A stretch of DNA of 64,000 bases. Source: Haloplanus ruber (GTDB taxonomy: Archaea > Halobacteriota > Halobacteria > Halobacteriales > Haloferacaceae). The stretch's first letter is position 1, and the number at the start of each line of letters is the position of its first letter. The translations under genes and the position numbers were made by a program. The stretch spans positions 310,001-374,000 of the forward strand of contig NZ_JANHDK010000003.1 in NCBI RefSeq assembly GCF_024494725.1. Reading direction: 5' to 3'. A model generated the notes under the pieces. That model ran no database searches, was not told the origin of the DNA, and was given only the letters and a program-made list of their open reading frames with translations. Positions 1 to 64,000 of this stretch are shown piece by piece.

Positions 1-88
1 CGACGGCGGGTGCCACGTCGTCGTGCTCCGCGTGCGGGGACGACGACCCCCCACGGCCCCTGGCGTCCTCCCGATGTCGCGTCGTCAT
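1..88 (-). CDS. 5' end of an unidentified gene running off the left edge
   Basis: An ATG on the minus strand at 86-88 opens a frame that stays open to the window edge (29 codons seen). The peptide begins MTTRHREDARGRGG and is rich in Arg, Gly and Ser, so it may be a disordered N-terminus. A TATA-like sequence lies about 26 nt upstream, which suits a leaderless haloarchaeal start. The product cannot be named from so short a stretch, and it could be a chance open frame in GC-rich DNA. Confidence 0.4.
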   Translation of the reverse strand, partial: MTTRHREDARGRGGSSSPHAEHDDVAPAV

Positions 89-111
89 CGTCCCCTCTTG
101 CTGTGTGTAGG

Positions 112-118
112 GATAAAT
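112..118 (-). promoter_or_regulatory. TATA-like box of the left-edge gene
   Basis: Read on the minus strand this is TTTATCC, in a locally AT-richer patch. It is centred about 27 nt before the ATG at 86-88, the usual spacing for a leaderless transcript. Confidence 0.4.
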
Positions 119-207
119 GACGCGGCGGCTCGCCGGCATCCGATGGCGTAGACGGGCACCCGCGCCGGCACCGCCGCGCTTGTGTCCCTCCGGCCCTCAC
201 GCCACCC

Positions 208-981
208 ATGGAAACCGACGCCGACGACCGAGTGGCCGCCGCCGTCGCCGCCCTGTCCGAACGAGAGACCGAGCACGCGGGCGACGAATTCACGCGCGCG
301 GCGTGGCTGACACTCGCCGATCCGCGCCCCTCCGAAGCGCAGAGTCCGTTCGATGCCGACGACCGGGGCTGGGTCGGCGCGGGACTTCGGTGGCTAGCCG
401 TCGCCGCCGTCGCCTACCGGGTCGCGGGGCGAGACGCCCGCGCCGCTCGCCGGAGTGCCCAAGGAATCGCCGTCGCCCGCGACCTGCACACCGCTCTCGA
501 GATGCCCGCCCAACAGGCCTGTCTCAACGAGTTCGTCGCCGACTTCCGCGCCGTCGCCGACATGGACGGCGTCGAGGCGGCGTACACCGACGCCGCCGAC
601 GCCTACCGTGCCGCCGGCGACACCGTGGACGACCCGCATCGACTCGCGACCAGTCCCCTGTTCGAGGCTGCCGCGGCGCCGATCAAACAGGTCGCGCGCG
701 GCCCTTCGAACGGCGAAATCGCCGTCGAGTGGGACGACCTGCACGGCGACGACCCCGCCAATCCCGGCCCCTTCCTCGCCGCCCGGGCGACGTACAAGCG
801 ACAGCGATTCCCCTCACTCGTCGCGCGGGTCGTCGACGAGGGACGACTGGCCGCGCCGCGGGGCACGACCGCTTACGGCGACGACCACCACCGTTGTCCG
901 GACTGTGGGTCAAGCGACGTGAACTGGACCGCCGGGCACGTCCTCTGTCTGCGGTGTTCGGCGGCGATGGAGCGGGTGTAA
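208..981 (+). CDS. Conserved haloarchaeal protein with C-terminal zinc ribbon
   Basis: A 257-aa acidic, soluble protein starting [16 protein letters not shown]. Most of it looks alpha-helical and Ala-rich, with no membrane segment or signal peptide. The last ~30 residues hold two Cys pairs ([11 protein letters not shown] and CLRC), a typical rubredoxin-like zinc ribbon, so a zinc-binding or nucleic-acid-linked role is possible. I do not recognise the N-terminal domain. The ATG is chosen because the acidic composition begins there; a larger frame (117-1328) across the same bases has an Arg-rich, non-halophilic composition and is a shadow except for its last 54 codons. Confidence 0.8.
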
Positions 982-1129
982 CACACGCGCCGACCGCCGT
1001 GCCGAGCCGACAGACGCCGCCGGCCGTCGACGCGGGTGGTCACGCGCACCGGACCGATCCTCGACACGTTCGGCCGTCGGGACGCCGCCCGGACGAATCC
1101 GTCGTGTGGACGCCTCGCGGGCGGAGCGA

Positions 1130-1145
1130 AACGTTTAGGCGCGCG
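1130..1145 (+). promoter_or_regulatory. Leaderless-type promoter of Sec61-beta
   Basis: AACGTTTAGGCGCGCG, with its first base 34 nt before the ATG. Nearly the same motif at the same spacing precedes hmgA (6431), and a related one precedes secF (19041). TTTAGG probably serves as the TATA element for TBP/TFB. Confidence 0.5.
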
Positions 1146-1163
1146 ACGGACCCAGAGACAGGT

Positions 1164-1328
1164 ATGAGTGGAAGTCAGGGCGGCGGCGGACTGATGTCGA
1201 GTGCGGGACTCGTCCGCTACTTCGACGCGGAGGACCGCAATGCCATCCGGATCGACCCCAAGACGGTCGTCGCGTTCGGCGTCCTCTTCGGCGTGCTGGT
1301 GCAGGTACTGAACATCGTCTCGCTGTAA
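1164..1328 (+). CDS. secG: Preprotein translocase subunit Sec61-beta
   Basis: A 54-aa protein with the family layout: a short Gly/Ser-rich cytosolic N-terminus, the stretch [18 protein letters not shown], then one transmembrane helix (residues ~34-53, [20 protein letters not shown]). In archaea this is the small third subunit of the SecYE translocon. It is too short for a default gene finder. The start is fixed by the promoter 34 nt upstream and the conserved N-terminus. Its TAA stop shares one base with the pdxT ATG, so the two are probably co-transcribed and translationally coupled. Confidence 0.93.
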
Positions 1329-1933
1329 TGGGCCGCAAGATCGGCGTGATCGCCGTCCAGGGAAACGTAAGCGAACACGTGGCGGCAATCGAACGGGCGG
1401 CCGACGCCGTCGGCATGTCGGTCTCCGTCGTCGAGATCCGTGAGGCCGGTCACGTCCCCGACTGTGACGCCCTCGCGCTCCCAGGCGGCGAGTCGACGAC
1501 CATCTCCCGACTCCTCGGCATGGAGGGCATCGACGCGGAAATCGTCGATCACGTCGCCGCCGGCAAGCCCGTCCTCGCGACGTGTGCCGGGTTGATCGTC
1601 GCCTCGCGGGACGCGCGCGACGACCGCGTCGACACCCTCGGCGTCGTCGACGCCGTCGTCGACCGCAACGCCTTCGGCCGACAGGTCGACAGCTTCGAGG
1701 CCGGTCTCGACGTCGGCGGCCTCGACGACCCGTTTCACGCGGTGTTCATCCGCGCGCCCGTCGTCGACGAGGTGGGACCGGACGTCGAGGTGCTGGCGAC
1801 GTGGGAGGATCGCCCGGTGGCGATCCGCGACGGCCCGGTCGTCGCCACCTCCTTTCACCCCGAACTTACCGACGACAATCGCATCCACCGGCTCGCACTC
1901 TTCGACCCGCTTCGGGCGTCCGCGTCGGCGTAA
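1328..1933 (+). CDS. pdxT: Pyridoxal 5'-phosphate synthase glutaminase subunit PdxT
   Basis: A 201-aa class I glutamine amidotransferase of the PdxT/SNO family. It hydrolyses glutamine and passes ammonia to the PdxS synthase, which makes PLP from ribose-5-phosphate and glyceraldehyde-3-phosphate. Visible features are the N-terminal IGVIAVQGNVSEH, the oxyanion loop GGEST (~53-57), the nucleophile Cys ~86 in LATCAGL, and the His-Glu pair in FHPEL (~177, 179). Length is normal for the family. pdxS is not in this window. It overlaps the Sec61-beta stop by one base. Confidence 0.96.
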   Translation: MGRKIGVIAVQGNVSEHVAAIERAADAVGMSVSVVEIREAGHVPDCDALALPGGESTTISRLLGMEGIDAEIVDHVAAGKPVLATCAGLIVASRDARDDRVDTLGVVDAVVDRNAFGRQVDSFEAGLDVGGLDDPFHAVFIRAPVVDEVGPDVEVLATWEDRPVAIRDGPVVATSFHPELTDDNRIHRLALFDPLRASASA

Positions 1934-2005
1934 CGACAGGCCCTTGGCCCCGCCGGCCGTCCGGACGCACATGACCTGCGACTACCGCCCGGCGGTGATC
2001 GGTGC

Positions 2006-2317
2006 GTGACCACCGACGCCGGTTCCGACGACCCCGAGGCCGTCCTCGACGCGCTCTTTGCCACCATCGAGGACCGCCGTGACCGCCTCCCTGACGACTC
2101 CTACACCGCCTCGCTGTTCACCCACGAGAAAGGCGAGAACGCCACGCTAGAGAAACTCGGCGAGGAGACCACCGAGGCTATCCTCGCGGCGAAAGACGAC
2201 GACGACGACGCACTGCTCGCGGAGTCCGCGGATCTGGTCTATCACCTACTCGTCCTGCTAGCGATGAAGGAACTGACCGTCGACGACCTGCGGGACGAAC
2301 TCGAAGACCGGTTTTAA
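2006..2317 (+). CDS. hisE: Phosphoribosyl-ATP pyrophosphatase HisE
   Basis: A 103-aa MazG-like all-alpha pyrophosphatase for the second step of histidine synthesis (PR-ATP to PR-AMP). The metal-binding acidic residues are visible in EKLGEETTEAILAAK and in the later ESADLVYHLLVLL helix. Translation begins at GTG; no ATG exists in frame at a sensible place. It lies 72 bp after pdxT, and no other his gene is nearby, which is common in haloarchaea. Its TAA overlaps the npdG stop from the opposite strand by two bases. Confidence 0.95.
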   Translation: MTTDAGSDDPEAVLDALFATIEDRRDRLPDDSYTASLFTHEKGENATLEKLGEETTEAILAAKDDDDDALLAESADLVYHLLVLLAMKELTVDDLRDELEDRF

Positions 2318-2982
2318 TCGAAGCGAACGCCGAGGTCGTGGAGTCCTTCGTTGTGGGTGGCGACGTTGATGAGCAGCGGCGTCAGCGCCTCGATTTCGGG
2401 GGCGTTGGCGAGGCCGCCGGCGTCGAGCGGTCGGAGGCCGTCGATGCCGTCCGCGAGCAGACGGACCGTCTCCTTGGCGTCGTCGTCGTCGGCAACGAGC
2501 AGCGTGTCGATGCCGAGATCAGCGTCGAGGTCGGCGAGACGGCCGGCCGCGAGGTTGTGGAAGGCGCCGACGACCGGGATACCCTCGGGGGCCGCGTCGA
2601 CGGCCAACTGCGTTACACTCCCGGCGCCGGGGCGGTGGTAGTGGAAGCCGTCCTCGTCGCGTTGCATACCCGTCGCGGGCGTGACGAGGACGTCACCCTC
2701 GCTGAGGCCGTCCGCCACCGCCTCGACGGTGTCGCTGACGTGGTAGGCGGGGACCGCGAGGACGACGACCCGCGCCCGGTCGGCCGCCATCGCGTTCTCG
2801 AAGCCGTTCACCTTCCGGTCGACGCCTCGACTCGACAGTTCCGTCTCGTACTCCTCGGCCTTGGTCCGTGCTCGCTCGGGGTCGCGCGACCCGATGACGA
2901 CCTCGTGGTCGGTGTGGTACGCCCACCGGAGCGCGAGGCCCTCTCCGATGTCGCCGGTACCGCCGAGTATCGCGATTCGCAT
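2314..2982 (-). CDS. npdG: NADPH-dependent F420 reductase
   Basis: A 222-aa protein that moves hydride between NADPH and coenzyme F420. The N-terminal Rossmann fold has GGTGDIGEGLALRWA (from ~7) and the NADP-phosphate-binding SRDPERA (~33). Later blocks VVLAVPAYH and VVGAFHNLAA match the family. The start is set at MRIAILGG because the glycine-rich loop must sit at the N-terminus; 29 extra codons upstream to 3069 look untranslated. It is convergent with hisE. Confidence 0.9.
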   Translation of the reverse strand: MRIAILGGTGDIGEGLALRWAYHTDHEVVIGSRDPERARTKAEEYETELSSRGVDRKVNGFENAMAADRARVVVLAVPAYHVSDTVEAVADGLSEGDVLVTPATGMQRDEDGFHYHRPGAGSVTQLAVDAAPEGIPVVGAFHNLAAGRLADLDADLGIDTLLVADDDDAKETVRLLADGIDGLRPLDAGGLANAPEIEALTPLLINVATHNEGLHDLGVRFD

Positions 2983-3107
2983 GGTCAGACTGTGGCCGGC
3001 CGAGAGGTAAGGGTTAGGATTATTGTCGCCGTCGGTGGGTGTTCGCCGGACCCACCGACGAGCGCCCATCGCGGCTGACGATCCGCGCCTCCCCGTCGGG
3101 GGTGACC

Positions 3108-3281
3108 CTACCGTCCGCTGCTGCTGACGAGGTAGGCGACGATCAGTGCGACGACGACGCCCGGGACGACCCCTCGTAGTTGTGTGTACGGATCGGCCGC
3201 CCCGGTCGCCGCGACGACGGCGACGACGACGACCACGAGGGCGCCGGCGACGACGCCAAACTCCACGGGATTGGGTCTCAT
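3108..3281 (-). CDS. Small two-helix membrane protein
   Basis: A 57-aa protein, [19 protein letters not shown] and onward, with two hydrophobic helices (~8-27 and ~39-53) joined by a short polar loop containing DPYTQLRG. Its ATG overlaps the stop of the HAD hydrolase gene as ATGA, so translation is probably coupled. Function is unknown; I do not recognise a family. The coupling and clean hydrophobic pattern argue that it is a real gene although it lies below usual length cut-offs. Confidence 0.7.
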
Positions 3282-4144
3282 GACCGCTCCAGCAGTTCGG
3301 GCAGGTCGTTCACCGTCTCCACTACCGCGGCGGCGCCGGCATCGGTGAAGGCCTGCCGGCCGCGCTCGCCCGTCAGCCCCCCGGTGAGGACGCCGATTCC
3401 GTGATACGTTCGCTCGGCGTCGGCGTCGGCGGCGTTCACCGCCGTCCGCACGTCGTCCAGCGTATCGCCGGCGAAGGCCACCCGCTCCGCGTCCAAGCGG
3501 TCCGCGAGCGTCGTCAGCGCCCGGGGGTGGGGTTTGCCCTCCGTCCAGTCGTCCATCGTGAACCGGTGAGCGTCGGGCACCGAGAGGCCGACCCGCGAGA
3601 GGGCGATGTCGGCCTCGGCGGCCGGCCGGCCCGTCAGGACCCCGAGTGCGAACCGCGCTTCCAGCGCCTCGAGCGCCGACTCCGCGACCAGCACGGGTTC
3701 GTCGTTGATGTAGCCACGGGCCGTGAAAGGGGGGTCCGCTCCCTCCAGGTCGCGATACAGGTCCGTCCCGAGGTAGAGCGCCTGAAAGGTCTCGCGCAGT
3801 CGCTCGCGGTCCCACCGGTCGAACACCGCGCCGTCGTCGACGGGGGCGTCCCGGACGACCGTCTCGGCGGCGTCTAGGCCACCACCGGCGGCGGCGACGG
3901 CGTCGGTAAACGCCGCCACGTCGCCCTCGTACCCCGCCTCGCGGGCGAGGACGAACAGCGCCGCGGCGTCCGTAAGCTCCCAGTCGTTGTTGAAGCCGCC
4001 GGCGTCCTTGAACCGCTGTACCCCGTCGTCGTCTATCGTCCGGCCGTACACCCGGTCGACGGACTCGACGATGGCCCGGCGGTAGGAGTCCGCCACGTCG
4101 ACGAGCACCCCGTCGATATCGAGGACGACCGCGTCCGCGTTCAT
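3278..4144 (-). CDS. HAD-superfamily hydrolase (TIGR01548-like)
   Basis: A 288-aa phosphatase-fold protein. HAD motif I is [11 protein letters not shown] (nucleophile Asp ~9, Asp ~11); motif II is GVLTGRP; the Lys of motif III lies in [10 protein letters not shown]; motif IV is [11 protein letters not shown]. The segment [14 protein letters not shown] resembles the haloarchaeal/cyanobacterial HAD-IA subfamily TIGR01548, whose substrate is unknown. It overlaps the small membrane ORF by 4 nt. Being a phosphatase is well supported; the substrate is not. Confidence 0.85.
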
Positions 4145-4231
4145 ACGTCGTAGCGGTCGCGTCGGGGCAAGTGCCTTGCCCTTCGCCCGTCCGCTACCGC
4201 CTCGGCGGGCGGCCCGCGTTCCCCGCGGCGA

Positions 4232-4901
4232 TCACTCCCCGACGCGGGTGCTGATCTCCTCGGCGACCCGGCCACCGGGGTAGCGGAGTTGCCCACTCTC
4301 GACCTCGTAGACGTAGCCGTGGACCGTCGCGTCGATCAGCGGATGTTCGTCGAGATAGCGCACCTGGGCGGCGCAGGTTTCGTCGATGTCGTCAGAACGC
4401 GACTGCGTTCTGACTGCTAACCAGAAATCTCCGATTTCTGGTGATGTCGTCGGTCATCCGCACCCAGTCGGCGACGCTCGCGTCGCCGATGGACAGTTCC
4501 GGCAGCGCGGGATCGAGGTCGACGTCGTCGAGGTCACCGCCAGCGGCGGCTTCCATCCCCTCGACGATGGCGTCGTCCGGCGCACTCATCATCCCGCAGT
4601 CGGTGTGGTTGATCACGATGATCTCCTCGGTGTCGAAAAACTGAGTCGTCAGCGCCGCCGACCGGATCACGTCGTCGGTCACCTTGCCGCCCGCGTTGCG
4701 GTAAATCTGGGCGTCGCCGAGTTCGATGCCGAGCGCCTGCTCGACGGGGATGCGCTCGTCCATGCAGGCGACGACGAGTAGCTGTTTGTTCGTCGGAATC
4801 CCCTTTCGGCGCCGCCGCGCCCAGTCGTCGTGGGCGTCGACGGTGGCGTCGACGTGTTCGTGGTGGTGCCCCGGCTCGTGGTCGTGGTCTCCGCCGGACA
4901 T
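4232..4901 (-). pseudogene. Beta-class carbonic anhydrase interrupted by a 58-bp insertion
   Basis: The gene starts at 4901 with a His-rich leader (MSGGDHDHEPGHHHEH), then the beta-CA active site: CMDER (~46-50) and HTDCGM with zinc ligands His and Cys. After MTDDI the frame runs into inserted DNA and stops at 4392-4394, giving a 169-residue product with 13 foreign residues at its end. Removing 4394-4451 (58 nt) restores one frame of 203 aa whose C-terminus, translated from 4393 down to 4232, reads DIDETCAAQVRYLDEHP and continues HGYVYEVESGQLRYP to a TGA. The lost part supplies the last helix and beta-strand of the core, so the product is probably inactive although its active-site residues remain. 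Confidence 0.85.
4385..4451. mobile_element. 49-bp double-hairpin insertion with 9-bp target duplication
   Basis: The 9-mer GATGTCGTC occurs at 4385-4393 and again at 4443-4451. Between the copies lie 49 bp made almost wholly of two hairpins: AGAACGC-GACT-GCGTTCT (4394-4411; the stem extends to 10 bp if flanking bases are used) and ACCAGAAAT-CTCCG-ATTTCTGGT (4420-4442), joined by 8 nt. Carbonic anhydrase coding sequence continues in frame on either side once 58 nt are removed. Subterminal hairpins recall IS200/IS605-type ends, but a 9-bp duplication is not typical of those, so the class is uncertain. It has no coding capacity. Confidence 0.75.
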
Positions 4902-4957
4902 ACCACTCTCTACGGGCGCCGACGGTTTCACGGGCGACCCGCCGGCAACGATACCCG

Positions 4958-5377
4958 CTACCTACGACGCGACCGCGCGGTGTAGAGCGTCTCGCGGCCG
5001 ATCTGCTCGCGCCCGACGGGGATGGTCGGCTCCTCGAACCCGAGAGTAGTAAACAGGCAGTCGGCGCCGGCCGCGCGGGCCACGTCGCGGACGGGCGCCT
5101 GGAGTTCGGCCGGGAGGTTGAGTGCGTAGACGGCGTCGACGCGGTAGGGGTCGTCCGGTTCTGTCCCGTCGGTGAGACGCTCGGCCCGGGCAACCACGTC
5201 GTCGCGGACGAACCCGACGCCGTCGGGGACGGGAGCGTCGAACACGTCCGTCGCGGTCACCGTACACCCGGCGTCGACGAGGGTGCTCGCCACCTCGGGG
5301 CGGCGGCCGATCCCCACCTCGACGAGGCGGTCGTAGTCGGTGAGGCGGTCGGCGAGTGCGGCGCGAGGGGACGTCAC
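4958..5377 (-). CDS. UPF0146 family protein
   Basis: A 139-aa protein with a Rossmann-like start (LVEVGIGRRPEVASTLVDAG, then VTATDVFD) like a trimmed SAM-dependent methyltransferase. This matches the archaeal UPF0146 family, whose function is unknown. Translation appears to start at GTG (5377). The N-terminal fold and the acidic NAD/SAM-type loop are visible, but the usual methyltransferase catalytic part is missing. It is divergent from amzA across a 39-bp gap. Confidence 0.85.
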   Translation of the reverse strand: MTSPRAALADRLTDYDRLVEVGIGRRPEVASTLVDAGCTVTATDVFDAPVPDGVGFVRDDVVARAERLTDGTEPDDPYRVDAVYALNLPAELQAPVRDVARAAGADCLFTTLGFEEPTIPVGREQIGRETLYTARSRRR

Positions 5378-5383
5378 GTCGGG

Positions 5384-5409
5384 ATATTTATAGCGGGGCC
5401 GCGCTTAAC
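5384..5409. promoter_or_regulatory. Overlapping divergent promoters, UPF0146 and amzA
   Basis: TATTTATA at 5384-5391 lies 26-33 nt before the amzA ATG. TTAAGC (minus strand, ~5403-5408) lies about 27 nt before the UPF0146 GTG. Each TATA element therefore sits inside the other gene's promoter region, and both genes would be leaderless. Confidence 0.5.
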
Positions 5410-5416
5410 GCCTTTC

Positions 5417-5938
5417 ATGCTCGTCGACATCGTGCCGATCGGGGACGTCCCGGCACAGGTGAAACGCGAGGCCTCTGCCGGTCTGCGGACGGTCTACGAC
5501 TGTGACGTGTCCGTCCACGACGCCCAATCCATCCCCGACGGCGCGTTCGACCGGAGCCGGAGCCAGTACCGGGCCGAGGAACTCATCGAACTCGCCAGTC
5601 GCGTCGGCGACGGTGAGAAGAACATCGGCATCACCTCGGAGGACCTCTACTACCGCCGCCGGAACTACGTCTTCGGGCTCGCCTACCTGAACGGTAACGG
5701 ATCGGTCGTCTCAACCTACCGCCTGCAGACCTCCTCGGACGGCGGCATCACCTCCAAGCCCCAGTCGGAGGTGTTCGCCGACCGTGTCCGGAAAGAGATC
5801 GTCCACGAGATCGGTCACACCGTCGGCTTGGAACACTGCGACAACGAGCGCTGTGTGATGAGTTTCTCCCCCACGGTCCGCGAGGTCGACAAGAAAGAGC
5901 AGAACCTCTGTGGCTCCTGCGACCGAACGCTGTTTTAG
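5417..5938 (+). CDS. amzA: Archaemetzincin zinc metalloprotease
   Basis: A 173-aa soluble metzincin-type protease. The extended zinc site HEIGHTVGLEHC (~130-141; His130, Glu131, His134, His140) is followed by CVMSFS, which provides the met-turn. Four Cys (141, 146, 165, 168) match the second zinc site characteristic of archaemetzincins. The length is standard. The physiological substrate is unknown in archaea. It has its own TATA box, and its 3' end overlaps the convergent YbhB gene by 4 nt. Confidence 0.96.
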   Translation: MLVDIVPIGDVPAQVKREASAGLRTVYDCDVSVHDAQSIPDGAFDRSRSQYRAEELIELASRVGDGEKNIGITSEDLYYRRRNYVFGLAYLNGNGSVVSTYRLQTSSDGGITSKPQSEVFADRVRKEIVHEIGHTVGLEHCDNERCVMSFSPTVREVDKKEQNLCGSCDRTLF

Positions 5939-6384
5939 CCGTACGTCCCCTCGTAGCCCGCCTCCGCGAGGACGTGGCCGTCCATCACCCGCTCTAGGTC
6001 GTCGAGTGTCGCCCCGGCGTCCAGATCGAGCGTCGTATCGAGTGCGAACAGCCGGAACCGGTAGGTGTGTTCGCCGTCCGGCGGGTTCGGGCCGCCGTAG
6101 CCCACCTCGCCGTAGTCGTTTTCCCCTTCGACGGCGGTGGCCGTCCCGGTCGACCAGTCCTCGGGGATTCGCTTGCGCGTCGGATTGAGGTTCCACACCA
6201 GCCAGTGACGCCACACCGTGCCCGCAGGCTCGAGGGCGTCCGGGTCGTCGACGACGAGTACGAGCGACTCGGCCCCGGCGGGCGCGTCGGCAATCTCCAG
6301 CGGCGGGTTGACGTTCGCCTCGGTGTAGCCGTACTCCGAGGGGATCGGACCGCCGTCGGTGAAGGCGGGGCTCGACAGGTCCAT
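5935..6384 (-). CDS. YbhB/YbcL (PEBP, Raf kinase inhibitor-like) family protein
   Basis: A 149-aa phosphatidylethanolamine-binding-protein fold. Family blocks are visible: the N-terminal SPAFTDGGPIPSEY, the ligand-pocket segments LVLVVDDPDA and WRHWLVWNL, and GPNPPDGEHTYRFRLFAL. Bacterial and archaeal members have no settled function. It is convergent with amzA and divergent from hmgA, so it is probably transcribed alone. Confidence 0.92.
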   Translation of the reverse strand: MDLSSPAFTDGGPIPSEYGYTEANVNPPLEIADAPAGAESLVLVVDDPDALEPAGTVWRHWLVWNLNPTRKRIPEDWSTGTATAVEGENDYGEVGYGGPNPPDGEHTYRFRLFALDTTLDLDAGATLDDLERVMDGHVLAEAGYEGTYG

Positions 6385-6430
6385 GGCGACCCATGTGCGC
6401 CGCGAGGAATTATGTCTGTGGGCGACCGGT

Positions 6431-6446
6431 AACGCTTAGGCGCGCG
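6431..6446 (+). promoter_or_regulatory. Leaderless-type promoter of hmgA
   Basis: AACGCTTAGGCGCGCG begins 34 nt before the hmgA ATG. It differs at one position from the Sec61-beta promoter at 1130 and has the same distance to the start codon. Confidence 0.5.
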
Positions 6447-6464
6447 CGGCGCCACGACTGGGGC

Positions 6465-7712
6465 ATGGCCGACGACTCGAACGCGCCCGACGCGGCGACG
6501 GACGCCGACGCGGAGACCCTCGTCCGCCGGGTCCGCGACGGCGACCTGCGGATACACGAACTCGAAGCGCACGCCGACGCCGACACCGCGGCGACCGCGA
6601 GGCGTCGCCTCGTCGAAGCCGAGAGCGGGGTCGACCTCGACGCGGTCGGCTCGTACGGCTTCCCGGCCGACCGCGCCGACGCCAACGTCGAGAACATGAT
6701 CGGCGCCGCGCGGATCCCGATGGGTGTCGCCGGTCCCGTCACCGTCGACGGCGGCGCGACCGAGGGCGAGCGCTACCTCCCTATGGCGACGACGGAGGGC
6801 GCCCTGATCGCCAGCGTCAACCGCGGCTGTTCGGTCCTCGACGCCGCGGGCGGCGCCACCGCCCGCGTCACCAAATCGGGGATGACCCGCGCGCCCGTCT
6901 TTCGGGTGGCGGACGTCGCCGAGGCCCAGGCGCTCGTCACGTGGGTGCGGGACAACGAGAACCGCCTCCGCGAGGCCGCTGAAGCGACGACGAATCACGG
7001 CGAACTCCAGGACGTGACCCCCTACGTCGTCGGCGACTCGGTGTTCCTGCGGTTCCGCTACGACACCAAGGACGCGATGGGGATGAACATGGCCACCATC
7101 GCCACCCGAGCGGCGGCCGACGTCGTCGAGGACGAGACGACAGCGTCGTTGGTCGCGCTCTCGGGCAACCTCTGTGCCGACAAGAAGCCTGCGGCGATCA
7201 ACGCCGTCGAGGGGCGAGGGCGAAGCGTCACCGCCGACGTGGTCATCCCCCGTGACGTGGTCGAGGAGCGCCTCCACACTACCCCCGCGGCGGTCGCCGA
7301 GGTAAACACCCGCAAGAACCTCGTCGGGAGTGCGAAAGCCGGTGGCCTGGGGTTCAACGCTCACGTCGCCAACGTCGTCGCCGCCGTCTTCCTCGCGACG
7401 GGTCAGGACGCCGCGCAGGTGGTCGAGGGGGCAAACGCCATCACGACCGCCGAAGTCCGCGGCGACGACCTCTACGTCAGCGTCTCGCTGGCGAGTCTGG
7501 AGGTGGGAACCGTCGGCGGCGGGACGGCCCTCCCCACCCAGGGCGAGGCGCTCGAACTCCTCGGCGTCGCCGGCGGCGGCGACCCCGCGGGATCGAACGC
7601 CGACGCCCTCGCGGAGTCTATCGCGGTCGGCGCGCTCGCGGGCGAACTCTCCCTGATCGCGGCGCTCGGCTCCCGACACCTCTCCTCGGCCCACGAATCG
7701 CTCGGCCGGTAG
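6465..7712 (+). CDS. hmgA: 3-hydroxy-3-methylglutaryl-CoA reductase (class I)
   Basis: A 415-aa enzyme that reduces HMG-CoA to mevalonate with NADPH, the committed step toward isoprenoid ether lipids. Signatures in order: ENMIGAARIPMGVAGPV, the catalytic Glu in MATTEGALIASVNRG, the NADPH-binding DAMGMNMA, the catalytic Lys in SGNLCADKKPAAIN, GTVGGGT, and the C-terminal catalytic His in HLSSAHE. There is no membrane anchor, as usual in archaea. The start at 6465 is set by the promoter motif 34 nt upstream; the frame extends 24 codons further but has no leader character. Confidence 0.97.
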   Translation: MADDSNAPDAATDADAETLVRRVRDGDLRIHELEAHADADTAATARRRLVEAESGVDLDAVGSYGFPADRADANVENMIGAARIPMGVAGPVTVDGGATEGERYLPMATTEGALIASVNRGCSVLDAAGGATARVTKSGMTRAPVFRVADVAEAQALVTWVRDNENRLREAAEATTNHGELQDVTPYVVGDSVFLRFRYDTKDAMGMNMATIATRAAADVVEDETTASLVALSGNLCADKKPAAINAVEGRGRSVTADVVIPRDVVEERLHTTPAAVAEVNTRKNLVGSAKAGGLGFNAHVANVVAAVFLATGQDAAQVVEGANAITTAEVRGDDLYVSVSLASLEVGTVGGGTALPTQGEALELLGVAGGGDPAGSNADALAESIAVGALAGELSLIAALGSRHLSSAHESLGR

Positions 7713-8237
7713 CTACAGCAGGCGGTACGTCCCGCCCGACTCGCTGGCCTCGCCGCGACGCACCAGCCGATCCAGGAGGTCGGCGGCGGCCGTCTCGGGC
7801 ACGCCACGGTCGGCCGCATACGCCACCACGTCACCCTCGTCGGGGGCATCGAGCGTGCGGATGGCCTCGCGGACGATATCGGGGCGACTCCGCGTTCCCC
7901 CGTCGCCGCCGCCGGCCCGCTCACCTGCCGCCTCGACGGCCTCGGGATCGATCCCCGCGGCGTCGAGGTACTCCTGGTCGTCGACGACAGCCCCCGGATC
8001 GTCGTGGTCGCCCGCCGCGGGCGCCGCCTCGAAGGCCTCGGTGGCGTCCGCACGTTCGGCGAGCATCGCCGCCCGGGCTTCGCGGGCCGCGTCCCGGTCT
8101 TCGGCGGTGTAGAAGCGCTTCAGATTCGTGGTTTGGTGGCGCGTCTGACAGCGCGGACAGGTCGCTGTCTCGGCGGACCGGGGGTCAGCCAGTAGCCACA
8201 GCGCGCGACACTCCGAACAGCCGACCACCGCGTACAT
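7713..8237 (-). CDS. Zinc-ribbon protein of the DUF5817 type
   Basis: A 174-aa haloarchaeal protein. The N-terminus MYAVVGCSECRALWLL with the later CPRCQTRH forms a four-Cys zinc ribbon, then comes an acidic Ala-rich linker. The last ~65 residues (DIVREAIRTLDAPDEGDVV to GEASESGGTYRLL) look like a winged helix. The pattern suggests a DNA- or RNA-binding regulator, function unknown. The start is chosen at the conserved MYAVVGCSEC. Its stop lies directly after the hmgA stop (convergent), and it follows the FilR1-like gene by 40 nt on the same strand. Confidence 0.8.
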   Translation of the reverse strand: MYAVVGCSECRALWLLADPRSAETATCPRCQTRHQTTNLKRFYTAEDRDAAREARAAMLAERADATEAFEAAPAAGDHDDPGAVVDDQEYLDAAGIDPEAVEAAGERAGGGDGGTRSRPDIVREAIRTLDAPDEGDVVAYAADRGVPETAAADLLDRLVRRGEASESGGTYRLL

Positions 8238-8277
8238 GACCGTCGGTCGGACGTCTCGGGTAAAGAACCCGTTGGCG

Positions 8278-9045
8278 TCACGGCGGGACGCCCCGGTCGA
8301 GATACCGGTCGACCGACCGATTGGCCCAGTCGACGACGGTGTCATCGTCGCTCTCCAGCAACGCGCCCGGCATGCCGTCGCGTTCGGCCACTCCGACGAA
8401 GGCGTGGCCGTCGGCGACGCCGACGGTCACGGAGACGTCGTCGACGACGCGGACGTCGACGGTGGGCGCGTCGAGCAGGTCACGGAAGTGATCGCAGTAC
8501 GCCCCCGAGTACGATTCGGGCGACGGCGCCGCGTCCTCAAGGACGAGTGTCACGTCGGGCGGCGACTCGGCGGTCACCCGGTCGGCGAGTTGCTCGACCG
8601 TGTCCCGGAGCAGGAAGGGCGCGGCCTCACGAAGCTCGCTCGCCTCGGCGCGGAGGTCGAGGAGTCGATCCAGGGGGGCGGTGGGGTCGCTGTCGGGTCG
8701 GATCACCGTGGCGTCGGCCAGCGTCTCGATATCGAGACCGAACGCCGAGGCGGGGGCATGTTCGAGGATCGGCCGAATCTCGCGGGCGATTCGTTCGCGC
8801 TCCCGACACTGCTCGTACGTCGCGAGTGTCGCCGCCCCGAGAGCGGTGAGTTCGTACGCCCCGCCGACTGGTTCGACCCATCCACGGGACTCCATCGTCC
8901 GCAACGTTCGTTTCAGCGTCCGTCGGGACGCGGACACGCGCTCTTCGAGACGCCGCGAGGAGAGACGACCGGCGTCCCGGAGGGCCGCCAGCGTCGCCGG
9001 TCGCGTCGCCGATCCAAGGAGATATTCGAGGGCCGTTTCCGACAT
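8278..9045 (-). CDS. Winged-helix transcriptional regulator, FilR1-like
   Basis: A 255-aa protein with an N-terminal winged HTH (residues ~10-70, ATLAALRDAGRLSSRRLEER and TLRTMESRGWVE) and a C-terminal domain with the pattern of FilR1/DUF1724 archaeal regulators (VTLVLEDAAPSPESY, VRVVDDVSVTVGVADGHAFVG). The C-terminal part probably senses a ligand or mediates dimerisation; the target genes are unknown. It is divergent from another wHTH gene and has a TATA box ~28-35 nt before its ATG. Confidence 0.8.
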   Translation of the reverse strand: MSETALEYLLGSATRPATLAALRDAGRLSSRRLEERVSASRRTLKRTLRTMESRGWVEPVGGAYELTALGAATLATYEQCRERERIAREIRPILEHAPASAFGLDIETLADATVIRPDSDPTAPLDRLLDLRAEASELREAAPFLLRDTVEQLADRVTAESPPDVTLVLEDAAPSPESYSGAYCDHFRDLLDAPTVDVRVVDDVSVTVGVADGHAFVGVAERDGMPGALLESDDDTVVDWANRSVDRYLDRGVPP

Positions 9046-9072
9046 TCGTCGCTCCCGACTGACTCGCCGGAT

Positions 9073-9139
9073 GATAAAAACCCCCGGCGTGACTCACCAT
9101 GCCGGCGGCCGGTTTCCGGGCGACGGCCAAGCGTATATG
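9073..9139. promoter_or_regulatory. Divergent promoters between two wHTH genes
   Basis: On the minus strand TTTTTATC (9073-9080) precedes the FilR1-like ATG by ~28-35 nt. On the plus strand TATATG (9134-9139) precedes the GTG at 9165 by ~26-31 nt. Both spacings fit leaderless transcripts. Confidence 0.45.
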
Positions 9140-9164
9140 TAGACGTGTCCCGCACGTGGAGACG

Positions 9165-10055
9165 GTGACCGAGGAGAGCGAGAGTCTACGCCCTGACGAC
9201 GTCTTCACCCTGTTGGCCGACCGGACGCGCATCGAGATTATCGGCGCGCTCGGCGACGCCTCGACACCCGGAGTGACCGAGACGCTGTCGTTCTCGGAGC
9301 TGCGGCGTCGAGCCGGCGTCTCCGGGAGCGGCCGGTTCAACTATCACCTGAAGCAACTGGTCGGCCAGTTCGTCGAGGAGACGGCGGACGGCTACCGGCT
9401 CAGCTACCCCGGCGTGCGGGTGTATCAGGCGATGCAAGCCGGCACCTTCACCGAGCAGGTTCGCCTCGACCCGTTCGAACTCGACGTGACCTGTCACGTC
9501 TGCGGCGCGGCGCAGGTGGCCGCCTACCGGGATAGCATGTTCCGGGTCCGCTGTCGCGACGACGACTGTGGCGCGGTCTTTTACAAGTACTTCTGTCCGC
9601 CGCGGAGCCTCGCCGAGCGAGAGCGCGACGGAGTTCTCCGGGCGGTCAACGAACGGGTTCAGCGCGAGATTGCGTCGATGGCCAAGGGCGTCTGTCCCTG
9701 GTGTTGCGGGCGGATCGAGTCACGCGTCCTGCCCCCGGACGCGGAGATGCCCCAGCGGGAGAATCCGGCCATCGAGCATCGGGTCCTTCACGCGTGTGAG
9801 ACCTGTGACGGCGCCCTCTACACCCGACTCGGGGGATTGGTGGTCACCCACCCCGCCGTCGTCGCCTTCTTCTACGACCACGGGGTCGACGTGACGCGAC
9901 GGCACATCTGGTCGTTGCCGTTCGCGGCCTCCGACGAGCGCACGACCGTCACAGGGACCGACCCCTGGCGGGCCACCGTCCGGGTCGACTGTGGGGACGA
10001 CCGGCTCCAGGTTCGCCTAGACGACGAGCCGTCGGTGGTCGAAACCCAGCGCTGA
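9165..10055 (+). CDS. ArsR-like winged-helix regulator with two zinc-ribbon segments
   Basis: A 296-aa protein. An N-terminal wHTH (LLADRTRIEIIGALGD, then FSELRRRAGVSGSGRFNYHLKQL) is ArsR-like. The C-terminal half carries several Cys pairs: CHVCGAAQV with CRDDDCG, CPWCC, and CETCDG, so it probably binds zinc. This architecture is common in haloarchaea (DUF7351-type), with no known ligand. The GTG at 9165 is preferred because of the TATA box; an ATG at 9099 and a GTG at 9156 in the same frame are alternatives. Confidence 0.8.
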   Translation: MTEESESLRPDDVFTLLADRTRIEIIGALGDASTPGVTETLSFSELRRRAGVSGSGRFNYHLKQLVGQFVEETADGYRLSYPGVRVYQAMQAGTFTEQVRLDPFELDVTCHVCGAAQVAAYRDSMFRVRCRDDDCGAVFYKYFCPPRSLAERERDGVLRAVNERVQREIASMAKGVCPWCCGRIESRVLPPDAEMPQRENPAIEHRVLHACETCDGALYTRLGGLVVTHPAVVAFFYDHGVDVTRRHIWSLPFAASDERTTVTGTDPWRATVRVDCGDDRLQVRLDDEPSVVETQR

Positions 10056-10250
10056 CGCCCGACAGGCGCCCCCCAAACGCATCGGCCCAAGCGGAACGTC
10101 CACACTCGTCGCCGCTGTCACGACGATCACAGTACGCACGAACCCCGATATAACCCCACATGCAGCTCTCTGACAAGTAAACCAACTCTCAGCAGTGTTC
10201 GCCAACTCACAGAAGGACGGGACCTCTCCCCAGAAACTAATACAGAATAC

Positions 10251-10260
10251 GTACAATTGT
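10251..10260. repeat. 10-bp repeat GTACAATTGT, left copy
   Basis: GTACAATTGT, containing the palindrome ACAATTGT, lies just before the GTG of the HTH gene. The same 10 bases recur at 10990-10999, directly after the toxin gene. It could be an autoregulatory operator or a target duplication of a mobile toxin-antitoxin cassette. Confidence 0.6.
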
Positions 10261-10265
10261 CGTAT

Positions 10266-10634
10266 GTGCCTGTCGATTTCGAAACACACGACCCCGGAAA
10301 CTCACGCGTTGACCTCTCAGAAGGGACCAACGCGAGGCGATTGCTAGAGTTCCTGTTGAAGACTCCGACCGTCGGATACACGCCAGCGGAATTGGCAGCG
10401 GAAACAGGAGTCCCGCGTGGGAGTGTCGGACCGACACTGAACCGGCTCGAAGCTGCGGGCCTCGTTCGTCACAAGGAACCGTATTGGGCAGCCACGGAAG
10501 ACGACCGGATCGCAGCAGCGACGGCTGCCTTCGTTGGGGTCGAGACGACAGCATCCGCGTACAGTGATGACTGGTACGCTCAGAACGACGGATGGGACGA
10601 GGAGCTACCCGACTTGAGCGACGAGGGCCAGTAG
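10266..10634 (+). CDS. HTH protein, putative antitoxin/regulator of the PemK toxin
   Basis: A 122-aa protein with a MarR-like winged helix (ARRLLEFLLKTPTVGYTPAEL, GVPRGSVGPTLNRLEAAGLV, then a wing with YWAATEDD). The C-terminal tail (AYSDDWYAQNDGWDEELPDL) is acidic and aromatic, as expected of an antitoxin segment that wraps a toxin. It lies 3 nt before the PemK-like toxin gene. GTG 10266 is preferred to TTG 10257 on TATA spacing. Base composition is less GC-rich than its neighbours, suggesting transfer. That it is the antitoxin is inferred from position. Confidence 0.75.
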   Translation: MPVDFETHDPGNSRVDLSEGTNARRLLEFLLKTPTVGYTPAELAAETGVPRGSVGPTLNRLEAAGLVRHKEPYWAATEDDRIAAATAAFVGVETTASAYSDDWYAQNDGWDEELPDLSDEGQ

Positions 10635-10637
10635 CGA

Positions 10638-10967
10638 ATGCCGTATTCGCAGGGTGCTGTTGTCATCGCAGAGGACCCATTCGGCAACAACCCGAAGCGA
10701 CCGTACCTCATCCTTTCGAATGATCGCGTCCCCTTCCACGGCCAAGAGTACGTTGCGGCAGTGGTCACGACGACGGCTCGGAGCGAGGCTGTTGACCTCA
10801 CTGCTAACAGACTCGAAAGGGGACGGCTCCCCCGGAAGTCCTTCGTGTCTCCGTGGTCGATCCTCACGCTCAAGGAGTGGATGATCACGAAGCAACCCGC
10901 ACAAGCGACTGACGCGACAGTCGATGCGGTCCGGCAAGCGTTAGATACGTATCTTCAGACCGGATAA
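10638..10967 (+). CDS. PemK/MazF-family toxin
   Basis: A 109-aa protein with the MazF-fold pattern: an N-terminal QGAVVIAEDPFGNNPKRPYLILSND (strand, loop, then RPYLILS), YVAAVVTTTARSE, and FVSPWSILTLKEWMI near the middle, where MazF proteins carry active-site and core residues. Such toxins are mRNA-cleaving endoribonucleases. It is coupled to the upstream HTH gene. Composition is less GC-rich than the flanking DNA. RNase activity is inferred from the family. Confidence 0.85.
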   Translation: MPYSQGAVVIAEDPFGNNPKRPYLILSNDRVPFHGQEYVAAVVTTTARSEAVDLTANRLERGRLPRKSFVSPWSILTLKEWMITKQPAQATDATVDAVRQALDTYLQTG

Positions 10968-10989
10968 TCAATATTCGGAAGGGTCACAT

Positions 10990-10999
10990 GTACAATTGT
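10990..10999. repeat. 10-bp repeat GTACAATTGT, right copy
   Basis: Exact copy of the repeat at 10251-10260. It lies 23 bp after the toxin stop and 24-33 nt before the ATG at 11023, so it also occupies the promoter position of the next gene. Confidence 0.6.
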
Positions 11000-11022
11000 T
11001 CACATACCCGCGTGTACCGATC

Positions 11023-11340
11023 ATGACCGTCGTTGCACTCCTCTCGGTCGCCCCGGTGACAGAAGGAAGTATGGCCGAAGATGTCGCGGACGCCGTCGCG
11101 GCGCTCGATGACTTCGACGTCGCCTACGAGACCAACCCGATGGGGACGGTGATCGAAGCCGACGACGTGGGGACGCTCTTTGCGGCCTGCGAGGCCGCCC
11201 ACCGCGCCGTCGACGCCGACCGGGTGAGCACGGTCCTGAAAATCGACGACAAGCGGGCGAGCGACGCGTCGGCGGCGGCGAAAGTCGAGGGAGTTGAGGA
11301 GGCGTTGGGGCGGCCGGCGCGCGACGGTGACGACCGCTAA
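11023..11340 (+). CDS. MTH1187 family thiamine-binding protein
   Basis: A 105-aa ferredoxin-like protein of the UPF0045/MTH1187/YkoF group. Family blocks are MTVVALLSVAPVTEGSMAEDVADAV, YETNPMGTVIEAD, and VSTVLKIDDKRAS. Members form small oligomers that bind thiamine or its pyrimidine part. The ATG at 11023 gives the conserved N-terminus. Its stop overlaps the end of the convergent 43-aa gene by three bases. Confidence 0.9.
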   Translation: MTVVALLSVAPVTEGSMAEDVADAVAALDDFDVAYETNPMGTVIEADDVGTLFAACEAAHRAVDADRVSTVLKIDDKRASDASAAAKVEGVEEALGRPARDGDDR

Positions 11341-11468
11341 GCGATCCCCGCGGCCTGGCCGTTGAACGCCATATACAGCGAAAAGACGGTCACGAGAATC
11401 GCGATGACCATCTCCAGATAGAGGACGGCCTTTCCCCACTTGTACCAGTCGCCGTACGTCTCACCCAT
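11337..11468 (-). CDS. 43-aa membrane protein at the end of the nitrate operon
   Basis: ATG at 11466-11468 and TAG at 11337-11339 give 43 residues: a Trp/Tyr-rich amphipathic start (MGETYGDWYKWGKAVLYLE) and one transmembrane helix (~18-36, ending VTVFSLYMAF). The ATG shares one base with the transporter TGA (TGATG), so translation is probably coupled. I do not recognise a family. Its position suggests a small subunit or stabiliser of the nitrate transporter; this is inference. Confidence 0.75.
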   Translation of the reverse strand: MGETYGDWYKWGKAVLYLEMVIAILVTVFSLYMAFNGQAAGIA

Positions 11469-12817
11469 CAGTCGTCACCTCCCGCGGGTGCCGTCTCGTC
11501 GCCGCCCAGCCACCGCCGGGCGGAGCCGAAGCCGTGTTCGCGTGGGTCCTCCTCGTACCGCATCGCCCAGACGTAAAAGAGCATGAACGGGACGAAGAAG
11601 GCGAGGGCGACGATGGCGTAGCCCATGTGGATGTTGGGGACGTAGCCGTAGACGAGTGGGTAGACGATGCCGCCGCTGGTCGAGACGCCGCCGATGAACC
11701 CCGAGGCGGTCCCGGGCCGGTCCTCGAACAGGACGGGAACGATAGCGAAGACGCCGCCGGTCCCGAAACTCACCGTCACGCCGAAGACCGCGAGGACGAC
11801 GACCGACGCCGGCAGGATCCCTGCGAGGCCGACGAGCGTCAGCGCGACCATCGCGACGGTGATGAGGAGCAAGGCCGTCATCAGCCAGTGGACCCGGGGC
11901 GAGTACGGCTGACTCGTCGACAGTAGGGGGTACGGCGTCCACCCTTTGCGCTGCCAGAGGTCGGACATATACCCGGAGAACGGACGGAACAGCGAGGCGT
12001 TGAACGACTGGACGGCGGCGAAGGTGCCCGCGGCGGTCTGGATGGCGGCGGTACCGGTAAAGCCGAGGTCGGCGATGGCACCGTCGAAGCCCTCGGCGTA
12101 GTAACTCGGGAGCCAGGAGTTCATCGCGATTTCGAGGCCGAACGACATGGCGTAGCCGAGCATCAGGGCGATGGCGGCAAAGCGCGTCCAGACGAACAGC
12201 GTGTCTCCGAGTGACGTGTTCGCCTTGGCGGTCTCGGCGGTCGCGCGATCCTTCGCGGGTTCGCCCCGCCACCGGTAGATGACGGCGATGAGGAGCGCGA
12301 CGATCCCGAGATGCAGGAAGGCATCGGTGAAGTTGGTGCCGTAGATCCGGGGCAAGAGGAGCGCGCCGACGCCCGCGCCGACGTTACCGGTCCCCGCGTA
12401 CAGCCCTTCGGCCGTACCAATCTCGTGTTCGTCGAACCACTGGGCGACGTGTTGGATGCCGACGACGAAGCTGATGCCCGCCGAGGCGACGATCATACGC
12501 TCGACGAACAGCACTTGAAAGTCGGAGAGAAAGCCGATTCCGGAGGCGTACGCCGATGCGATGCTGACCAGCCCCGAGTAGGTGAGGATAATCGTGAAGA
12601 CGTTGTGGGCGCCGAGGCGGTCGGCGGCCCACCCTGCGAGGACACGGCCCGGTGGCGCCAGCCAGATGGCCGAACTCGCGAGCACGGCGAGTTGTCCGGT
12701 CGTCAGCCCGTAGAACTCCCCGATGCTCGGGCTGAACGCCGCGGTCGAGAACCACATCAGGAAGGCCCAGAAGAAGGCGACTGTCGCCAGAATCAGCTGT
12801 TCGATCTTGTTCGTCAT
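11468..12817 (-). CDS. narK: NarK/NasA-type nitrate/nitrite transporter (MFS)
   Basis: A 449-aa protein with about 12 transmembrane helices. The N-terminal FFWAFLMWFSTAAFSPSI and the conserved AEGLYAGTGNVGAGVGALLLP and FGTGGVFAIVP blocks match the nitrate-transporter branch of the major facilitator family, where these Gly-rich stretches line the nitrate path. It overlaps the nasA stop by 4 nt (ATGA) and is followed by the coupled 43-aa gene, giving the order nasA, transporter, small protein. Role: nitrate uptake for assimilation. Exchange for nitrite cannot be excluded. Confidence 0.92.
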   Translation of the reverse strand: MTNKIEQLILATVAFFWAFLMWFSTAAFSPSIGEFYGLTTGQLAVLASSAIWLAPPGRVLAGWAADRLGAHNVFTIILTYSGLVSIASAYASGIGFLSDFQVLFVERMIVASAGISFVVGIQHVAQWFDEHEIGTAEGLYAGTGNVGAGVGALLLPRIYGTNFTDAFLHLGIVALLIAVIYRWRGEPAKDRATAETAKANTSLGDTLFVWTRFAAIALMLGYAMSFGLEIAMNSWLPSYYAEGFDGAIADLGFTGTAAIQTAAGTFAAVQSFNASLFRPFSGYMSDLWQRKGWTPYPLLSTSQPYSPRVHWLMTALLLITVAMVALTLVGLAGILPASVVVLAVFGVTVSFGTGGVFAIVPVLFEDRPGTASGFIGGVSTSGGIVYPLVYGYVPNIHMGYAIVALAFFVPFMLFYVWAMRYEEDPREHGFGSARRWLGGDETAPAGGDD

Positions 12818-14922
12818 GGGTGCTGTGGGGGACGCTCACGCTCGAAGGCGGGCGCCGCCCCCTCGGCATCGGGACGGGTGAGACACACCGCACACTGTTT
12901 GAGGTTCGGCTCGTCGGACTGCGGATCGGTCGCGGGGTGGGTCAGGTCGTTCGTCGCCGGGTGGTGGATCGGGAGCCAGACCATCCCCGTCGGGACCGCG
13001 TCGTCCGGACGGACGCGGGCGACCACGCTCCCGCGACGCGACTTGATGCGTGCGTGGAGTTCGTCCGCCTCGTTTGGCTCGACGGCCTCGCGTGTCGCTT
13101 CGACGGTCTCCGGGTGTATCCGCGCGACGAGGCGGCCGGGGTCCTCCGGCGAGTCTCGGGAGCGAACGCCGGTGTTGTAGCCGTCGTCCTCGCGGGCGGT
13201 CGTCAGGACGAGCGGATACTCGTCGTCGGCGGGTTCGGGGAGCGCTCGGCCGGTGCCGGCGGCGAACCGCGCCCGACCGGACGGGGTGGGAAAGGACCAC
13301 TCGCCGTCGTCGTCGTACCGATACCCCGCGCTGGTGTCGGGATCGGGCGCCGGCCAGCGCACCGCGAGTTCCGCGTCGAGGCGGTCGTAACTGATCCCGG
13401 AGCAGTCGGCGTCGGTGTCCGCGGTCAGGGCAGCGAACTCCGCGAACACCGACTCGGGGTCGGTCGGCCGGTCGAACAGGTCGTCGACGAGGACGTTCCC
13501 GAGCGTCGCGATGATGTTGAGGTCGGTCCGCACCCCCCGGGGCAGGTCGCTGGCGGGCCGTACCCGCGACACCGTCCGCTCCATGTTGATCGCGGTGCCG
13601 TCGGACTCGCCCCACGTCGCCGCCGGCAACACCACGTCAGCGTGCTCGACGGTCTCCGTCCGGAAGGCGTCCTGTACGACGAGGAAGGCGTCGTCGAGGC
13701 GGTCGGCCACGTCGGTGGCGTCGGGCATCCCCGCGACGGGGTTGGTGGCGACGGCGTACACCGCCTCGACCGGGCCGTCGGCGATGGCGTCGACGACGCC
13801 CACCGGCCCCGGCCCGGTGTCGTCGGGCAGGCGGTCGACGGGCACGTCCCACGCCTCGGCGACAGTCTCTCGTTCCGCCGGGTCGTCGAAGTCGCGGTGG
13901 CCGGGCCACGTTCCCTTCGACGAACAGACCCGCGTCCCCATCGAGTTGGCCTGCCCGGTCAGCGAGAAGGGGCCACTCCCTGACCCCATGTTGCCGGTCG
14001 CGAGACAGCAGTCGATCAGGGCGCCCGCGGTGTCGGTCCCCTGGACGCTCTGGTTGACCCCCATTCCCCAGTAGATCAGGGTATCGCGGTCGAGCGCGGC
14101 GGTCAGACGATCGACGGCCTCGGTCGGGACGCCGGCGCGGTCGGCCGCGGCGTCGGCGTTGGGCAGGCCGGCGCGAAGTTCGTCGAACCCGGTCGTCGCC
14201 GCCTCGACGAAGGACTCGTCGACGCCGCCCGTCTCGACGACTCGCGCTAGAACCGCGCGGGCGAGTGCGAGGTCGCGGCCGGGGTCGACAGCCACGTGGT
14301 GATCCGCGGCCTCGGCGGTCTTCGTCCGCACCGGATCGACGACGATCAGATCGCCGTCGGTCGCGCTCTCGGTGATCCAGCGCCACATGACGGGGTGAGC
14401 GACCGCCGGGTTCGCCCCCCAGACGACGTGGCTCTCGGCCTCGGGGATGTCCTCGTAGGTCGGTGGCGGCGCGTCACTTCCGAAGGCGTCGTAGTAGGCG
14501 GTCACCGCACTCGCCATGCACAGCGTCGTGTTGGCGTCGTAGTATCGCGTGCCGACGCCGCCGCGTGCGAGTTTTCCGAGGGCGTAGGCCGCCTCGTTGG
14601 TCTGCTGGCCGCTCCCGAGCACCGCAACGGCGTCGGGATCGGACTCCATCGCCCGGCCGAGGCCACGCTGGGCCGCGAACAGCGCCGTGTCCCACGTGGT
14701 CTTCTCTAACTCGCCGTCCCGACGGACCATCGGCCGGGTGAGCCACTCTCCTTCGGGATCGGCCGTCTCGCTGATCCCCCGGGAACACGCCATCCCGCGG
14801 TTGACCGGGTGGTTCGCGTCCCCGCGAACGGTATCGACCCCGTACCCGATGTCGACGCCGCGCTGGATCAACCCACAGCCGACCGCACAGCGCATGCACG
14901 TCGTCGGGACTGGGTCCGTCAT
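12814..14922 (-). CDS. nasA: Assimilatory nitrate reductase (molybdopterin oxidoreductase)
   Basis: A 702-aa cytosolic molybdo-bis-MGD enzyme of the NasA group that reduces nitrate to nitrite, probably with ferredoxin. An N-terminal 4Fe-4S site has the spacing C-x2-C-x3-C-x29-C (Cys 9, 12, 16, 46). The Mo-ligand Cys is probably in TTLCMASAV, and FSLTGQANSMG, the IHPETVEAT block and WLPIHHP are typical of the family. There is no Tat signal, which separates it from respiratory forms. The ATG at 14922 is chosen; a GTG three codons earlier is possible. Nitrite reductase is not in the window. Confidence 0.93.
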   Translation of the reverse strand: MTDPVPTTCMRCAVGCGLIQRGVDIGYGVDTVRGDANHPVNRGMACSRGISETADPEGEWLTRPMVRRDGELEKTTWDTALFAAQRGLGRAMESDPDAVAVLGSGQQTNEAAYALGKLARGGVGTRYYDANTTLCMASAVTAYYDAFGSDAPPPTYEDIPEAESHVVWGANPAVAHPVMWRWITESATDGDLIVVDPVRTKTAEAADHHVAVDPGRDLALARAVLARVVETGGVDESFVEAATTGFDELRAGLPNADAAADRAGVPTEAVDRLTAALDRDTLIYWGMGVNQSVQGTDTAGALIDCCLATGNMGSGSGPFSLTGQANSMGTRVCSSKGTWPGHRDFDDPAERETVAEAWDVPVDRLPDDTGPGPVGVVDAIADGPVEAVYAVATNPVAGMPDATDVADRLDDAFLVVQDAFRTETVEHADVVLPAATWGESDGTAINMERTVSRVRPASDLPRGVRTDLNIIATLGNVLVDDLFDRPTDPESVFAEFAALTADTDADCSGISYDRLDAELAVRWPAPDPDTSAGYRYDDDGEWSFPTPSGRARFAAGTGRALPEPADDEYPLVLTTAREDDGYNTGVRSRDSPEDPGRLVARIHPETVEATREAVEPNEADELHARIKSRRGSVVARVRPDDAVPTGMVWLPIHHPATNDLTHPATDPQSDEPNLKQCAVCLTRPDAEGAAPAFERERPPQHP

Positions 14923-15254
14923 CGCGTCCACCAGCCTCTCGCTTCCCTCGTCGAATCACGATTCCACGCACGTTCCCCGTGTGTCGCTCCGCTGATGTTC
15001 AGAATCATACGTACATAATCCTTGAATGTGATTTTGGTTCCGTGATTGGGTGAACGCTCGTCAGTAAAAAGGTTGTGTGGTCGTTTGTGCATAATATCAG
15101 AGGATATACAAACAATCATAGGTCTATACCTGTCCTAGTACTCCATCAGTTTGATACTCCCCGACGAAGGTGTTCGTTCGGTAGTGTATCGCTCTGTCCG
15201 GGCTGTCCGTCGGCACCGACAACCCATTTAACCGAAAGCGCCCAAGCCGCCCGC
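14923..15254. promoter_or_regulatory. Intergenic region between nasA and mch
   Basis: 332 bp without a convincing gene. ATTTAACC (15226-15233) is the probable mch TATA box, 29 nt before its ATG. The nas side is AT-rich around 15008-15120, with ATTATGTAC-like sequence on the minus strand (~15010-15020), which would leave the nas mRNA a leader of ~60-70 nt. A 66-codon frame on the minus strand across it (14919-15119) has no family character. Confidence 0.45.
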
Positions 15255-16187
15255 ATGGAGAGTCTCAACCGGATGGCCGTCGAACTCGTCGACGAAGCCA
15301 TCGACTTCGCCGGCGAACTCAACGTCGACGTGATCGAACTCGACTCGGGGGCGACCGTCCTCGATTTCGGCGTTCGGGCCGCGGGTGGTCTCGAAGCCGG
15401 GCTGTTGCTCGCGGAGATTCAGACTGCGGGGCTGGCGACCATCCAGACCCGGATGGACGAGGTGGCGGGAACGCCATTTCCCCACGTCGAACTGACGACG
15501 GACAAGCCCGCGCTCGCCCTGCTCTGTTCGCAGAAGGCGGGGTGGGAACTCGTCACCGAGGCGTTCGACGGGCTCGGTTCCGGCCCGGCGCGGGCGCTCG
15601 TCGGCGAGGAAGGCGAGTTCGAGGCCGTGGGCTACTACGACGAGTTCGACCTCACCGTCCTGGCCGTCGAGTCTGGGACGCTGCCGGGCGACGACGCGGC
15701 CGAGCAGGTGGCCGAGCGCGCCGGCGTCTCGCCGAGTAGCGTTTTCCTACCGGCCTACCCCACGGGGTCGATGGCCGGGAGTGTCAGCGCCGCGGCTCGC
15801 GCCCCCGAACTCGCGCTCTTTCGGCTGTTCGAACTCGGCTACGATCCGGTGGATGTGGTGTCGGCGGCCGGGAGCGCGCCCGTCGCGCCCGTCAGTCACG
15901 ACGAGGCCGAGGCGATGGGGCGGACGAACGACGCGCTGGCCTACGGCGGCCAGGTGTACCTCCAGGTGCGCGAGGACTTCGACCGGTTCGACGAGGTGCC
16001 CTCGACGGCCGCCGCGGAGTACGACACCCCCTTCGAGCAGGTGTTCGCGGACGCGGACTGGGACTTCTACGAGGTGCCCGAGTCCGTCTTCGCCCCCGCG
16101 CAGGTGACCGTCGACGTCGTCGACGGCCCGACTTACGCGCTGGGCGGGACGAACCACGACCTGCTGGCCGAGTCGTTCGGACTGTGA
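15255..16187 (+). CDS. mch: Methenyltetrahydromethanopterin cyclohydrolase
   Basis: A 310-aa protein matching Mch over its length (MESLNRMAVELVDEAIDFA; GLLLAEIQTAGLATIQ; SQKAGWELV; SVFLPAYPTGSMAGSV; SAAGSAPVAPVSHDEAEAMGRTNDALAYGGQV). Mch interconverts methenyl- and formyl-tetrahydromethanopterin. Haloarchaea are not methanogens and the gene's role there is not settled, though C1 transfer is likely. The ATG follows its TATA box by 29 nt. The stop overlaps the next gene's GTG as GTGA. Confidence 0.95.
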   Translation: MESLNRMAVELVDEAIDFAGELNVDVIELDSGATVLDFGVRAAGGLEAGLLLAEIQTAGLATIQTRMDEVAGTPFPHVELTTDKPALALLCSQKAGWELVTEAFDGLGSGPARALVGEEGEFEAVGYYDEFDLTVLAVESGTLPGDDAAEQVAERAGVSPSSVFLPAYPTGSMAGSVSAAARAPELALFRLFELGYDPVDVVSAAGSAPVAPVSHDEAEAMGRTNDALAYGGQVYLQVREDFDRFDEVPSTAAAEYDTPFEQVFADADWDFYEVPESVFAPAQVTVDVVDGPTYALGGTNHDLLAESFGL

Positions 16188-16678
16188 AGCTCAAACCCGT
16201 CCCCGAACCGCCCGCCGAGTTCGCTTTCGTCGAGCGTGCACAGCGGGCCGTCCCCTTGGTTCCGGGTGACGAGGACGACTGCTGTGCCCGCCTGCTTCGT
16301 CGGCTCGACCTCCCGAGTCGCGACGTGGCGCGGACCTGGCTCACCTTCCTTCGGGCGCTCGAACTCGCCGCGGAGACGCCCTCGGGATTCCGGCGAACCG
16401 ACGTCGAGCCGACGGTTGCGGGCTGCCGGGCGGCGCTGCTCGACCGGGTGTTCGCCGCCGCGGCCGTCCACGATGCGCTCGATACCGACGACCCGCGGAC
16501 GGTCGACGACGTCTTCGCAGCCGTCCGCGAGACGGTGCCCGCCTGGGAGCGTCACAAGCACGCCACGCGGTGGGAGTCAGTCTGGCACGACCGGGTTGCG
16601 GACCTACTCGGGTGGCTGACCCTCCTCGGGGCCGCCGACCGCGTCGCCGACGACCCGCCGCAGTACGTCCGTCGCTGA
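16184..16678 (+). CDS. Conserved haloarchaeal protein coupled to mch
   Basis: A 164-aa soluble protein starting at a GTG that overlaps the mch stop. It looks all-helical, with several Trp and adjacent Cys (DDCCARLLRRLDLPSRD; ARTWLTFLRALELAA; WERHKHATRWESVWHDRVADLLGWL). I do not recognise a family. Close coupling to mch suggests a shared function or just co-expression. Confidence 0.75.
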   Translation: MKLKPVPEPPAEFAFVERAQRAVPLVPGDEDDCCARLLRRLDLPSRDVARTWLTFLRALELAAETPSGFRRTDVEPTVAGCRAALLDRVFAAAAVHDALDTDDPRTVDDVFAAVRETVPAWERHKHATRWESVWHDRVADLLGWLTLLGAADRVADDPPQYVRR

Positions 16679-16722
16679 CCGAATCCGGGTCCATTAACTC
16701 GCCGCGACGACTACGGCCGCCG

Positions 16723-17232
16723 ATGACAGACGACTACGGCGGGCTCATCGGCGCGTTCCCCTACGCCTTCCGCGCGAGCGACTCACTCCTGTTTCGGTCG
16801 TACATCGTGGTCGGGACGGTAGCGACGGCGGCCGTGAGTCTGCTGTTCGTCACCGCGCTCGTCGGCGTCATCGCGGCCACGTCCGGCGGGCGGGGCGGGA
16901 GTCTGACGCTCTCGCGCTCGTTTTTCGCCGTCGTGGGGCTGTTCGTGGTCGTCCCGCTCGTTGCGCCCGTCCTCCTCGTGGCACGCCGTCACCGACGAGT
17001 CGGCGGGCACGCGACCCGCTACGACGCCGCGCTGGCGGCGACCGGCTACCTCTTTCTCCTGTCGCTGTACGTGGGCCTCGTCATCTCGGTGCCGCCGGCC
17101 CAGCAGACGACGCCCACCGGCGTGCTAGCGCCCGCTGTCGCCGTGCTGTACGCCCTCCCGCAACTCGCCGGGGTCGCCCCGCCACTGCTGGCGGCCACCG
17201 TCGAACTGGGCTGTCACCGGCTGTTGCGGTAG
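16723..17232 (+). CDS. Four-helix membrane protein
   Basis: A 169-aa integral membrane protein with hydrophobic segments at ~25-50, ~66-87, ~104-122 and ~130-150. The N-terminus MTDDYGGLIGAFPYAFRAS and a basic loop ARRHRRVGG lie between helices. Function is unknown; similar proteins are common in haloarchaea. The ATG is chosen because upstream codons in this frame are Arg-rich and not halophilic. Confidence 0.75.
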   Translation: MTDDYGGLIGAFPYAFRASDSLLFRSYIVVGTVATAAVSLLFVTALVGVIAATSGGRGGSLTLSRSFFAVVGLFVVVPLVAPVLLVARRHRRVGGHATRYDAALAATGYLFLLSLYVGLVISVPPAQQTTPTGVLAPAVAVLYALPQLAGVAPPLLAATVELGCHRLLR

Positions 17233-17414
17233 GCGCTGAGCCGGTCGGAGCGGTAGCCGTAGACGACGGCGGCCACCAGCGTGGCGGCGTCGTTTGCCGA
17301 ACCGGTTGTGCGTCACCCGCCAGACCGGAACCACCAGTGAACGGTCGTCCCGCGAGCGACAACGACCCTCGGCGTGACGAAACGCCGAAACCCGTCGACC
17401 GTCTACGGCGACGT

Positions 17415-17882
17415 ATGGACGAGAAGACGGGTACGTTCCTCGTGACGGCGGCCGACGACGACGCGGCCGTCCTCACCGACGTCGACGACGGTCAGGTCCA
17501 CACGCTCGCGACGAACCCCGACGTGACGGTCGGCGAGGCCATCGAGGGCCGCCTCGAACCAGAGCCACCGCTCGAGGTGGCGTGGCGCCTCGCGACCGTC
17601 GACGACCGGTGGGAGATCAGTATCGAGGAGAGCGCCGAGGCGCCGACGACCTTCGCCCGCGAAATCGCGGCCGAGCAGGCGGTCGGCGAACTCACCCGGC
17701 GCGAGCGTGCGGGCACCGGCGAGGTGCACGTGCTGACGGTGACCGAATCGGAGACGGACGCCGCCGTCGCCGACGTGTTAGACGACAGCGAGGGACTCCG
17801 CTCGCGGGCGGCCCGCCTCGGCGTCGCGCGTGTGGTCGTCCGCTCGGAACCCGGCGTGGTGAGCGTCCGCTACCTGCCGTAG
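17415..17882 (+). CDS. DUF5812-type haloarchaeal protein
   Basis: A 155-aa very acidic protein beginning MDEKTGTFLVTAADDDAAVL. It shows a small beta-rich N-terminal unit (TDVDDGQVHTLATNPDVTVGE; AWRLATVDDRWEISIEES) and a C-terminal helical/strand part (VLDDSEGLRSRAARLGVARVVVRSEPG). It resembles the haloarchaeal DUF5812 family, with no known function. The start was moved from 17337 to the conserved MDEKTGTF. Confidence 0.75.
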   Translation: MDEKTGTFLVTAADDDAAVLTDVDDGQVHTLATNPDVTVGEAIEGRLEPEPPLEVAWRLATVDDRWEISIEESAEAPTTFAREIAAEQAVGELTRRERAGTGEVHVLTVTESETDAAVADVLDDSEGLRSRAARLGVARVVVRSEPGVVSVRYLP

Positions 17883-17937
17883 GCCGACGCCCCCGGCGAC
17901 ACTAGAGTTATGCCGGTGCGGCCTGTTCGGGCCATAA

Positions 17938-19005
17938 ATGTCAATCGAACCGATATTCTCCGAGACCCACTTCGGGAGTTCGGTCCCGCAGTATCTCCTC
18001 TTTTTCGCCATCGTCGGTCTCGGAGCCGTGATCGGGCGGTCGCTAAGCTACCTGTACCGGCGACGGCTGAAGAAACGGGCTGCGGCGACTCAGACCCGGA
18101 TCGACGACATCCTTCTCGAGTCGGTCGGCCGGCCGGTCGTGTTGCTCGGGGTGATCGGCGGCGTCGCCCTCGGTCGGGAGGTGCTCACGCCCGTCGAACC
18201 CCTCCGATCGGCTCTGAACGCCTCGATCCGGATTCCGATCATCGTCGCTCTCGCCTGGATCGCCGTCCGCCTGACCGACGGGTTCATCGAGACGTACGCG
18301 GCGGCGTACGCGGATCGAACGGAGTCGAAACTGGACGACGAACTCGTTCCCATCGTGGGCCGGATCACCAACGTCGCCATCGTCACCACCGCCGCCATCG
18401 TCGTCCTCGACTCCGTCGGCTACGACGTGACGGCGGTCATCGCCTCGCTGGGTATCGGCGGCGTCGCCGTCGCCTTCGCCTCCCGCAAGACCATGGCCGA
18501 CGTTTTCGGCGGCGCGCACATCCTCGCGACCAAGCCCTTCGTCGTCGGTGACACGGTCGATATCGACGGCACGGCGGGAACCGTCGAGGAGGTCGGCCTC
18601 CGGACGACGCGACTTCGGGATTTCGACGGTCGTGTCGTGACGCTCCCGAACGCCGCTATCGCCGGCACCGAGATCACGAACCTCACGTCGGAGCCAACCC
18701 GCCGGGTCAAGACCTTCATCGGTCTCCCCTACGCGACGACGCCGACGGAGATGGCGGCGGCGCTCGACCTTGCCGCAGAGACGGCCGCGGGCGTTGAGGG
18801 CGTCGACCCGGAGCGGACCGATGCGTGGTTCTGGGACTACGGCGACGCCTCCCTCAGGATCAGGCTCGAGTACCATATCGAGACACTGGACCAGTGGAAG
18901 GCGGTGCGGGACCGCGTGAACCGGGACGTTCAGGCAGCCTTCGACGACGCGGGCGTCGAGATGACGGCACCGATCGGGCGGGTTCGCCTCGGCGGCGGAT
19001 CGTGA
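17938..19005 (+). CDS. MscS-family mechanosensitive ion channel
   Basis: A 355-aa channel protein with several N-terminal transmembrane helices and the pore-lining/beta-domain junction ASLGIGGVAVAFASRKTMADVFGG, diagnostic for MscS. The beta domain follows (GDTVDIDGTAGTVEEVGLRTTRLRDFDGRVVTLPNA), then a cytoplasmic alpha/beta domain. It releases solutes on hypo-osmotic shock, an obvious need for a halophile. It is probably monocistronic, between a DUF5812 gene and secF. Confidence 0.93.
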   Translation: MSIEPIFSETHFGSSVPQYLLFFAIVGLGAVIGRSLSYLYRRRLKKRAAATQTRIDDILLESVGRPVVLLGVIGGVALGREVLTPVEPLRSALNASIRIPIIVALAWIAVRLTDGFIETYAAAYADRTESKLDDELVPIVGRITNVAIVTTAAIVVLDSVGYDVTAVIASLGIGGVAVAFASRKTMADVFGGAHILATKPFVVGDTVDIDGTAGTVEEVGLRTTRLRDFDGRVVTLPNAAIAGTEITNLTSEPTRRVKTFIGLPYATTPTEMAAALDLAAETAAGVEGVDPERTDAWFWDYGDASLRIRLEYHIETLDQWKAVRDRVNRDVQAAFDDAGVEMTAPIGRVRLGGGS

Positions 19006-19040
19006 TACTGTCACTCCGGCCAGGTCCGGGGCGACATAAG

Positions 19041-19056
19041 AAGGCTTAGTAGGCGT
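19041..19056 (+). promoter_or_regulatory. Leaderless-type promoter of secF-secD
   Basis: AAGGCTTAGTAGGCGT begins 34 nt before the secF ATG, the same spacing as the related motifs before Sec61-beta and hmgA. Confidence 0.45.
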
Positions 19057-19074
19057 CGGGGTGGACCGGCGAGC

Positions 19075-19950
19075 ATGGTAGCGTTCGAAGTACCGGAAAT
19101 CGACTACACCCGGTACACGAATCGCCAGCTTGCGGCCGTACCGCTCGTCATCCTCGCCGTTGCCCTCCTGATCGTCGGCGGCTGGTACGCCGCAACTGGC
19201 GCGCCGGTCGATCCCGGCGTTGATTTCACCGGCGGCGCGGAGCTACGAGTCGCGGTCGACGCACCGGACGGGCAGGCACGCGAACGGATCCAGCAGACGT
19301 TCGATCCGGCGCCCGAATCCATCCGGAGTGTGCCCTCCGATGACACGTATATCCTCACGTTCCAGACCGACGAGACGGGTGTCTCGGCGCTGGAGACACA
19401 GGCACGCGATGCCGGATTCGAGGTACAGTCGAGTTACACCGTCTCCGCGAGCTTCGGGTCGCGCACCCAGGGACTCGCACTCGGGGGCGTCGCCTTCGCC
19501 TTCCTCGGGATGAGCGTCCTCGTCTTCCTGATGTTCCGGACGTTCGTCCCCTCTATCGCCGTCGTGGTCTCCGCGTTCTCCGACATCGTGGTGCCGGTGG
19601 CGCTGATGAACCTCCTCGGCATCGAACTCACGCTCGGGACCGTCGCCGCCCTCCTGATGCTCATCGGGTACAGCGTCGACTCCGACATCCTGCTCAATAA
19701 CCACATCCTCCGGCGGTCGGGTGGCTTCTACGAGTCTACCCACCGCGCGATGCGCACCGGCGTGACCATGACGCTCACCTCGCTGTCGGCGATGATCGTC
19801 ATGACTCTCGTGGCGACGGTGTTCGGTATCCAACTGCTCGCGGCCATCGGGACGGTCCTCGTGTTCGGCCTCGCCACTGACCTCATGAACACCTACATGC
19901 TCAACCTCAGTCTCCTGCGCTGGTACAAGTACGAGGGGGTGGCGAACTGA
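19075..19950 (+). CDS. secF: Protein-export membrane protein SecF
   Basis: A 291-aa RND-type membrane protein with six transmembrane helices. TM1 precedes the family motif PGVDFTGGAELRV; the C-terminal cluster carries GYSVDSDILLNNHILR and the RTGVTMTLTSLSAMIVM segment. With SecD it uses the ion gradient to help pull preproteins through the Sec translocon. Its stop and the secD ATG share one base (TGATG). Archaeal gene order is secF before secD, as here. Confidence 0.96.
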   Translation: MVAFEVPEIDYTRYTNRQLAAVPLVILAVALLIVGGWYAATGAPVDPGVDFTGGAELRVAVDAPDGQARERIQQTFDPAPESIRSVPSDDTYILTFQTDETGVSALETQARDAGFEVQSSYTVSASFGSRTQGLALGGVAFAFLGMSVLVFLMFRTFVPSIAVVVSAFSDIVVPVALMNLLGIELTLGTVAALLMLIGYSVDSDILLNNHILRRSGGFYESTHRAMRTGVTMTLTSLSAMIVMTLVATVFGIQLLAAIGTVLVFGLATDLMNTYMLNLSLLRWYKYEGVAN

Positions 19951-21509
19951 TGGGCACGATCCGTGACAACTGGCGGGTCATCCTACTGGCACTCGTGCTC
20001 TGTGCGAGCCTCTTTGCCCTCTTCTCGCCGACCGTCGGCGGCAACGACACCGACACGCCGGGGCTTGCCAGCGCTGGCGTGACCAACCTGCAGTACGGCC
20101 TCCAACTGTCCGGCGGGACGCGCATTCGCGCGCCGCTGGTCGGCGTCACGGCCGAAGGCGTCGAATTCGGCGGGACGGAGCCGCCACAGATCGAACGCGA
20201 CGTGGCCGCGAGTCTGGAGAACGCCACCGTCGCCGACGTCATCGTCAGAGAGGAGTCCCAGACGGGCGGTACCGTCGAGGTGACCACCGACGGCGTCACG
20301 CCGGCCCAACTCGGGACCGCTCTCGACGCCGCCGGGTACAGCTACGAGACGACCCGCGGCGGGGTCACCGAGGCGACCCGTTCCCAGACGGTCGATGTCC
20401 TCTCGAATAAGATCAACGAGGCGGGACTCTCCGGTGGGACGGTCCAACAGATCACCACCCCGACCGGCGAGAACTTCGTCCTCGTCGAGGTGCCCGACGA
20501 GAACCGCCAAGAAGTCGTCGACCTGGTGAACGAGCGCGGGAGTGTCCGCGTCGACGCCTACTACGCCACGGACGATGGCGCCTACGAGCAGACGACCGTG
20601 CTCGAACGCGACGACTTCCAGAGCATCGGTACCGCCGAACAGGGTGGCGAGGGCCAGCAACCGCGCGTGCCGGTCGTGGTGCGCGAGGACGTGGCCCCGA
20701 CGTTCCAAGAGGAGATGATCCGGACAGGCGTCGCCCAGTCCGGTGGCTCGCAGTGTCGCTACGGTATGAGCCCTAACAACACCGATCCGTGCCTGCTCTT
20801 GGTCGTCGACGGCGAAGTCGTCAACTCCTTCGGTATGAGTCCGGGCCTGGCCGGCGGGATGCAGTCCGGTGACTGGGCACAGGACCCACGGTTCGTCCTC
20901 CAGACCCAGAACTTCAGCGGCGCGCAGGACGTCGCGATCAACCTGCGTGCCGGCGCCCTGCCCGCCGCACTCGACATCGGGCCGGACGGCGCGGGCACCT
21001 CCTCGTACATCGCCCCGGGTCAGGGCCAGCGGTTCCGAACCGACTCCCTGATTACGGGCGTCATCGCCGTCTTCGCCGTCGCTGGCGTCGTCTTCCTGCG
21101 CTACGGCGAAGTGGAAGTTGCCGTGCCGATGATCGTCACCGCGCTCTCGGAGGTGGTGATCCTGCTCGGCTTCGCCGCCGGCATCGGCTATCCGCTCGAC
21201 CTCTCGGTGATCGCCGGGTTCATCGCTGTCATCGGGACGGGGGTGGACGACCTCATCATCATCGCCGACGAGGTGATGGCCCAAGGCGACGTGAACAGTC
21301 GGCGCGTCTTCCAGTCGCGCTTCCGGAAGGCGTTCTGGGTCATCGGCGCCGCCGCCGCGACGACTATCATCGCCATGAGTCCGCTCGCCGTCCTCTCGCT
21401 CGGCGACCTCCAGGGCTTTGCCATCTTCACCATCCTCGGTGTCATCGTCGGTGTTCTGCTCACGCGGCCCGCCTACGGTGACATCCTGCGGGCGCTGCTG
21501 ACGCGGTAG
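19950..21509 (+). CDS. secD: Protein-export membrane protein SecD
   Basis: A 519-aa partner of SecF. TM1 (~9-25) is followed by LQYGLQLSGGTRIRAPL, the SecD first-periplasmic-domain motif, a large extracytosolic region (~60-350), and five C-terminal helices with GTGVDDLIIIADEVM. The length is typical for archaeal SecD, which lacks some of the bacterial P1 domain. It is in a two-gene operon with secF; rnhB lies convergent 13 bp downstream. Confidence 0.96.
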   Translation: MGTIRDNWRVILLALVLCASLFALFSPTVGGNDTDTPGLASAGVTNLQYGLQLSGGTRIRAPLVGVTAEGVEFGGTEPPQIERDVAASLENATVADVIVREESQTGGTVEVTTDGVTPAQLGTALDAAGYSYETTRGGVTEATRSQTVDVLSNKINEAGLSGGTVQQITTPTGENFVLVEVPDENRQEVVDLVNERGSVRVDAYYATDDGAYEQTTVLERDDFQSIGTAEQGGEGQQPRVPVVVREDVAPTFQEEMIRTGVAQSGGSQCRYGMSPNNTDPCLLLVVDGEVVNSFGMSPGLAGGMQSGDWAQDPRFVLQTQNFSGAQDVAINLRAGALPAALDIGPDGAGTSSYIAPGQGQRFRTDSLITGVIAVFAVAGVVFLRYGEVEVAVPMIVTALSEVVILLGFAAGIGYPLDLSVIAGFIAVIGTGVDDLIIIADEVMAQGDVNSRRVFQSRFRKAFWVIGAAAATTIIAMSPLAVLSLGDLQGFAIFTILGVIVGVLLTRPAYGDILRALLTR

Positions 21510-21522
21510 GCGGCGTCCCGCC

Positions 21523-22158
21523 TTAGAAGTCGGCCAGCGACGACTGCTCGGCCGCCGCAAGTACGTCGTCACAGGTCGCCCACGACGCCCGCGCACACGC
21601 CGGCAGGCGCCCGTGTTCGTCCACGTACTCGGCCAGGAACGTTCGGGTCTGCTCGTCGCTCGGGTAGCCGCTCCCGACGTCCCCGTACGCCTCTGTCAGC
21701 GCCTCGATCCGGGTGTCGCGTTCGACCTTGGCGACGACGCTCGCGGCCGCGACGTGGGCGTAGTGCTCGTCCGCGCGGTGTTCCGCCCGCATCTCCACGG
21801 TGGCGCCGACGGCCTCACGAACCCGCCGGCCGAACCGCCCGGCGTCCACGTCGCCCGCGTCGACGACGACCGAATCGCCGTCGGCCGCGACGGCCGTGAT
21901 TGCCTCGGCCTGTGCCGCGACGGTCACCCCGTTCATGTCCGTCTCGGGGTCGTCGATCCGGGCCGGCGTCACGACGGCCACGCCCACGTCGACGGCGTCG
22001 TCGCCCCGGAGACGGTCGGCCAACTCGCGGCGGCGTGTCGCCGACAGTCGCTTCGAGTCGTCGACGCCGTCCGGAAGCGCCGCGTCCGGCGCCCGGACCG
22101 CCGCCGCGACCATCGGCCCTAACACCGGTCCTTTCCCCGCCTCGTCGGCACCGATCAT
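21523..22158 (-). CDS. rnhB: Ribonuclease HII
   Basis: A 211-aa enzyme that cleaves the RNA strand of RNA-DNA hybrids and single ribonucleotides in DNA. The catalytic acidic residues are visible: Asp4-Glu5 in MIGADEAGKGPVLGPM, the Asp in VVVDAGDVD, and a later Asp in VERDTRIEAL. The AAASVVAKVERD block is characteristic of RNase HII. The start is set directly before the conserved IGADEAGKG. Confidence 0.95.
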   Translation of the reverse strand: MIGADEAGKGPVLGPMVAAAVRAPDAALPDGVDDSKRLSATRRRELADRLRGDDAVDVGVAVVTPARIDDPETDMNGVTVAAQAEAITAVAADGDSVVVDAGDVDAGRFGRRVREAVGATVEMRAEHRADEHYAHVAAASVVAKVERDTRIEALTEAYGDVGSGYPSDEQTRTFLAEYVDEHGRLPACARASWATCDDVLAAAEQSSLADF

Positions 22159-22484
22159 ATCCGCAGGTGGTGAGGACGGCTCAAAGCCGTTCGGGTCCGC
22201 TGGTCGGCCGTCACTCGGACCGGCGTGGGCCGACGCCCTCGACCACGTCTCCTCGTCGGACTCCGCCTCGGTTTCGGGAACCAGCGGGCGATCAGCCCGG
22301 CGGTTTTGCGGTGGTGACGCGTGGTGGACCTCTACACATCACGCCGACGAAACGCACAGGTCGGGTCACGGCCGCCCCAACACCGATCGCTCCCGGAGCG
22401 TTCCTACCCAGCACATCGACCTCCGAAGCACGTGACGTATTTCCACCCAACGAGACGGAGAGTGGCGACGTTCTGCTCGCCGAT
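22159..22484. other. 326-bp gap between rnhB and mmsA-like gene
   Basis: Upstream of rnhB and downstream of the aldehyde dehydrogenase. Short open frames cross it, but none has a halophilic composition or a recognisable domain. I see no convincing promoter, terminator or RNA. Confidence 0.4.
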
Positions 22485-23939
22485 TCAGGCCGAGGGCCAG
22501 CGCTCGATGTAGATCGTCTCGTCGGTGTAGAACCGGATCATGTCGTCGGCCTGTGCGTGGAGGTCACCGAAGAACGAGGCCTTCCGGCCACCGAAGTGGA
22601 AGAACGCCATCGGAGCGGCCGTCCCGGCGTTCACCGCCAGATTCCCCGCCTCCGCGTCGTGACGGAAGGTTCGGGCTTCCGCGCCTCGCTCGGTGAACAG
22701 ACTCGCGGCGTTACCGAACTCGCTGCGGTTCAGTCGCGCGATGGCCTTTTCGAAGGTGTCGTAGCTGGCGAGTGCGACGATCGGGCCGAATACCTCCTCA
22801 CGTGAGATAGCGAACTCCTCCTCGACGTCGCCGAAGATCGTCGGGCCCAGAAAATTGCCGTCGGGATACCCGTCGACGGAGACGTCACGGCCATCCTGAA
22901 GCAGGGTCGCCCCCTCGTCGAGTGCGCCATCGATGAAGTCCCGAACGCGGGACTCGTGTTCGGGCGTGATGAGCGCACCCATGTCAACGTCGTCGAGGCC
23001 GTACCCGACTGTCATCTCGTTGGCCTGCGCGGTCAGTTCCTCGGCGAACTCATCGTAAACCGACTCTTCGACGAGCACGACGTCGTTGGCCAGACAGCGC
23101 TCACCCGCGCAGGCACACGCCGACGAGAGCGTCTTTTCGGCTGCGAACTCGATGTCGGCACTGTCGGAGACGATGACGTGATTCTTCGCACCGCCCTGTG
23201 CTTGGACGCGCTTGCCGGCCGCGGCGGCCGTCTCGTAGATGTGCTCGGCCACTGGCGTCGATCCGACGAAGGAGACGCCCGCGACGCCCTCGTGGGTGAT
23301 GAGGCTGTTCACCGTGTCGACGCTACCGTTGACCAGATTGATGACGCCGTCGGGGAAGCCGGCCTCGTCGATGAGTTCGAACATCTGCTGGATGACGAGT
23401 GGGTCCCGCTCGGACGGTTTGAGGACGAACGCGTTGCCCGTCGCGACCGCATACGGGAGGAACCACAGCGGGATCATTCCGGGGAAGTTGAACGGCGTGA
23501 TGGCGACGAAGGTTCCGAGCGGCTTTCGCACGGCCGTCTCGTCGATGTCGGGTGCGGCGTCCGGGAGGTGACCTCCCTGCATCATCGAGGGGATGCCACA
23601 GGCGACTTCGACGTTCTCGATGCCCCGCCGGAGTTCGCCCATGGCCTCCTGTTTCGTCTTCCCGTGTTCGGTGACGAGAATCTCCGCGAGTTCCTCCTGC
23701 TGTTCCTCGAGCAGTTGTTTGAAACGGAAGAGCGGCTGAATTCGCTCCTCGACTGCCGTGTCCTTCCAAGATTCGAAGGCCTCGTTGCCGGCGGCGACAG
23801 CCCGATCAACGTCATCACTGCTGCTGTAGGTCAGTCCGGCTAGGGTGTCACCCGTCGCGGGGTTGACGATAGGTTCGCCGTCGTCGCCGGTGGTGTCGAC
23901 CCACTCGCCGGCAACGTAGTTTTGGATCTGCTGTGTCAC
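22485..23939 (-). CDS. mmsA: CoA-acylating methylmalonate-semialdehyde dehydrogenase
   Basis: A 484-aa aldehyde dehydrogenase of the MmsA branch, which converts (methyl)malonate semialdehyde to propionyl- or acetyl-CoA in valine, beta-alanine or myo-inositol breakdown. Visible are the Asn in ITPFNFPGMIPLWFLPYA, the NAD-binding GVSFVGSTPVAEHI, and the catalytic Cys in CACAGERCLA. The C-terminus FGGRKASFFGDLHAQ is diagnostic of MmsA. The GTG start at 23939 gives the usual TQQIQNYVAGEW; 23 upstream codons are probably untranslated. The substrate could be a related semialdehyde. Confidence 0.92.
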   Translation of the reverse strand: MTQQIQNYVAGEWVDTTGDDGEPIVNPATGDTLAGLTYSSSDDVDRAVAAGNEAFESWKDTAVEERIQPLFRFKQLLEEQQEELAEILVTEHGKTKQEAMGELRRGIENVEVACGIPSMMQGGHLPDAAPDIDETAVRKPLGTFVAITPFNFPGMIPLWFLPYAVATGNAFVLKPSERDPLVIQQMFELIDEAGFPDGVINLVNGSVDTVNSLITHEGVAGVSFVGSTPVAEHIYETAAAAGKRVQAQGGAKNHVIVSDSADIEFAAEKTLSSACACAGERCLANDVVLVEESVYDEFAEELTAQANEMTVGYGLDDVDMGALITPEHESRVRDFIDGALDEGATLLQDGRDVSVDGYPDGNFLGPTIFGDVEEEFAISREEVFGPIVALASYDTFEKAIARLNRSEFGNAASLFTERGAEARTFRHDAEAGNLAVNAGTAAPMAFFHFGGRKASFFGDLHAQADDMIRFYTDETIYIERWPSA

Positions 23940-24028
23940 AGGCCGCCCTTCCTGATGGCAGTACTTCAATATTGGCGATATGTTGCTGGTCGAGACTATG
24001 TATCTCAAGCCGCCTGCTCGTGACGGAA

Positions 24029-24763
24029 TCAGACTGAGGAGAAGTACGACTGTCCGAAGCGGAGCAGGTCCCGATCAAACTCGTCCGAGTCGTCGATGCG
24101 AAAGTGGAAGAGCTGATTCCGCATGTCCCCGATTTCGAGCACTAACTCGCGAATCACGTCCTGTTGATCGTCGAAGAGCGATTCGAACTCCTCCCAGTGA
24201 ATGGAGATGAACTGGGCATAGTGTGCGTAACTGCAGTGCTCGATAGACGCTGGTGTTGGTAGTGGGTGTTCCTCGTCGAACGTTTCGGCCAACTGCTCCG
24301 ACAGCGAATCACCGAACACTCGCGTAAAAATATCGCGCAACTGCATTTCGATCGACTCGATCAACAGAAACGGCTCGAGCATCCGCTTCAGTCGCGTTAG
24401 GAGGTCGTAGTCGGTCAGGATGCGCCACTCGTCGTCTCGATCCACCACGATGTACGTATACTCCGCGAGGGCATCGAATACGGCGAGGAGGTTCGCGTCC
24501 TTGCTGACGGTGTGTGCATCCTCGACTGCCGCCCCGACCGAGATCTTGTCGAGCGTCTTGTGCCCAACCCCCAGTTGGTGGAACGCGAGGAGCGTCCGGA
24601 CGACCGACCTGTAGGTGACAATCCCGACCAACTCGCCGTCGCGTTCGACACCGATTTGCGTGTAGCCGTGCTCGAACATCCGACGGAGCGCCGATTCGAG
24701 TCCGAGATCGTATTCGACGGTCTGGAGGACGTTCTCGATAGGGAGGTCGGCGATTGTGTACAT
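24029..24763 (-). CDS. CBS-pair protein fused to a HEPN-like C-terminal domain
   Basis: A 244-aa protein. Residues ~1-130 form two CBS motifs (IENVLQTVEYDLGLESALRRMFEHGYTQIGVERDGELVGIVTYRS is split over the first; the second ends IVVDRDDEWRILTDYDLL), which usually bind adenine nucleotides. Residues ~135-244 are helical and contain the motif R215-N216-x3-H220 (RNQLFH), the RNxxxH signature of HEPN ribonucleases, in an SWT1/Apea-like arrangement. This suggests an RNase gated by nucleotide binding. It is alone on its strand, between mmsA and the AI-2E gene. Ribonuclease activity is inference. Confidence 0.7.
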   Translation of the reverse strand: MYTIADLPIENVLQTVEYDLGLESALRRMFEHGYTQIGVERDGELVGIVTYRSVVRTLLAFHQLGVGHKTLDKISVGAAVEDAHTVSKDANLLAVFDALAEYTYIVVDRDDEWRILTDYDLLTRLKRMLEPFLLIESIEMQLRDIFTRVFGDSLSEQLAETFDEEHPLPTPASIEHCSYAHYAQFISIHWEEFESLFDDQQDVIRELVLEIGDMRNQLFHFRIDDSDEFDRDLLRFGQSYFSSV

Positions 24764-24978
24764 GGATGCCCGGAGCGTTTGCTCGTAAATAACTCCCCCC
24801 TTCCGTTCGTATCCAGACCCCCGCTGTGTTCGCGTGGTCTCATCCGTGCTTCAGGTGTGGGTCGCTCTTTGGCTCGCGGCCGATGGGTGCACCTGGCTGT
24901 GAGACGTCGCGCCATTCGCTCCGGCTGAGAGCGTCAGCGGCAAAACTCACCTGTCCCGAAGAACATGTTGGGAGTTAG

Positions 24979-26148
24979 TCAGTAGTCCGAGAGATTCGAC
25001 TGTCGGTGTGGATGACTGCCAGTCAACACGTACGGTGCGATGGTTCTCGCGAACTGTGCGACGAGGACGAGCAGTATCGGCCCGAGGAAAATGCCGTAGA
25101 AGCCGAACACGATTGGCCCAAGAATGTACGCAAACATCAGCAGCCCAACATGTGTTCGGTTGCCACTCACGTACGGGCGAATCATGAAGTCCGGAATCGT
25201 ATCGACGACGACGAACGCTAACACGAGAAACAGGATCACAAAGCCAAACGCGTCTGGTTGCCCACTGGTGACGGCGGCAACTGCGAGGATCACTCCTACG
25301 GGCAAATACACGATTTTCATCCCGACGACAGGAATCAAACTACCCGCCCCTGTGAGCGCACCGACCAGCGGTGCGAACGGCACGTTTACCGCGTCCGGGG
25401 CGACGAGATTGTACGCGGAAAACACGAGAATTCCGATAATTCCCGTCACAAATGCGTTCAGGATATTTCCGAAGAGAATTGAGGACAGTTCGTCGTCGAC
25501 GGCCACCGCGTACGACTCGACAATCCCCGACTCGTCGAAGTTGTCGAGAAACCATCGTACGAGACGCGACCCGTCGGTGAGCAAATAATACGTTCCGGCG
25601 AGAAGAATAAACCCGTGAAGTGCGGCATCTGCGGCGATGCCCACCGAGTTGATGAGGGTCGCAGCCGTTCGCTCCGCCCACGTCTGCACTGCCGGATCGT
25701 CGAGGATTGCGGTAACCTCTTCCGTATTCATCGTCAGTATGTCGCCACGCTCTAACCCTACAAGGGGCGCCGGGAGCCCGCTTCCCTGTACCGACTGCAG
25801 TGCGGAGAAATACGTCGCGCCGGGACCGCTCCCGCCGGCGAGGCGCTGGATTTCAGGCACCACCAGTACGAGGGTGTAGGTGAGCAAAAAGAGAAACGGC
25901 AGGAGGAACATCGCAATTGTCGTCACAGCAAGCGCTTGCCGACGATAGGACAGGCGACGGCTCTGGAGTCGCGAGGGAAGCGAGAGATTATCAAGCTTGC
26001 GATAGATCGGACGGCTCGCGTAGTAGAGAAAGATCGCAAAGACGAGTGTCGCCTCAAACTGGATCAAAACGAACACGACGGCGGCTAGTAGCCCGAGCCC
26101 CCCTAACCCGAAGAGTGTCCGCCTTCGTAGCGCTGCATCGTATTTCAT
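24979..26148 (-). CDS. AI-2E family transporter
   Basis: A 389-aa membrane protein of the AI-2E (PF01594) family with about 8 transmembrane segments. Two N-terminal helices end in FLYYASRPIYRKL; a central soluble part follows; the conserved C-terminal core includes LVGALTGAGSLIPVVGMKIVYLP, IPDFMIRPYVSGNRTHVGLLMF and GPILLVL. Despite the name, many members are Na+/H+ antiporters or of unknown substrate. The ATG at 26148 is preferred to the frame's far start at 26220. Confidence 0.88.
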   Translation of the reverse strand: MKYDAALRRRTLFGLGGLGLLAAVVFVLIQFEATLVFAIFLYYASRPIYRKLDNLSLPSRLQSRRLSYRRQALAVTTIAMFLLPFLFLLTYTLVLVVPEIQRLAGGSGPGATYFSALQSVQGSGLPAPLVGLERGDILTMNTEEVTAILDDPAVQTWAERTAATLINSVGIAADAALHGFILLAGTYYLLTDGSRLVRWFLDNFDESGIVESYAVAVDDELSSILFGNILNAFVTGIIGILVFSAYNLVAPDAVNVPFAPLVGALTGAGSLIPVVGMKIVYLPVGVILAVAAVTSGQPDAFGFVILFLVLAFVVVDTIPDFMIRPYVSGNRTHVGLLMFAYILGPIVFGFYGIFLGPILLVLVAQFARTIAPYVLTGSHPHRQSNLSDY

Positions 26149-26221
26149 CTGTCTAGTGACCGCCGCCCCAGCAAAAAGACATGTTGGTAACGGACCACCG
26201 ACCGGGCGTTCTGCCCACACA

Positions 26222-26650
26222 TCAGTCCATACCGGCGAGGGGACCGAAGTTGTCCAGCGGCAGAACAGAGTAGTCGATTGTGAGCGTGTCTTTCGTCGCT
26301 CGGATCTTCCCGACGAACGTGGAAATCTCTTCGAGCGACCCTTCCAGCACGAACAGTTCCATACAGTGGTGGCCGCCGACGTGACTGTGGAAGTTCGACG
26401 CGACGATGCCCTCGTGTTCGTGGCGGAGGTGCATCATCTTCTCCTCGACGCTCGTCGTTTCGTAATCGAACACCACTGTCACGACGCCCATCACGTCTCG
26501 ATTCTCGAGTTTCTTGTCTTCGAACTCACCGAGGAGGTTCCGACTCGCCTCACGGAGTACCTCACTACGACCGGTGTAGCTATGATCGTCGGTGAACTGG
26601 TCGATTCGTTCGAGCAACTCTTCCGGCATCGAGATGCTGACGACGCTCAT
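26222..26650 (-). CDS. nikR: Nickel-responsive regulator NikR
   Basis: A 142-aa protein with an N-terminal ribbon-helix-helix ([31 protein letters not shown]) and a C-terminal ACT-like metal domain. Candidate nickel ligands match E. coli NikR (His76, His87, His89, Cys95): here HLRHEHEG (~74-81), His88-x-His90 in NFHSHVGG, and Cys96. It should repress nickel uptake genes when nickel is abundant. No nickel transporter is in the window, so its target lies elsewhere or is the neighbouring oxyanion transporter. Confidence 0.93.
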
Positions 26651-26809
26651 ACCCTACACCAGTCGCGTTCACGTAGTAAAGCGTGGCACTCGACGCCTGC
26701 TAGCTGAGATATCTTACAGCCGAACAACCGGGTTGCATCGGCCGTATCGCGCACGCTCGCGCTCCACAGTGTCCGCTGTCCCGGCGAGACTCACGAATCG
26801 ACGGCGCAC

Positions 26810-27235
26810 TCAGAGGTCCTCGGTATAGACTCTCACTTCACCTTCGTTGGTGATTCCGACGTCAATGCTCGTCTTCAGTTCGTTCTGGTTCGTACACTCC
26901 TCGAGGACGCCGTAGAGGTGCGTATACAGCTCCGGCCGACAGTACGCGACCCCGATCCCTGCCTCGTCCCCGTGTGTGTAGACACTGGCGACCAGGTCGT
27001 CGAAGTTCGTCCCTGGAGAAACCGAGAACTGAATCGGTGCCCGAATCGTACGGACGAGTTCCAACGTCCGGCGGGCCTTCTCGACGTTCTGTTCTGCTGC
27101 TCGTTCGATGGCACTGATGTTCGAGTCGGTCGTTCCTAAGTGATCCGCCACTTCCTGCTGGGTCTGCCCCTGTTCTCGGAGTTCGAGTACCTCAACCTGC
27201 CGTTCGGTCAGCGTCGTCGATTCAGCAGCAGTCAT
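26810..27235 (-). CDS. Tfx-family DNA-binding protein
   Basis: A 141-aa protein with an N-terminal LuxR/sigma-4-like HTH (LTERQVEVLELREQGQTQQEVADHLGTTDSNISAIERAAEQNVEKARRT in several blocks) and a C-terminal domain typical of Tfx (APIQFSVSPGTNFDDLV; VAYCRPELYTHLY). In Methanothermobacter, Tfx binds near the molybdenum formylmethanofuran dehydrogenase operon. Here it is divergent from a molybdate/tungstate-type ABC operon, so it probably regulates oxyanion uptake. An inverted repeat lies in the shared promoter. Confidence 0.88.
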   Translation of the reverse strand: MTAAESTTLTERQVEVLELREQGQTQQEVADHLGTTDSNISAIERAAEQNVEKARRTLELVRTIRAPIQFSVSPGTNFDDLVASVYTHGDEAGIGVAYCRPELYTHLYGVLEECTNQNELKTSIDVGITNEGEVRVYTEDL

Positions 27236-27241
27236 ATCGAG

Positions 27242-27259
27242 TCAAACAGATGTGTTTGA
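27242..27259. promoter_or_regulatory. Inverted-repeat operator between tfx-like gene and ABC operon
   Basis: TCAAACA-GATG-TGTTTGA is a perfect 7-bp inverted repeat with a 4-nt spacer, 6 bp before the Tfx ATG and 38 bp before the binding-protein ATG. TATA-like sequence for the ABC operon (CATTAAAC, ~27272-27279) follows it. A Tfx dimer is the obvious candidate ligand. Confidence 0.6.
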
Positions 27260-27297
27260 GATAAGCTTTTGCATTAAACACTTCTTCATCTCGAACG

Positions 27298-28308
27298 ATG
27301 GATGGTGGACCCCCGACTACGCGACGACGGTTTCTCCTGACCGCTGGAACCGCGGCCGTCGCCGGCATCGCGGGCTGTACCGGTGGGCGCAACCGAGGCG
27401 GCGACCAGTCGCCGACGGTCGCTATCCTCGCGGCCGGCAGCCTTCAAAACGCGTTAGCTAACGGACTCAAGCGGGCCGTAGACGTTCCGGTCGAAGTCGA
27501 AGCACACGGCTCTGCGACCGTCGCCCGAATGATCGACGAGGGGCAACGTGATCCCGCTATCGTCTCGGTCGCCGACGTGGCGCTTTTCGAAGCGCCGCTC
27601 TCACCGTCGTGGCACTCGGTGTTCACGAGCAACTCTGTCGTCATCGCGTACAATCCGGATACCGCTGGCGGGAAGCGCCTGGCCGAGGCCGGTACCGAGC
27701 GTTGGTACGAACCGATGGTCGACGGGGACGTGCGTATCGGTCGAACCGACCCCGATCAAGACCCACTGGGATATCGCACCCTATTCATGCTCGAACTCGC
27801 CTCCCGGTACTACGACGACGCGCCGAACCTCCGGGCACAGATCCTCGAACGAGAGCAGATCTACCCCGAGACGTCACTGCTCAGCCAGTTCGAGTCGGGG
27901 TCCATCGACGCCGCGATTGCCTACCGCAATATGGCCGTTGAGCGTGAGTACGAGTACATCGAGTTGCCAGATCAGATCAATCTGAGCAATCCCGCGTACG
28001 CCGAGGACTGGTACTCGACGACGTCGTACACACTGCCGAGTGGTCAAGAGATCCAGGGAGGGCTCATCAGCTACGGATCGACCATTCGGCACATGAGCGA
28101 CGCCGCCGTCTCCGTGTTCGACGTCCACACGACCGGGCGCTATCTCGAAGACCACGGGTTCCTCCTGCGCGATCAGTTCCCTACCTATACGGGCGATGTC
28201 CCCCAGTCAGTCAGACAAGCAACGGAACGCTCCAACGCGAATCGATCCCGACTCGACGGACCTAGCGACGCAGTACCAGCGGTTTCGGACATCACTGTCC
28301 TGATCTGA
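27298..28308 (+). CDS. Molybdate/tungstate-type ABC binding lipoprotein
   Basis: A 336-aa substrate-binding protein with a Tat signal (TTRRRFLLTAGTAAVAGIAG) and lipobox Cys27. The mature part matches the ModA/WtpA family: ILAAGSLQNAL, VEAHGSATVARMI, VSVADVALF, SNSVVIAYNP, the Asp-Pro stretch RTDPDQDPLGYRT, and GSIDAAIAYRNMAVE. These WtpA-like blocks suggest tungstate and/or molybdate. The choice of ion cannot be read from sequence. It is the first gene of a three-gene operon; the permease ATG follows its stop immediately. Confidence 0.9.
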   Translation: MDGGPPTTRRRFLLTAGTAAVAGIAGCTGGRNRGGDQSPTVAILAAGSLQNALANGLKRAVDVPVEVEAHGSATVARMIDEGQRDPAIVSVADVALFEAPLSPSWHSVFTSNSVVIAYNPDTAGGKRLAEAGTERWYEPMVDGDVRIGRTDPDQDPLGYRTLFMLELASRYYDDAPNLRAQILEREQIYPETSLLSQFESGSIDAAIAYRNMAVEREYEYIELPDQINLSNPAYAEDWYSTTSYTLPSGQEIQGGLISYGSTIRHMSDAAVSVFDVHTTGRYLEDHGFLLRDQFPTYTGDVPQSVRQATERSNANRSRLDGPSDAVPAVSDITVLI

Positions 28309-29124
28309 ATGGCGACACGTTCAGACTCGAATCGGTCAGAGGCGGTCACGTTCGGATTCGACTGGGTCAGCGTTGCGCTCGCCCTCGGGGGCGTGTTGCT
28401 CCTGTACTACGTGGTGCCGATGGTGTCGCTGTTTCTCTCGGTCCCGGCCGGGGATATCCTTGCTCGAATGAGTAATCCGACCGTCGTGGATTCGGCGCGC
28501 ACGTCGCTGCTGTCGGCGTCGATCAGCACAGTCGTCGCCACCCTGTTCGGCTTGCCGCTCGCGTACTGGCTCGCACGCACCGACGGGGCCGTGACGAAGG
28601 CTGTCCTCGCGGCCGTCGTCCTCCCGTTGGTGCTCCCTCCAACGGTCGGCGGCATCGTGTTGCTCACCGTCTTCGGCCCTGGTTCACCGCTCGGTGAAGC
28701 CGCGATTGCCGCCGGATTCCCACTCACGCGGTCGCTCGCTGGAGTGGTCCTAGCCCAGATATTCGTCGCGTCGCCGTTCGTGGTCGTGACGGCAAAAGCG
28801 GCGTTCGAGAGCGTCGACCAGACGCTCGAGTACGCCTCTCGCTCGCTAGGAAAGAGCCGCTTGACGACCGCTCGTCGCGTGACGCTTCCCTTGGCCGGCC
28901 CGGGTATTCTCGCCGGCGTGACACTCGCCTTCGCGCGAGCGATCGGTGAGTTCGGCGCGACGATGATGCTCGCGTACTACCCGCGAACGATGCCGGTCCA
29001 GATTTGGGTCGCCTTTATCGAACTCGGCCTGGATAACGCCTATCCAGTCGCGATACTGCTGGTACTAATCGCCGCCGCGGCGCTGCTGATTCTCAACACC
29101 GTCGCCTCGAACCCATGGGACTGA
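28309..29124 (+). CDS. Molybdate/tungstate-type ABC permease
   Basis: A 271-aa inner-membrane permease with 5-6 transmembrane helices. The EAA-loop is visible in EYASRSLGKSRLTTARRVTLPLAGPGILAG and is followed by AIGEFGATMMLAYYPRTMP, typical of ModB/WtpB. It starts directly at the binding-protein stop and overlaps the ATPase gene by 10 nt. Confidence 0.9.
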   Translation: MATRSDSNRSEAVTFGFDWVSVALALGGVLLLYYVVPMVSLFLSVPAGDILARMSNPTVVDSARTSLLSASISTVVATLFGLPLAYWLARTDGAVTKAVLAAVVLPLVLPPTVGGIVLLTVFGPGSPLGEAAIAAGFPLTRSLAGVVLAQIFVASPFVVVTAKAAFESVDQTLEYASRSLGKSRLTTARRVTLPLAGPGILAGVTLAFARAIGEFGATMMLAYYPRTMPVQIWVAFIELGLDNAYPVAILLVLIAAAALLILNTVASNPWD

Positions 29125-30194
29125 CACTGGAACTCTCGCGACTGTGCAGAGCCTACGGCCAGTTCGCCTTCGGTCCGGTCGACCTGACGGTCGACGACGA
29201 AGTCCTCGCCGTCCTGGGGCCGTCCGGCAGCGGCAAGACGACACTGCTCTCGCTCATCGCTGGCATCACGACCCCCGATTCGGGGTCGATTCAGCTCGGC
29301 GGCCGAGAGCTGGTCGGGGTCCCGCTCGAAGACCGGCTCGTGGGGATGGTCTTCCAGGAGGGTGCGCTCTTTCCACATATGACCGCCCGTGAAAACATCG
29401 AGTACGCGGCCACCGCCAGTGACCGGGTCGACGGACTCGCGACGCTTCTCGAACTGGACGGCCTGCTCGAGAGAACGCCACCAACGCTGTCCGGCGGCGA
29501 ACGCCAACGCGTCGCCCTTGCGCGAACGCTAGCGACCGATCCGGACGTGTTACTCCTCGACGAACCATTATCGAGCCTCGACGCGCCGATCCGGAAACGC
29601 CTCCGGGACGAACTACACAGTCTGTTCGAATCGCTCGACATCCCCGTTCTGTACGTCACACACGACCAGCGCACGGCGACGGCACTCGGTGACCGAATCG
29701 CCATCGTTCGAGACGGTGGCCTCGAACAGGTAGGGGCGCCGTCGACGGTCCTCACGCGGCCGACGAGCCGCTTTGTCGCCCGCTTTACCGGGACCGAGAA
29801 CCTCTTCGAAGCGACCGTGACCAACCGAACGCCGGACGGAGCGACGGTTCAGTTTGGCGACGTGCAACTCCAGACGACCGCCTCGGATGTCGCATCCTCG
29901 GCCGTGACGGCCTGTATTCACCCGTCACGGGTCGATATCGAAGCCCCATCCGTTACCGACGGTGATCGAACGGCGAACACAGTCTCGGGGACGGTCACTC
30001 GGTGGCTGAACGAGGGGAGTGAGTATCGGGTCACTCTCGAACTCGAAGACGGGTCGCTCGCTCTCACGGCCAACGTTCGGCCGCCGACGTTCGAACGACT
30101 GGCGCTCGAACACGGCTCAGACGTCCGAGTGCTGATTCCCGACGCGTCGATACACCTGATTCCGGACGCCGAGCGCGGTTCGCGTACCCACTGA
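29115..30194 (+). CDS. Molybdate/tungstate-type ABC ATP-binding protein
   Basis: A 359-aa ATPase. Walker A GPSGSGKTT (~34-42), Q-loop FQEGALFPHMT, signature LSGGERQ, Walker B VLLLDEPLSSLD, and H-loop YVTHDQ are all present, so it should be active. The C-terminal ~130 residues look like a TOBE-type regulatory domain (TGTENLFEATV; CIHPSRVDI; GTVTRWLNEGSEYRVTLELEDG) that may sense the oxyanion. It is the last gene of the operon. Confidence 0.9.
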   Translation: MGLTLELSRLCRAYGQFAFGPVDLTVDDEVLAVLGPSGSGKTTLLSLIAGITTPDSGSIQLGGRELVGVPLEDRLVGMVFQEGALFPHMTARENIEYAATASDRVDGLATLLELDGLLERTPPTLSGGERQRVALARTLATDPDVLLLDEPLSSLDAPIRKRLRDELHSLFESLDIPVLYVTHDQRTATALGDRIAIVRDGGLEQVGAPSTVLTRPTSRFVARFTGTENLFEATVTNRTPDGATVQFGDVQLQTTASDVASSAVTACIHPSRVDIEAPSVTDGDRTANTVSGTVTRWLNEGSEYRVTLELEDGSLALTANVRPPTFERLALEHGSDVRVLIPDASIHLIPDAERGSRTH

Positions 30195-30336
30195 GTCACA
30201 TCCGGACGGTGGGTTCACGGGACGACCGCTACCGCCGCCGCCTCCGAAGCCCCTCCATACCTGTAAGCCACCTGTCGGACCCTCACGCCGCGTTACATCC
30301 CAATCCTTATGTTGGAAACACCAGCACTCTGGCCCT

Positions 30337-32061
30337 ATGGCAACGTCCTACGGGGTGCTCGCGCTAGCGCCGCCACTGTTGGCTATCATCCTCGCGATGA
30401 CGACCCGACAGGTGCTGGTGTCGCTGTTCGCGGGCGTGTGGATCGGAGCGCTGATCGTCGCCGGCTGGAACCCCATCGCGGCCACCGCGCTCACCATGGA
30501 CTGGCTCGTGGAGGTGGTCCGGTCGCCGTTCGACACCAAGTTCATCCTCCTTATAATGTTCATGGGTGCAGGAGCCGCCTTCATCTACCGTTCCGGCGGG
30601 ATTCTGGCGCTGGAGCGATGGATTGGTGATCGAGTCGACGGCGCCCGCGACTCACAGATCCTCACCTGGATTATCGGCGTGTTCATCTTCTTCGACTCGT
30701 ACACCAGTACCGTCGTCACCGGGAACGCAACGCGGGAACTCTCCCAGGAGAACCAGTCCTCCCGGGAGATGCACGCCTACGTCCTCGACTCGACGACGTC
30801 GCCGGTGACCACGTTCGGTCCCGTCTCGAACTGGATCGGATTCCAGGTGTCGATGGTCATCGCTGGGTTCGAGGCAGTCGACGCGACGCTCTCGGAACTC
30901 GGGGTCAGTGCCTTCGGCCTGTTTCTCCAGAGCATCCCGTGGAACATCTACTGCTTTATGGCCTTCTTCATGGTCGGGTTCATCTCGATCACGCAGCGCT
31001 TTTTCGGTCCTATGCTTGACGCCGAGTGGCGCGCGCGGTCGACCGGGCAGACGATCCGCGAGGACGCGACCGCCCTCTCGAACGTCTCCCAAGACGTCGG
31101 CGAACCAAGCGAGCAAAACCCCTCGCTGCTGAATTTCTTCGTGCCGATCATCGTGTTGCTCGTCGTCGGACTGGTCTCGATGTGGTGGCTCGGTGGTGGC
31201 TACCAGCCCGACGTCGACATCGCTACTGCGTTCCAGGAGACTGACGTGGCGCTTGGACTGCTGTACGGCGCCTTCGCGTTCATGATCACTGGCTTCGCCG
31301 GTGCGCTCGGCCTCCGAACGATGGATCTCGAAGCGGCGAGTGACACCATCATCGACGGCTTCAAGACGATGAACATCGCCATCGCGATCATCGTCCTGGC
31401 GTGGGCCATCGGCCTCGCCGCCGAGAACGTTGGCACCGCCCAGTTCATCGTCGATACGCTGGTCGGAAGCGGCGTGCCCGGGAGCTTCCTGCCGCTGATC
31501 ATCTTCGTTGCCGCCATGTTCATCGCGTTCACGACGGGCACCTCGTGGGGGACGATGGGTATCCTGACTCCTATCGCGATCCCGTTGGGCTACGAACTGG
31601 TCGGCCCCTCGATCCTCCCGGTGTTGCTCGGCGTGCTGTTCGGCGGCGCCATCTGGGGTGACCACAGTTCGCCCATCAGCGACACCACGGTCATGTCCTC
31701 GATCTTCGCCGGCTCCGACCACATCGACCACGTGAACACGCAGATTCCCTTTGCCGCCACCGCCGCCGGGGTCACCGTGATCATCCTGTTGCTGTACGGC
31801 TTCGGGCTTCGGACGCCCTACATTGCGCTGCCGCTCGCGTTCGTTCTGACGGCCGTCGCCGTGCTCGCGCTCAACAAGTTCGACGCGCGACGCAAGGGGC
31901 TTCCGGAGGTGATGCCCCCTGCTGAGGACATCGACGCGGACTCCCCCGACAGTGCTAGGAACGGCGACTACAGCTTCCTCTCGCCGATCCCAGTGATCTC
32001 GGTCGTCGTCGTCCTGTCGTATCTCGCCCTCGTGTTCGTGTTCGCTACCCTCGGCGGGTAA
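30337..32061 (+). CDS. NhaC-type Na+/H+ antiporter
   Basis: A 574-aa protein with about 12 transmembrane helices. Family motifs include FDSYTSTVVTGNATRELS, STTSPVTTFGPVSNWIGFQ, FTTGTSWGTMGILTPIAIPLG and the C-terminal GGAIWGDHSSPISDTTVMSSIF, shared with NhaC/MleN proteins. It could exchange sodium for protons or, as in MleN, couple this to an organic acid. A soluble acidic loop (~238-265) separates the two halves. It is probably monocistronic. Confidence 0.9.
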   Translation: MATSYGVLALAPPLLAIILAMTTRQVLVSLFAGVWIGALIVAGWNPIAATALTMDWLVEVVRSPFDTKFILLIMFMGAGAAFIYRSGGILALERWIGDRVDGARDSQILTWIIGVFIFFDSYTSTVVTGNATRELSQENQSSREMHAYVLDSTTSPVTTFGPVSNWIGFQVSMVIAGFEAVDATLSELGVSAFGLFLQSIPWNIYCFMAFFMVGFISITQRFFGPMLDAEWRARSTGQTIREDATALSNVSQDVGEPSEQNPSLLNFFVPIIVLLVVGLVSMWWLGGGYQPDVDIATAFQETDVALGLLYGAFAFMITGFAGALGLRTMDLEAASDTIIDGFKTMNIAIAIIVLAWAIGLAAENVGTAQFIVDTLVGSGVPGSFLPLIIFVAAMFIAFTTGTSWGTMGILTPIAIPLGYELVGPSILPVLLGVLFGGAIWGDHSSPISDTTVMSSIFAGSDHIDHVNTQIPFAATAAGVTVIILLLYGFGLRTPYIALPLAFVLTAVAVLALNKFDARRKGLPEVMPPAEDIDADSPDSARNGDYSFLSPIPVISVVVVLSYLALVFVFATLGG

Positions 32062-32080
32062 CGCCGTCGCCCGCCGCGAC

Positions 32081-32623
32081 TCACTCCCCGCCTTCGGCCA
32101 CGCGGTCGGCGAACGTCTCGCGGACCTTCTTCATCTTCGGCTTGATCTGTACCTGGCAGTACGCCCGCTCGGGGTTGTTCGCGTAGTAGTCCTGGTGATA
32201 CGCCTCGGCGGGATAGAACGTCTCCAGGGGTTCGACTTCGGTGACGATGGGGTCGTCGTACGTGCCAGCCAGGCGTTCGATGGTCGCCTTGACGGTCTTT
32301 CTCTGGGTTTCGTCGTGATAGAAGACCGCCGAGCGATACTGCGACCCGACGTCGGGACCCTGCCGATCCTTCGTCGTCGGATCGTGGAGCGCGAAGAACA
32401 CCTCCAACAACGCCTCGTAGCTGACGATGTCGGGGTCGTACTCGACCTGGACTGCCTCGGCGTGGCCGGTCGACCCCGAACAGACCGCCTCGTAGCTCGG
32501 GTCGGGGACGTCGCCGCCACAGTAGCCGGAGGTGACGCTGTGGACGCCGTCGAGTTCCTGAAACGGGGCTTCGAAACACCAGAAACAGCCGCCTGCGAGC
32601 GTTGCGATATGGGTATCGGGCAT
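32081..32623 (-). CDS. msrA: Peptide-methionine (S)-S-oxide reductase
   Basis: A 180-aa enzyme that repairs oxidised methionine. The catalytic motif GCFWCFE starts at residue 12 (nucleophilic Cys13), followed by GVHSVTSGYCGG, GHAEAVQVEYDP, FFALHDPTTKDRQGPDVGSQYRSA and AEAYHQDYYANNP, all diagnostic of MsrA. The nearby thioredoxin gene (35064-35330) could be the reductant. Confidence 0.97.
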   Translation of the reverse strand: MPDTHIATLAGGCFWCFEAPFQELDGVHSVTSGYCGGDVPDPSYEAVCSGSTGHAEAVQVEYDPDIVSYEALLEVFFALHDPTTKDRQGPDVGSQYRSAVFYHDETQRKTVKATIERLAGTYDDPIVTEVEPLETFYPAEAYHQDYYANNPERAYCQVQIKPKMKKVRETFADRVAEGGE

Positions 32624-32661
32624 GTGATCCCGTAGACGCTGCAGCGGTATGTACGCAGCGC

Positions 32662-33942
32662 CTACACGAAGTACGACTCGTCCTCGAAGGGTTCGTCCTC
32701 TCCCTCCACAGTGAGGACGTCGAGGGCGGCGACGTGGGCGTCAACTCCGAGCAAATCGGCCAGGCTCGGCTCGGTGCGTCCCTCGTCGCCCGATACGAGT
32801 TCCTTGATGTAGAGGCCCCCCTCGCCGTGAATTTCGACCGTGGCGTGACGGGGATCGGTCAACTCACCCGTCGCTGTGTACACGTCGCGGGTGCGGGTCA
32901 GCTTCGCTCGCCGGTGGTCGACCCGCTGTGGTGTGTACTGTTCGACCGTCGCCCCGTCGAGTTCGTCGAGCGCCGCTGCGAGGGCGTCGGCCTCGACCGG
33001 CGCGTCGAACGCGACGTCGGCACGGTAGGTCTTGCTTGCCGGCAGCTCCTTCACCCGCTCGACCATCTCGTAGGTGGCGAGACGAAGCTCGGTCACCTCG
33101 ACGGCGCCGTCGGCGAAGGCGTTGACGTCGGCCGTCAGGCGCTCGACGTCGACCTGGCGCCGCCGCGGTTCCTTCACCTCGACGACGAACGGCCGCCCGG
33201 TGTCGAGCATCCGGGCGTCGACGTCCTCGCGGCCCGCGCCGTGAAACAGGGCGTCGACGCCGTCCATCACGTCCTCGACGACCGGCGCGATCAGTTCCTC
33301 GACGCTCCGGTCGTAGAGGTAGCCACTTCCATCGCAGTAGTCACACGGCTCCTGGCCCTGCCGTCCGCTGCCGTTGCACTCCCGACAGGGCCACTCGGTC
33401 TGTGGAATCCCGCGTTCGAGTTTACGGTATCGGCCGTAGACGAACGCGGAGTTGATCGTCGCTTCGACCCGGTCGGCCGCGATATCGAGAACGAACTGCA
33501 CGTGCGGGCGCTCGAAGTCCACCTCGGCGTCGACGTGGCGGCCGACCCGCTTGCCCACCTCGCGGTTGAACTCCATCTTGAATGGCTCGCCTGCGTCCGG
33601 TTCGGCACCGATCTCCTCGCGGAGCAAGCGCTCGTTCTCCTCGATCAGCGGCGGCGTCCGCGTGCCGACCTGATAGGTATCGAAGGCGACGTCGTCGACC
33701 GTTTCGGCGGCGCGAGCCGCCCAGTCGTCGAACTCGGCACACCGACCTTCACACACCCAGCAGTCCGCGGTTTCGACGGGGTCGAAGTCGTCGTCGTCGT
33801 CGAGGGCGGCGGCGATCCGCAGCGACCGGCCTCGTTCGGCGTTGGTCAGGCCAAAGCTCCGGTCGGCGAAAACGCGCCCCAGACACGCGTCACACACCGG
33901 CCCCGTCGCGGTGAGTTGGCGCGTGTCGTCTAGGAGGGTCAT
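32662..33942 (-). CDS. pus10: tRNA pseudouridine(54/55) synthase Pus10
   Basis: A 426-aa enzyme that makes pseudouridine 54 and 55 in tRNA. The N-terminal THUMP-containing half has the Cys pair CDACLG and CWVCEGRC. The catalytic Asp is in GREDVDARML, and later KTYRADVAF and EGGLYIKELVSGDEGRTEPSL match the pseudouridine synthase fold. In the middle lies an insertion with two CxxCxGxG-like units (CRECNGSG, CDYCDGSG), a DnaJ-type zinc finger. The start at 33942 is set by MTLLDDTRQL; the longer frame to 34347 overlaps the DUF4112 gene. Confidence 0.93.
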   Translation of the reverse strand: MTLLDDTRQLTATGPVCDACLGRVFADRSFGLTNAERGRSLRIAAALDDDDDFDPVETADCWVCEGRCAEFDDWAARAAETVDDVAFDTYQVGTRTPPLIEENERLLREEIGAEPDAGEPFKMEFNREVGKRVGRHVDAEVDFERPHVQFVLDIAADRVEATINSAFVYGRYRKLERGIPQTEWPCRECNGSGRQGQEPCDYCDGSGYLYDRSVEELIAPVVEDVMDGVDALFHGAGREDVDARMLDTGRPFVVEVKEPRRRQVDVERLTADVNAFADGAVEVTELRLATYEMVERVKELPASKTYRADVAFDAPVEADALAAALDELDGATVEQYTPQRVDHRRAKLTRTRDVYTATGELTDPRHATVEIHGEGGLYIKELVSGDEGRTEPSLADLLGVDAHVAALDVLTVEGEDEPFEDESYFV

Positions 33943-33968
33943 ACCGCCGAACGGGGCGGCGCGCGTAA

Positions 33969-34508
33969 TTAAGTTACCATTCCGACGGCCCACCATCCGA
34001 GCACGGCGAGGATGCCGAGCGCCGCCGCGCCGAGAACCACGGCACCGAGGGCGACCCGCCACAGGTATCGCCGGTCTGCCGCCGCCGACGCCGGGTCGGC
34101 GAGGCGGGCGTCGAGCAACCCCACGGCTCGCTGGTTGGCCTTCCAGTACGCGTCGAACAGGTCGCCGCCGACCGGAATGGCCCCCACCGTGGCGTCGATC
34201 CAGAGGACGAACGCGACGCGTGCCAGCGTCGCCCGCGGGACGCCCGTGCGGACGGCCACCGAGAGAACGTACGCCGCGAGGGCGGCACCGACCGCGTCGC
34301 CGACCACCGGGAGGAGTCCGATCACCGGATCGAGACCGACCCGCCAAGAGGTGCCGGGCACACGGATCGAGTCGTCGAGAAGTCGGCTCAGGTCGCGGAG
34401 GCGTCGAAGATCAGCGGCGACCGCGGGATCGAGGTCGGCCGTCGTGTCGACGGCGCCGTCGCTTTGCGTGTCTGGATCGCCGGCCGTGGCCGCCGACGGA
34501 GGGAACAC
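33969..34508 (-). CDS. DUF4112 membrane protein
   Basis: A 179-aa protein. After an acidic ~35-residue start come the family motifs SWRVGLDPVIGLLPVVGDAVGA and AIPVGGDLFDAYWKANQRAV, both with conserved Gly-Asp, and three or four hydrophobic helices including a C-terminal one (ALGAVVLGAAALGILAVLG). Function unknown. Translation starts at GTG. Confidence 0.85.
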   Translation of the reverse strand: MFPPSAATAGDPDTQSDGAVDTTADLDPAVAADLRRLRDLSRLLDDSIRVPGTSWRVGLDPVIGLLPVVGDAVGAALAAYVLSVAVRTGVPRATLARVAFVLWIDATVGAIPVGGDLFDAYWKANQRAVGLLDARLADPASAAADRRYLWRVALGAVVLGAAALGILAVLGWWAVGMVT

Positions 34509-34555
34509 GACCGTTCACACGGACGCGAGCGACAAAGTGTTCCGGGTCTCCCCGA

Positions 34556-34738
34556 CTACCGTATCCGCTCCAGTGATCGGGCGGTCGACCGATCCGCGGT
34601 GACCCACTCGGTAGCGAGATTCTCGCCCTCGGGGGAAAAGATCGTCAACTCCGACGGGTCCGACGGATCGTCGAAGAGACACTCCAGTTCGAACTCCGGG
34701 GCCGACCGCAACTCCGCCGGCGGGGTCGTGGCCGTCAT
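34556..34738 (-). CDS. Small DUF7511-type haloarchaeal protein
   Basis: A 60-aa acidic protein with the conserved block FELECLFDDPSDPSELTIFSPEG and ending EWVTADRSTARSLERIR. I recognise this as a widespread short haloarchaeal family (DUF7511-type), function unknown. It lies 3 nt after the zinc-ribbon gene and is probably co-transcribed with it. Confidence 0.75.
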   Translation of the reverse strand: MTATTPPAELRSAPEFELECLFDDPSDPSELTIFSPEGENLATEWVTADRSTARSLERIR

Positions 34739-34741
34739 CGA

Positions 34742-34888
34742 TTACCCACTGCACCGTCCGCACAGTTTCCGGTCGCCCCCGTCGTCGGCGGGTACGGGGG
34801 CAACCTTTCCACAGCCGACACACCGTATCCGGGTGCGAGCGTACTCCGTGTGCGAAGCGATCCGGGATGTCTGGTTCGTGCAAGTCAT
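34742..34888 (-). CDS. 48-aa zinc-ribbon protein
   Basis: A short protein, MTCTNQTSRIASHTEYART, with two Cys pairs (CVGCGK and CGRC) forming one zinc ribbon. The ATG at 34888 has an AT-rich TATA element (~34910-34918) ~22-30 nt upstream, suiting a leaderless mRNA; a frame extension to 34942 runs through this promoter. Function unknown. It heads a two-gene unit with the DUF7511-type gene. Confidence 0.65.
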   Translation of the reverse strand: MTCTNQTSRIASHTEYARTRIRCVGCGKVAPVPADDGGDRKLCGRCSG

Positions 34889-35063
34889 ATACACAACGTG
34901 TGTCCAATAGAATAAATAATTTTGGGCAGATACGTTATCCAAATCGACTCAAGCTATCTATACAGGCTTTCAGATCCCACGAAAGTGGACGAACATGGCC
35001 CGGCTCTCTGTCGAGTGGTAGCCCAGCGGCTAACGGACGGGGAGAACGCGAGAAAACGGGTGG

Positions 35064-35330
35064 TTACGCGCCGGCGCGGTCGAGGGCGGCCTCGATGTCG
35101 GGTCGCTGGGTGACGCCGACAAAGCGGTCGATGATGCCGTCGTCGTTCTCGACGACGACCGTCGGAAGGGACTGCACCTGATACTCGTTGGCGGTGTCTT
35201 GGTTCTGTTCGACGTCGACCTTCTCGAACTCGACGTCCCCGTAATCCTCTGCCAGTTCCTCCAGAATCGGGTCCTGTGCGTCACATGGCCCACACCAGTC
35301 GGCGTAGAAATCGAGCAGTCGAACGGTCAT
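35064..35330 (-). CDS. Thioredoxin
   Basis: An 88-aa thioredoxin fold with active site WCGPC (Cys13, Cys16), the following helix DPILEELAEDYGD, the cis-Pro in SLPTVVV, and a final helix. It is shorter than E. coli thioredoxin but complete for small archaeal forms. It reduces disulphides in cytosolic proteins and could serve MsrA nearby. The start gives the family N-terminus MTVRLLDFYADW. Confidence 0.93.
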   Translation of the reverse strand: MTVRLLDFYADWCGPCDAQDPILEELAEDYGDVEFEKVDVEQNQDTANEYQVQSLPTVVVENDDGIIDRFVGVTQRPDIEAALDRAGA

Positions 35331-35434
35331 TGATCCGTCGACTGTACCGGATCGGCGCCGATAAGCGTTTGCCAACCGGCGACGATCCCAGCCCGCAAAC
35401 CACCTATTAAGTGTCCCGCTGTGCCAAGGAATGC

Positions 35435-36571
35435 ATGCGAAGCTACACGATCACCGAGGTCTGGGACATCCCGATCCGGGTCAACACGTCGTTGCTGATC
35501 TTCCTTCCGATCCTCGCGTGGCTGATCGGCAGCGGGCAACAGATCGAACTCTACGCCGGGATCATCGAGGGGGTCACCGGTGTTGGATTCGACCTCGCCC
35601 GCCTCCGGGCCGGGTCGACGCCGTGGCTCATCGGAGTCGTCGCCGCGGTGGGCCTGTTCGTGAGCGTCACCGTCCACGAACTCGGCCACTCGTGGGTCGC
35701 CCTGCGCTACGGCCTCGACATCGAGTCGATCACCCTCTGGATTCTCGGCGGTCTCGCGTCGTTGACGACGTTCCCCAAGGAGTGGGACCGAGAGTTCTGG
35801 ATCGCCATCGCCGGCCCTCTTTCGAGTCTCCTCGTCGCCGGGGGCTGTTATATCGGCGCCCTCGCGCTCCCCGAGTCGCTTCCGGTGGCGCGGTTCCTTC
35901 TCGGGTGGCTCGCGGTCACGAACGTCGTGCTGGCGGGGTTCAACCTTCTCCCGGCCTTCCCGATGGACGGCGGGCGTGTCCTGCGTGCGTTGCTCGCCCG
36001 GTCGTACCCCTACGGTACCGCGACCCGCATCGCCGCGCGGATCGGCGTCGGCTTCGCCTTCCTCTTTGCCATCGTCGGCGTCCTCAACTTCCAGATCGTC
36101 CTCCTGCTTCTGGCCTTTTTCATCTATGGGGCCGCGACTACGGAGTCGAAGACGGTCCTCCTCGACGAACTCTTCGACGGAATCACCGTCGGCGACATCG
36201 CGACTCACGACCCGGCCACCGTCGCCGCGACGACGACCGTCGAGGCGTTCGGCACCCGCATGCTCCGTGACCGCCAGCCGCTCCACCTCGTGACCGACGA
36301 TGGCGCTCCGGTCGGCATCGTCACGTTAGCCGACCTGAAGGCGGCCCCGCGGGGAGACCACTCGGCGATCACCGTCCAAGAGATCATGCGCGAGGTGCCC
36401 CGGGTCGATTCGGCCGCCGACGCCTTCGACACGCTCGTGCAACTCCGCGGGGCGGACGGTCTCACCGCCATCGTCGAGCGTGACGGGGCACTCGTCGGCG
36501 TCCTCTCCGAGGCCGACTACGCCCACGCCATGATGGTTCAGCGCGGGTTTCGGACCGGTGTCAGCGGGTAA
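35435..36571 (+). CDS. Site-2 protease family (M50) with two CBS motifs
   Basis: A 378-aa membrane protease. HELGH (zinc His81, Glu82, His85) lies in a transmembrane helix, and the second ligand motif is NLLPAFPMDGGRVLRALLA. About six helices occupy ~15-235. The C-terminal ~130 residues carry a CBS pair (LFDGITVGDIATHDPATV; VPRVDSAADAFDTLV). This M50B/rseP-like family cleaves within the membrane; the CBS pair probably senses nucleotides. The ATG at 35435 is preferred to 35411. Confidence 0.9.
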   Translation: MRSYTITEVWDIPIRVNTSLLIFLPILAWLIGSGQQIELYAGIIEGVTGVGFDLARLRAGSTPWLIGVVAAVGLFVSVTVHELGHSWVALRYGLDIESITLWILGGLASLTTFPKEWDREFWIAIAGPLSSLLVAGGCYIGALALPESLPVARFLLGWLAVTNVVLAGFNLLPAFPMDGGRVLRALLARSYPYGTATRIAARIGVGFAFLFAIVGVLNFQIVLLLLAFFIYGAATTESKTVLLDELFDGITVGDIATHDPATVAATTTVEAFGTRMLRDRQPLHLVTDDGAPVGIVTLADLKAAPRGDHSAITVQEIMREVPRVDSAADAFDTLVQLRGADGLTAIVERDGALVGVLSEADYAHAMMVQRGFRTGVSG

Positions 36572-36589
36572 GCCGCCGGCTGTCCCCCG

Positions 36590-38341
36590 CTACCCGTTCT
36601 CGACCCGCGGCCGCTCGACCCGTTCGTCCTCGGCGGCCGCGATGCCGCCGAACTCGAAGCGGGCGCCGCCGGTCTCGCTTTCGGTCACGGTCACCGACCA
36701 GCCGTGTGCCTCCCCGATGTTTCGGACGATATTGAGTCCGAACCCGGTTCCCTCCGGGTCGGTCGAGTGGCCCGTCTCGAATACCTGGTCGCGCTTCTCT
36801 TCGGGGATGCCCGATCCGTCGTCGGCGACGTAAAATCCGTCGTCGGTGCATCCGACGGTGATCGTCGGTCCCCCGTCCGCTGTCGTTCCATCGCCCTCCG
36901 ACTGGTCGTCCGTCGAACCGTGTTCGACGCTGTCACCGGACCCTGTCCGGTTGCTCGTGGAGCCGTGCTCCACGCTGTCGTCGGACTCCGTCCGACTGCC
37001 CGTCGAACCATGTTCGACGCTGTTCCGGAACAGATTCTCGAACACCTGCGCCAGGCGTTGTTCGTCGCCCTGGACCGTCCCGATGCCGTCCTCGACGACG
37101 AGCGCCGCGTCCCCGGTGTCGGTCGTCTCCCACGCACTCTCGGCGACCGACCCGAGGTCGACCGGGTGGAACTCGCTCACCGCCCGGCCGTTCCGGGCGA
37201 GCGTAAGTACGTCGTCGATCAACTCGTCCATGCGGTCCAGCGCTCCCGCCACCCGATCCAGGCGTTCCCCGTCCCCTCCCGCTTCGAGTGCGAGTTCGAG
37301 GTTGCCCTGTGCGACGTTCAGCGGGTTCCGGAGGTCGTGGCTCACGACGCTCGCGAACTCGTCGAGTCGTTCGTTCTGCCGGGCGAGTTCACGCTCGCGT
37401 CGCGCGAGTCGGTCGCGGGCGGTCATCGAGTCGAGGGCGTGGCCGATGCTTTCGCCCAACTCGGAGAGCGCCTCCCGTTCCGGCGCGTCGAATACGTTCC
37501 CCCGGTTGGCGTAGATACTCAGGAACCCGTAGACGGCGTCCTCGCCCACCAGCGGGACGACCGTCATCGACTCGACACCCTTCTCGGCCAGCATGTCCCA
37601 CCACGGTTCCAGGCTCGGCTCGGCGAACACATCTTGGATCGGCTGGATCTCTCTCGTCCTGATTGCCTCCCCGCCCGGCCCCTGCCCGGCCGGATCGGAC
37701 GGATCGACGGTTATCTCCAGTGATTCGATATACGCCTCGTCGTGGCCCGCCCACGCCACCGGCCGTACGTGGGTCGTTCCCGGCGTGTACCGTCCGATCC
37801 ACGCGCTGTCGTAGATGCCCGACCGGGTGAGTTGCTCACAGACCGTCGTCTCGAGTCCCGTCCGGTCGGTCGCGTGGACGACCTCTCGGGTCACGATACG
37901 GAGCGTGTCGTTGATCCGGGTCAACTGTGCCGTCCGTCGTCGCTGCTGTCGTACCCGCGCGTCGTAGACACCGACGGCCAGTCCCACGCCGGCGCCGAGA
38001 GTCATCCCACCGAACAGTATGCGCTCCGGGGCCGTGGCCGCCGGGCCGCGAGCCGTGACGGTGAGGAGCAACCATGCGGTAGCCGCGGCGAACACCGTCA
38101 CCCCGCCGGCGACCCATCCCAGTATTCGACGCCCTGCGCCCTCGGGGAGGCACTCGGATCGGCACAGCAACATCCCGGCTCCCGTCACCCCCACCGCGAG
38201 GAGCAGCGGGACGAGTCCCTGCACCGCCAGAACTTCCCCACGGGGCCACAGCCGCACGACCACAATCGAGTGGACGACCACTAGCAGGGAGCCACCCCCC
38301 GCGACGAGTGCGCCCCCCTGTCGTCCCGACACCCTGTCCAT
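36590..38341 (-). CDS. Membrane sensor histidine kinase with GAF domain
   Basis: A 583-aa kinase. Four hydrophobic helices (~13-30, 38-60, 73-95, 108-125) precede a GAF domain (~140-305), then HisKA with the phospho-acceptor His335 in VVSHDLRNPLN and a HATPase domain (N-box NLFRNSVEHG ~437-445, G1 VADDGSGIP, G2 GTGFGLNIV). Between N-box and G1 the 15-residue unit SVEHGSTxxxTxSxD is repeated three times. No response regulator is adjacent, so the partner is unknown. Convergent with the M50 gene. Confidence 0.92.
   Translation of the reverse strand: MDRVSGRQGGALVAGGGSLLVVVHSIVVVRLWPRGEVLAVQGLVPLLLAVGVTGAGMLLCRSECLPEGAGRRILGWVAGGVTVFAAATAWLLLTVTARGPAATAPERILFGGMTLGAGVGLAVGVYDARVRQQRRRTAQLTRINDTLRIVTREVVHATDRTGLETTVCEQLTRSGIYDSAWIGRYTPGTTHVRPVAWAGHDEAYIESLEITVDPSDPAGQGPGGEAIRTREIQPIQDVFAEPSLEPWWDMLAEKGVESMTVVPLVGEDAVYGFLSIYANRGNVFDAPEREALSELGESIGHALDSMTARDRLARRERELARQNERLDEFASVVSHDLRNPLNVAQGNLELALEAGGDGERLDRVAGALDRMDELIDDVLTLARNGRAVSEFHPVDLGSVAESAWETTDTGDAALVVEDGIGTVQGDEQRLAQVFENLFRNSVEHGSTGSRTESDDSVEHGSTSNRTGSGDSVEHGSTDDQSEGDGTTADGGPTITVGCTDDGFYVADDGSGIPEEKRDQVFETGHSTDPEGTGFGLNIVRNIGEAHGWSVTVTESETGGARFEFGGIAAAEDERVERPRVENG
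36887..37021 (-). repeat. Three 45-bp tandem repeats inside the kinase N-box region
   Basis: Codons 441-485 encode three 15-residue units: SVEHGSTGSRTESDD, SVEHGSTSNRTGSGD, SVEHGSTDDQSEGDG. The repeat unit copies the end of the N-box (SVEHG), adding 30 residues to the ATP-binding domain without changing frame. Confidence 0.85.
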
Positions 38342-38650
38342 CGTCCGTAGTGCCGCGCGTTACCTGAAATAACTACGGCCTGAAAAAATCAACTCTGAGA
38401 ACGACGCCGCGTGGGCCGGCTTGGGCGTCCTGCCGCAGCGACGACCACGCCCGGTGAGTGTGATCCTCCTGTCTGGCGTGACACCCGTTCGCGGCCCTCG
38501 GGCAGGAGTTGATCGTGTTCCACTCCGTGGCCATCGGCGTCTACGTACGTTCCGCTGCTCGCTCCCGCCGACGCCTCGGGTGCTCGCCGATCAGCTACTC
38601 GATTCGCGTGGCTGTGGGGCGTGGCGTGCCGGGTCGGTGACGGGTCAGGC
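38342..38650. other. 309-bp gap upstream of the histidine kinase
   Basis: The first ~60 bp contain AT-rich sequence (AACTACGGCCTGAAAAAATC) that probably includes the kinase promoter. The rest has only short frames without family character. I see no RNA gene. Confidence 0.4.
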
Positions 38651-38974
38651 TCACTCGCGTCGCCGCCAGTCGGGGTCCGTATCGAGCGCCGGGAGAGCCG
38701 CATCGAAGTCCATGCGGGCGGCGCCGTAGAAGTGCTCTCGCCCTGTCGGCGTCCGGACCCGGACGACCACCGTCTCGCTGGTCACGTCGAAGACGGCCAC
38801 CGCCCACGGCGAGCCGCGGTGGACCCACTCGCCGTGGGACGCGACGCCGTCGTCGTCGATCACCCGGGACCCGAGTTCCCAACTCAACCGCGTCAGATGC
38901 GCGAGGTCGAAGGGAACGACATCGGGGAGTTGCGCGCCCGCACGCCCCGAACCACGGGAACCACGTGTTGCCAT
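38651..38974 (-). CDS. Conserved hypothetical protein
   Basis: A 107-aa soluble protein beginning MATRGSRGSGRAGAQLPDVV. It contains a helix (FDLAHLTRLSWELGSRVI) and a small beta-sheet (WAVAVFDVTSETVVVRVRTPTG, then EHFYGAARMDFD). I do not recognise a family. The ATG at 38974 is chosen because acidic, halophilic composition begins there. Confidence 0.65.
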   Translation of the reverse strand: MATRGSRGSGRAGAQLPDVVPFDLAHLTRLSWELGSRVIDDDGVASHGEWVHRGSPWAVAVFDVTSETVVVRVRTPTGREHFYGAARMDFDAALPALDTDPDWRRRE

Positions 38975-39279
38975 ACCAGTCGACACGCCGTCCCACGACA
39001 AAAACCTGATCGTTCGTGCGTGACCGAGCGACTCCCGTCGCTGGTGTGGACCAACACCCGTTTCGGCGGGTTTGGCCCATCTTTCGGGGGAAACAGAACA
39101 GCAACGCAGCAAAACTTCACGCACCGGTGGTTATATTATGGAATGTTGGCATGTTTTTGGCGAGTGGACGAGTGGCACACGGTGTGACGGCCCCGGTATC
39201 GGGACTGCGTGGGCAGACCCCCGGTCGTGGTCGGTCGCGGACCGTTCCGCCGGTGACCGCCCGTCTCGGACGATCAACG

Positions 39280-40446
39280 ATGTCACGTCAACACGCCCGA
39301 ACCGACGACGAACTGACCGCCCTCATCGGCGAACTGGTTTCACTGGAGACGGAGAACCCTCCCGGTAACGAGAAGCGCGCCGCGGAGTTCATCCACGGGT
39401 GGCTCACCGACCGCAACATCGACGCCACACTCGTCGACGAACCGTACGCGGACCGCCCGCAGGTCGCCGCCCGGGTCGGCGAGGGGGCGCCGACCGTCGT
39501 CCTCAACGGGCACATCGATGTCGTCCCGGCAGGGGACCTGGACGAGTGGTCACACTCGCCCTACGCGGCCGAGATCGACGACGGACGGCTCTACGGCCGC
39601 GGCAGCGCCGACATGAAAACGGGCGTCGCGGTCGGAATGATGACTCTCGCCGACCTCGGGGCAGAGATCGACGCCGGCGACCGTTCAGGTTCTGTCGTCT
39701 TCCATGCGGCCATCGGAGAGGAGACGGGCGAACCCGGGACGAAGACGCTCCTCGAACGTGGGTACGGTGGTGATTACGGCGTCGTGCTCGAACCGACGGA
39801 GATGCGAACCGCGACCAGCGAGAAGGGACTCGCGTGGTACGAGATTACAGTCGAGGGCGACCCCTCGCACGCCAGCCGTCCCGGCCAAGGCGACAACGCG
39901 ATCACGAACGCCCGGCCGGTGCTCGACGCGCTGGAGGCCTACGACGAGGAGATTGCCGACCGCGAGGACGAACTCGTCGGACAGGCTCACGCCACGATCA
40001 CGAAAATCGAGGCGGGGACGAAAGAGAACGTCGTGCCGGAGGACGCCGTCATCACGATCGACCGCCGGTTCCTTCCTTCGGAGTCGGCCGACGCCATCGA
40101 CGACGAAATCGATTCCCTGCTCGCCGACGTCGAGGCCGACCACGGGATCGAGACGTCTTGGGAACGCACCCGAACCTACGAGTCGGCGGCCATCGACACC
40201 GACAGCGATCTCGCGGACGTATTCCGGCGACACTCGGCCGAGCACGCCGACGTTTCCACGGAGCCTTGGGGCGTGAAAGGGTCGACCGACGTGCGCAACT
40301 TCGTCAACGACGCCGACATCGAGGCGATTACGTGGGGACCGGGAAAACTCGGGCAGGCCCACACCTACGACGAGCACGTCGATCTGGCTGCGGCCGCGGT
40401 CGGCCTCCGAACCCTGAAAGCGTCGGTCCGGGAGCTTCTGGAGTGA
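39280..40446 (+). CDS. M20-family metallopeptidase/deacylase (ArgE/DapE type)
   Basis: A 388-aa binuclear zinc hydrolase. Zinc-ligand motifs are NGHIDVVPAGD, the bridging Asp in GRGSADMKTG, the catalytic Glu-Glu in IGEETGE, and a late His in GQAHTYDEHV. The dimerisation domain is ~180-290. Substrates of the family are N-acyl amino acids, dipeptides or succinyl-diaminopimelate; which one is used here is not clear. It opens a cluster of amide-cleaving enzymes and transporters. An AT-rich TATATTATG-like stretch ~140 bp upstream may be its promoter. Confidence 0.9.
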   Translation: MSRQHARTDDELTALIGELVSLETENPPGNEKRAAEFIHGWLTDRNIDATLVDEPYADRPQVAARVGEGAPTVVLNGHIDVVPAGDLDEWSHSPYAAEIDDGRLYGRGSADMKTGVAVGMMTLADLGAEIDAGDRSGSVVFHAAIGEETGEPGTKTLLERGYGGDYGVVLEPTEMRTATSEKGLAWYEITVEGDPSHASRPGQGDNAITNARPVLDALEAYDEEIADREDELVGQAHATITKIEAGTKENVVPEDAVITIDRRFLPSESADAIDDEIDSLLADVEADHGIETSWERTRTYESAAIDTDSDLADVFRRHSAEHADVSTEPWGVKGSTDVRNFVNDADIEAITWGPGKLGQAHTYDEHVDLAAAAVGLRTLKASVRELLE

Positions 40447-40504
40447 CACCACTCGCGTCACCACCCGTCGAACGGGACCGACCGAGCGGTCACGGAGCCT
40501 CGAC

Positions 40505-41797
40505 GTGACCGGGACGGTAGACAGACGAGCGATCTACGACGCCGTCGACGAGCGCGTCGACGAGATGATCTCGTTCCTGTGTGACTTCCTCGCCATCGAG
40601 ACGGAGAACCCGCCGGGACGAGGGTACAGAGAGGGGGCCGCCTTTCTCGCCGAGGCGATGGCCGACCGCGGGTACGACGTCGAACGGGTGACGGTTCCGG
40701 AGGTGGTCGTCGCCGACCACTATCCGGAGCGAAGCGACCACGACCGGGTGAACGTCCTCGGACGGAAGACGGCCGCGCAGCCGGGTCCCGACGTCCACTT
40801 CACCGGCCACTTCGACGTGGTGCCTGCGGGCGAGGACTGGGATCACGACCCGTACGACCCCGTCGTCGAGGACGGCCGCGTCTATGGGCGGGGGGCGAGC
40901 GACATGAAGTCGGGTATCGTGGCGAGTCTCTTTGCCGTCGACGCCCTCGAAGCGGCCGGCGTCGCCCCCCGCGGGTCGATCACACAAAGCATGACTGTCG
41001 ACGAGGAGACGGGCGGATTCACCGGTCTCGGATATCTCGTCGACGAGGGCTACGTCGACGAGGCAAACACCGACTACTGTGTCTACACGGAGTGTTTCGA
41101 CGCCTCGCGCGTCTGTCTCGGTCACCGCGGCGTCCTGAAGTTCCACGTCACCGCACACGGTGAGACGGCCCACGGCTGTATGTCTCACGACGGGACGAAC
41201 GCGATCACGGCGATGCAGGCGCTTCTCACCCGCGTCGACGAGTACGAGGACGAACTCCACGACCGGACGACGGAGCTTCCGGTCACGCCCTCAGAGTCCC
41301 GACGGGCGGATATCTCGGCGACGATGATCGACGCCGGCTACTCCGAGAACGTCGTCCCCGACCGGTGTCGGGCGACGTTCTACCGCGTGTTGGTCCCCGA
41401 CGAAACCGTCGAGGGGGCGCGAGCCGAGGTCGACGCGCTGCTTGCGGACGCCGAGGCGGCGACCGGCGTCACGTTCGAGTACGACGAGATTATGATCGCC
41501 GAGCCGACCAGCGCGTCCCGGGACTGCACGGTCGCTCAGACGTACGCCCGGGAGGCCGGCGCGTTCTACGACGACCCCGAGTTCGTCGTCTCCCCCGGCT
41601 CCGACGACCAGCGGTTCGTGATCAACGACGCGGGCATCGAGGAGTGTATCGTCTACGGCCCGGGCCGCCTCGAACAGGCGCACGTCGAGGACGAATACGT
41701 CCCAATCGACGCGCTGGTGACCGCCACGAAGGTGATGGCGGCCTCGACCGCCGACCTACTGACTGAGGGTGGTCTCGGGGATCACCGCCCTGGCTGA
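40505..41797 (+). CDS. Second M20-family metallopeptidase/deacylase
   Basis: A 430-aa paralogue of the preceding gene, starting at GTG. Motifs: FTGHFDVVPAGEDWDHDP, GRGASDMKSG with bridging Asp, the catalytic pair in TVDEETGGF, GETAHGCM within the dimer domain, and LEQAHVEDEYV. It is longer than the first, mostly through the N-terminal and dimerisation parts, and closer to acetylornithine deacetylase/succinyl-DAP desuccinylase-like proteins. It lies 58 bp after the first M20 gene and is probably in one operon with it. Confidence 0.9.
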   Translation: MTGTVDRRAIYDAVDERVDEMISFLCDFLAIETENPPGRGYREGAAFLAEAMADRGYDVERVTVPEVVVADHYPERSDHDRVNVLGRKTAAQPGPDVHFTGHFDVVPAGEDWDHDPYDPVVEDGRVYGRGASDMKSGIVASLFAVDALEAAGVAPRGSITQSMTVDEETGGFTGLGYLVDEGYVDEANTDYCVYTECFDASRVCLGHRGVLKFHVTAHGETAHGCMSHDGTNAITAMQALLTRVDEYEDELHDRTTELPVTPSESRRADISATMIDAGYSENVVPDRCRATFYRVLVPDETVEGARAEVDALLADAEAATGVTFEYDEIMIAEPTSASRDCTVAQTYAREAGAFYDDPEFVVSPGSDDQRFVINDAGIEECIVYGPGRLEQAHVEDEYVPIDALVTATKVMAASTADLLTEGGLGDHRPG

Positions 41798-41798
41798 C

Positions 41799-41940
41799 TT
41801 GCTCAAGAATTCAAATATGATAACTTAATGCTCGGTACAGGGGTATTATTTGGCAGTTTATTCGTGTATGGCTGATTTCTATCGCACTTTCGGCGCATAT
41901 TTTGGGATATTTGAGCAAAACACTTATTGTCAGTAATAAG
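41799..41940. promoter_or_regulatory. AT-rich promoter region with inverted repeats
   Basis: The region between the M20 gene and the small membrane gene is strikingly AT-rich. TTGCTCAA (41799-41806) and TCAAATAT (41811-41818) both have reverse complements in ATATTTGAGCAA (41907-41918). CTTATT-GTCAGT-AATAAG (41923-41940) is a perfect 6-bp inverted repeat 17 bp before the ATG at 41958. It probably holds the promoter and operator of the symporter unit. Confidence 0.5.
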
Positions 41941-41957
41941 CATTGTCACCCTGTATC

Positions 41958-42125
41958 ATGTCAATACTCGGCATGCCAACCGGAATGTTCCTCGTGTTCG
42001 TGGCGACGCTCGTCGCCGGGAGCCTCGGAACGGCCCACTACGTTATCGTCCACGTCATCATGGGACAGCCAGTCGACGAGACCATTCGCGGGGAGACGCC
42101 CTCCGAGGTAGGAGAGAATGTTTAG
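41958..42125 (+). CDS. 55-aa membrane protein coupled to the sodium:solute symporter
   Basis: A 55-residue protein, MSILGMPTGMFLVFVATLVAG, with one transmembrane helix (~5-27) and a polar tail (IMGQPVDETIRGETPSEVGEN). Its stop lies 8 nt inside the symporter gene, so both are translated together. It is not a DUF3311-type partner, but the arrangement (tiny membrane protein then SSS transporter) is similar. A role as symporter subunit is inference. The ATG at 41958 is preferred to 41943. Confidence 0.75.
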   Translation: MSILGMPTGMFLVFVATLVAGSLGTAHYVIVHVIMGQPVDETIRGETPSEVGENV

Positions 42126-43593
42126 TGTCCCGCTACAGACAGGCGTCGGCGAGGTCAACCCGGTTTATCTCGGCATCTTCGTCGTCTACCTGATCGCCGT
42201 CCTCGCCATCGGCGGCTGGGCGTACCTCAAGACGAACGACGTGAGCGACTACTGGGTGTACGGTAAGGAACTCGGCCCGACGCTGGCGACGTGGTCGTAC
42301 GTCGCCAACTTCGTGAGCGCGGTGAGTGTGATCGGGTTCGTCGGTTCGGTCTACGGCGGTGGCTACTCCATCGTCACGGGCATCGTCTTCGGCCTGATGC
42401 TCGGTATCAGCGGCCTCTATTTCGTCGTTCACAAGGTCCGCGAACTCAACCACATCACGTTCCCGGACATCATCGCCGAACTCACCGGCCGGGAGGTCGC
42501 ACGGCCGATCACGGGCTGTGTCCTCCTCGCCAACGCGTGGGTCTACCTCATCATGCAACTGGTCGGGGCGGGACTGCTCGTGACGACTATCACCGGCGTC
42601 CCGTACCGGTACATGATCTGGGTGATCGGCGGCGTGTTCATCCTCTACACCGTGATGGGTGGTCTCGTCAGCGTGGCGTGGACCGACCTCGCCCAGGGGA
42701 CGCTGATGGTCGCGACAGTCGCTGTCGCACTCGCGTACATGGTGTTCGACCTCGGCGGTCTCACCAGCCTGAACCAGCAGTTCATGGCGCTCAACCCCGC
42801 CAACGTCGCACCGCTCGGCGACGGTACCTACACCCTCATCGGCGTCGCCGCCTCCATCGTGGCCTTCTTCGGCACCATCTTCACCTCGCAGGCCACCGTC
42901 GTCCGGATCAACGCGACCGACAGCATCAGGACGGCGAAGTTCCACCTCGCGGCGGCCGGCTTCATCCTCTCGGTGTTTTACGTCATGCTGGTCATGCTCG
43001 GTGCCGGCACCACCGTCGCGCTCAACGGCGCAGGGCTGGCCGTCGAGAACGTCGACCGTGCGTTCCCGGTCCTCATCATGGAGTACGTCCCCACGACCGT
43101 CGGGACGGTCATCATCATCGCTATCATGAGCGGCATCCTCTCGACGACCGACACGCGGCTCCACGCCTGTGGGGTCACCGCCGCCCACGACCTCTACGAC
43201 TACTTCGTCGACGGCAGCGCCGACGACGAACAACTCCTGTTGGTCTCCCGCGTCTCGACCATCGGCTTCGGGGTTGTCGCCACCGCGGCCGCGGTCAACC
43301 CCCCGGGCACGATCATTAGCCTCTACAACTGGCGGGCGATCCTGCTAACGAGCGCGCTGCTCGTCCCCGTGTACGTGGCGCTCTACTACCGGGACACGTC
43401 CGGCAAGGCGGTGCTAGCTTCCATCGTCCTCGGGGCAGTCTGTGGCCCTGGCTGGAACGCGCTCGGCGAGCCGTTCGGCGCCCCCGCGGCGTTCGTGGGC
43501 GTCGGGATGGCCATCCTCGGCCTCGTCGTCGGGCGGTACGCCTGGCAGGACACCACCAGCGCCTCGCCCGGCGCGACACCGAGCGACGACTGA
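42118..43593 (+). CDS. Sodium:solute symporter (SSS family)
   Basis: A 491-aa transporter with about 13 transmembrane helices of the LeuT-like SSS fold. The N-terminal VNPVYLGIFVVYLIAVL, DYWVYGKELGPTLATWSYVANFVSAVSVIGFVGSVYGGGYS is split across the first helices and matches PanF/PutP-like members. The Na+-site region GILSTTDTRLHACGVTAAHDLY is conserved. The substrate is unknown; neighbouring deacylases and amidases suggest an amino-acid derivative, organic acid or amide product. Convergent with the first amidase, with 1 bp between stops. Confidence 0.92.
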   Translation: MFSVPLQTGVGEVNPVYLGIFVVYLIAVLAIGGWAYLKTNDVSDYWVYGKELGPTLATWSYVANFVSAVSVIGFVGSVYGGGYSIVTGIVFGLMLGISGLYFVVHKVRELNHITFPDIIAELTGREVARPITGCVLLANAWVYLIMQLVGAGLLVTTITGVPYRYMIWVIGGVFILYTVMGGLVSVAWTDLAQGTLMVATVAVALAYMVFDLGGLTSLNQQFMALNPANVAPLGDGTYTLIGVAASIVAFFGTIFTSQATVVRINATDSIRTAKFHLAAAGFILSVFYVMLVMLGAGTTVALNGAGLAVENVDRAFPVLIMEYVPTTVGTVIIIAIMSGILSTTDTRLHACGVTAAHDLYDYFVDGSADDEQLLLVSRVSTIGFGVVATAAAVNPPGTIISLYNWRAILLTSALLVPVYVALYYRDTSGKAVLASIVLGAVCGPGWNALGEPFGAPAAFVGVGMAILGLVVGRYAWQDTTSASPGATPSDD

Positions 43594-43594
43594 G

Positions 43595-45082
43595 TCACAG
43601 CGCCGGCGCCGTCGACGGCGGCGCTCGCGTCTCCGCGACCGACTCGTACGCCGCCGCGATAGCGAGCAGTCGCCGTTCCCGGTACGGCGGCGCCACGAGT
43701 TCGACGCCGACCGGCAGCCCGTCGTCGGTGAACCCCCCGGGCATCGACACGGCCGGACAGGACGACTGCGAGGCAATGTAGGTGTTGGTCATGTACGTTT
43801 CCGCCGACGACGCCCGCGCCCCTGCTCCGATCCGTTCGGCGGGCCGGGGGACGATTTTCACGTCCGGAAACACCAGCGCGTCGAGGTCGTGTTCCGAGTG
43901 GACCGCGAGGATAGCCTGCCGGAGGTCGGTCTGTGCCGCGACCTTCCGCCAGTAGTCGAGGCGGGCGGTCGGCTCCGCGGGCCCCTCGGCGATCACGTCT
44001 AGCAACTCCTGGCCCTCGTTGTACAGCCCCCGCTCGTACAGGTCGCCGTAGCCGTCGACCGGTGCCCCCTCCAGCCCGTCGAGGAAGTCGTCGAGTGCGG
44101 CCCGCGAGCGAACCCCGTAGAGCCACGTCTCGTCGAGTCGGGCGTCCAACTCCGGGATCGACACCGCATCGACCAGCTCGGCCCCCGCCGCCGACAGCGT
44201 CGCCATCGCGTCCTCGACGACCGCGGTGACCGGTGCGCTCCGCTCGTCGTCTCCGAAGGCCTGTCGTACCACGCCGAGGCGGACGCCGTCGAGGTCCCCG
44301 GTCTCGACTGCGTCGAGATACGAGCCTCCGCCGGCAATCTGGGTCACGCTCGTCGCCCGATCTTGGGGGTCGTAGCCGACGAGGACATCGAGGACCCGCG
44401 CCAGGTCCGCGACCGTCCGAGCCATCGGTCCTGGCGTGTCCTGACGGGGGACGAGCGGCGAGAACCCCGCTCGGCTTATCAGCCCCGTCGTCACCCGAAT
44501 CCCAAAGAGGTTACAACACGACGCCGGGACGCGGATCGACCCGCCCGTGTCCTCGCCGATTCCGACCGTACAGAGGTTCGCCGCCACCGCAGCACCCGTC
44601 CCCGCGCTCGACCCGCCCGGATCGCGGTCGAGCGCGTACGGGTTCTTCGTCCGCCCCTGCACCGACGAGACGCCGGCGTCGCCCGCCGCCCAGTCCGGGA
44701 GATTGGTCTTCCCGAGGATGATCGCTCCCGCGTCCCGGAGCTTCGAGACGACCGTCGCGTCCGTCTCGGGCACGTAGTCGTCGAACGCTTCCGACCCGAA
44801 GGTCGTCCTGAGGCCGGCCGTCAGCGCCTGATCCTTGACTAGGATGGGAATCCCGTGTAGCGGCCCGATCAGCCCCTCGCGCGCCAATCGCTCGTCTAGC
44901 TCCGCCGCCCGCGCCGTCGCCGCCGAATTCACGGTGACGACGCCGTTCAGTTCCGGGCCGGTCCGGTCGTAGCGGTCGATCCGCGTCGTGTACCGCTCGA
45001 CCAACTCCCGACTCGTCAGGTCGCCGGCCCGCATCGCTTCGTGAATCGCTCCCACCGTCGTTTCGGGTATCCGGGCGTTCAT
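43595..45082 (-). CDS. Amidase (amidase signature family)
   Basis: A 495-aa hydrolase with the Ser-cisSer-Lys triad: Lys in HGIPILVKDQA, cis-Ser and nucleophilic Ser in DPGGSSAGTGAAVAANLCTVGIGEDTGGSIRVPAS (read in two blocks). Conserved GKTNLPDWA also fits. The C-terminal ~170 residues are variable and set specificity. It hydrolyses a small amide or ester; it is not GatA, which has different C-terminal motifs. It faces the symporter gene. Confidence 0.92.
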   Translation of the reverse strand: MNARIPETTVGAIHEAMRAGDLTSRELVERYTTRIDRYDRTGPELNGVVTVNSAATARAAELDERLAREGLIGPLHGIPILVKDQALTAGLRTTFGSEAFDDYVPETDATVVSKLRDAGAIILGKTNLPDWAAGDAGVSSVQGRTKNPYALDRDPGGSSAGTGAAVAANLCTVGIGEDTGGSIRVPASCCNLFGIRVTTGLISRAGFSPLVPRQDTPGPMARTVADLARVLDVLVGYDPQDRATSVTQIAGGGSYLDAVETGDLDGVRLGVVRQAFGDDERSAPVTAVVEDAMATLSAAGAELVDAVSIPELDARLDETWLYGVRSRAALDDFLDGLEGAPVDGYGDLYERGLYNEGQELLDVIAEGPAEPTARLDYWRKVAAQTDLRQAILAVHSEHDLDALVFPDVKIVPRPAERIGAGARASSAETYMTNTYIASQSSCPAVSMPGGFTDDGLPVGVELVAPPYRERRLLAIAAAYESVAETRAPPSTAPAL

Positions 45083-45251
45083 GGGTGAACAGGCGCCAGC
45101 GTCGCAACGGTTGTCGGAGCCGACGCTCGCCGTATTTCTTCGCTCGTGTCCGGAAATACGTTGTGTGGGGTCACATCCGTTTGCCCCTTGGCTGTCCTTC
45201 GACCGATTCGGCCGTCGTGGCTTCCCGTCGACATCCGGTGTCGCGTTCGGG

Positions 45252-47129
45252 CTACGACGGCCGGAGCGGCAACTCGATGTGGGTCGGGTGGTCGGCCTCG
45301 TGGTAGACGGTGTTGGTCGCCGTGCGGTACTCGCGGCCGCCGTAGAGGTCCTCGCCGGTGTTGTGGTTGACGTCGTAGCGGGGGTAGTTCGACGACGAGA
45401 CGTCGAGTCGGATGTGGTGGCCGGGTTTGAACACGTTCGCCGTCGGATAGAGCTCCAGGTCGAACGCGGTCACCTCCCCCGGGTCGACGAAGTCGGGGTC
45501 TCGACGGTATCCGCGGTAGCGAGCCCGACAGATCGAATCGGTGAGGTTGAGCGCGAACCCGGACGGGAAGTCCGCGCTCGGTGGGTACTCGTCGACGAGT
45601 TTCGCGGTGAAGTCCGTGTCGGGCGCGTCGGTCGAAGCGTAGATCCGGACGCGAATCGGTCCCGCAATCTCGACGGCCTCTGTCAGCGGTGGCGTTCGAA
45701 ACACGACGACGTCGTTGCGCGCCTCCAAGGGGCCGTAGGGCGGCTCAGCCCCGAACGTCTCCGGTCGAGTGCGCTGGTCGTAGCCACCCCGCCCGGTGAT
45801 GCTCGTCGTGGGGCGATCCGCGACCGGTAACTCCTCGATGGACTCCGACCGCGGCTCGAACGTATAGTACGAGGAGCAGTTCCCGCCGATGGTCGGCACG
45901 GGGTTCCGTGGGTCGAACTCGTAGGTGGTTGCCGACTCCGTCTCCGCCGGCCGTTCGGGGACGAGGCGGCCGTCGCCGCGTGCGTAGTAGCTGGTGAACT
46001 CGGTGTCCGGAAGCGGCCAGTCGGTCCCGCTCGCCCACTCCCCGCCGTGACGGAGTCGTCCCGCCGTCGTCACCTCGCCGTCGCCGGTTCCCATTCGGAC
46101 GTACTGCACCCGTGGCTCGTCCCACGTCTCTCGTCCCTTGAGGTAGTGGTCGAAAAACCGGAGCTTCGTCTCCAGATAGTCGCGAGGCACCGCCTCCCCA
46201 AACGCCGTCTCGCCGGCGTAGGGCTTCGTCCACGTCGACTGCCCGCCGTGGGTCCAGGCCCCCATGAGCAGGAAGTGATCGCTCTCCTTCCGGTCGGCGA
46301 GGGCGGCGAAGTTGTCGCAGGTCGCCTTCGCGTAGGAGTCGTACCACGACCCAGCATACACCGTCGGGACGTCGGCGCTCTGCTCGTAGTGGGCCTCGAA
46401 GTTGATGCTCGGGTCCGTCCAGAAGTCGTCGTCGCCGGGCGTGGTCATGTAGTCGAAGAGGTACGACTCGTAGTTCGGGAGCCACCGGAGCGGCGACTGG
46501 CCGCGTGTCACCGGTTCGCCCGCGAGGACGTCTCGTGTGTCGACTTCGGCGAGTCGGCGTTGGACGTCGGGGTCGTCGAGCGCCCGCTTCGCGAAGCCGC
46601 CGCCGATGGTGAGCGCCCACGTGAGCCACCGGAGTTCGAACGCGCCGTGGTGACGGAGCGTCGCCTTCCAGGCGTTGGCGGCCCCCTGGTTGACGAACAT
46701 CGCCGACAGCGGCGCCGGGTCCTGGGTCGCCAGCGCGTTCTGTACCCACGCCAGATACGAGGTGCCCATCGTCCCGACCTGCCCGTCGCAGTACGACTGC
46801 TCGGCTAGCCACTCGACCGTGTCGGCGCCGTCCTCGGCCTCGTTTTTCAGGAGGTAGAACTCGCCCTCGCTCGCGTATCGTCCGCGGACGTCCTGAATCG
46901 CGACGACGTATCCACGCTCGGCGTACCAGTTCCCCTGTCGTTCGACTGCCTCTCGCTCGCGTTTGTCGTACGGGGTCCGGACGAGGAGCGCCGGTTTCGG
47001 CTCGGCTATCGGCTCTCCACTCCCCGGGTCGGCCGGGCGATAGATGTCGGTCGCAAGCCCCGTTCCGTCGCGTGTCTCCACCGTCACGTCGTGACGGACC
47101 ACGACCCCGTACTCGGCATCCGATACCAT
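45252..47129 (-). CDS. CocE/NonD family alpha/beta hydrolase
   Basis: A 625-aa enzyme of the X-Pro dipeptidyl-peptidase/cocaine-esterase type (S15). The alpha/beta core has ALLVRTPYDKRE, VVAIQDVRGRYASEGEF, and the nucleophile Ser in GTMGTSYLAWVQ. A lectin-like C-terminal domain follows (GPIRVRIYASTDAPDTDFTAKL and HIRLDVSSSNYPRYDVN). Members cleave esters, lactams or X-Pro peptides. There is no signal peptide, so it is cytosolic. It lies 169 bp upstream of the amidase on the same strand. Confidence 0.9.
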   Translation of the reverse strand: MVSDAEYGVVVRHDVTVETRDGTGLATDIYRPADPGSGEPIAEPKPALLVRTPYDKREREAVERQGNWYAERGYVVAIQDVRGRYASEGEFYLLKNEAEDGADTVEWLAEQSYCDGQVGTMGTSYLAWVQNALATQDPAPLSAMFVNQGAANAWKATLRHHGAFELRWLTWALTIGGGFAKRALDDPDVQRRLAEVDTRDVLAGEPVTRGQSPLRWLPNYESYLFDYMTTPGDDDFWTDPSINFEAHYEQSADVPTVYAGSWYDSYAKATCDNFAALADRKESDHFLLMGAWTHGGQSTWTKPYAGETAFGEAVPRDYLETKLRFFDHYLKGRETWDEPRVQYVRMGTGDGEVTTAGRLRHGGEWASGTDWPLPDTEFTSYYARGDGRLVPERPAETESATTYEFDPRNPVPTIGGNCSSYYTFEPRSESIEELPVADRPTTSITGRGGYDQRTRPETFGAEPPYGPLEARNDVVVFRTPPLTEAVEIAGPIRVRIYASTDAPDTDFTAKLVDEYPPSADFPSGFALNLTDSICRARYRGYRRDPDFVDPGEVTAFDLELYPTANVFKPGHHIRLDVSSSNYPRYDVNHNTGEDLYGGREYRTATNTVYHEADHPTHIELPLRPS

Positions 47130-47350
47130 GTGTCAACCTCCCGAAATCCCGGGACAAAAAACCGCGGGTCGCCGCCGGCGCTGCGTCGCCGGTCGCGAGA
47201 TCCCCTATTCGGTCCGCCGTAACGACGCGACTAACGGTGTACTCGAATAGTCCAGATAATCTGACGAACTACACAAGACAGCGAATAGAGACAAAATATG
47301 ATGAAGTGAAAACGGGTATAGGGGATTAATCCACAGTAATCAGATAGCCT

Positions 47351-48868
47351 ATGACGGATTCGTTCGGAGCGCTACGACCGCCGACAGCGGAGGAGATCGA
47401 CAGTCTCGGGGACCAACTTCACCTCGATCTGACCGATGCCGAAGTCGAGGCCTACCGGGAACTGGTCGCTGAGTCGCTCGACGCCTACGCGACGGTTCGC
47501 GACATCGGACAGCCGCCGTCGCCGCCGACGGACGCCCGGGACCGTGACCCCGGACATCGAGTCCGCTCGGGCGACCCGCACAACGCCTGGATCACGAAGT
47601 GCCACGTCGCCGGCGATGACGAGGGGCCACTCGCCGGGTGGGACGTCGCCGTCAAGGACAACATCGCCGTCGGTGGCGCCGAGATGACGTGTGGCTCACA
47701 GGTGATGGAGGGGTACGTCCCGGCACGCGACGCCACGGTCGTCTCCCGACTGTTGGACGCCGGAGCGGACGTGGTTGGCAAGACCAACATGGACGACTTC
47801 GCGTTCACCGGCACGGGCAAATCGAGTGCGTTCGGTGCGACGCTGAACCCACACGACCCCGAGCGTCTTCCCGGCGGGTCGTCCTCGGGGAGTGCCGTCG
47901 CCGTCGCCGAGGGGGACGTCGACATGGCCCTCGGCGGGGACCAAGGCGGGTCGATCCGGCTTCCGGCGTCGTGGACGGGTATCGTCGGCCACAAGCCAAC
48001 CCACGGACTCGTCCCCTACACCGGCGCCATCGGCATCGAGAACACCATCGACCACTGCGGGCCGATGACCCGATCCGTCGAGGCCGCCGCCGAGTCGCTC
48101 ACGGTGCTTGCGGGCAAGGACCCCGACGACCCCCGCCAGCCGGAAACCGTCCCGACCGAGGATTACGCGGCCGACCTGTCGGGCGATCCGTCGGATCTCT
48201 CCATCGCCGTCGTCGAGGAGGGGTTCGACCGCTCCGAGAGCGAGAGCGTCGTCGACGAGACGGTCCGGGCGACACTCGATGCACTCGCCGACGCCGGCGC
48301 CACCGTCGAGTCGGTGTCGGTCGACCTCCACGCGGCCGCCGGCGACGTCTTCACCGTCGCCGTCGCCGAGGCGTTCGTCGCGGCGGTTTCGGGCGAGGGA
48401 CTGGGCCACAACTGGCGGGGGCGCTACGACACGCAGTGGGTCGACGCCTTCGGCCGCGCCCGCCGCGCCCAGGGCGGCGACTTCCCGCCCAGCGTGAAGC
48501 TAATGCTGTTGTTGGGGAGCTACACCGGCGAACAGTACCACTCGAAGTACTACGCCGAGGCGATGAACCTCCGTGCGGAACTCACCGCGGCGTACGAGGA
48601 CGTCCTCGCCGAGTACGACCTGTTGGCGATGCCCACCACGCCGATGCGCGCCCACGAACACGACCCGGACGAGACCATCTTCGAGTGGATCGAGGGTGCT
48701 TGGGCCAACCTCGGAAACACGTCGGCGTTCAATATGACCGGCCACCCGTCGCTGTCGGTCCCGGTCGAGGCGGCCGACGAACTCCCCGTCGGACTGATGC
48801 TCACCGGGAGCCACTTCGACGACGCGACCGTCCTCGACGCCGGACACGCCGTCGAACGCCACTGGTAA
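47351..48868 (+). CDS. Second amidase (amidase signature family)
   Basis: A 505-aa paralogue with an extra ~85-residue N-terminal helical domain. The triad is visible: Lys in GWDVAVKDNIAV, Ser pair in PGGSSSGSAVAV and GGDQGGSIRLPAS. GKTNMDDFAFTGTG and MTRSVEAAAESL also match. Its N-terminal extension and C-terminus resemble amidases acting on short aliphatic or aryl amides. It lies directly upstream of the amide-type ABC transporter on the same strand, so its substrate may be what the transporter brings in. Confidence 0.92.
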   Translation: MTDSFGALRPPTAEEIDSLGDQLHLDLTDAEVEAYRELVAESLDAYATVRDIGQPPSPPTDARDRDPGHRVRSGDPHNAWITKCHVAGDDEGPLAGWDVAVKDNIAVGGAEMTCGSQVMEGYVPARDATVVSRLLDAGADVVGKTNMDDFAFTGTGKSSAFGATLNPHDPERLPGGSSSGSAVAVAEGDVDMALGGDQGGSIRLPASWTGIVGHKPTHGLVPYTGAIGIENTIDHCGPMTRSVEAAAESLTVLAGKDPDDPRQPETVPTEDYAADLSGDPSDLSIAVVEEGFDRSESESVVDETVRATLDALADAGATVESVSVDLHAAAGDVFTVAVAEAFVAAVSGEGLGHNWRGRYDTQWVDAFGRARRAQGGDFPPSVKLMLLLGSYTGEQYHSKYYAEAMNLRAELTAAYEDVLAEYDLLAMPTTPMRAHEHDPDETIFEWIEGAWANLGNTSAFNMTGHPSLSVPVEAADELPVGLMLTGSHFDDATVLDAGHAVERHW

Positions 48869-48880
48869 CTCTTCGAGCCG

Positions 48881-48989
48881 AACGTTTTCAACGAACGTTA
48901 TAAATACTATCTATGTTGGGCAAACAGCGAATATTCTAGACGAACAATGCAATAATCTGGGAATAGTTGTACAAACAGTGCTATTTATG
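48881..48989 (+). promoter_or_regulatory. Promoter region of the amide-type ABC operon
   Basis: AACGTT occurs at 48881-48886 and 48894-48899 with 7 nt between, followed directly by a TATA-like TTATAAATA (48898-48906). A second TATA-like TATTTATG lies at 48982-48989, 33-40 nt before the ATG at 49022. AACGTT is its own reverse complement, so the pair may be a dimeric operator. Confidence 0.4.
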
Positions 48990-49021
48990 CCCCTGGAGTC
49001 TGGTGGTGTGCGTAGACGCAC

Positions 49022-50281
49022 ATGACGGCACACTCAGGTTCGAGTTCGGAGCGGAGCGACGAGACGCGGGCGACCCGGTCGACGAACCGACGGCGGTTCC
49101 TCCGTGCCGCAGGGGGTGGGATCGCAGCCACCGGACTGGCCGGCTGTCTCGGCGGTGGGGGTGGCGGCGACGGTCAGGGCCCGTTTACTATCGGGGCGAA
49201 CCTGGCGTTGAGCCAGGGTTGGAGTCCCTGGGGCAACACCATCCTCAACGCCGCCGAACTGGCGGCCCAGGAGATCAACGACAGCGGCGGTCTCGGTCCG
49301 GACGGGCGAGAGATCGAGTTCGTCGTCGAGGACAACCAGGTCGATCCGTCGACGGCGCGGACGAAGGCCGAACAACTGATCCAGCAGGACAATGCCGACA
49401 TTCTGCTCGGCACCATCTCCAGTTCCACCCGCGTCGCCGTCTCCCCTGTCGCCGCACAGAACGAGATTCCGCTGCTGTACTCCGTCCAGTACGAGGGCCA
49501 GGTCGCGGAGGACTACTGTAACGAGTGGCTATTCAAGACCGGTGGCGTCCCCGTCCAGACGGTCGAGCCGTTCGTCCCGTGGCTCGTCGACGAGTACGGC
49601 GGCCAGTTCTATATGCTCGGCTCCGACTACAACTGGCCTCACCGCATCAACGAGGTGGCCAAACCGATCCTTCAGGACGCCGGCGGCGAGGTCGTCGGCG
49701 AGGAGTACGTCCAGTTGGGGACGACCGACTTCTCCTCGATCATCGAGCGGGTCTCGCAGGCCGATCCGGACGTGCTGTTCATGACGCTGACGGGGCCGTC
49801 GCCCACGGCGATCCAGTCGCAGATGACAAATCAGGACGTCCGCGGGCAGTGGACCGACGTCGGTCTCGCCCACGGCCAGGGGTCGCTGTCGGGGGCCGAC
49901 CCCGCAACCGTCGAGGGCGTCATCACTTGCCACAACTACGCGGAGACGATGCAAAACGACCTGAACCAGACCATGATCGAGCGCTACTACGGGGAGTTCG
50001 GGGACGACGTCCTCGTCAACTACATGACCGGGCCGGCGTACATCTCGATCAAACTGCTCGAACAGGCCGTCGAGGCGGCCGGCGACACGTCGCCCGCGGC
50101 GATCAAGGAGGCACTCCCCGAAACCGGACTCGACGACTCGGCCGTCGGGACCGCCCGGTTCGAGAACGACCACCAACTCACCAACGACGCGGTCGCAAAG
50201 CGGATGACCGCCGAAAAGACCCACGAGGTGGTCGAGACGTTCGACCCCGTCGCGCCCGACGACGGTTGTGACCCCATCTGA
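49022..50281 (+). CDS. Urea/short-chain amide-type ABC binding lipoprotein
   Basis: A 419-aa type I periplasmic-binding protein with a Tat signal (NRRRFLRAAGGGIAATGLAG, then Cys in GCLGG) and a Gly-rich linker. The mature domain fits UrtA/AmiC/FmdD-like proteins: IGANLALSQGWSPWGNTILNAAELA begins it, followed by EFVVEDNQVDPSTARTKAEQLI, and NEWLFKTGG, YMLGSDYNWPH, VLFMTLTGPSPTAIQSQ. Its family binds urea, short amides or branched-chain amino acids. The following ATPase is UrtD-like, supporting urea/amide. First gene of a five-gene operon. Confidence 0.9.
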   Translation: MTAHSGSSSERSDETRATRSTNRRRFLRAAGGGIAATGLAGCLGGGGGGDGQGPFTIGANLALSQGWSPWGNTILNAAELAAQEINDSGGLGPDGREIEFVVEDNQVDPSTARTKAEQLIQQDNADILLGTISSSTRVAVSPVAAQNEIPLLYSVQYEGQVAEDYCNEWLFKTGGVPVQTVEPFVPWLVDEYGGQFYMLGSDYNWPHRINEVAKPILQDAGGEVVGEEYVQLGTTDFSSIIERVSQADPDVLFMTLTGPSPTAIQSQMTNQDVRGQWTDVGLAHGQGSLSGADPATVEGVITCHNYAETMQNDLNQTMIERYYGEFGDDVLVNYMTGPAYISIKLLEQAVEAAGDTSPAAIKEALPETGLDDSAVGTARFENDHQLTNDAVAKRMTAEKTHEVVETFDPVAPDDGCDPI

Positions 50282-50292
50282 GTCTCGCACAC

Positions 50293-51177
50293 ATGAACTG
50301 CCTCCTGCTGGCCGGGGTCGACACCGAACTGGTCGCGTCGCTCGCGCTCAACGCGCTGAGCAGCATCCTCATCCTCGCGCTGTCGGCGCTCGGTCTCGCC
50401 GTCATCTACGGGTTTATCGGCGTCATCAACCTCGCACACGGGGCTTACTTCACCGTCGGCGCCTACGTGGTCTGGCTGACCAGCACCGAACTCGGAATCG
50501 GCTTCTGGCCCGGATTCCTTCTCGCGCCGCTGGTGGTCGCGGTCGTTGGTCTCCTCACCGAGGTGCTCATTATCCAACACCTCTACGAGCGGCTGCTCGA
50601 TACCATCCTCGCAACGTGGGGTGTTGCACTCGCCATCGGCGAGGCGATTAAGCTCCTGTTCAACGCCCAGAGCAAGGAGGTCGGCAACCCGCTTCCGGGC
50701 AGCGTCGACCTCGTCGTGACGACGTACTCCACCTACCGCCTCTTTCTGATGGGCGTCGCGGCCGTCGTCATCACCGTCGTGTTCGTCCTGTTTACGCGGA
50801 CCGACGCCGGCGTTCGACTCCGGGCGGTCATCCAGGACCCGACACAGGCCAGCCTGCTCGGCCTCAACGAAACGCGCATGTACCAGTTCTCCTTCGCGTT
50901 CGGCTCGGCCCTCGTCGGCCTCGCCGGCGCCGCGGTTGCCCCGCTGACGACGGTCGAGCCCAACATGGGCATCTCGTATCTCGTCCAGTCGTTTTTCGCC
51001 GTCATCCTCGGGGGAGCCGGCACGCTGATCGGCATCGTTCCGGGGAGTATCATCGTCGCGGGATTCTCCAACGTGGGGACGTTTTTCATCTCCCCCGTCG
51101 TCGCCCAGACGCTCGTGTTCCTGCTCGTGGTCGCGCTAATCGTCGTCCGACCCGAAGGACTGCTGGGGGGACAGTGA
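50293..51177 (+). CDS. Urea/amide-type ABC permease, LivH/UrtB-like
   Basis: A 294-aa membrane protein with about eight helices, starting 11 nt after the binding-protein stop. Family blocks: VIYGFIGVINLAHGAYFTVGAYV, the cytosolic loop RAVIQDPTQASLLGLNETRMYQFSFAFGSALVGLAG (split over two elements) and FFAVILGGAGTLIGIVPGSII. It forms the translocation path with the next gene. Confidence 0.92.
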   Translation: MNCLLLAGVDTELVASLALNALSSILILALSALGLAVIYGFIGVINLAHGAYFTVGAYVVWLTSTELGIGFWPGFLLAPLVVAVVGLLTEVLIIQHLYERLLDTILATWGVALAIGEAIKLLFNAQSKEVGNPLPGSVDLVVTTYSTYRLFLMGVAAVVITVVFVLFTRTDAGVRLRAVIQDPTQASLLGLNETRMYQFSFAFGSALVGLAGAAVAPLTTVEPNMGISYLVQSFFAVILGGAGTLIGIVPGSIIVAGFSNVGTFFISPVVAQTLVFLLVVALIVVRPEGLLGGQ

Positions 51178-51178
51178 G

Positions 51179-52264
51179 ATGGGGGGCGACGAATCCACCA
51201 CGGAACGCGCCGTCGGAGCCACCGGCGTCGCGTCGTCGCTGTCTGTCTCCGTCGCGGGCCGTGAACTGTCCGGGACGACGGCGCTGGCTGCGCTGGGCGT
51301 CGGAGCCTTGCTGTTCGCGCCCGCGATTCTCGCCAACTATCTGATCCAGATCCTGACGCTGTCGCTGATCTTCGCGCTGTTCGCGATCAGCGTCGACCTG
51401 CTGTGGGGATACACCGGCATCCTCACGTTCGGGCACGCGGTCTTTCTCGGCGGCGGCGCGTACCTGATGGGGACGCTCCTCGAAGCCGTCGGTACGGGGC
51501 CTGCTATCGTCTACGCCGGCCTCGCGGCCGGAACCGTCCTCCCCGGACTCCTCGGACTCGTCGTCGCCGGCGTCCTGTTCTCTCGAGGGATCAGCGAGGA
51601 CTACTTCACCATCATCACGCTCGCGTTAGCGATCATCGCCGAACAGATTGCCGTCTCCTGGAGTTCCGTGACGAACGGTGCGAACGGGTTGCTGGTGCCT
51701 CCCGCTCGCGTGGGGATTCCCGGCGTGGTCGCGACGGAACTCACCGGCGTGCCCTTCTACTATCTCTGTGTCGGCGTCCTCCTCGCCGGCTACCTCGTCG
51801 CCAGACGGATCGTCGACTCGCCGTTCGGCCGTGCGCTCGTCGCGATCAACGAAAACGAGACGAAAGCCACCGCACTGGGATACGACACGGAGAAGTACAA
51901 GACCCTCGTGTTCGGCGTCTCCAGCGGGATGGCCGGGTTCGCGGGGACCCTGTATGTCCTCTCCGAGCGGTTTATCTCCCCGCCGTTGCTCGGATTCGTG
52001 CAGTCGACCGACGTCCTCATCTGGGTGCTCGTCGGCGGCCGCGGAACGCTCGTCGGCGGCATCCTCGGAACCATCTCGCTTCGCTTTTTCGAGAACACCA
52101 TCAGCGGCGCCCTGGCGTTCTCGTGGATCCTCGTCCTCGGCATCGTGCTGATCCTCATCGTCCTGCTGTTCCCCGAAGGACTCGTCGGCGTCGTCGAGGT
52201 GGCCCGCGAACGACTCCGTGACCGCCGCGACGACGAGGCGACCGATCACAGCTCCGACCTATGA
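51179..52264 (+). CDS. Urea/amide-type ABC permease, LivM/UrtC-like
   Basis: A 361-aa membrane protein with about ten helices. FAISVDLLWGYTGILTFGHAVF is the family's hallmark, followed by GRALVAINENETKATALGYDTEKYKTLVFGVSSGMAGFAG in the coupling region and VLVGGRGTLVGGILG. The N-terminal ~35 residues are polar and variable. The ATG comes 1 nt after the preceding stop; its own stop overlaps the ATPase ATG as ATGA. Confidence 0.92.
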   Translation: MGGDESTTERAVGATGVASSLSVSVAGRELSGTTALAALGVGALLFAPAILANYLIQILTLSLIFALFAISVDLLWGYTGILTFGHAVFLGGGAYLMGTLLEAVGTGPAIVYAGLAAGTVLPGLLGLVVAGVLFSRGISEDYFTIITLALAIIAEQIAVSWSSVTNGANGLLVPPARVGIPGVVATELTGVPFYYLCVGVLLAGYLVARRIVDSPFGRALVAINENETKATALGYDTEKYKTLVFGVSSGMAGFAGTLYVLSERFISPPLLGFVQSTDVLIWVLVGGRGTLVGGILGTISLRFFENTISGALAFSWILVLGIVLILIVLLFPEGLVGVVEVARERLRDRRDDEATDHSSDL

Positions 52265-53043
52265 CGACGACACAACAGACGGAGACGAACGCGGCACGCG
52301 TCGAATCGGAGAACACGCTCCTCCGCATCGAGGGGTTGACCAAGACGTTCGGATCGTTTACCGCCGTCGACGGCGTCGACCTGTCGGTTCCCGACGGCGA
52401 ACTCCACTCGATCATCGGGCCGAACGGTGCCGGCAAGACGACGCTGTTCAACATGATCGCCGGCTCACTCCGACCGACTGCCGGGACGATCCACTTTCGA
52501 GGGACCGACATCACCGCCGTCGATCAGGACGAACGCGCCCGGCGCGGGGTTTCGCGGGCGTTCCAGATTACACAGCTCTTTCCTGGGGTGACGGTCCACG
52601 AGAACCTCCGGCTGGCCGCCCAGGCCGACAACCAACGGTTCAACCCGTTGGCGACCCGGAATCCGGATCACGACGAGCGGGCCCGTGGGATGCTCGACGA
52701 CCTCGACGTGGACGCGCGACCGGACGAGGTGGCGGCAAACCTCTCACACGGCGATAAGAAGAAACTCGAGATCGGGATGGCGCTCGTGAGCGAGCCAACT
52801 CTCCTGTTGCTCGACGAACCGACCAGCGGCGTCGCCGAGGCCGAACTCCCGGCGCTTCTGGAGTTTCTCACGGACGCCGTCACCGATCTGACGGTCCTGC
52901 TCATCGAACACGACGTGGATCTGGTCCTCGAACTCTCGGATCGGATCACGGTCCTCGACAGAGGAGAGGTCATCGCGCGCGGCGACCCCGAAGATATCGT
53001 GGCCAACGAGCGGGTCCAGAACGCGTACATGGGGGGGTACTGA
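52261..53043 (+). CDS. Urea/amide-type ABC ATPase, LivG/UrtD-like
   Basis: A 260-aa ATPase. Walker A GPNGAGKTT, Q-loop FQITQLFPGVTVHENL, Walker B LLLLDEPTSGVAEAE, and the H-loop LIEHDVDLVL are present. The ABC signature reads LSHGDKKKLEIGMAL instead of LSGGQ; this LSHGxK form is the mark of UrtD-type ATPases and supports a urea/amide substrate. The stop overlaps the next ATG (TGATG). Confidence 0.93.
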   Translation: MTTTQQTETNAARVESENTLLRIEGLTKTFGSFTAVDGVDLSVPDGELHSIIGPNGAGKTTLFNMIAGSLRPTAGTIHFRGTDITAVDQDERARRGVSRAFQITQLFPGVTVHENLRLAAQADNQRFNPLATRNPDHDERARGMLDDLDVDARPDEVAANLSHGDKKKLEIGMALVSEPTLLLLDEPTSGVAEAELPALLEFLTDAVTDLTVLLIEHDVDLVLELSDRITVLDRGEVIARGDPEDIVANERVQNAYMGGY

Positions 53044-53747
53044 TGGCGCTGCTCGAACTCGACGGGATCGGTGCCGGCTACGGCGGCAGCGACGTCCTCC
53101 AAGACGTCTCGCTGTCGGTCGAGGACGGCAGCGTCGTGACCCTGCTCGGGCGAAACGGCGTCGGCAAGACGACGACACTCCGGACGGTCGTCGGCTTGGT
53201 CGAACCGACCGCCGGCACCGTTCGGTTCGACGGCGACGACGTCACCGGAGGGCCACCCCACGTCGCCCACGACCACGGGGTCGGCTTCGTCACCGAGGAT
53301 CGCGGCGTCTTCCCCGATCTGACCGTCGAGGAGAATCTCCGGGTGCCGGACGTCGACGACGGCCGAAGTCTCGACGAACTGTACGACTTCTTCCCGAAGC
53401 TACGGGAACTCCGAACCTCTCGGGGAAAACACCTCAGCGGCGGCGAACAACAGATGCTCGCTATCGCCCGCGCGCTCCGGAGCGATCCGCGACTCCTCCT
53501 GCTGGACGAACCCAGCGAGGGGCTAGCGCCACAGATCGTCGAGAACGTGGGGGCCGTAATCGAGGAGATTGCGGCGGGCGGGACGACGCTACTCATCGTC
53601 GAACAGAACGTCCGGTTCGCGCTCGCCGTCGCCGAGTACACCTACATCATGGACGGCGGACAGATAGTTTTCGAGGGCAGTGACGAGGACGTCGACGCGA
53701 ACGCCGAGGAGGTGCGGCGGTATCTGGGTGTCCGGGAGACGGCCTGA
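53043..53747 (+). CDS. Urea/amide-type ABC ATPase, LivF/UrtE-like
   Basis: A 234-aa ATPase, last in the operon. It shows Walker A GRNGVGKTT, TEDRGVFPDLTVEENL, the standard signature HLSGGEQQMLAIARAL, Walker B LLLLDEPSEGLAPQIV, and VEQNVRFALAVAEYTYIMDGG. The GRNGVGKTT form is typical of LivF/UrtE. With the LivG-like protein it makes the heterodimeric motor. Confidence 0.93.
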   Translation: MALLELDGIGAGYGGSDVLQDVSLSVEDGSVVTLLGRNGVGKTTTLRTVVGLVEPTAGTVRFDGDDVTGGPPHVAHDHGVGFVTEDRGVFPDLTVEENLRVPDVDDGRSLDELYDFFPKLRELRTSRGKHLSGGEQQMLAIARALRSDPRLLLLDEPSEGLAPQIVENVGAVIEEIAAGGTTLLIVEQNVRFALAVAEYTYIMDGGQIVFEGSDEDVDANAEEVRRYLGVRETA

Positions 53748-53827
53748 CTCGACCGGCGTACCGCGACTGTCTCCCGGTGGTTCGCCGGGACGGTCCGGTG
53801 ACCCACCGGTACTGACAATCTCCCGTC

Positions 53828-54277
53828 TCAGCCGACGTGCCGGACGATGTGGACGTCGTATCGCGCGTCCGACGAGAGGGGGTCGCCCACACTCGTCAGT
53901 GGCGACGACACCCGACCCGCGTTCTCGCTCCCCACAAAGAGAATCGAGACGTCGAGTTCCGCCGCCACCTCCCGGACTGTCCGGGTCACGTCGTCGGTTG
54001 TCGTCGCCGTCGCGTCCTCGCTCCCGTCGGCGCGCTCCCACCGGAACGTCACCGACTCGTCGACCGCCCGGACGTCTTGTTCGAACCGTTTTCGGAGGTC
54101 GTCGGGGCGGTAGGCCTCGTTCCGGTCGATCCAGCCCCGGTCCACGGCGAACGACCGGTCGTCAGGCACGACGGTCAACGCGACCACGGGTTCGTCCCGA
54201 TAGTCTCCGAACTCGCACGCGCGTTCCAACGCCGTTTCCGAGAGCGCCGAGTCGTCGAACGGTACCAGTAGTGTCAT
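53828..54277 (-). CDS. Universal stress protein (UspA family)
   Basis: A 149-aa Usp-fold protein. It begins MTLLVPFDDSALSETALERA and ends with SILFVGSENAGRVSSPLTSVGDPLSSDARYDVHIVRH split over the last strand. The usual ATP loop GxxGxxGS is altered (GSENAGRVSSPLTSVGD), so ATP binding is uncertain. It sits between the amide operon and a site-2 protease, transcribed from the opposite strand. Confidence 0.88.
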   Translation of the reverse strand: MTLLVPFDDSALSETALERACEFGDYRDEPVVALTVVPDDRSFAVDRGWIDRNEAYRPDDLRKRFEQDVRAVDESVTFRWERADGSEDATATTTDDVTRTVREVAAELDVSILFVGSENAGRVSSPLTSVGDPLSSDARYDVHIVRHVG

Positions 54278-54436
54278 ACCCCTGCTTCGACCGCCTCGGT
54301 CTTATATGTCCGCCAGCCGACGGGTCGGGGATGGTGACCGACCGATTCGCCGGAACCGACGGATAGCGGTCCACACACGCCCGACTGTCGGCGGCCCGGC
54401 GAGGCATACTAGTGGCTGTGGCCCGTACTCAACGTA

Positions 54437-55537
54437 ATGGCCGAATCCACGGTTCCGGGCGACCTTCCCAATCCGGGGTCGTTCACCGAGGCGTTTCTCG
54501 TCTACGAGGTCGACGTGGCCGAGGAGCAGGTCCGATACTACGGCGAGCCGATGGACGAAACGGACTCCGTCATCCGCCGACTCGCTCCGCTGTTCCGCCG
54601 GCGGGGCTATCGCGTCGACATCCGCTACGAGACGGGCGAACACGTTCTCGTCGCCACCGAGCGATCCACGGGCATCGACGGCATTCCCTGGCTCAACTTG
54701 GTGCTGCTTGCGGCGACGGTGGTGACGACGCTGTTCGCCGGGTCACAGTGGTACGGCATCGACGCGCTCGCGAATCCCCTCGCCCTCGTCGGCGCCTGGC
54801 CCTTCGCGCTGTCCGTGCTCGGGGTCCTCGCGGTTCACGAACTCGGGCACTACGTCCTCAGCCGGTATCACGAGGTAGAGGCGACACTCCCGTATTTCAT
54901 CCCGATGCCGAACGTCCTCGGCACGCTCGGGGCGGTGATTCGCATGAAAGACACCATCCCGAGCCGACGGGCGCTGTTCGACATCGGCGTCGCCGGCCCA
55001 CTGGCCGGCCTCGTCGCCACCGTCGTCGTCACCGCCGTCGGCGTCACGCTCCCGCCGGTCGCGGCCCCGGAGTCGACACTCGTCGCCCAGATCGAGTTGG
55101 GCTATCCGCTTCTCGTCAGAGGTGTCGCCGCGCTGCTGGGTGAACCCCTGCAGTACGGCGCCGGCCGCATGGTCAACCCGGTGGTCATCGGCGGCTGGAT
55201 CGGTGCCTTCGTCACCTTCCTCAACCTGCTCCCGGTCGGCCAACTCGACGGCGCCCACGTGACGCGGTCCCTGATCGGCGACCGGATCCGGGTGGTTCAG
55301 CGACTCGTCCCCGTCGGCCTGTTCGCGCTCGCGGCGTACCTCCTCGTCGCCGAGGGGGGCCAGGGCGCACAGCTCTGGGGCTTCTGGGGGCTCCTCTCCC
55401 TGCTTTTCCTCCGTGCCGGGACTGCGACGCCTATCGACGAGACGCCCGTCGGCCCGAGTCGCCGCGCGCTCGGCCTAGTGACGCTTCTTCTCGGCATCCT
55501 CTGTTTCGCTCCGATGCCAATCGCGTTCGTCGGTTGA
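54437..55537 (+). CDS. Site-2 protease family (M50) membrane protein
   Basis: A 366-aa intramembrane protease. A soluble N-terminal part (~1-85) is followed by about seven helices with HELGHY (His134, Glu135, His138), FIPMPNVLGTLGAVIRMKD, the Gly-rich FDIGVAGPLAGLVAT, and the second metal site NLLPVGQLDGAHV. It resembles the plant EGY/archaeal M50 group more than the CBS-linked M50 at 35435. The substrate is unknown; membrane-anchored regulators are usual. Confidence 0.9.
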   Translation: MAESTVPGDLPNPGSFTEAFLVYEVDVAEEQVRYYGEPMDETDSVIRRLAPLFRRRGYRVDIRYETGEHVLVATERSTGIDGIPWLNLVLLAATVVTTLFAGSQWYGIDALANPLALVGAWPFALSVLGVLAVHELGHYVLSRYHEVEATLPYFIPMPNVLGTLGAVIRMKDTIPSRRALFDIGVAGPLAGLVATVVVTAVGVTLPPVAAPESTLVAQIELGYPLLVRGVAALLGEPLQYGAGRMVNPVVIGGWIGAFVTFLNLLPVGQLDGAHVTRSLIGDRIRVVQRLVPVGLFALAAYLLVAEGGQGAQLWGFWGLLSLLFLRAGTATPIDETPVGPSRRALGLVTLLLGILCFAPMPIAFVG

Positions 55538-55547
55538 GGTCCCCGCC

Positions 55548-56156
55548 TCACTCTGTCCCTCCCGCGTTCGTGGCGAAGACGAACTCCGCGTCGCTCCCCA
55601 GCGGATCGCTCACCGTCTCGGTCCGCACTTCGTCGAATCCCGCGGCGCGCAGGGCGTTGAGCGTCCGCTCTCGCCCCGCTGAGGAAAAGAACATCCGCCC
55701 ACCCATCCACCCCTCGCGCACCGTCTCGAACCGACCGCTCGGGAGCGTCATCAACACGGTACCTCCCGGCTTCAGGACGCGCGCGAACTCCCGGTATACG
55801 TCCGAATGTTGCGCCCGCGGCACGTGAAAGACGGCGTAGTAGGCCGTCACGGCGTCGACGCTCTCCGTCGCAACCGGGAGCGCGGTCGTGTTGCCCTGGA
55901 TGAGACGCGCCTCCGGGACCGTCTCGCGGGCGAGTTCGAGGCTCCCCCGAGAGATGTCGAGACCGACGCTCCCCGCCGGCAGGTTCGCCAGCGTCCGCGC
56001 GCCGTCGCCACAGCCGATATCGAGGACCGTCGGCTCCGGCGGCAGCGATTCCCGCAGGTCAGTGAGCAGGTCGGCGTCCGAGCCGGTCGGGTCACGGCGG
56101 CGAGCGTAGGTCGCCGCGATGTCGTCCCAGGCGCGGCGGATGGCGTCGGGGTCCAT
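55548..56156 (-). CDS. Class I SAM-dependent methyltransferase
   Basis: A 202-aa methyltransferase. Motif I is VLDIGCGDGARTLANL, motif II follows with GLDISRGSLELAR, and the UbiE/BioC-like VDAVTAYYAVFHVPRA and LKPGGTVLMTLPSG are present. The substrate cannot be told. The start at 56156 is set at MDPDAIRRAWDDIAATYARRRD, the normal N-terminus of this type; 50 upstream codons lack halophilic composition. Confidence 0.88.
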   Translation of the reverse strand: MDPDAIRRAWDDIAATYARRRDPTGSDADLLTDLRESLPPEPTVLDIGCGDGARTLANLPAGSVGLDISRGSLELARETVPEARLIQGNTTALPVATESVDAVTAYYAVFHVPRAQHSDVYREFARVLKPGGTVLMTLPSGRFETVREGWMGGRMFFSSAGRERTLNALRAAGFDEVRTETVSDPLGSDAEFVFATNAGGTE

Positions 56157-56380
56157 GTCGGGACGTAGGCTCGAATCCTGGTAACAGTCCCGGCGGGGGG
56201 AGAGCCGACTCGTTCGTGGTCTCACGCCGTTCACTCGTCGAACGGGTCGTCGCCATCGAATGCCCCGACCCGGCAGTCGGGCCTCTTCGTCGACTGTCTC
56301 GATCATCGCGGCGCGCCTGTCGCGTGACCCGCCGTTCGGTCGTCCCGATGCGAATCAAATCTGAGAACGCTCGTCCAACG

Positions 56381-56388
56381 TTTATATA
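56381..56388 (+). promoter_or_regulatory. Strong TATA box of the pilus-like operon
   Basis: TTTATATA, preceded by a purine-rich stretch, lies 30 nt before an ATG at 56411. This is the best consensus haloarchaeal TATA in the region and would place the transcription start at or just before that ATG. Confidence 0.6.
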
Positions 56389-56410
56389 CCATCGTGCGGC
56401 AGTTCGCCCC

Positions 56411-56479
56411 ATGTCGACGGGGTCAGGACGCGTCAGGTCGGGGGGCCGGTCCCGCCCGCACGACGGAGGGGGAGCGTGA
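56411..56479 (+). CDS. 22-codon leader ORF before the T2SF gene
   Basis: ATG at 56411 opens 22 codons (MSTGSGRVRSGGRSRPHDGG, then GA) ending in TGA at 56477-56479. That TGA overlaps the GTG of the T2SF gene (GTGA). The TATA box makes this ATG the probable +1 of a leaderless mRNA. It may be a translated leader that couples ribosomes onto the GTG start. The peptide has no recognisable function. Confidence 0.5.
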   Translation: MSTGSGRVRSGGRSRPHDGGGA

Positions 56480-58428
56480 CCCAGAAGCGGTCAGGCGGGG
56501 ACGAGCCGGAACCGGACGGTGGCGAGGTGGCGGCCACGCCCCCGGTGTCGGCGCGGCCGACCGGCCACGACGCCACTCTCGACCGCGTTCTCTACGCGCT
56601 GTTCGCCCGCCACGCCGACGACGACCGACACGTCCGGGACCGCAAGCGCTACCGCGGCACCGACCTCCGACTCAGCTTCGACGTCTACCTCGCGCGGGTG
56701 TACGGTCTCTCTTGGATCGTCGCACTCGCGGTGACGATTCCGACTGTCGTCCTCGGCCTCGCCGTCGCCGACGCGTCGCCGGCGGTGACGACGGCCGTCG
56801 CCGACGCCCTCCCGGTCTCGCGGGTCGCTCTTCCCGTCCCGCCGACGACCGCCCTCGTGGCTGGCGGCGCTCTCACGCTCGGCGCCCTCGCCAAGACCGC
56901 AACCGTCCGTCTCGGTGGCGGCTACCTCCGCTGGTTGGCGAACGCCCGCCGCAACGACATCGAACGGACGCTGCCCGGTGCGGTCCGGTATCTGCACGTC
57001 CTCTCCTCGGGGAGTGACGGCCACCGGGCGATGCTCCGGAAGGTAGCCGCCACCGATCCGTACGGCGAGACGGCGGTGTCGATCCGGAAGGTGCTGAACA
57101 CCGCCGCCCTCACGGGGAGCCTTCACGAGGGGTTGCGACGCATCGCCCGCGATACGCCGTCCCGGGAGTTGCTCGCCCCTTTCCTCCTGAAGTTCAGCGA
57201 ACACGCCCAGCAAGGCGAGACGGAACTCGCGAACTACCTCCGGATGGAGAGCCGAATGCTGGCTCACCGACAGGACCGTGCCCGGGACCGGGCCGCCGGC
57301 CTACTGGAACTCCTCTCGGAGGTGTTCATGGTGTTGCTCGTCCTCCCGACACTCCTGGTGATCGTGCTGACGGTTCTCGCCATCATCTCGCCCGGCCTTT
57401 CACGACCGTTCGCGACGCCACTCGGGACGACCACGCCCCGTGCCGTCGTCGTCTACGCCAGCGCCGCGTTCGTGCTCGTTCTCGGACTCGGCGCGAGTAT
57501 CGTCGTCGGCGGCCTCCGCCCGCCCGGCCAGACCGTCCACTACCGCCGGCCGCCGGGCTTCCTCCCGACGCTCGCGTCCGCGACCCGGAACCCGTCGAGC
57601 GCCGCCGCCGTCGCCGTCGCCCCGGCCCTCGCCGCCGTCGGCGCCCTCGTTGCCATCGGATCCCCGCCCGCCGACGTCGCCCTCCTCGGCTACGCCGCCT
57701 ACGCCCTGCCGGTGGGCGTCGTCGGGGTCCGACGCGCCCGCCTCGACGACGCCAAGGACCGGGAGATCAAGGACTTCGTCCACGCCGTCTCCGGCCACGT
57801 CAACCTCGGCCGACCCTTCCCTCGCGCGGTCGAACTCGTCGCCCGCGACGTCGACTTCGGGCCACTCGACCCCGACGTGGCCGACCTCGCGCTCAACCTG
57901 AGCTTCACCTCCCCCGAAACGGGCTTCGACGAGAACGTCCGTACCGCCGCCTTGGAGCGGTTCGTCGGCCGCGTCGGAACGCCGCTCGCCGAACAGACCG
58001 TCGGTCTCGTCACGGGCGCACTCGACGCAGGGAGCGACGCCGGCACTGTCTTCGATACGCTCCAGACCGAGATCGGTCGCCTCTACCACGAGAAGCGTGC
58101 CCTCCGGGCGAACCTGCTCGCCTACGTTGCCGTCGGTTGGACGACCGCCCTGCTCGTCGTCGGCATCGCCGTTGCCGTCGGAATCCACGTCTTCGACGGC
58201 TTCGAGCAACTCGCCTCGGTGCGTGGCCCCGGTGGGTACGTGATCGAGGGGTCGGCCATCGACCTGGCGCGGGAACGCTACCGGCTCTACGTCGTCACGC
58301 AGGCGACGATGCTGGCCTCGGGGTGGTTCGCCGGCACCGCCAGCCGCGGGCGCTACGAGGCCCTGCTCCACTCCGGTGCCCTCGTCGTCGTCTGTCACGC
58401 CGTCTTCGCGGGGGTAGGGATGATATGA
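56476..58428 (+). CDS. Type II secretion/pilus assembly membrane protein (T2SF, TadC/PilC-like)
   Basis: A 650-aa membrane protein starting at GTG. It has two T2SF-type cytosolic domains (LPGAVRYLHVLSSGSDGHRAMLRKVA near ~175-200 and KDFVHAVSGHVNLGRPFPRAVELVARD near ~430-460), each followed by paired transmembrane helices, about eight or nine helices in all. Such proteins are the inner-membrane platform of archaeal type IV pilus-like machines and normally sit next to a PilB/TadA ATPase. None is present here; the upstream gene is a methyltransferase on the other strand. It heads a six-gene operon. Confidence 0.9.
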   Translation: MTQKRSGGDEPEPDGGEVAATPPVSARPTGHDATLDRVLYALFARHADDDRHVRDRKRYRGTDLRLSFDVYLARVYGLSWIVALAVTIPTVVLGLAVADASPAVTTAVADALPVSRVALPVPPTTALVAGGALTLGALAKTATVRLGGGYLRWLANARRNDIERTLPGAVRYLHVLSSGSDGHRAMLRKVAATDPYGETAVSIRKVLNTAALTGSLHEGLRRIARDTPSRELLAPFLLKFSEHAQQGETELANYLRMESRMLAHRQDRARDRAAGLLELLSEVFMVLLVLPTLLVIVLTVLAIISPGLSRPFATPLGTTTPRAVVVYASAAFVLVLGLGASIVVGGLRPPGQTVHYRRPPGFLPTLASATRNPSSAAAVAVAPALAAVGALVAIGSPPADVALLGYAAYALPVGVVGVRRARLDDAKDREIKDFVHAVSGHVNLGRPFPRAVELVARDVDFGPLDPDVADLALNLSFTSPETGFDENVRTAALERFVGRVGTPLAEQTVGLVTGALDAGSDAGTVFDTLQTEIGRLYHEKRALRANLLAYVAVGWTTALLVVGIAVAVGIHVFDGFEQLASVRGPGGYVIEGSAIDLARERYRLYVVTQATMLASGWFAGTASRGRYEALLHSGALVVVCHAVFAGVGMI

Positions 58429-59126
58429 GCCGACGCGCCCAGTCGACGCCAATCGGGGTCGCGGTCCTGCTGGCGGTCACCGTCGTCAGCGTTGCGGCGC
58501 TGACGGTCGCGGTCGGCTCGGTCGTCGAAGAGAGCGCGTCCGCCGCGGAGGCCCGTGGTGTTTCGACGGCGATGGCCGAGGCCCTCGACGCCGAGCGGAG
58601 CGGCCCCCACGAGCGTCGGCTCACCTTACACGAGGGCCGGCTTCGTACCGTCGAGCGGTCGGTTCGGCTCCTCGACGGCGTCGATCCCACGGCCGAGTAC
58701 GCCGTCGGTGGCCTCGTCTACGCCGCCGGGGAACGGCGGGTCCGCCACGTCGCCGGGACGACCATTTACGACACCGGGACGGGCGCCCGCGCCCGCACTG
58801 CGCCGTCACTGTCGATCCGCGACCGGACGCTCTTTCTTGGCCTCTCGCGTCTCGGTGCCGACGCCGTGGCGGTCGGCGGTCCGACGACGGTGACCCTGCG
58901 GACGAACGTCACCCACGACCGACGACGGCTATCTGGCGGGGGATTCGGTGTCGCCGTCGAAACCCGGACACCAGCGGTCTGGGAGCGTCACTTCGCCGAA
59001 CTGGGCGCGACCACGACGCGCCGCTCGTTCGACGACGACGGCGTCCCGAGTGTCGTCGCCCGCTTTCCCGACGTCCGGGACGCGTACGTGTTCGTCCACG
59101 ACCTTCGCCTAGAGGTGGGCCGGTGA
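58425..59126 (+). CDS. Pilin-like protein of the T2SF operon
   Basis: A 233-aa protein with one N-terminal hydrophobic helix after a short basic start (MSRRAQSTPIGVAVLLAVTV), like archaeal pilin-type class III signals (compare RRAxSPVIG). The remainder is an extracellular beta-rich domain with acidic and Thr/Arg content (TAEYAVGGLVYAAGERRVRHV; TVTLRTNVTHDRRRL). The ATG overlaps the T2SF stop (ATGA). Function as a minor pilin is inference from context. Confidence 0.75.
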   Translation: MSRRAQSTPIGVAVLLAVTVVSVAALTVAVGSVVEESASAAEARGVSTAMAEALDAERSGPHERRLTLHEGRLRTVERSVRLLDGVDPTAEYAVGGLVYAAGERRVRHVAGTTIYDTGTGARARTAPSLSIRDRTLFLGLSRLGADAVAVGGPTTVTLRTNVTHDRRRLSGGGFGVAVETRTPAVWERHFAELGATTTRRSFDDDGVPSVVARFPDVRDAYVFVHDLRLEVGR

Positions 59127-59560
59127 CCGACCGCGCTCTCGTTCCCGTCGTCGGCAAGGTACTGGAGGCGATGTTGGTCCTCCTCTATGTCGCCTCGCTT
59201 GTGACCGCGCTCCACGGCGGCGTCGTCCCCGACTACCGGGACGCGGCCGCCGCGGAGGTGAGCGACCGGACCCTCGCGTCGACGGCTGCACGCATCGAGA
59301 CGTCAGTCCCACCGCCGAGTGACGGCGCCACGGCGTCCCGGACTGTCGACCTGCCGACCGCCATCGACGACGCCGTCTATCGGCTACGGGTCGAGAATCG
59401 CACGCTCGTCCTCGATCACCCCGATCCGGCGCTCTCCGGCCGCCTTCGACTGGCGCTGTCGCCACGGGTCACCGCCGTCGAGGGATCGTGGCGGAGTGAC
59501 GAGCCGGCGACTATCAGAGTTCGCAGCGACGACGGCCGCCTCCGGGTGATCCTCGCGTGA
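59123..59560 (+). CDS. Pilin-like protein (DUF7266-type)
   Basis: A 145-aa protein starting at GTG in a GTGA overlap. One helix near the N-terminus (VLEAMLVLLYVASLVTALHGG) follows ALVPVVGK; then VVPDYRDAAAAEVSDRTLASTAARIE and a small beta domain. The pattern matches a haloarchaeal family found after PilC-like genes (DUF7266-type, from memory). No catalytic motif is seen. Confidence 0.75.
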   Translation: MTDRALVPVVGKVLEAMLVLLYVASLVTALHGGVVPDYRDAAAAEVSDRTLASTAARIETSVPPPSDGATASRTVDLPTAIDDAVYRLRVENRTLVLDHPDPALSGRLRLALSPRVTAVEGSWRSDEPATIRVRSDDGRLRVILA

Positions 59561-60228
59561 GGGGACAGACCAATCTCTTCGCGCTCGTCGTGGCGCTCGT
59601 CCTGCTGACGGGGGCAACCGTCGTCGGCGTGAGCCTCGCGGACGCCGCGCTCGCGGGTGCCGACCGCGAACCGGTCGAGCGACACGCGGCGGCCGCCACC
59701 GCCGACCGACTGACCGCCGCTGACTCGCCGCTCACGATCCGGGCGAACACCCTCAACGCCTCGCGGGTCGCCGCCCTGAACGCGAGCCGACTCCACGAAC
59801 TCGCCCCCGCCGCCAGAGCGGGTGACGTACGGGTCGCGCTTGACGGTCGCCCCGTCGTCGAACGTGGTGCGCCGGGTGGTGGGTGGACCGTCCGGCGGTC
59901 GGTCGTCGTCCGCTCACGGGCGGAGCCACGGCCGATCCGGGCTAACCTCTCCCGGCGGTCGACGGTCTCCGTCCCCCGGGGTGTTGACCGCGCCACCCTC
60001 ACTCTCGCGCCCGGTCCGAACACCACGCTTCAGTCCGTCCGCGCGAACGACCGCATCGTCCTTCGCGACGACGGTGGACTGAACACCACCGCCACGGTCC
60101 ACCTCGACCGCTACGAACCGACGACGCTCCGAGTCGACGCCGGGGCGAACGCGACCGGTCGGCTGGTGGTCACCTACCGCCCCCGGCGCGTCGACGACCG
60201 TATCCTCACGGTGACCGTCGATGCGTAG
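59557..60228 (+). CDS. Pilin-like protein (DUF7263-type)
   Basis: A 223-aa protein, start GTG. The N-terminus MRGQTNLFALVVALVLLTGAT is a pilin-like signal helix; the following RGQxNL form is shared by haloarchaeal proteins beside PilC homologues. The extracellular part has several NAS/NTT sequons that could be N-glycosylated (NASRVAALNAS; NTTLQSV; NTTATV). It overlaps the next gene by 8 nt. Confidence 0.75.
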   Translation: MRGQTNLFALVVALVLLTGATVVGVSLADAALAGADREPVERHAAAATADRLTAADSPLTIRANTLNASRVAALNASRLHELAPAARAGDVRVALDGRPVVERGAPGGGWTVRRSVVVRSRAEPRPIRANLSRRSTVSVPRGVDRATLTLAPGPNTTLQSVRANDRIVLRDDGGLNTTATVHLDRYEPTTLRVDAGANATGRLVVTYRPRRVDDRILTVTVDA

Positions 60229-60625
60229 GGGGCAACTCTCGCTGTCGGTGATCGAGGCCGCCATCGGCGTCGTTCTCGTCGTCGGCGTCGCCGCGGGGTT
60301 CACGGTCGGTGTCGCCCCCGCGCCCTCGGCGGAGCCACAACTCGACTCCTTGGCCCACGATACAGCGACCCTGCTCGACTCGGAGCCGGCCCCCGGGGGT
60401 GGCGACGCGTGGCTCGTCGCGCTCGCCCGCTCGTCCGCGTCGTTCGACCGCCTCCGGCCCGACACCCGCGAGCGGGTCGCCCGTGCGCTCCCTGCGGACG
60501 TTGCCTTTCGGATCACCACGCCACACGGCACGGTCGGCTACCCGCGCCCGCCGCGGACGACCGTCGGATCGACATCGGTCTCGACACGCCACGGTCCGAT
60601 CAGGGTCAGGGTGTGGTACGGATGA
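60221..60625 (+). CDS. Pilin-like protein (DUF7262-type)
   Basis: A 134-aa protein beginning MRRGQLSLSVIEAAIGVVLV with a single helix to ~30. The acidic Glu at the signal helix (VIEAAIG) is typical of pilin-like proteins, where it fits the assembly contact. A short globular part follows. It overlaps genes on both sides. Confidence 0.75.
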   Translation: MRRGQLSLSVIEAAIGVVLVVGVAAGFTVGVAPAPSAEPQLDSLAHDTATLLDSEPAPGGGDAWLVALARSSASFDRLRPDTRERVARALPADVAFRITTPHGTVGYPRPPRTTVGSTSVSTRHGPIRVRVWYG

Positions 60626-61218
60626 GGCGCCGACGTGCCCAACTCGTCTTGCTCGCGGCTGCCGTCGTCGTCACCGCACTCGTCCCGATGCTCCTCGCGT
60701 ACGCCCAGTTGGGGCACGTCGGCGACCCGGCGACGACGTCCGACGACCGCGTCGGGGCGACGCTCGCGGATGGGAAACGAACTCTCGAACGAACGGTCGC
60801 CGAAACCACTCACGCGGCGTCGAACATGACGGGGCCGGACCAACACCGACAGGTGACCGCCCTCGCCGTCACCCGACTCGACTCGGCAGCCGACGCCGTC
60901 GAATCCGTCGGGACGGACCGTGGGGTGTCCGTCGACGTGGCCCGCAACGAGAGCGCAGCGCGACGGTGGGCCAGGGCACACTGCCCCGGTGGGCCGGACC
61001 GCGTCTTCGACGCTTGTGTCGCAAGCGACGGCGTGATCACACAGACTAGGGCGAACACCACCGCCCTCGTCGCCGTCGCCGTCGACGTGTCCGTTCGCGG
61101 CCCGGACGGGACGGCCCACGCGACGTTCGTCGTCCGGGGCGTGCGCGGTGCGGTGGCCGACCACCGAACTAGGGCGTACGGGCGCTCTCCGGTTACCTCT
61201 GGGACAAAAATAGAATAA
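60622..61218 (+). CDS. Pilin-like protein (DUF7261-type)
   Basis: A 198-aa protein with the N-terminus MRRRRAQLVLLAAAVVVTAL and one helix, then an extracellular domain with two Cys (HCPGGPDRVFDACVAS), possibly a disulphide. RRAQLVLLAAAVVV resembles the DUF7261-type haloarchaeal family next to PilC-like genes. It ends the operon; the sequence then turns AT-rich (TAAATAGG near the stop), marking termination and the next promoter. Confidence 0.75.
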   Translation: MRRRRAQLVLLAAAVVVTALVPMLLAYAQLGHVGDPATTSDDRVGATLADGKRTLERTVAETTHAASNMTGPDQHRQVTALAVTRLDSAADAVESVGTDRGVSVDVARNESAARRWARAHCPGGPDRVFDACVASDGVITQTRANTTALVAVAVDVSVRGPDGTAHATFVVRGVRGAVADHRTRAYGRSPVTSGTKIE

Positions 61219-61324
61219 ATAGGCTGTGATCTCAAATAGAGTTCGAATATACGAATCAATAACCGACTGAGAAAACACGAATAATCAAAATACTTTTGTA
61301 ATTGCGAATGATTGTCAAGAATGT

Positions 61325-61774
61325 ATGATAGAGACGACCCTTTCGTCGGCCGACCTACGGTCGCCGCCAACGATTTCCCCCGGGACCCCAGTCTCCGAGG
61401 CGGCCGAGTACCTTCGCCGTCCCCCGGTGTCGGCGCTTCCCGTCCTCGATGAGGGGGCCGTCGTCGGAATCATCACCGCCGCCGACCTGGTTGCGATGGT
61501 CGCTGAGACGGACGGCCGGCCGCCGGTCCGGGTGATCATGTCGTCGCCGGTGACGACGGTGTCGCCGGAGACGACAGTGAGTGGGGCCGCCGAACGGATG
61601 CGGACCGCCGGGGTCAAACATCTGCCCGTCGTCGACGACGAGGGATACCGAGGCCTGCTGTCGGTCACCGACCTGTCTCCATATCTGCCGCGGCACCAAC
61701 TCAACGTCGAGTGGCGGGACGATCCGCTGTCAATCGAGTCCGATGGCGGCCGGGAACTCCCGGCCGACGACTGA
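61325..61774 (+). CDS. CBS-pair protein
   Basis: A 149-aa protein made only of two CBS motifs (SPPTISPGTPVSEAAEYLRR through GIITAADLV; VTTVSPETTVSGAAERMR through LLSVTDLS). It probably binds an adenosine nucleotide and acts as a stand-alone sensor with unknown partner. An AT-rich ~100-bp promoter region (61219-61324) lies upstream. Confidence 0.9.
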   Translation: MIETTLSSADLRSPPTISPGTPVSEAAEYLRRPPVSALPVLDEGAVVGIITAADLVAMVAETDGRPPVRVIMSSPVTTVSPETTVSGAAERMRTAGVKHLPVVDDEGYRGLLSVTDLSPYLPRHQLNVEWRDDPLSIESDGGRELPADD

Positions 61775-61816
61775 CGCGCCGACTCTATTATGTGACTCCG
61801 CGCCCTCAACTGACGT

Positions 61817-62008
61817 ATGGAGTTCACCCTACCCGTCGCGCTCGGTGCCGTCCTCGTGGTGGTCGTTCTCGGCGTCGCCGGCCTCGTCGCCGGCGGGATG
61901 ATGGCCCTGCAGACGACACTGATGATGGTCGCGCCCTCGATGCTCGTGTTCGGACTGCTCGCGTTCGGTCTCGGCGTCAAACACGGCCAGTTCCGGGCGA
62001 CGCGATAG
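61817..62008 (+). CDS. 63-aa two-helix membrane protein (DUF7333-type)
   Basis: A 63-aa protein: TM1 ~5-28 (LPVALGAVLVVVVLGVAGLV) and TM2 ~34-53, with a Met-rich junction (GGMMALQTTLMMVAP) and the C-terminus GVKHGQFRATR. I recognise the pattern from a widespread short haloarchaeal family (DUF7333-type). Function unknown. Confidence 0.75.
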   Translation: MEFTLPVALGAVLVVVVLGVAGLVAGGMMALQTTLMMVAPSMLVFGLLAFGLGVKHGQFRATR

Positions 62009-62045
62009 GCCGATCATTCATGTCCGTGGAGCCGAACCTTCTTTC

Positions 62046-62402
62046 GTGCCCAGTGTCGACTCGCGGTTCCTCTCGGCGGCAGCGGTGATCTGTGTCCTCG
62101 GCTGTATCGCTGCGACGGTGACGCCTCTCGTCGCGGGCGCGTCGGCCGCCTTCACCGGTAGTGTCGTCACGAGCGGCGTCCTCGGTGTCGTCTTCGCCGC
62201 ACGAAATCTCCAGTTGCTCCAAGCTCGCGGCCGTGTGAGCCTGCCGCCCGCGGTGCTCACGACCCTGTTCGGCGGCTGGTTCATGCTCGCTCCGCTCCTG
62301 TACGACGTTGGCTTTCTGTCCACGGCCGGGACGCAGTCGGCGGGCATCCTCGTCGCCACCTTCGGAACCTACCTAATCGTCACCGGCCTCGCCGGCGAGT
62401 GA
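62046..62402 (+). CDS. Four-helix membrane protein with SPW-repeat-like features
   Basis: A 118-aa membrane protein, start GTG, with four hydrophobic segments. It recalls SPW-repeat proteins in its length and the FGGWFMLAPLLYDV segment. It lies 37 bp after the DUF7333-type gene. Function unknown. The GTG is used because no ATG lies in frame near the start of the hydrophobic part. Confidence 0.65.
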   Translation: MPSVDSRFLSAAAVICVLGCIAATVTPLVAGASAAFTGSVVTSGVLGVVFAARNLQLLQARGRVSLPPAVLTTLFGGWFMLAPLLYDVGFLSTAGTQSAGILVATFGTYLIVTGLAGE

Positions 62403-62437
62403 CGACCCGGATCGGTCACGCCACGCGACGTCACCGG

Positions 62438-63964
62438 TTACCCGCGGAGGCCCGCTGCCGGCGCCTCGTGTCGCATGCTCCCGCCCATCGAGTCGCCGGC
62501 GTCCACGGCGAGGATCAGATCGAACGGGGTCTCGGCGGGTGCGTCGTCCGGCGAGAGGTAGCCGGCCGCGAAGCCAGTCGAGACCGTTCCGCCCCCGAGA
62601 CTCACGTCGAACGACGCGACGACGTCGCCATCGTTGCCTTCGGTATCGCCACGCACTTCGAGGGTGTACTCGCCAGCGGGCACCTCGACGTAGCCGGAGT
62701 CGCCGTAGGCGACGCCGTCGAAGAGCGCATCGCCGTTCGACGCCAAGGTCACGTCGACGGCCGGGGCGTCCGGGGAGGCGTGAACCAACCGAACTCGCGC
62801 CATATCCTCGGCCGGTGTCGCGTTGTCGTCTTCGAGGACGAGCGGTTCGAAGGGCTGGTCGACCATGTCACCGACTTCGCCGGCGGCGGCGACCGTGTAG
62901 TCGGCGTCGGCCTCGACGGGAACAGCACCCTCGAAGACGGTCGTCCCGTCGTCGCCAGCGGGAGTGATTCGCAGTTGTCGCTCTCCGGCCGGCACTTCGA
63001 GATAGTCGCTGACCGTGCCGAATCCGACGCCTTCGAGGACGGCGCTCCCGTCGGCGTAGACGTCGACGTCGGGGGCGTTGGGGGAGAGATGGGCGACTCG
63101 GAGATTCGCGGTCCCATCAGACGGCGCGGCCACCTCCAGCATGCCGCCCTGCGTGTCGCGGGCGACCAACAGGTCGAAGGGGGTGTCGGCGGGTGCGTCG
63201 TCCGGTGAGAGGTAGCCGGCCGCGAACCCTGTGTACACCTCGCCGCCGTCGACCTGGACGGTGAACTCCGCGACGACGTCGCCATCGTTGCCTTCGGTAT
63301 CGCCACGCACTTCGAGGGTGTACTCGCCAGCGGGAACCTCGACGTAGCCGGAGTCGCCGTAGGCGACGCCGTCGAAGAGCGTGTCGCCGTTCGACGCCAG
63401 AGTCACGTCGACGGCCGGGGCGTCTGGGGAGGCGTGGACCAACCGAACTCGCGCCGTATCGTCCGCGGGTGCGGCGTTGTCGTCCTCCAGAACGAGCGGT
63501 TCGAAGGGCTGGTCGACCATGTCACCGACTTCGCCGGCGGCGGCAACCGTGTAGTCGGTGTCGGCCTCGACGGGAACGGCACCCTCGAAGACGGTCGTTC
63601 CGTCGTCGCCAGCGGGAGTGATTCGCAGTTGTCGCTCTCCGGCTGGTACTTCGAGATAGTCGCTGACCGCGCCAAACCCGACGCCTTCGAGGACGGCGCT
63701 TCCGTCGGCGTAGACGTCGACGTCGGGGGCGTTGGGCGAGAGATGGGCGACCCGGAGGTTCGCCGTCTCGGCCGGAGTCTCGGTCTCCGTTTCGGTCGGT
63801 GTCGCGGTTTCGGTTGCGGTCGGGGTTGTCGTCTCTGTCTCCGTTTCGGTCGGTGTCGCGGTCGCGTCCCCACCGGTGCCGCCGCAGCCAGCAAGGGCAG
63901 TCGTCGTGATGGTGCCGAGTCCGATGAGTACGTGCCGTCGTGTCGTGTCCGGGGAGTCCGTCAT
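62438..63964 (-). CDS. DUF4397 lipoprotein with four domains in two duplicated halves
   Basis: A 508-aa secreted lipoprotein. TTRRHVLIGLGTITTTALAG with Cys27 forms a Tat/lipobox signal, followed by a Thr-Glu-Pro linker (~36-67) like other haloarchaeal surface proteins. The mature part holds four beta-rich DUF4397 domains, seen as NLRVAHLSPNAPDVDVY and RVRLVHASPDAPAVDVT, each occurring twice. The two halves (residues 68-270 and 286-488) are nearly identical. DUF4397 proteins are extracellular, function unknown. No neighbours suggest a role. Confidence 0.9.
   Translation of the reverse strand: MTDSPDTTRRHVLIGLGTITTTALAGCGGTGGDATATPTETETETTTPTATETATPTETETETPAETANLRVAHLSPNAPDVDVYADGSAVLEGVGFGAVSDYLEVPAGERQLRITPAGDDGTTVFEGAVPVEADTDYTVAAAGEVGDMVDQPFEPLVLEDDNAAPADDTARVRLVHASPDAPAVDVTLASNGDTLFDGVAYGDSGYVEVPAGEYTLEVRGDTEGNDGDVVAEFTVQVDGGEVYTGFAAGYLSPDDAPADTPFDLLVARDTQGGMLEVAAPSDGTANLRVAHLSPNAPDVDVYADGSAVLEGVGFGTVSDYLEVPAGERQLRITPAGDDGTTVFEGAVPVEADADYTVAAAGEVGDMVDQPFEPLVLEDDNATPAEDMARVRLVHASPDAPAVDVTLASNGDALFDGVAYGDSGYVEVPAGEYTLEVRGDTEGNDGDVVASFDVSLGGGTVSTGFAAGYLSPDDAPAETPFDLILAVDAGDSMGGSMRHEAPAAGLRG
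62501..63109 (-). repeat. Second copy of the DUF4397 internal duplication
   Basis: Residues 286-488. It matches residues 68-270 with an offset of 218 residues (654 bp). Only six substitutions appear in the first ~163 residues, while the last ~40 are more diverged. Confidence 0.85.
63155..63763 (-). repeat. First copy of the DUF4397 internal duplication
   Basis: Residues 68-270. Paired with the copy at 62501-63109; the DNA as well as the protein is highly similar, so the duplication is recent or kept alike by gene conversion. Confidence 0.85.
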
Positions 63965-64000
63965 CGTCCGATCGTGACGAGGTATGACAGACTCATAACT

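Follow-up and report, generated by a model that had tools for sequence, protein, structure and literature searches.

A double-hairpin unit within the beta-carbonic anhydrase gene of Haloplanus ruber and its relatives in Halobacteria

The stretch of Haloplanus ruber DNA analyzed here (the window, 64,000 nucleotides) contains a beta-carbonic anhydrase (CA) gene whose reading frame is interrupted by a short segment that folds into hairpins, which raises the question of what this segment is and how it came to lie there. The segment has moved into the CA gene and broken it, and it is a member of a large family of very small mobile units with hairpins, which appears not to have been described. We consider it probable, though well short of certain, that the segment is a non-autonomous mobile palindromic unit of Halobacteria that inserts in hairpin form at a target resembling its own junction, and that is tolerated by host genes at 57 nt but breaks the CA gene at 58 nt.

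The interrupted carbonic anhydrase gene

The features of the locus are as follows (hpA and hpB denote hairpins A and B).

4232..4901, minus strand: interrupted CA gene, 203 aa without the 58 nt (Pfam and translation after excision)
4392..4931, minus strand: truncated CA open reading frame as present, 179 aa from GTG, ending in ...TRNRRFLVSSQNAVAF and a stop
4389..4446, minus strand: inserted unit, 58 nt, CATCACC-hpA-TTAGCAG-hpB-CTGACGA (register set by the family consensus; absent from the CA gene of six congeners)
4385-4446, minus strand: covariance-model match to the inserted unit, 83.8 bits
4420..4442, minus strand: hairpin A, 10-bp stem and 3-nt loop, arms 4420-4429/4433-4442
4391..4414, minus strand: hairpin B, 10-bp stem and 4-nt loop (usual loop 3 nt), arms 4391-4400/4405-4414
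4415..4419, minus strand: core of the linker between the hairpins (conserved TTAGCAG with flanking bases; near-invariant alignment columns)
4385..4393, no strand assigned: direct repeat copy 1, GATGTCGTC, on the coding strand GACGACATC (from the sequence)
4443..4451, no strand assigned: direct repeat copy 2, made up of GACGA from the host target and CATC from the unit itself (from the sequence)

The two copies of GATGTCGTC are separated by exactly 49 bp, and the coordinates given in a preliminary description for these 9-bp direct repeats inside the CA gene were confirmed. On the minus strand, which is that of the gene, the segment reads GACGA/CATCACC-AGAAATC-GGA-GATTTCT-GGTTAGCAG-TCAGAACGC-AGTC-GCGTTCTGA-CGA/CATC. 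That description had recognized two perfect hairpins, which is correct, but had assigned them stems of 7 and 9 bp; both stems are in fact 10 bp long and 100% complementary, because their outer pairs draw on repeat and linker bases. Computed with DNA parameters, the single-strand fold reaches -20.5 kcal/mol, against -6.6 ± 1.8 for shuffled sequences (z -7.6; 0 of 200 equal or better).

Removal of the 58 nt yields an open reading frame of 203 aa from ATG, and translation thus bears out the claim that excision restores a full CA. The Pfam family Pro_CA (156 positions) is matched over profile positions 2-70 in the truncated frame and 2-155 in an uninterrupted congener. As judged from the sequence, the enzyme is deprived of its final ~50 residues and is probably inactive. 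The frame is broken because hairpin B has a 4-nt loop, so that the unit measures 58 rather than 57 nt. An assembly error was ruled out as the source of the segment, since the same nucleotide is filled in three other species.

A family of double-hairpin units, often in frame

A DNA search (E up to 1) retrieved relatives of the unit in 112 of 147 genomes, and a covariance model built from 37 copies found matches in 102 of 118, with at least 47 in each of two genomes (G013 and G040); 46 candidates were scored per genome and these counts are lower bounds, of matches rather than loci, as a unit may match on both strands. Carriers include Halorubrum, Halogranum, Natronococcus, Halogeometricum and Halobellus, and in the genome of the window the CA copy is the sole full-strength unit. 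The structure is conserved: 16 of 20 pairs have changed on both sides (0 of 500 shuffles scored as high), and 96.7% of cells in the model alignment are paired, versus 28-40% with slid partners. The default unit has two 10-bp stems joined by TTAGCAG and comprises 57 nt, or 19 codons. Among 158 distinct units, 100 measure 57 nt and 22 measure 58 nt; units also occur in tandem and in arrays. The many relatives, together with filled and empty sites, support the earlier view of a tiny non-coding mobile unit, which had hinged on the presence of other copies in haloarchaeal genomes.

A search of Rfam over 20 loci gave one chance match, away from the unit, so a known RNA family was rejected. The exact pattern was absent from the viral contigs searched, and a viral vehicle was likewise rejected. 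No published description of the family was found in the open-access literature. In G040 and G013 (loci L156-L186), many units lie within longer recurring intergenic blocks, for example GGGGGGAGGGGTGGGGACTC... and GCAAAAGCTCGAC...GGCGACAAAAGCC, which may be larger repeats.

In five independent host genes the unit lies in phase and free of stops, and for four of these empty orthologues were compared. The dapA gene carries 57 additional nt in G013 and G084 and is empty in G040, G059, G074, G147 and G148. A Gly_transporter-family gene of G040 is longer by 57 nt, and its S9 peptidase gene by 114 nt, which correspond to two tandem units; dph5 is longer by about 51 nt in G131 and G145. The fifth gene is a GH3-like frame of G018, whose family was assigned by eye. 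The unit accounts for odd inserted peptides such as SSQNASRSDD and ANQKSPISGDV, by which annotation and structure prediction could be misled. A length of 57 nt is divisible by three, and three of the six frames of the unit are open, so phase is mostly built in, and it is stop-freeness that selection must choose. One loop base is therefore the difference between 19 added codons and a truncated protein. An automatic test found the unit out of phase in two tnpB genes, as in the CA gene.

Several related observations were made at other loci. The tnpB genes of two genomes are broken at the same site (SQSG/FNLKN) by an out-of-frame unit (L144 4722-4782; L295 711-771). In G084 (L209), the Gly_transporter-family gene holds a short single-hairpin remnant where G040 has the full unit. 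Within the window, a sensor histidine kinase (HisKA, HATPase_c, GAF; 36590-38341, minus strand) contains an in-frame hairpin array at about 36920-37070, after the N box, FRNSVEHGSTGSRTESDDSVEHGSTSNRTGSGDSVEHGSTDDQSEGDG, in which the host sequence SVEHG is repeated with each 45-nt unit; a weak covariance-model match lies at 36974-37022. At the end of an icd-like gene (L030 1467-1533; L097 2003-2068), there is a hairpin-B unit after the stop codon, and beyond it an altered copy of the final 18 nt, ATCGAGAAGCTTTCGTAG, which itself lies in a hairpin.

Target sites and modes of movement

The preliminary description proposed a 9-bp target duplication. A 9-nt repeat is indeed present in H. ruber (G000), but its length is not fixed: the right copy in G004 is GACGATATA and has host TATA, the left copy there has the unit's conserved CATC, and the shared part is at most GACGA. 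Across copies, the first bases of the unit are C(A/G)TCACC, and the last, ahead of C(A/G)TC, are typically CGA or CAA. At the dapA site CTCSGCGACG is common to target and unit, with a repeat of 8-10 nt, and this site and G004 rule out a fixed 9-bp duplication. Most of the apparent duplication in the CA gene is the junction of the unit itself, to which the target corresponds. A second 58-nt unit lies in a degraded reading frame of G006, where the flanking sequence is the same as that of the CA site over TGACC-GACGACATC-GACG; a Pfam search of this frame gave no family, and our guess is a cation-efflux remnant. From the G004, dapA and G006 sites, the target appears to resemble the end-to-start junction of the unit, although the S9-peptidase and Gly_transporter sites match it weakly. 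Recombination of a circular or tandem form would call for such a target, as would a polymerase that switches templates. A miniature inverted-repeat element (MITE) was rejected: no inverted pair joins the ends, the two hairpins being separate and internal, and the shared length varies among sites, so that neither terminal inverted repeats nor a fixed-length duplication is present.

In the mechanism that we favor, the unit would fold into hairpins as single-stranded DNA, and this form would either insert directly or be copied during replication into a target matching the unit's junction (GACGA/CATC), leaving no duplication of fixed length. The normal unit would add 19 codons that the host gene tolerates, and the CA form, with one extra loop base, would cause the C-terminal loss of about 50 residues. 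A broader generalization, that these are order-wide, structure-conserved mini-elements without a transposase of their own that target junction-like sites and repeatedly add 19 in-frame codons to working host proteins, is advanced only tentatively.

The same double hairpin occurs beside transposon genes. The block CATCACC-hpA-TTAGCAG-hpB-CGAC is located 29-39 nt past IS1341-type tnpB, or overlaps it, in many genomes and in the same orientation, so the suggested co-occurrence with a TnpB element sharing the hairpins was found. Haloarchaea are known to have their omega RNA region at such a position (PMC12558985), and the block may well be part of omega RNA. In the tnpB element, CCCTCAA comes after the block, then a third hairpin and finally the shared end GTAGGGTGGGGTAGTT(T/C)AC, beyond which the flanks diverge. 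The CA copy has no tnpB, third hairpin or true right end of the element (..GTAGGGTGGGGTAGTTTAC), and host sequence adjoins the unit directly. The proposed likeness to IS200/IS605 ends accordingly holds for the hairpins, which are common to tnpB elements, but not for a simple pair of ends; the CA copy stops before the end of the tnpB element and is thus not two element ends fused together. The genome of the window has four Y1 hits. Among unit-rich genomes, every Y1 gene of G013 is broken, and Y1 genes are absent from G017, G018 and G027. In G028, 77 TnpB hits were obtained but not a single match to the unit. Over 60 genomes, unit number correlates with Y1 and TnpB numbers at Spearman 0.30 and 0.34, values partly confounded by tnpB-linked units, and a strong link to either was rejected. 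In a separate observation, a second double-hairpin type, GTCGTTC-hp-GTGATGAC-hp-GAACCAC, interrupts the third hairpin of the tnpB 3' region of L069 (about 1900-2070, minus strand) relative to L065, and its motifs surround units in L007 and L009.

Among the alternatives, replication template switching survives best, though we think it rather unlikely. A nascent strand would pause at a palindrome-prone site, copy a distant unit via 5-10 shared nt and return, with no transposase involved. The variable shared stretch, GACGA(CATC) at the CA site versus CTCSGCGACG at dapA, is in line with this, as are the repetition of host sequence around or in the hairpins of the icd-like 3' end and the histidine kinase, and the unit-rich genomes that have no intact Y1 gene. 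It does not readily explain the tight unit length (57 or 58 nt in 122 of 158), and the order-wide conservation of stems and linkers suggests recognition.

Somewhat more doubtful is the view that the segment is an IS1341-type IS200/IS605 element cut to its palindromic ends, a terminal-only palindrome-associated transposable element (PATE) that a Y1 (HUH) transposase would mobilize in trans. The identical double hairpin downstream of tnpB speaks for it, together with published 52-bp forms that show strain-specific insertions (PMC3119063) and the host 5-mer before the insertion, which equals the unit's 3' end, as in a target/right-cleavage site. It was not upheld at the CA gene, where the right end of the tnpB element is absent, and the distribution of Y1 and TnpB genes in G013, G017, G018, G027 and G028 also weighs against it.

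Evidence on the history of the CA site comes from congeners, compared with one genome per species. The segment is absent, and a single GACGACATC-like target present, in G001, G003, G005, G007, G008 and G010, so that the predicted empty-site orthologues with one GACGAYATC do exist; the identical nucleotide is filled in G000, G002, G004 and G006, with identical stems in all four. In the CA gene of the other carriers the segment is out of frame; in-frame coding there would have spoken against an insertion. In the CA tree, some supports of which are low, the filled species fall in three places (G000 by G007/G001, G006 and G002 by G003, and G004 by G005). A single filled clade was rejected (dlnL 65.8, AU p=0.0003), and with it vertical inheritance of the insertion in one clade. 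The repeated filling of one nucleotide in non-sister species is best read as a preferred target, and on this phylogenetic pattern the site was probably hit repeatedly. The right flank in G004 keeps ATA, the same as in its empty sister G005, which favors a separate insertion there. The gene is further damaged by a 1-nt deletion in G004 and by loss of its 5' half in G002. In G000 and G006, CA codons are conserved both upstream (dN/dS about 0.07-0.10) and downstream of the insert (pN/pS about 0.1; pN 0.034 and pS 0.28 for G000-G007), so these insertions look recent, or the enzyme is not fully dead. Some CA insertions could have been passed between species by short-tract recombination.

A single old insertion in the ancestor of the genus, lost precisely from several lineages by deletion between the 9-bp repeats, seems improbable to us. 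It would account for the same site and identical stems in four species, and repeat-mediated deletion has been described in haloarchaea (PMC3119063). However, it requires several losses, the flanking codons of G000 and G006 are under purifying selection, as would not be expected of an anciently broken gene, and the G004 flank matches that of the empty sister. Removal of the segment after transcription as an intron, or its bypassing by ribosomes, with the CA left intact, is very improbable, for although downstream codons are conserved and the hairpins lie between matching codons, the MFE and centroid structures (DNA parameters) are two independent hairpins with unpaired junctions, excluding an archaeal bulge-helix-bulge intron, the gene is damaged elsewhere in G004 and G002, and the unit is plainly in frame in other genes.

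Comparison with known systems

The statement that the segment fits no standard class was too strong, since the segment comes close to the PATEs and small mobile repeats (SMRs) of Haloquadratum (PMC3119063) and to Rickettsia palindromic elements (PMC10969869). PATEs, from Haloquadratum walsbyi, share with the unit a haloarchaeal host, a non-coding nature, IS605-type-related palindromes and the lack of a terminal inverted repeat, and include 52-bp forms (PMC3119063). They leave no fixed target duplication (PMC3119063); for the unit, the repeat spans 9 nt in G000, at most GACGA in G004 and 8-10 nt at dapA. The near-terminal palindromes of PATEs have a counterpart in the double hairpin at tnpB 3' regions, whereas their terminal (targeting) sequence does not, the unit lacking GTAGGGTGGGGTAGTT(T/C)AC. 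Unlike PATEs, the unit is an internal double hairpin, lies in frame in host genes and occurs in genomes that have no intact Y1. SMRs are also small and transposase-free and insert into other elements without duplication, but they measure 80-110 bp and have terminal inverted repeats (PMC3119063).

REP/REPIN sequences with their RAYT (TnpA_REP; PMC3116915, PMC6006769) resemble the unit in paired short hairpins and many dispersed copies; in contrast to REPINs, its two hairpins differ in sequence and are not mirror copies of each other. Archaea are reported to have only IS200-type (subclass 1.1) TnpA and no TnpA_REP. With the 3' region of haloarchaeal IS1341-type tnpB, where the omega RNA lies (PMC12558985), the unit shares the entire block, although the CA copy stands without tnpB; one may therefore ask whether free mobile hairpins derive from guide-RNA scaffolds or the scaffolds from such hairpins. 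The precise empty sites in relatives make the mechanism testable, including movement where no intact Y1 transposase was found.

Rickettsia palindromic elements (PMC10969869) are, like the unit, small palindromes found in frame in unrelated protein genes. They are bacterial and about 150 bp long, whereas the unit is archaeal, linked to tnpB 3' regions and made of two hairpins in 57 nt, and the likeness noted here is one of insertion habit. The unit is thus nearest to PATEs in form and to Rickettsia palindromic elements in habit, and represents an archaeal counterpart of the latter that is small and well-phased enough for housekeeping proteins.
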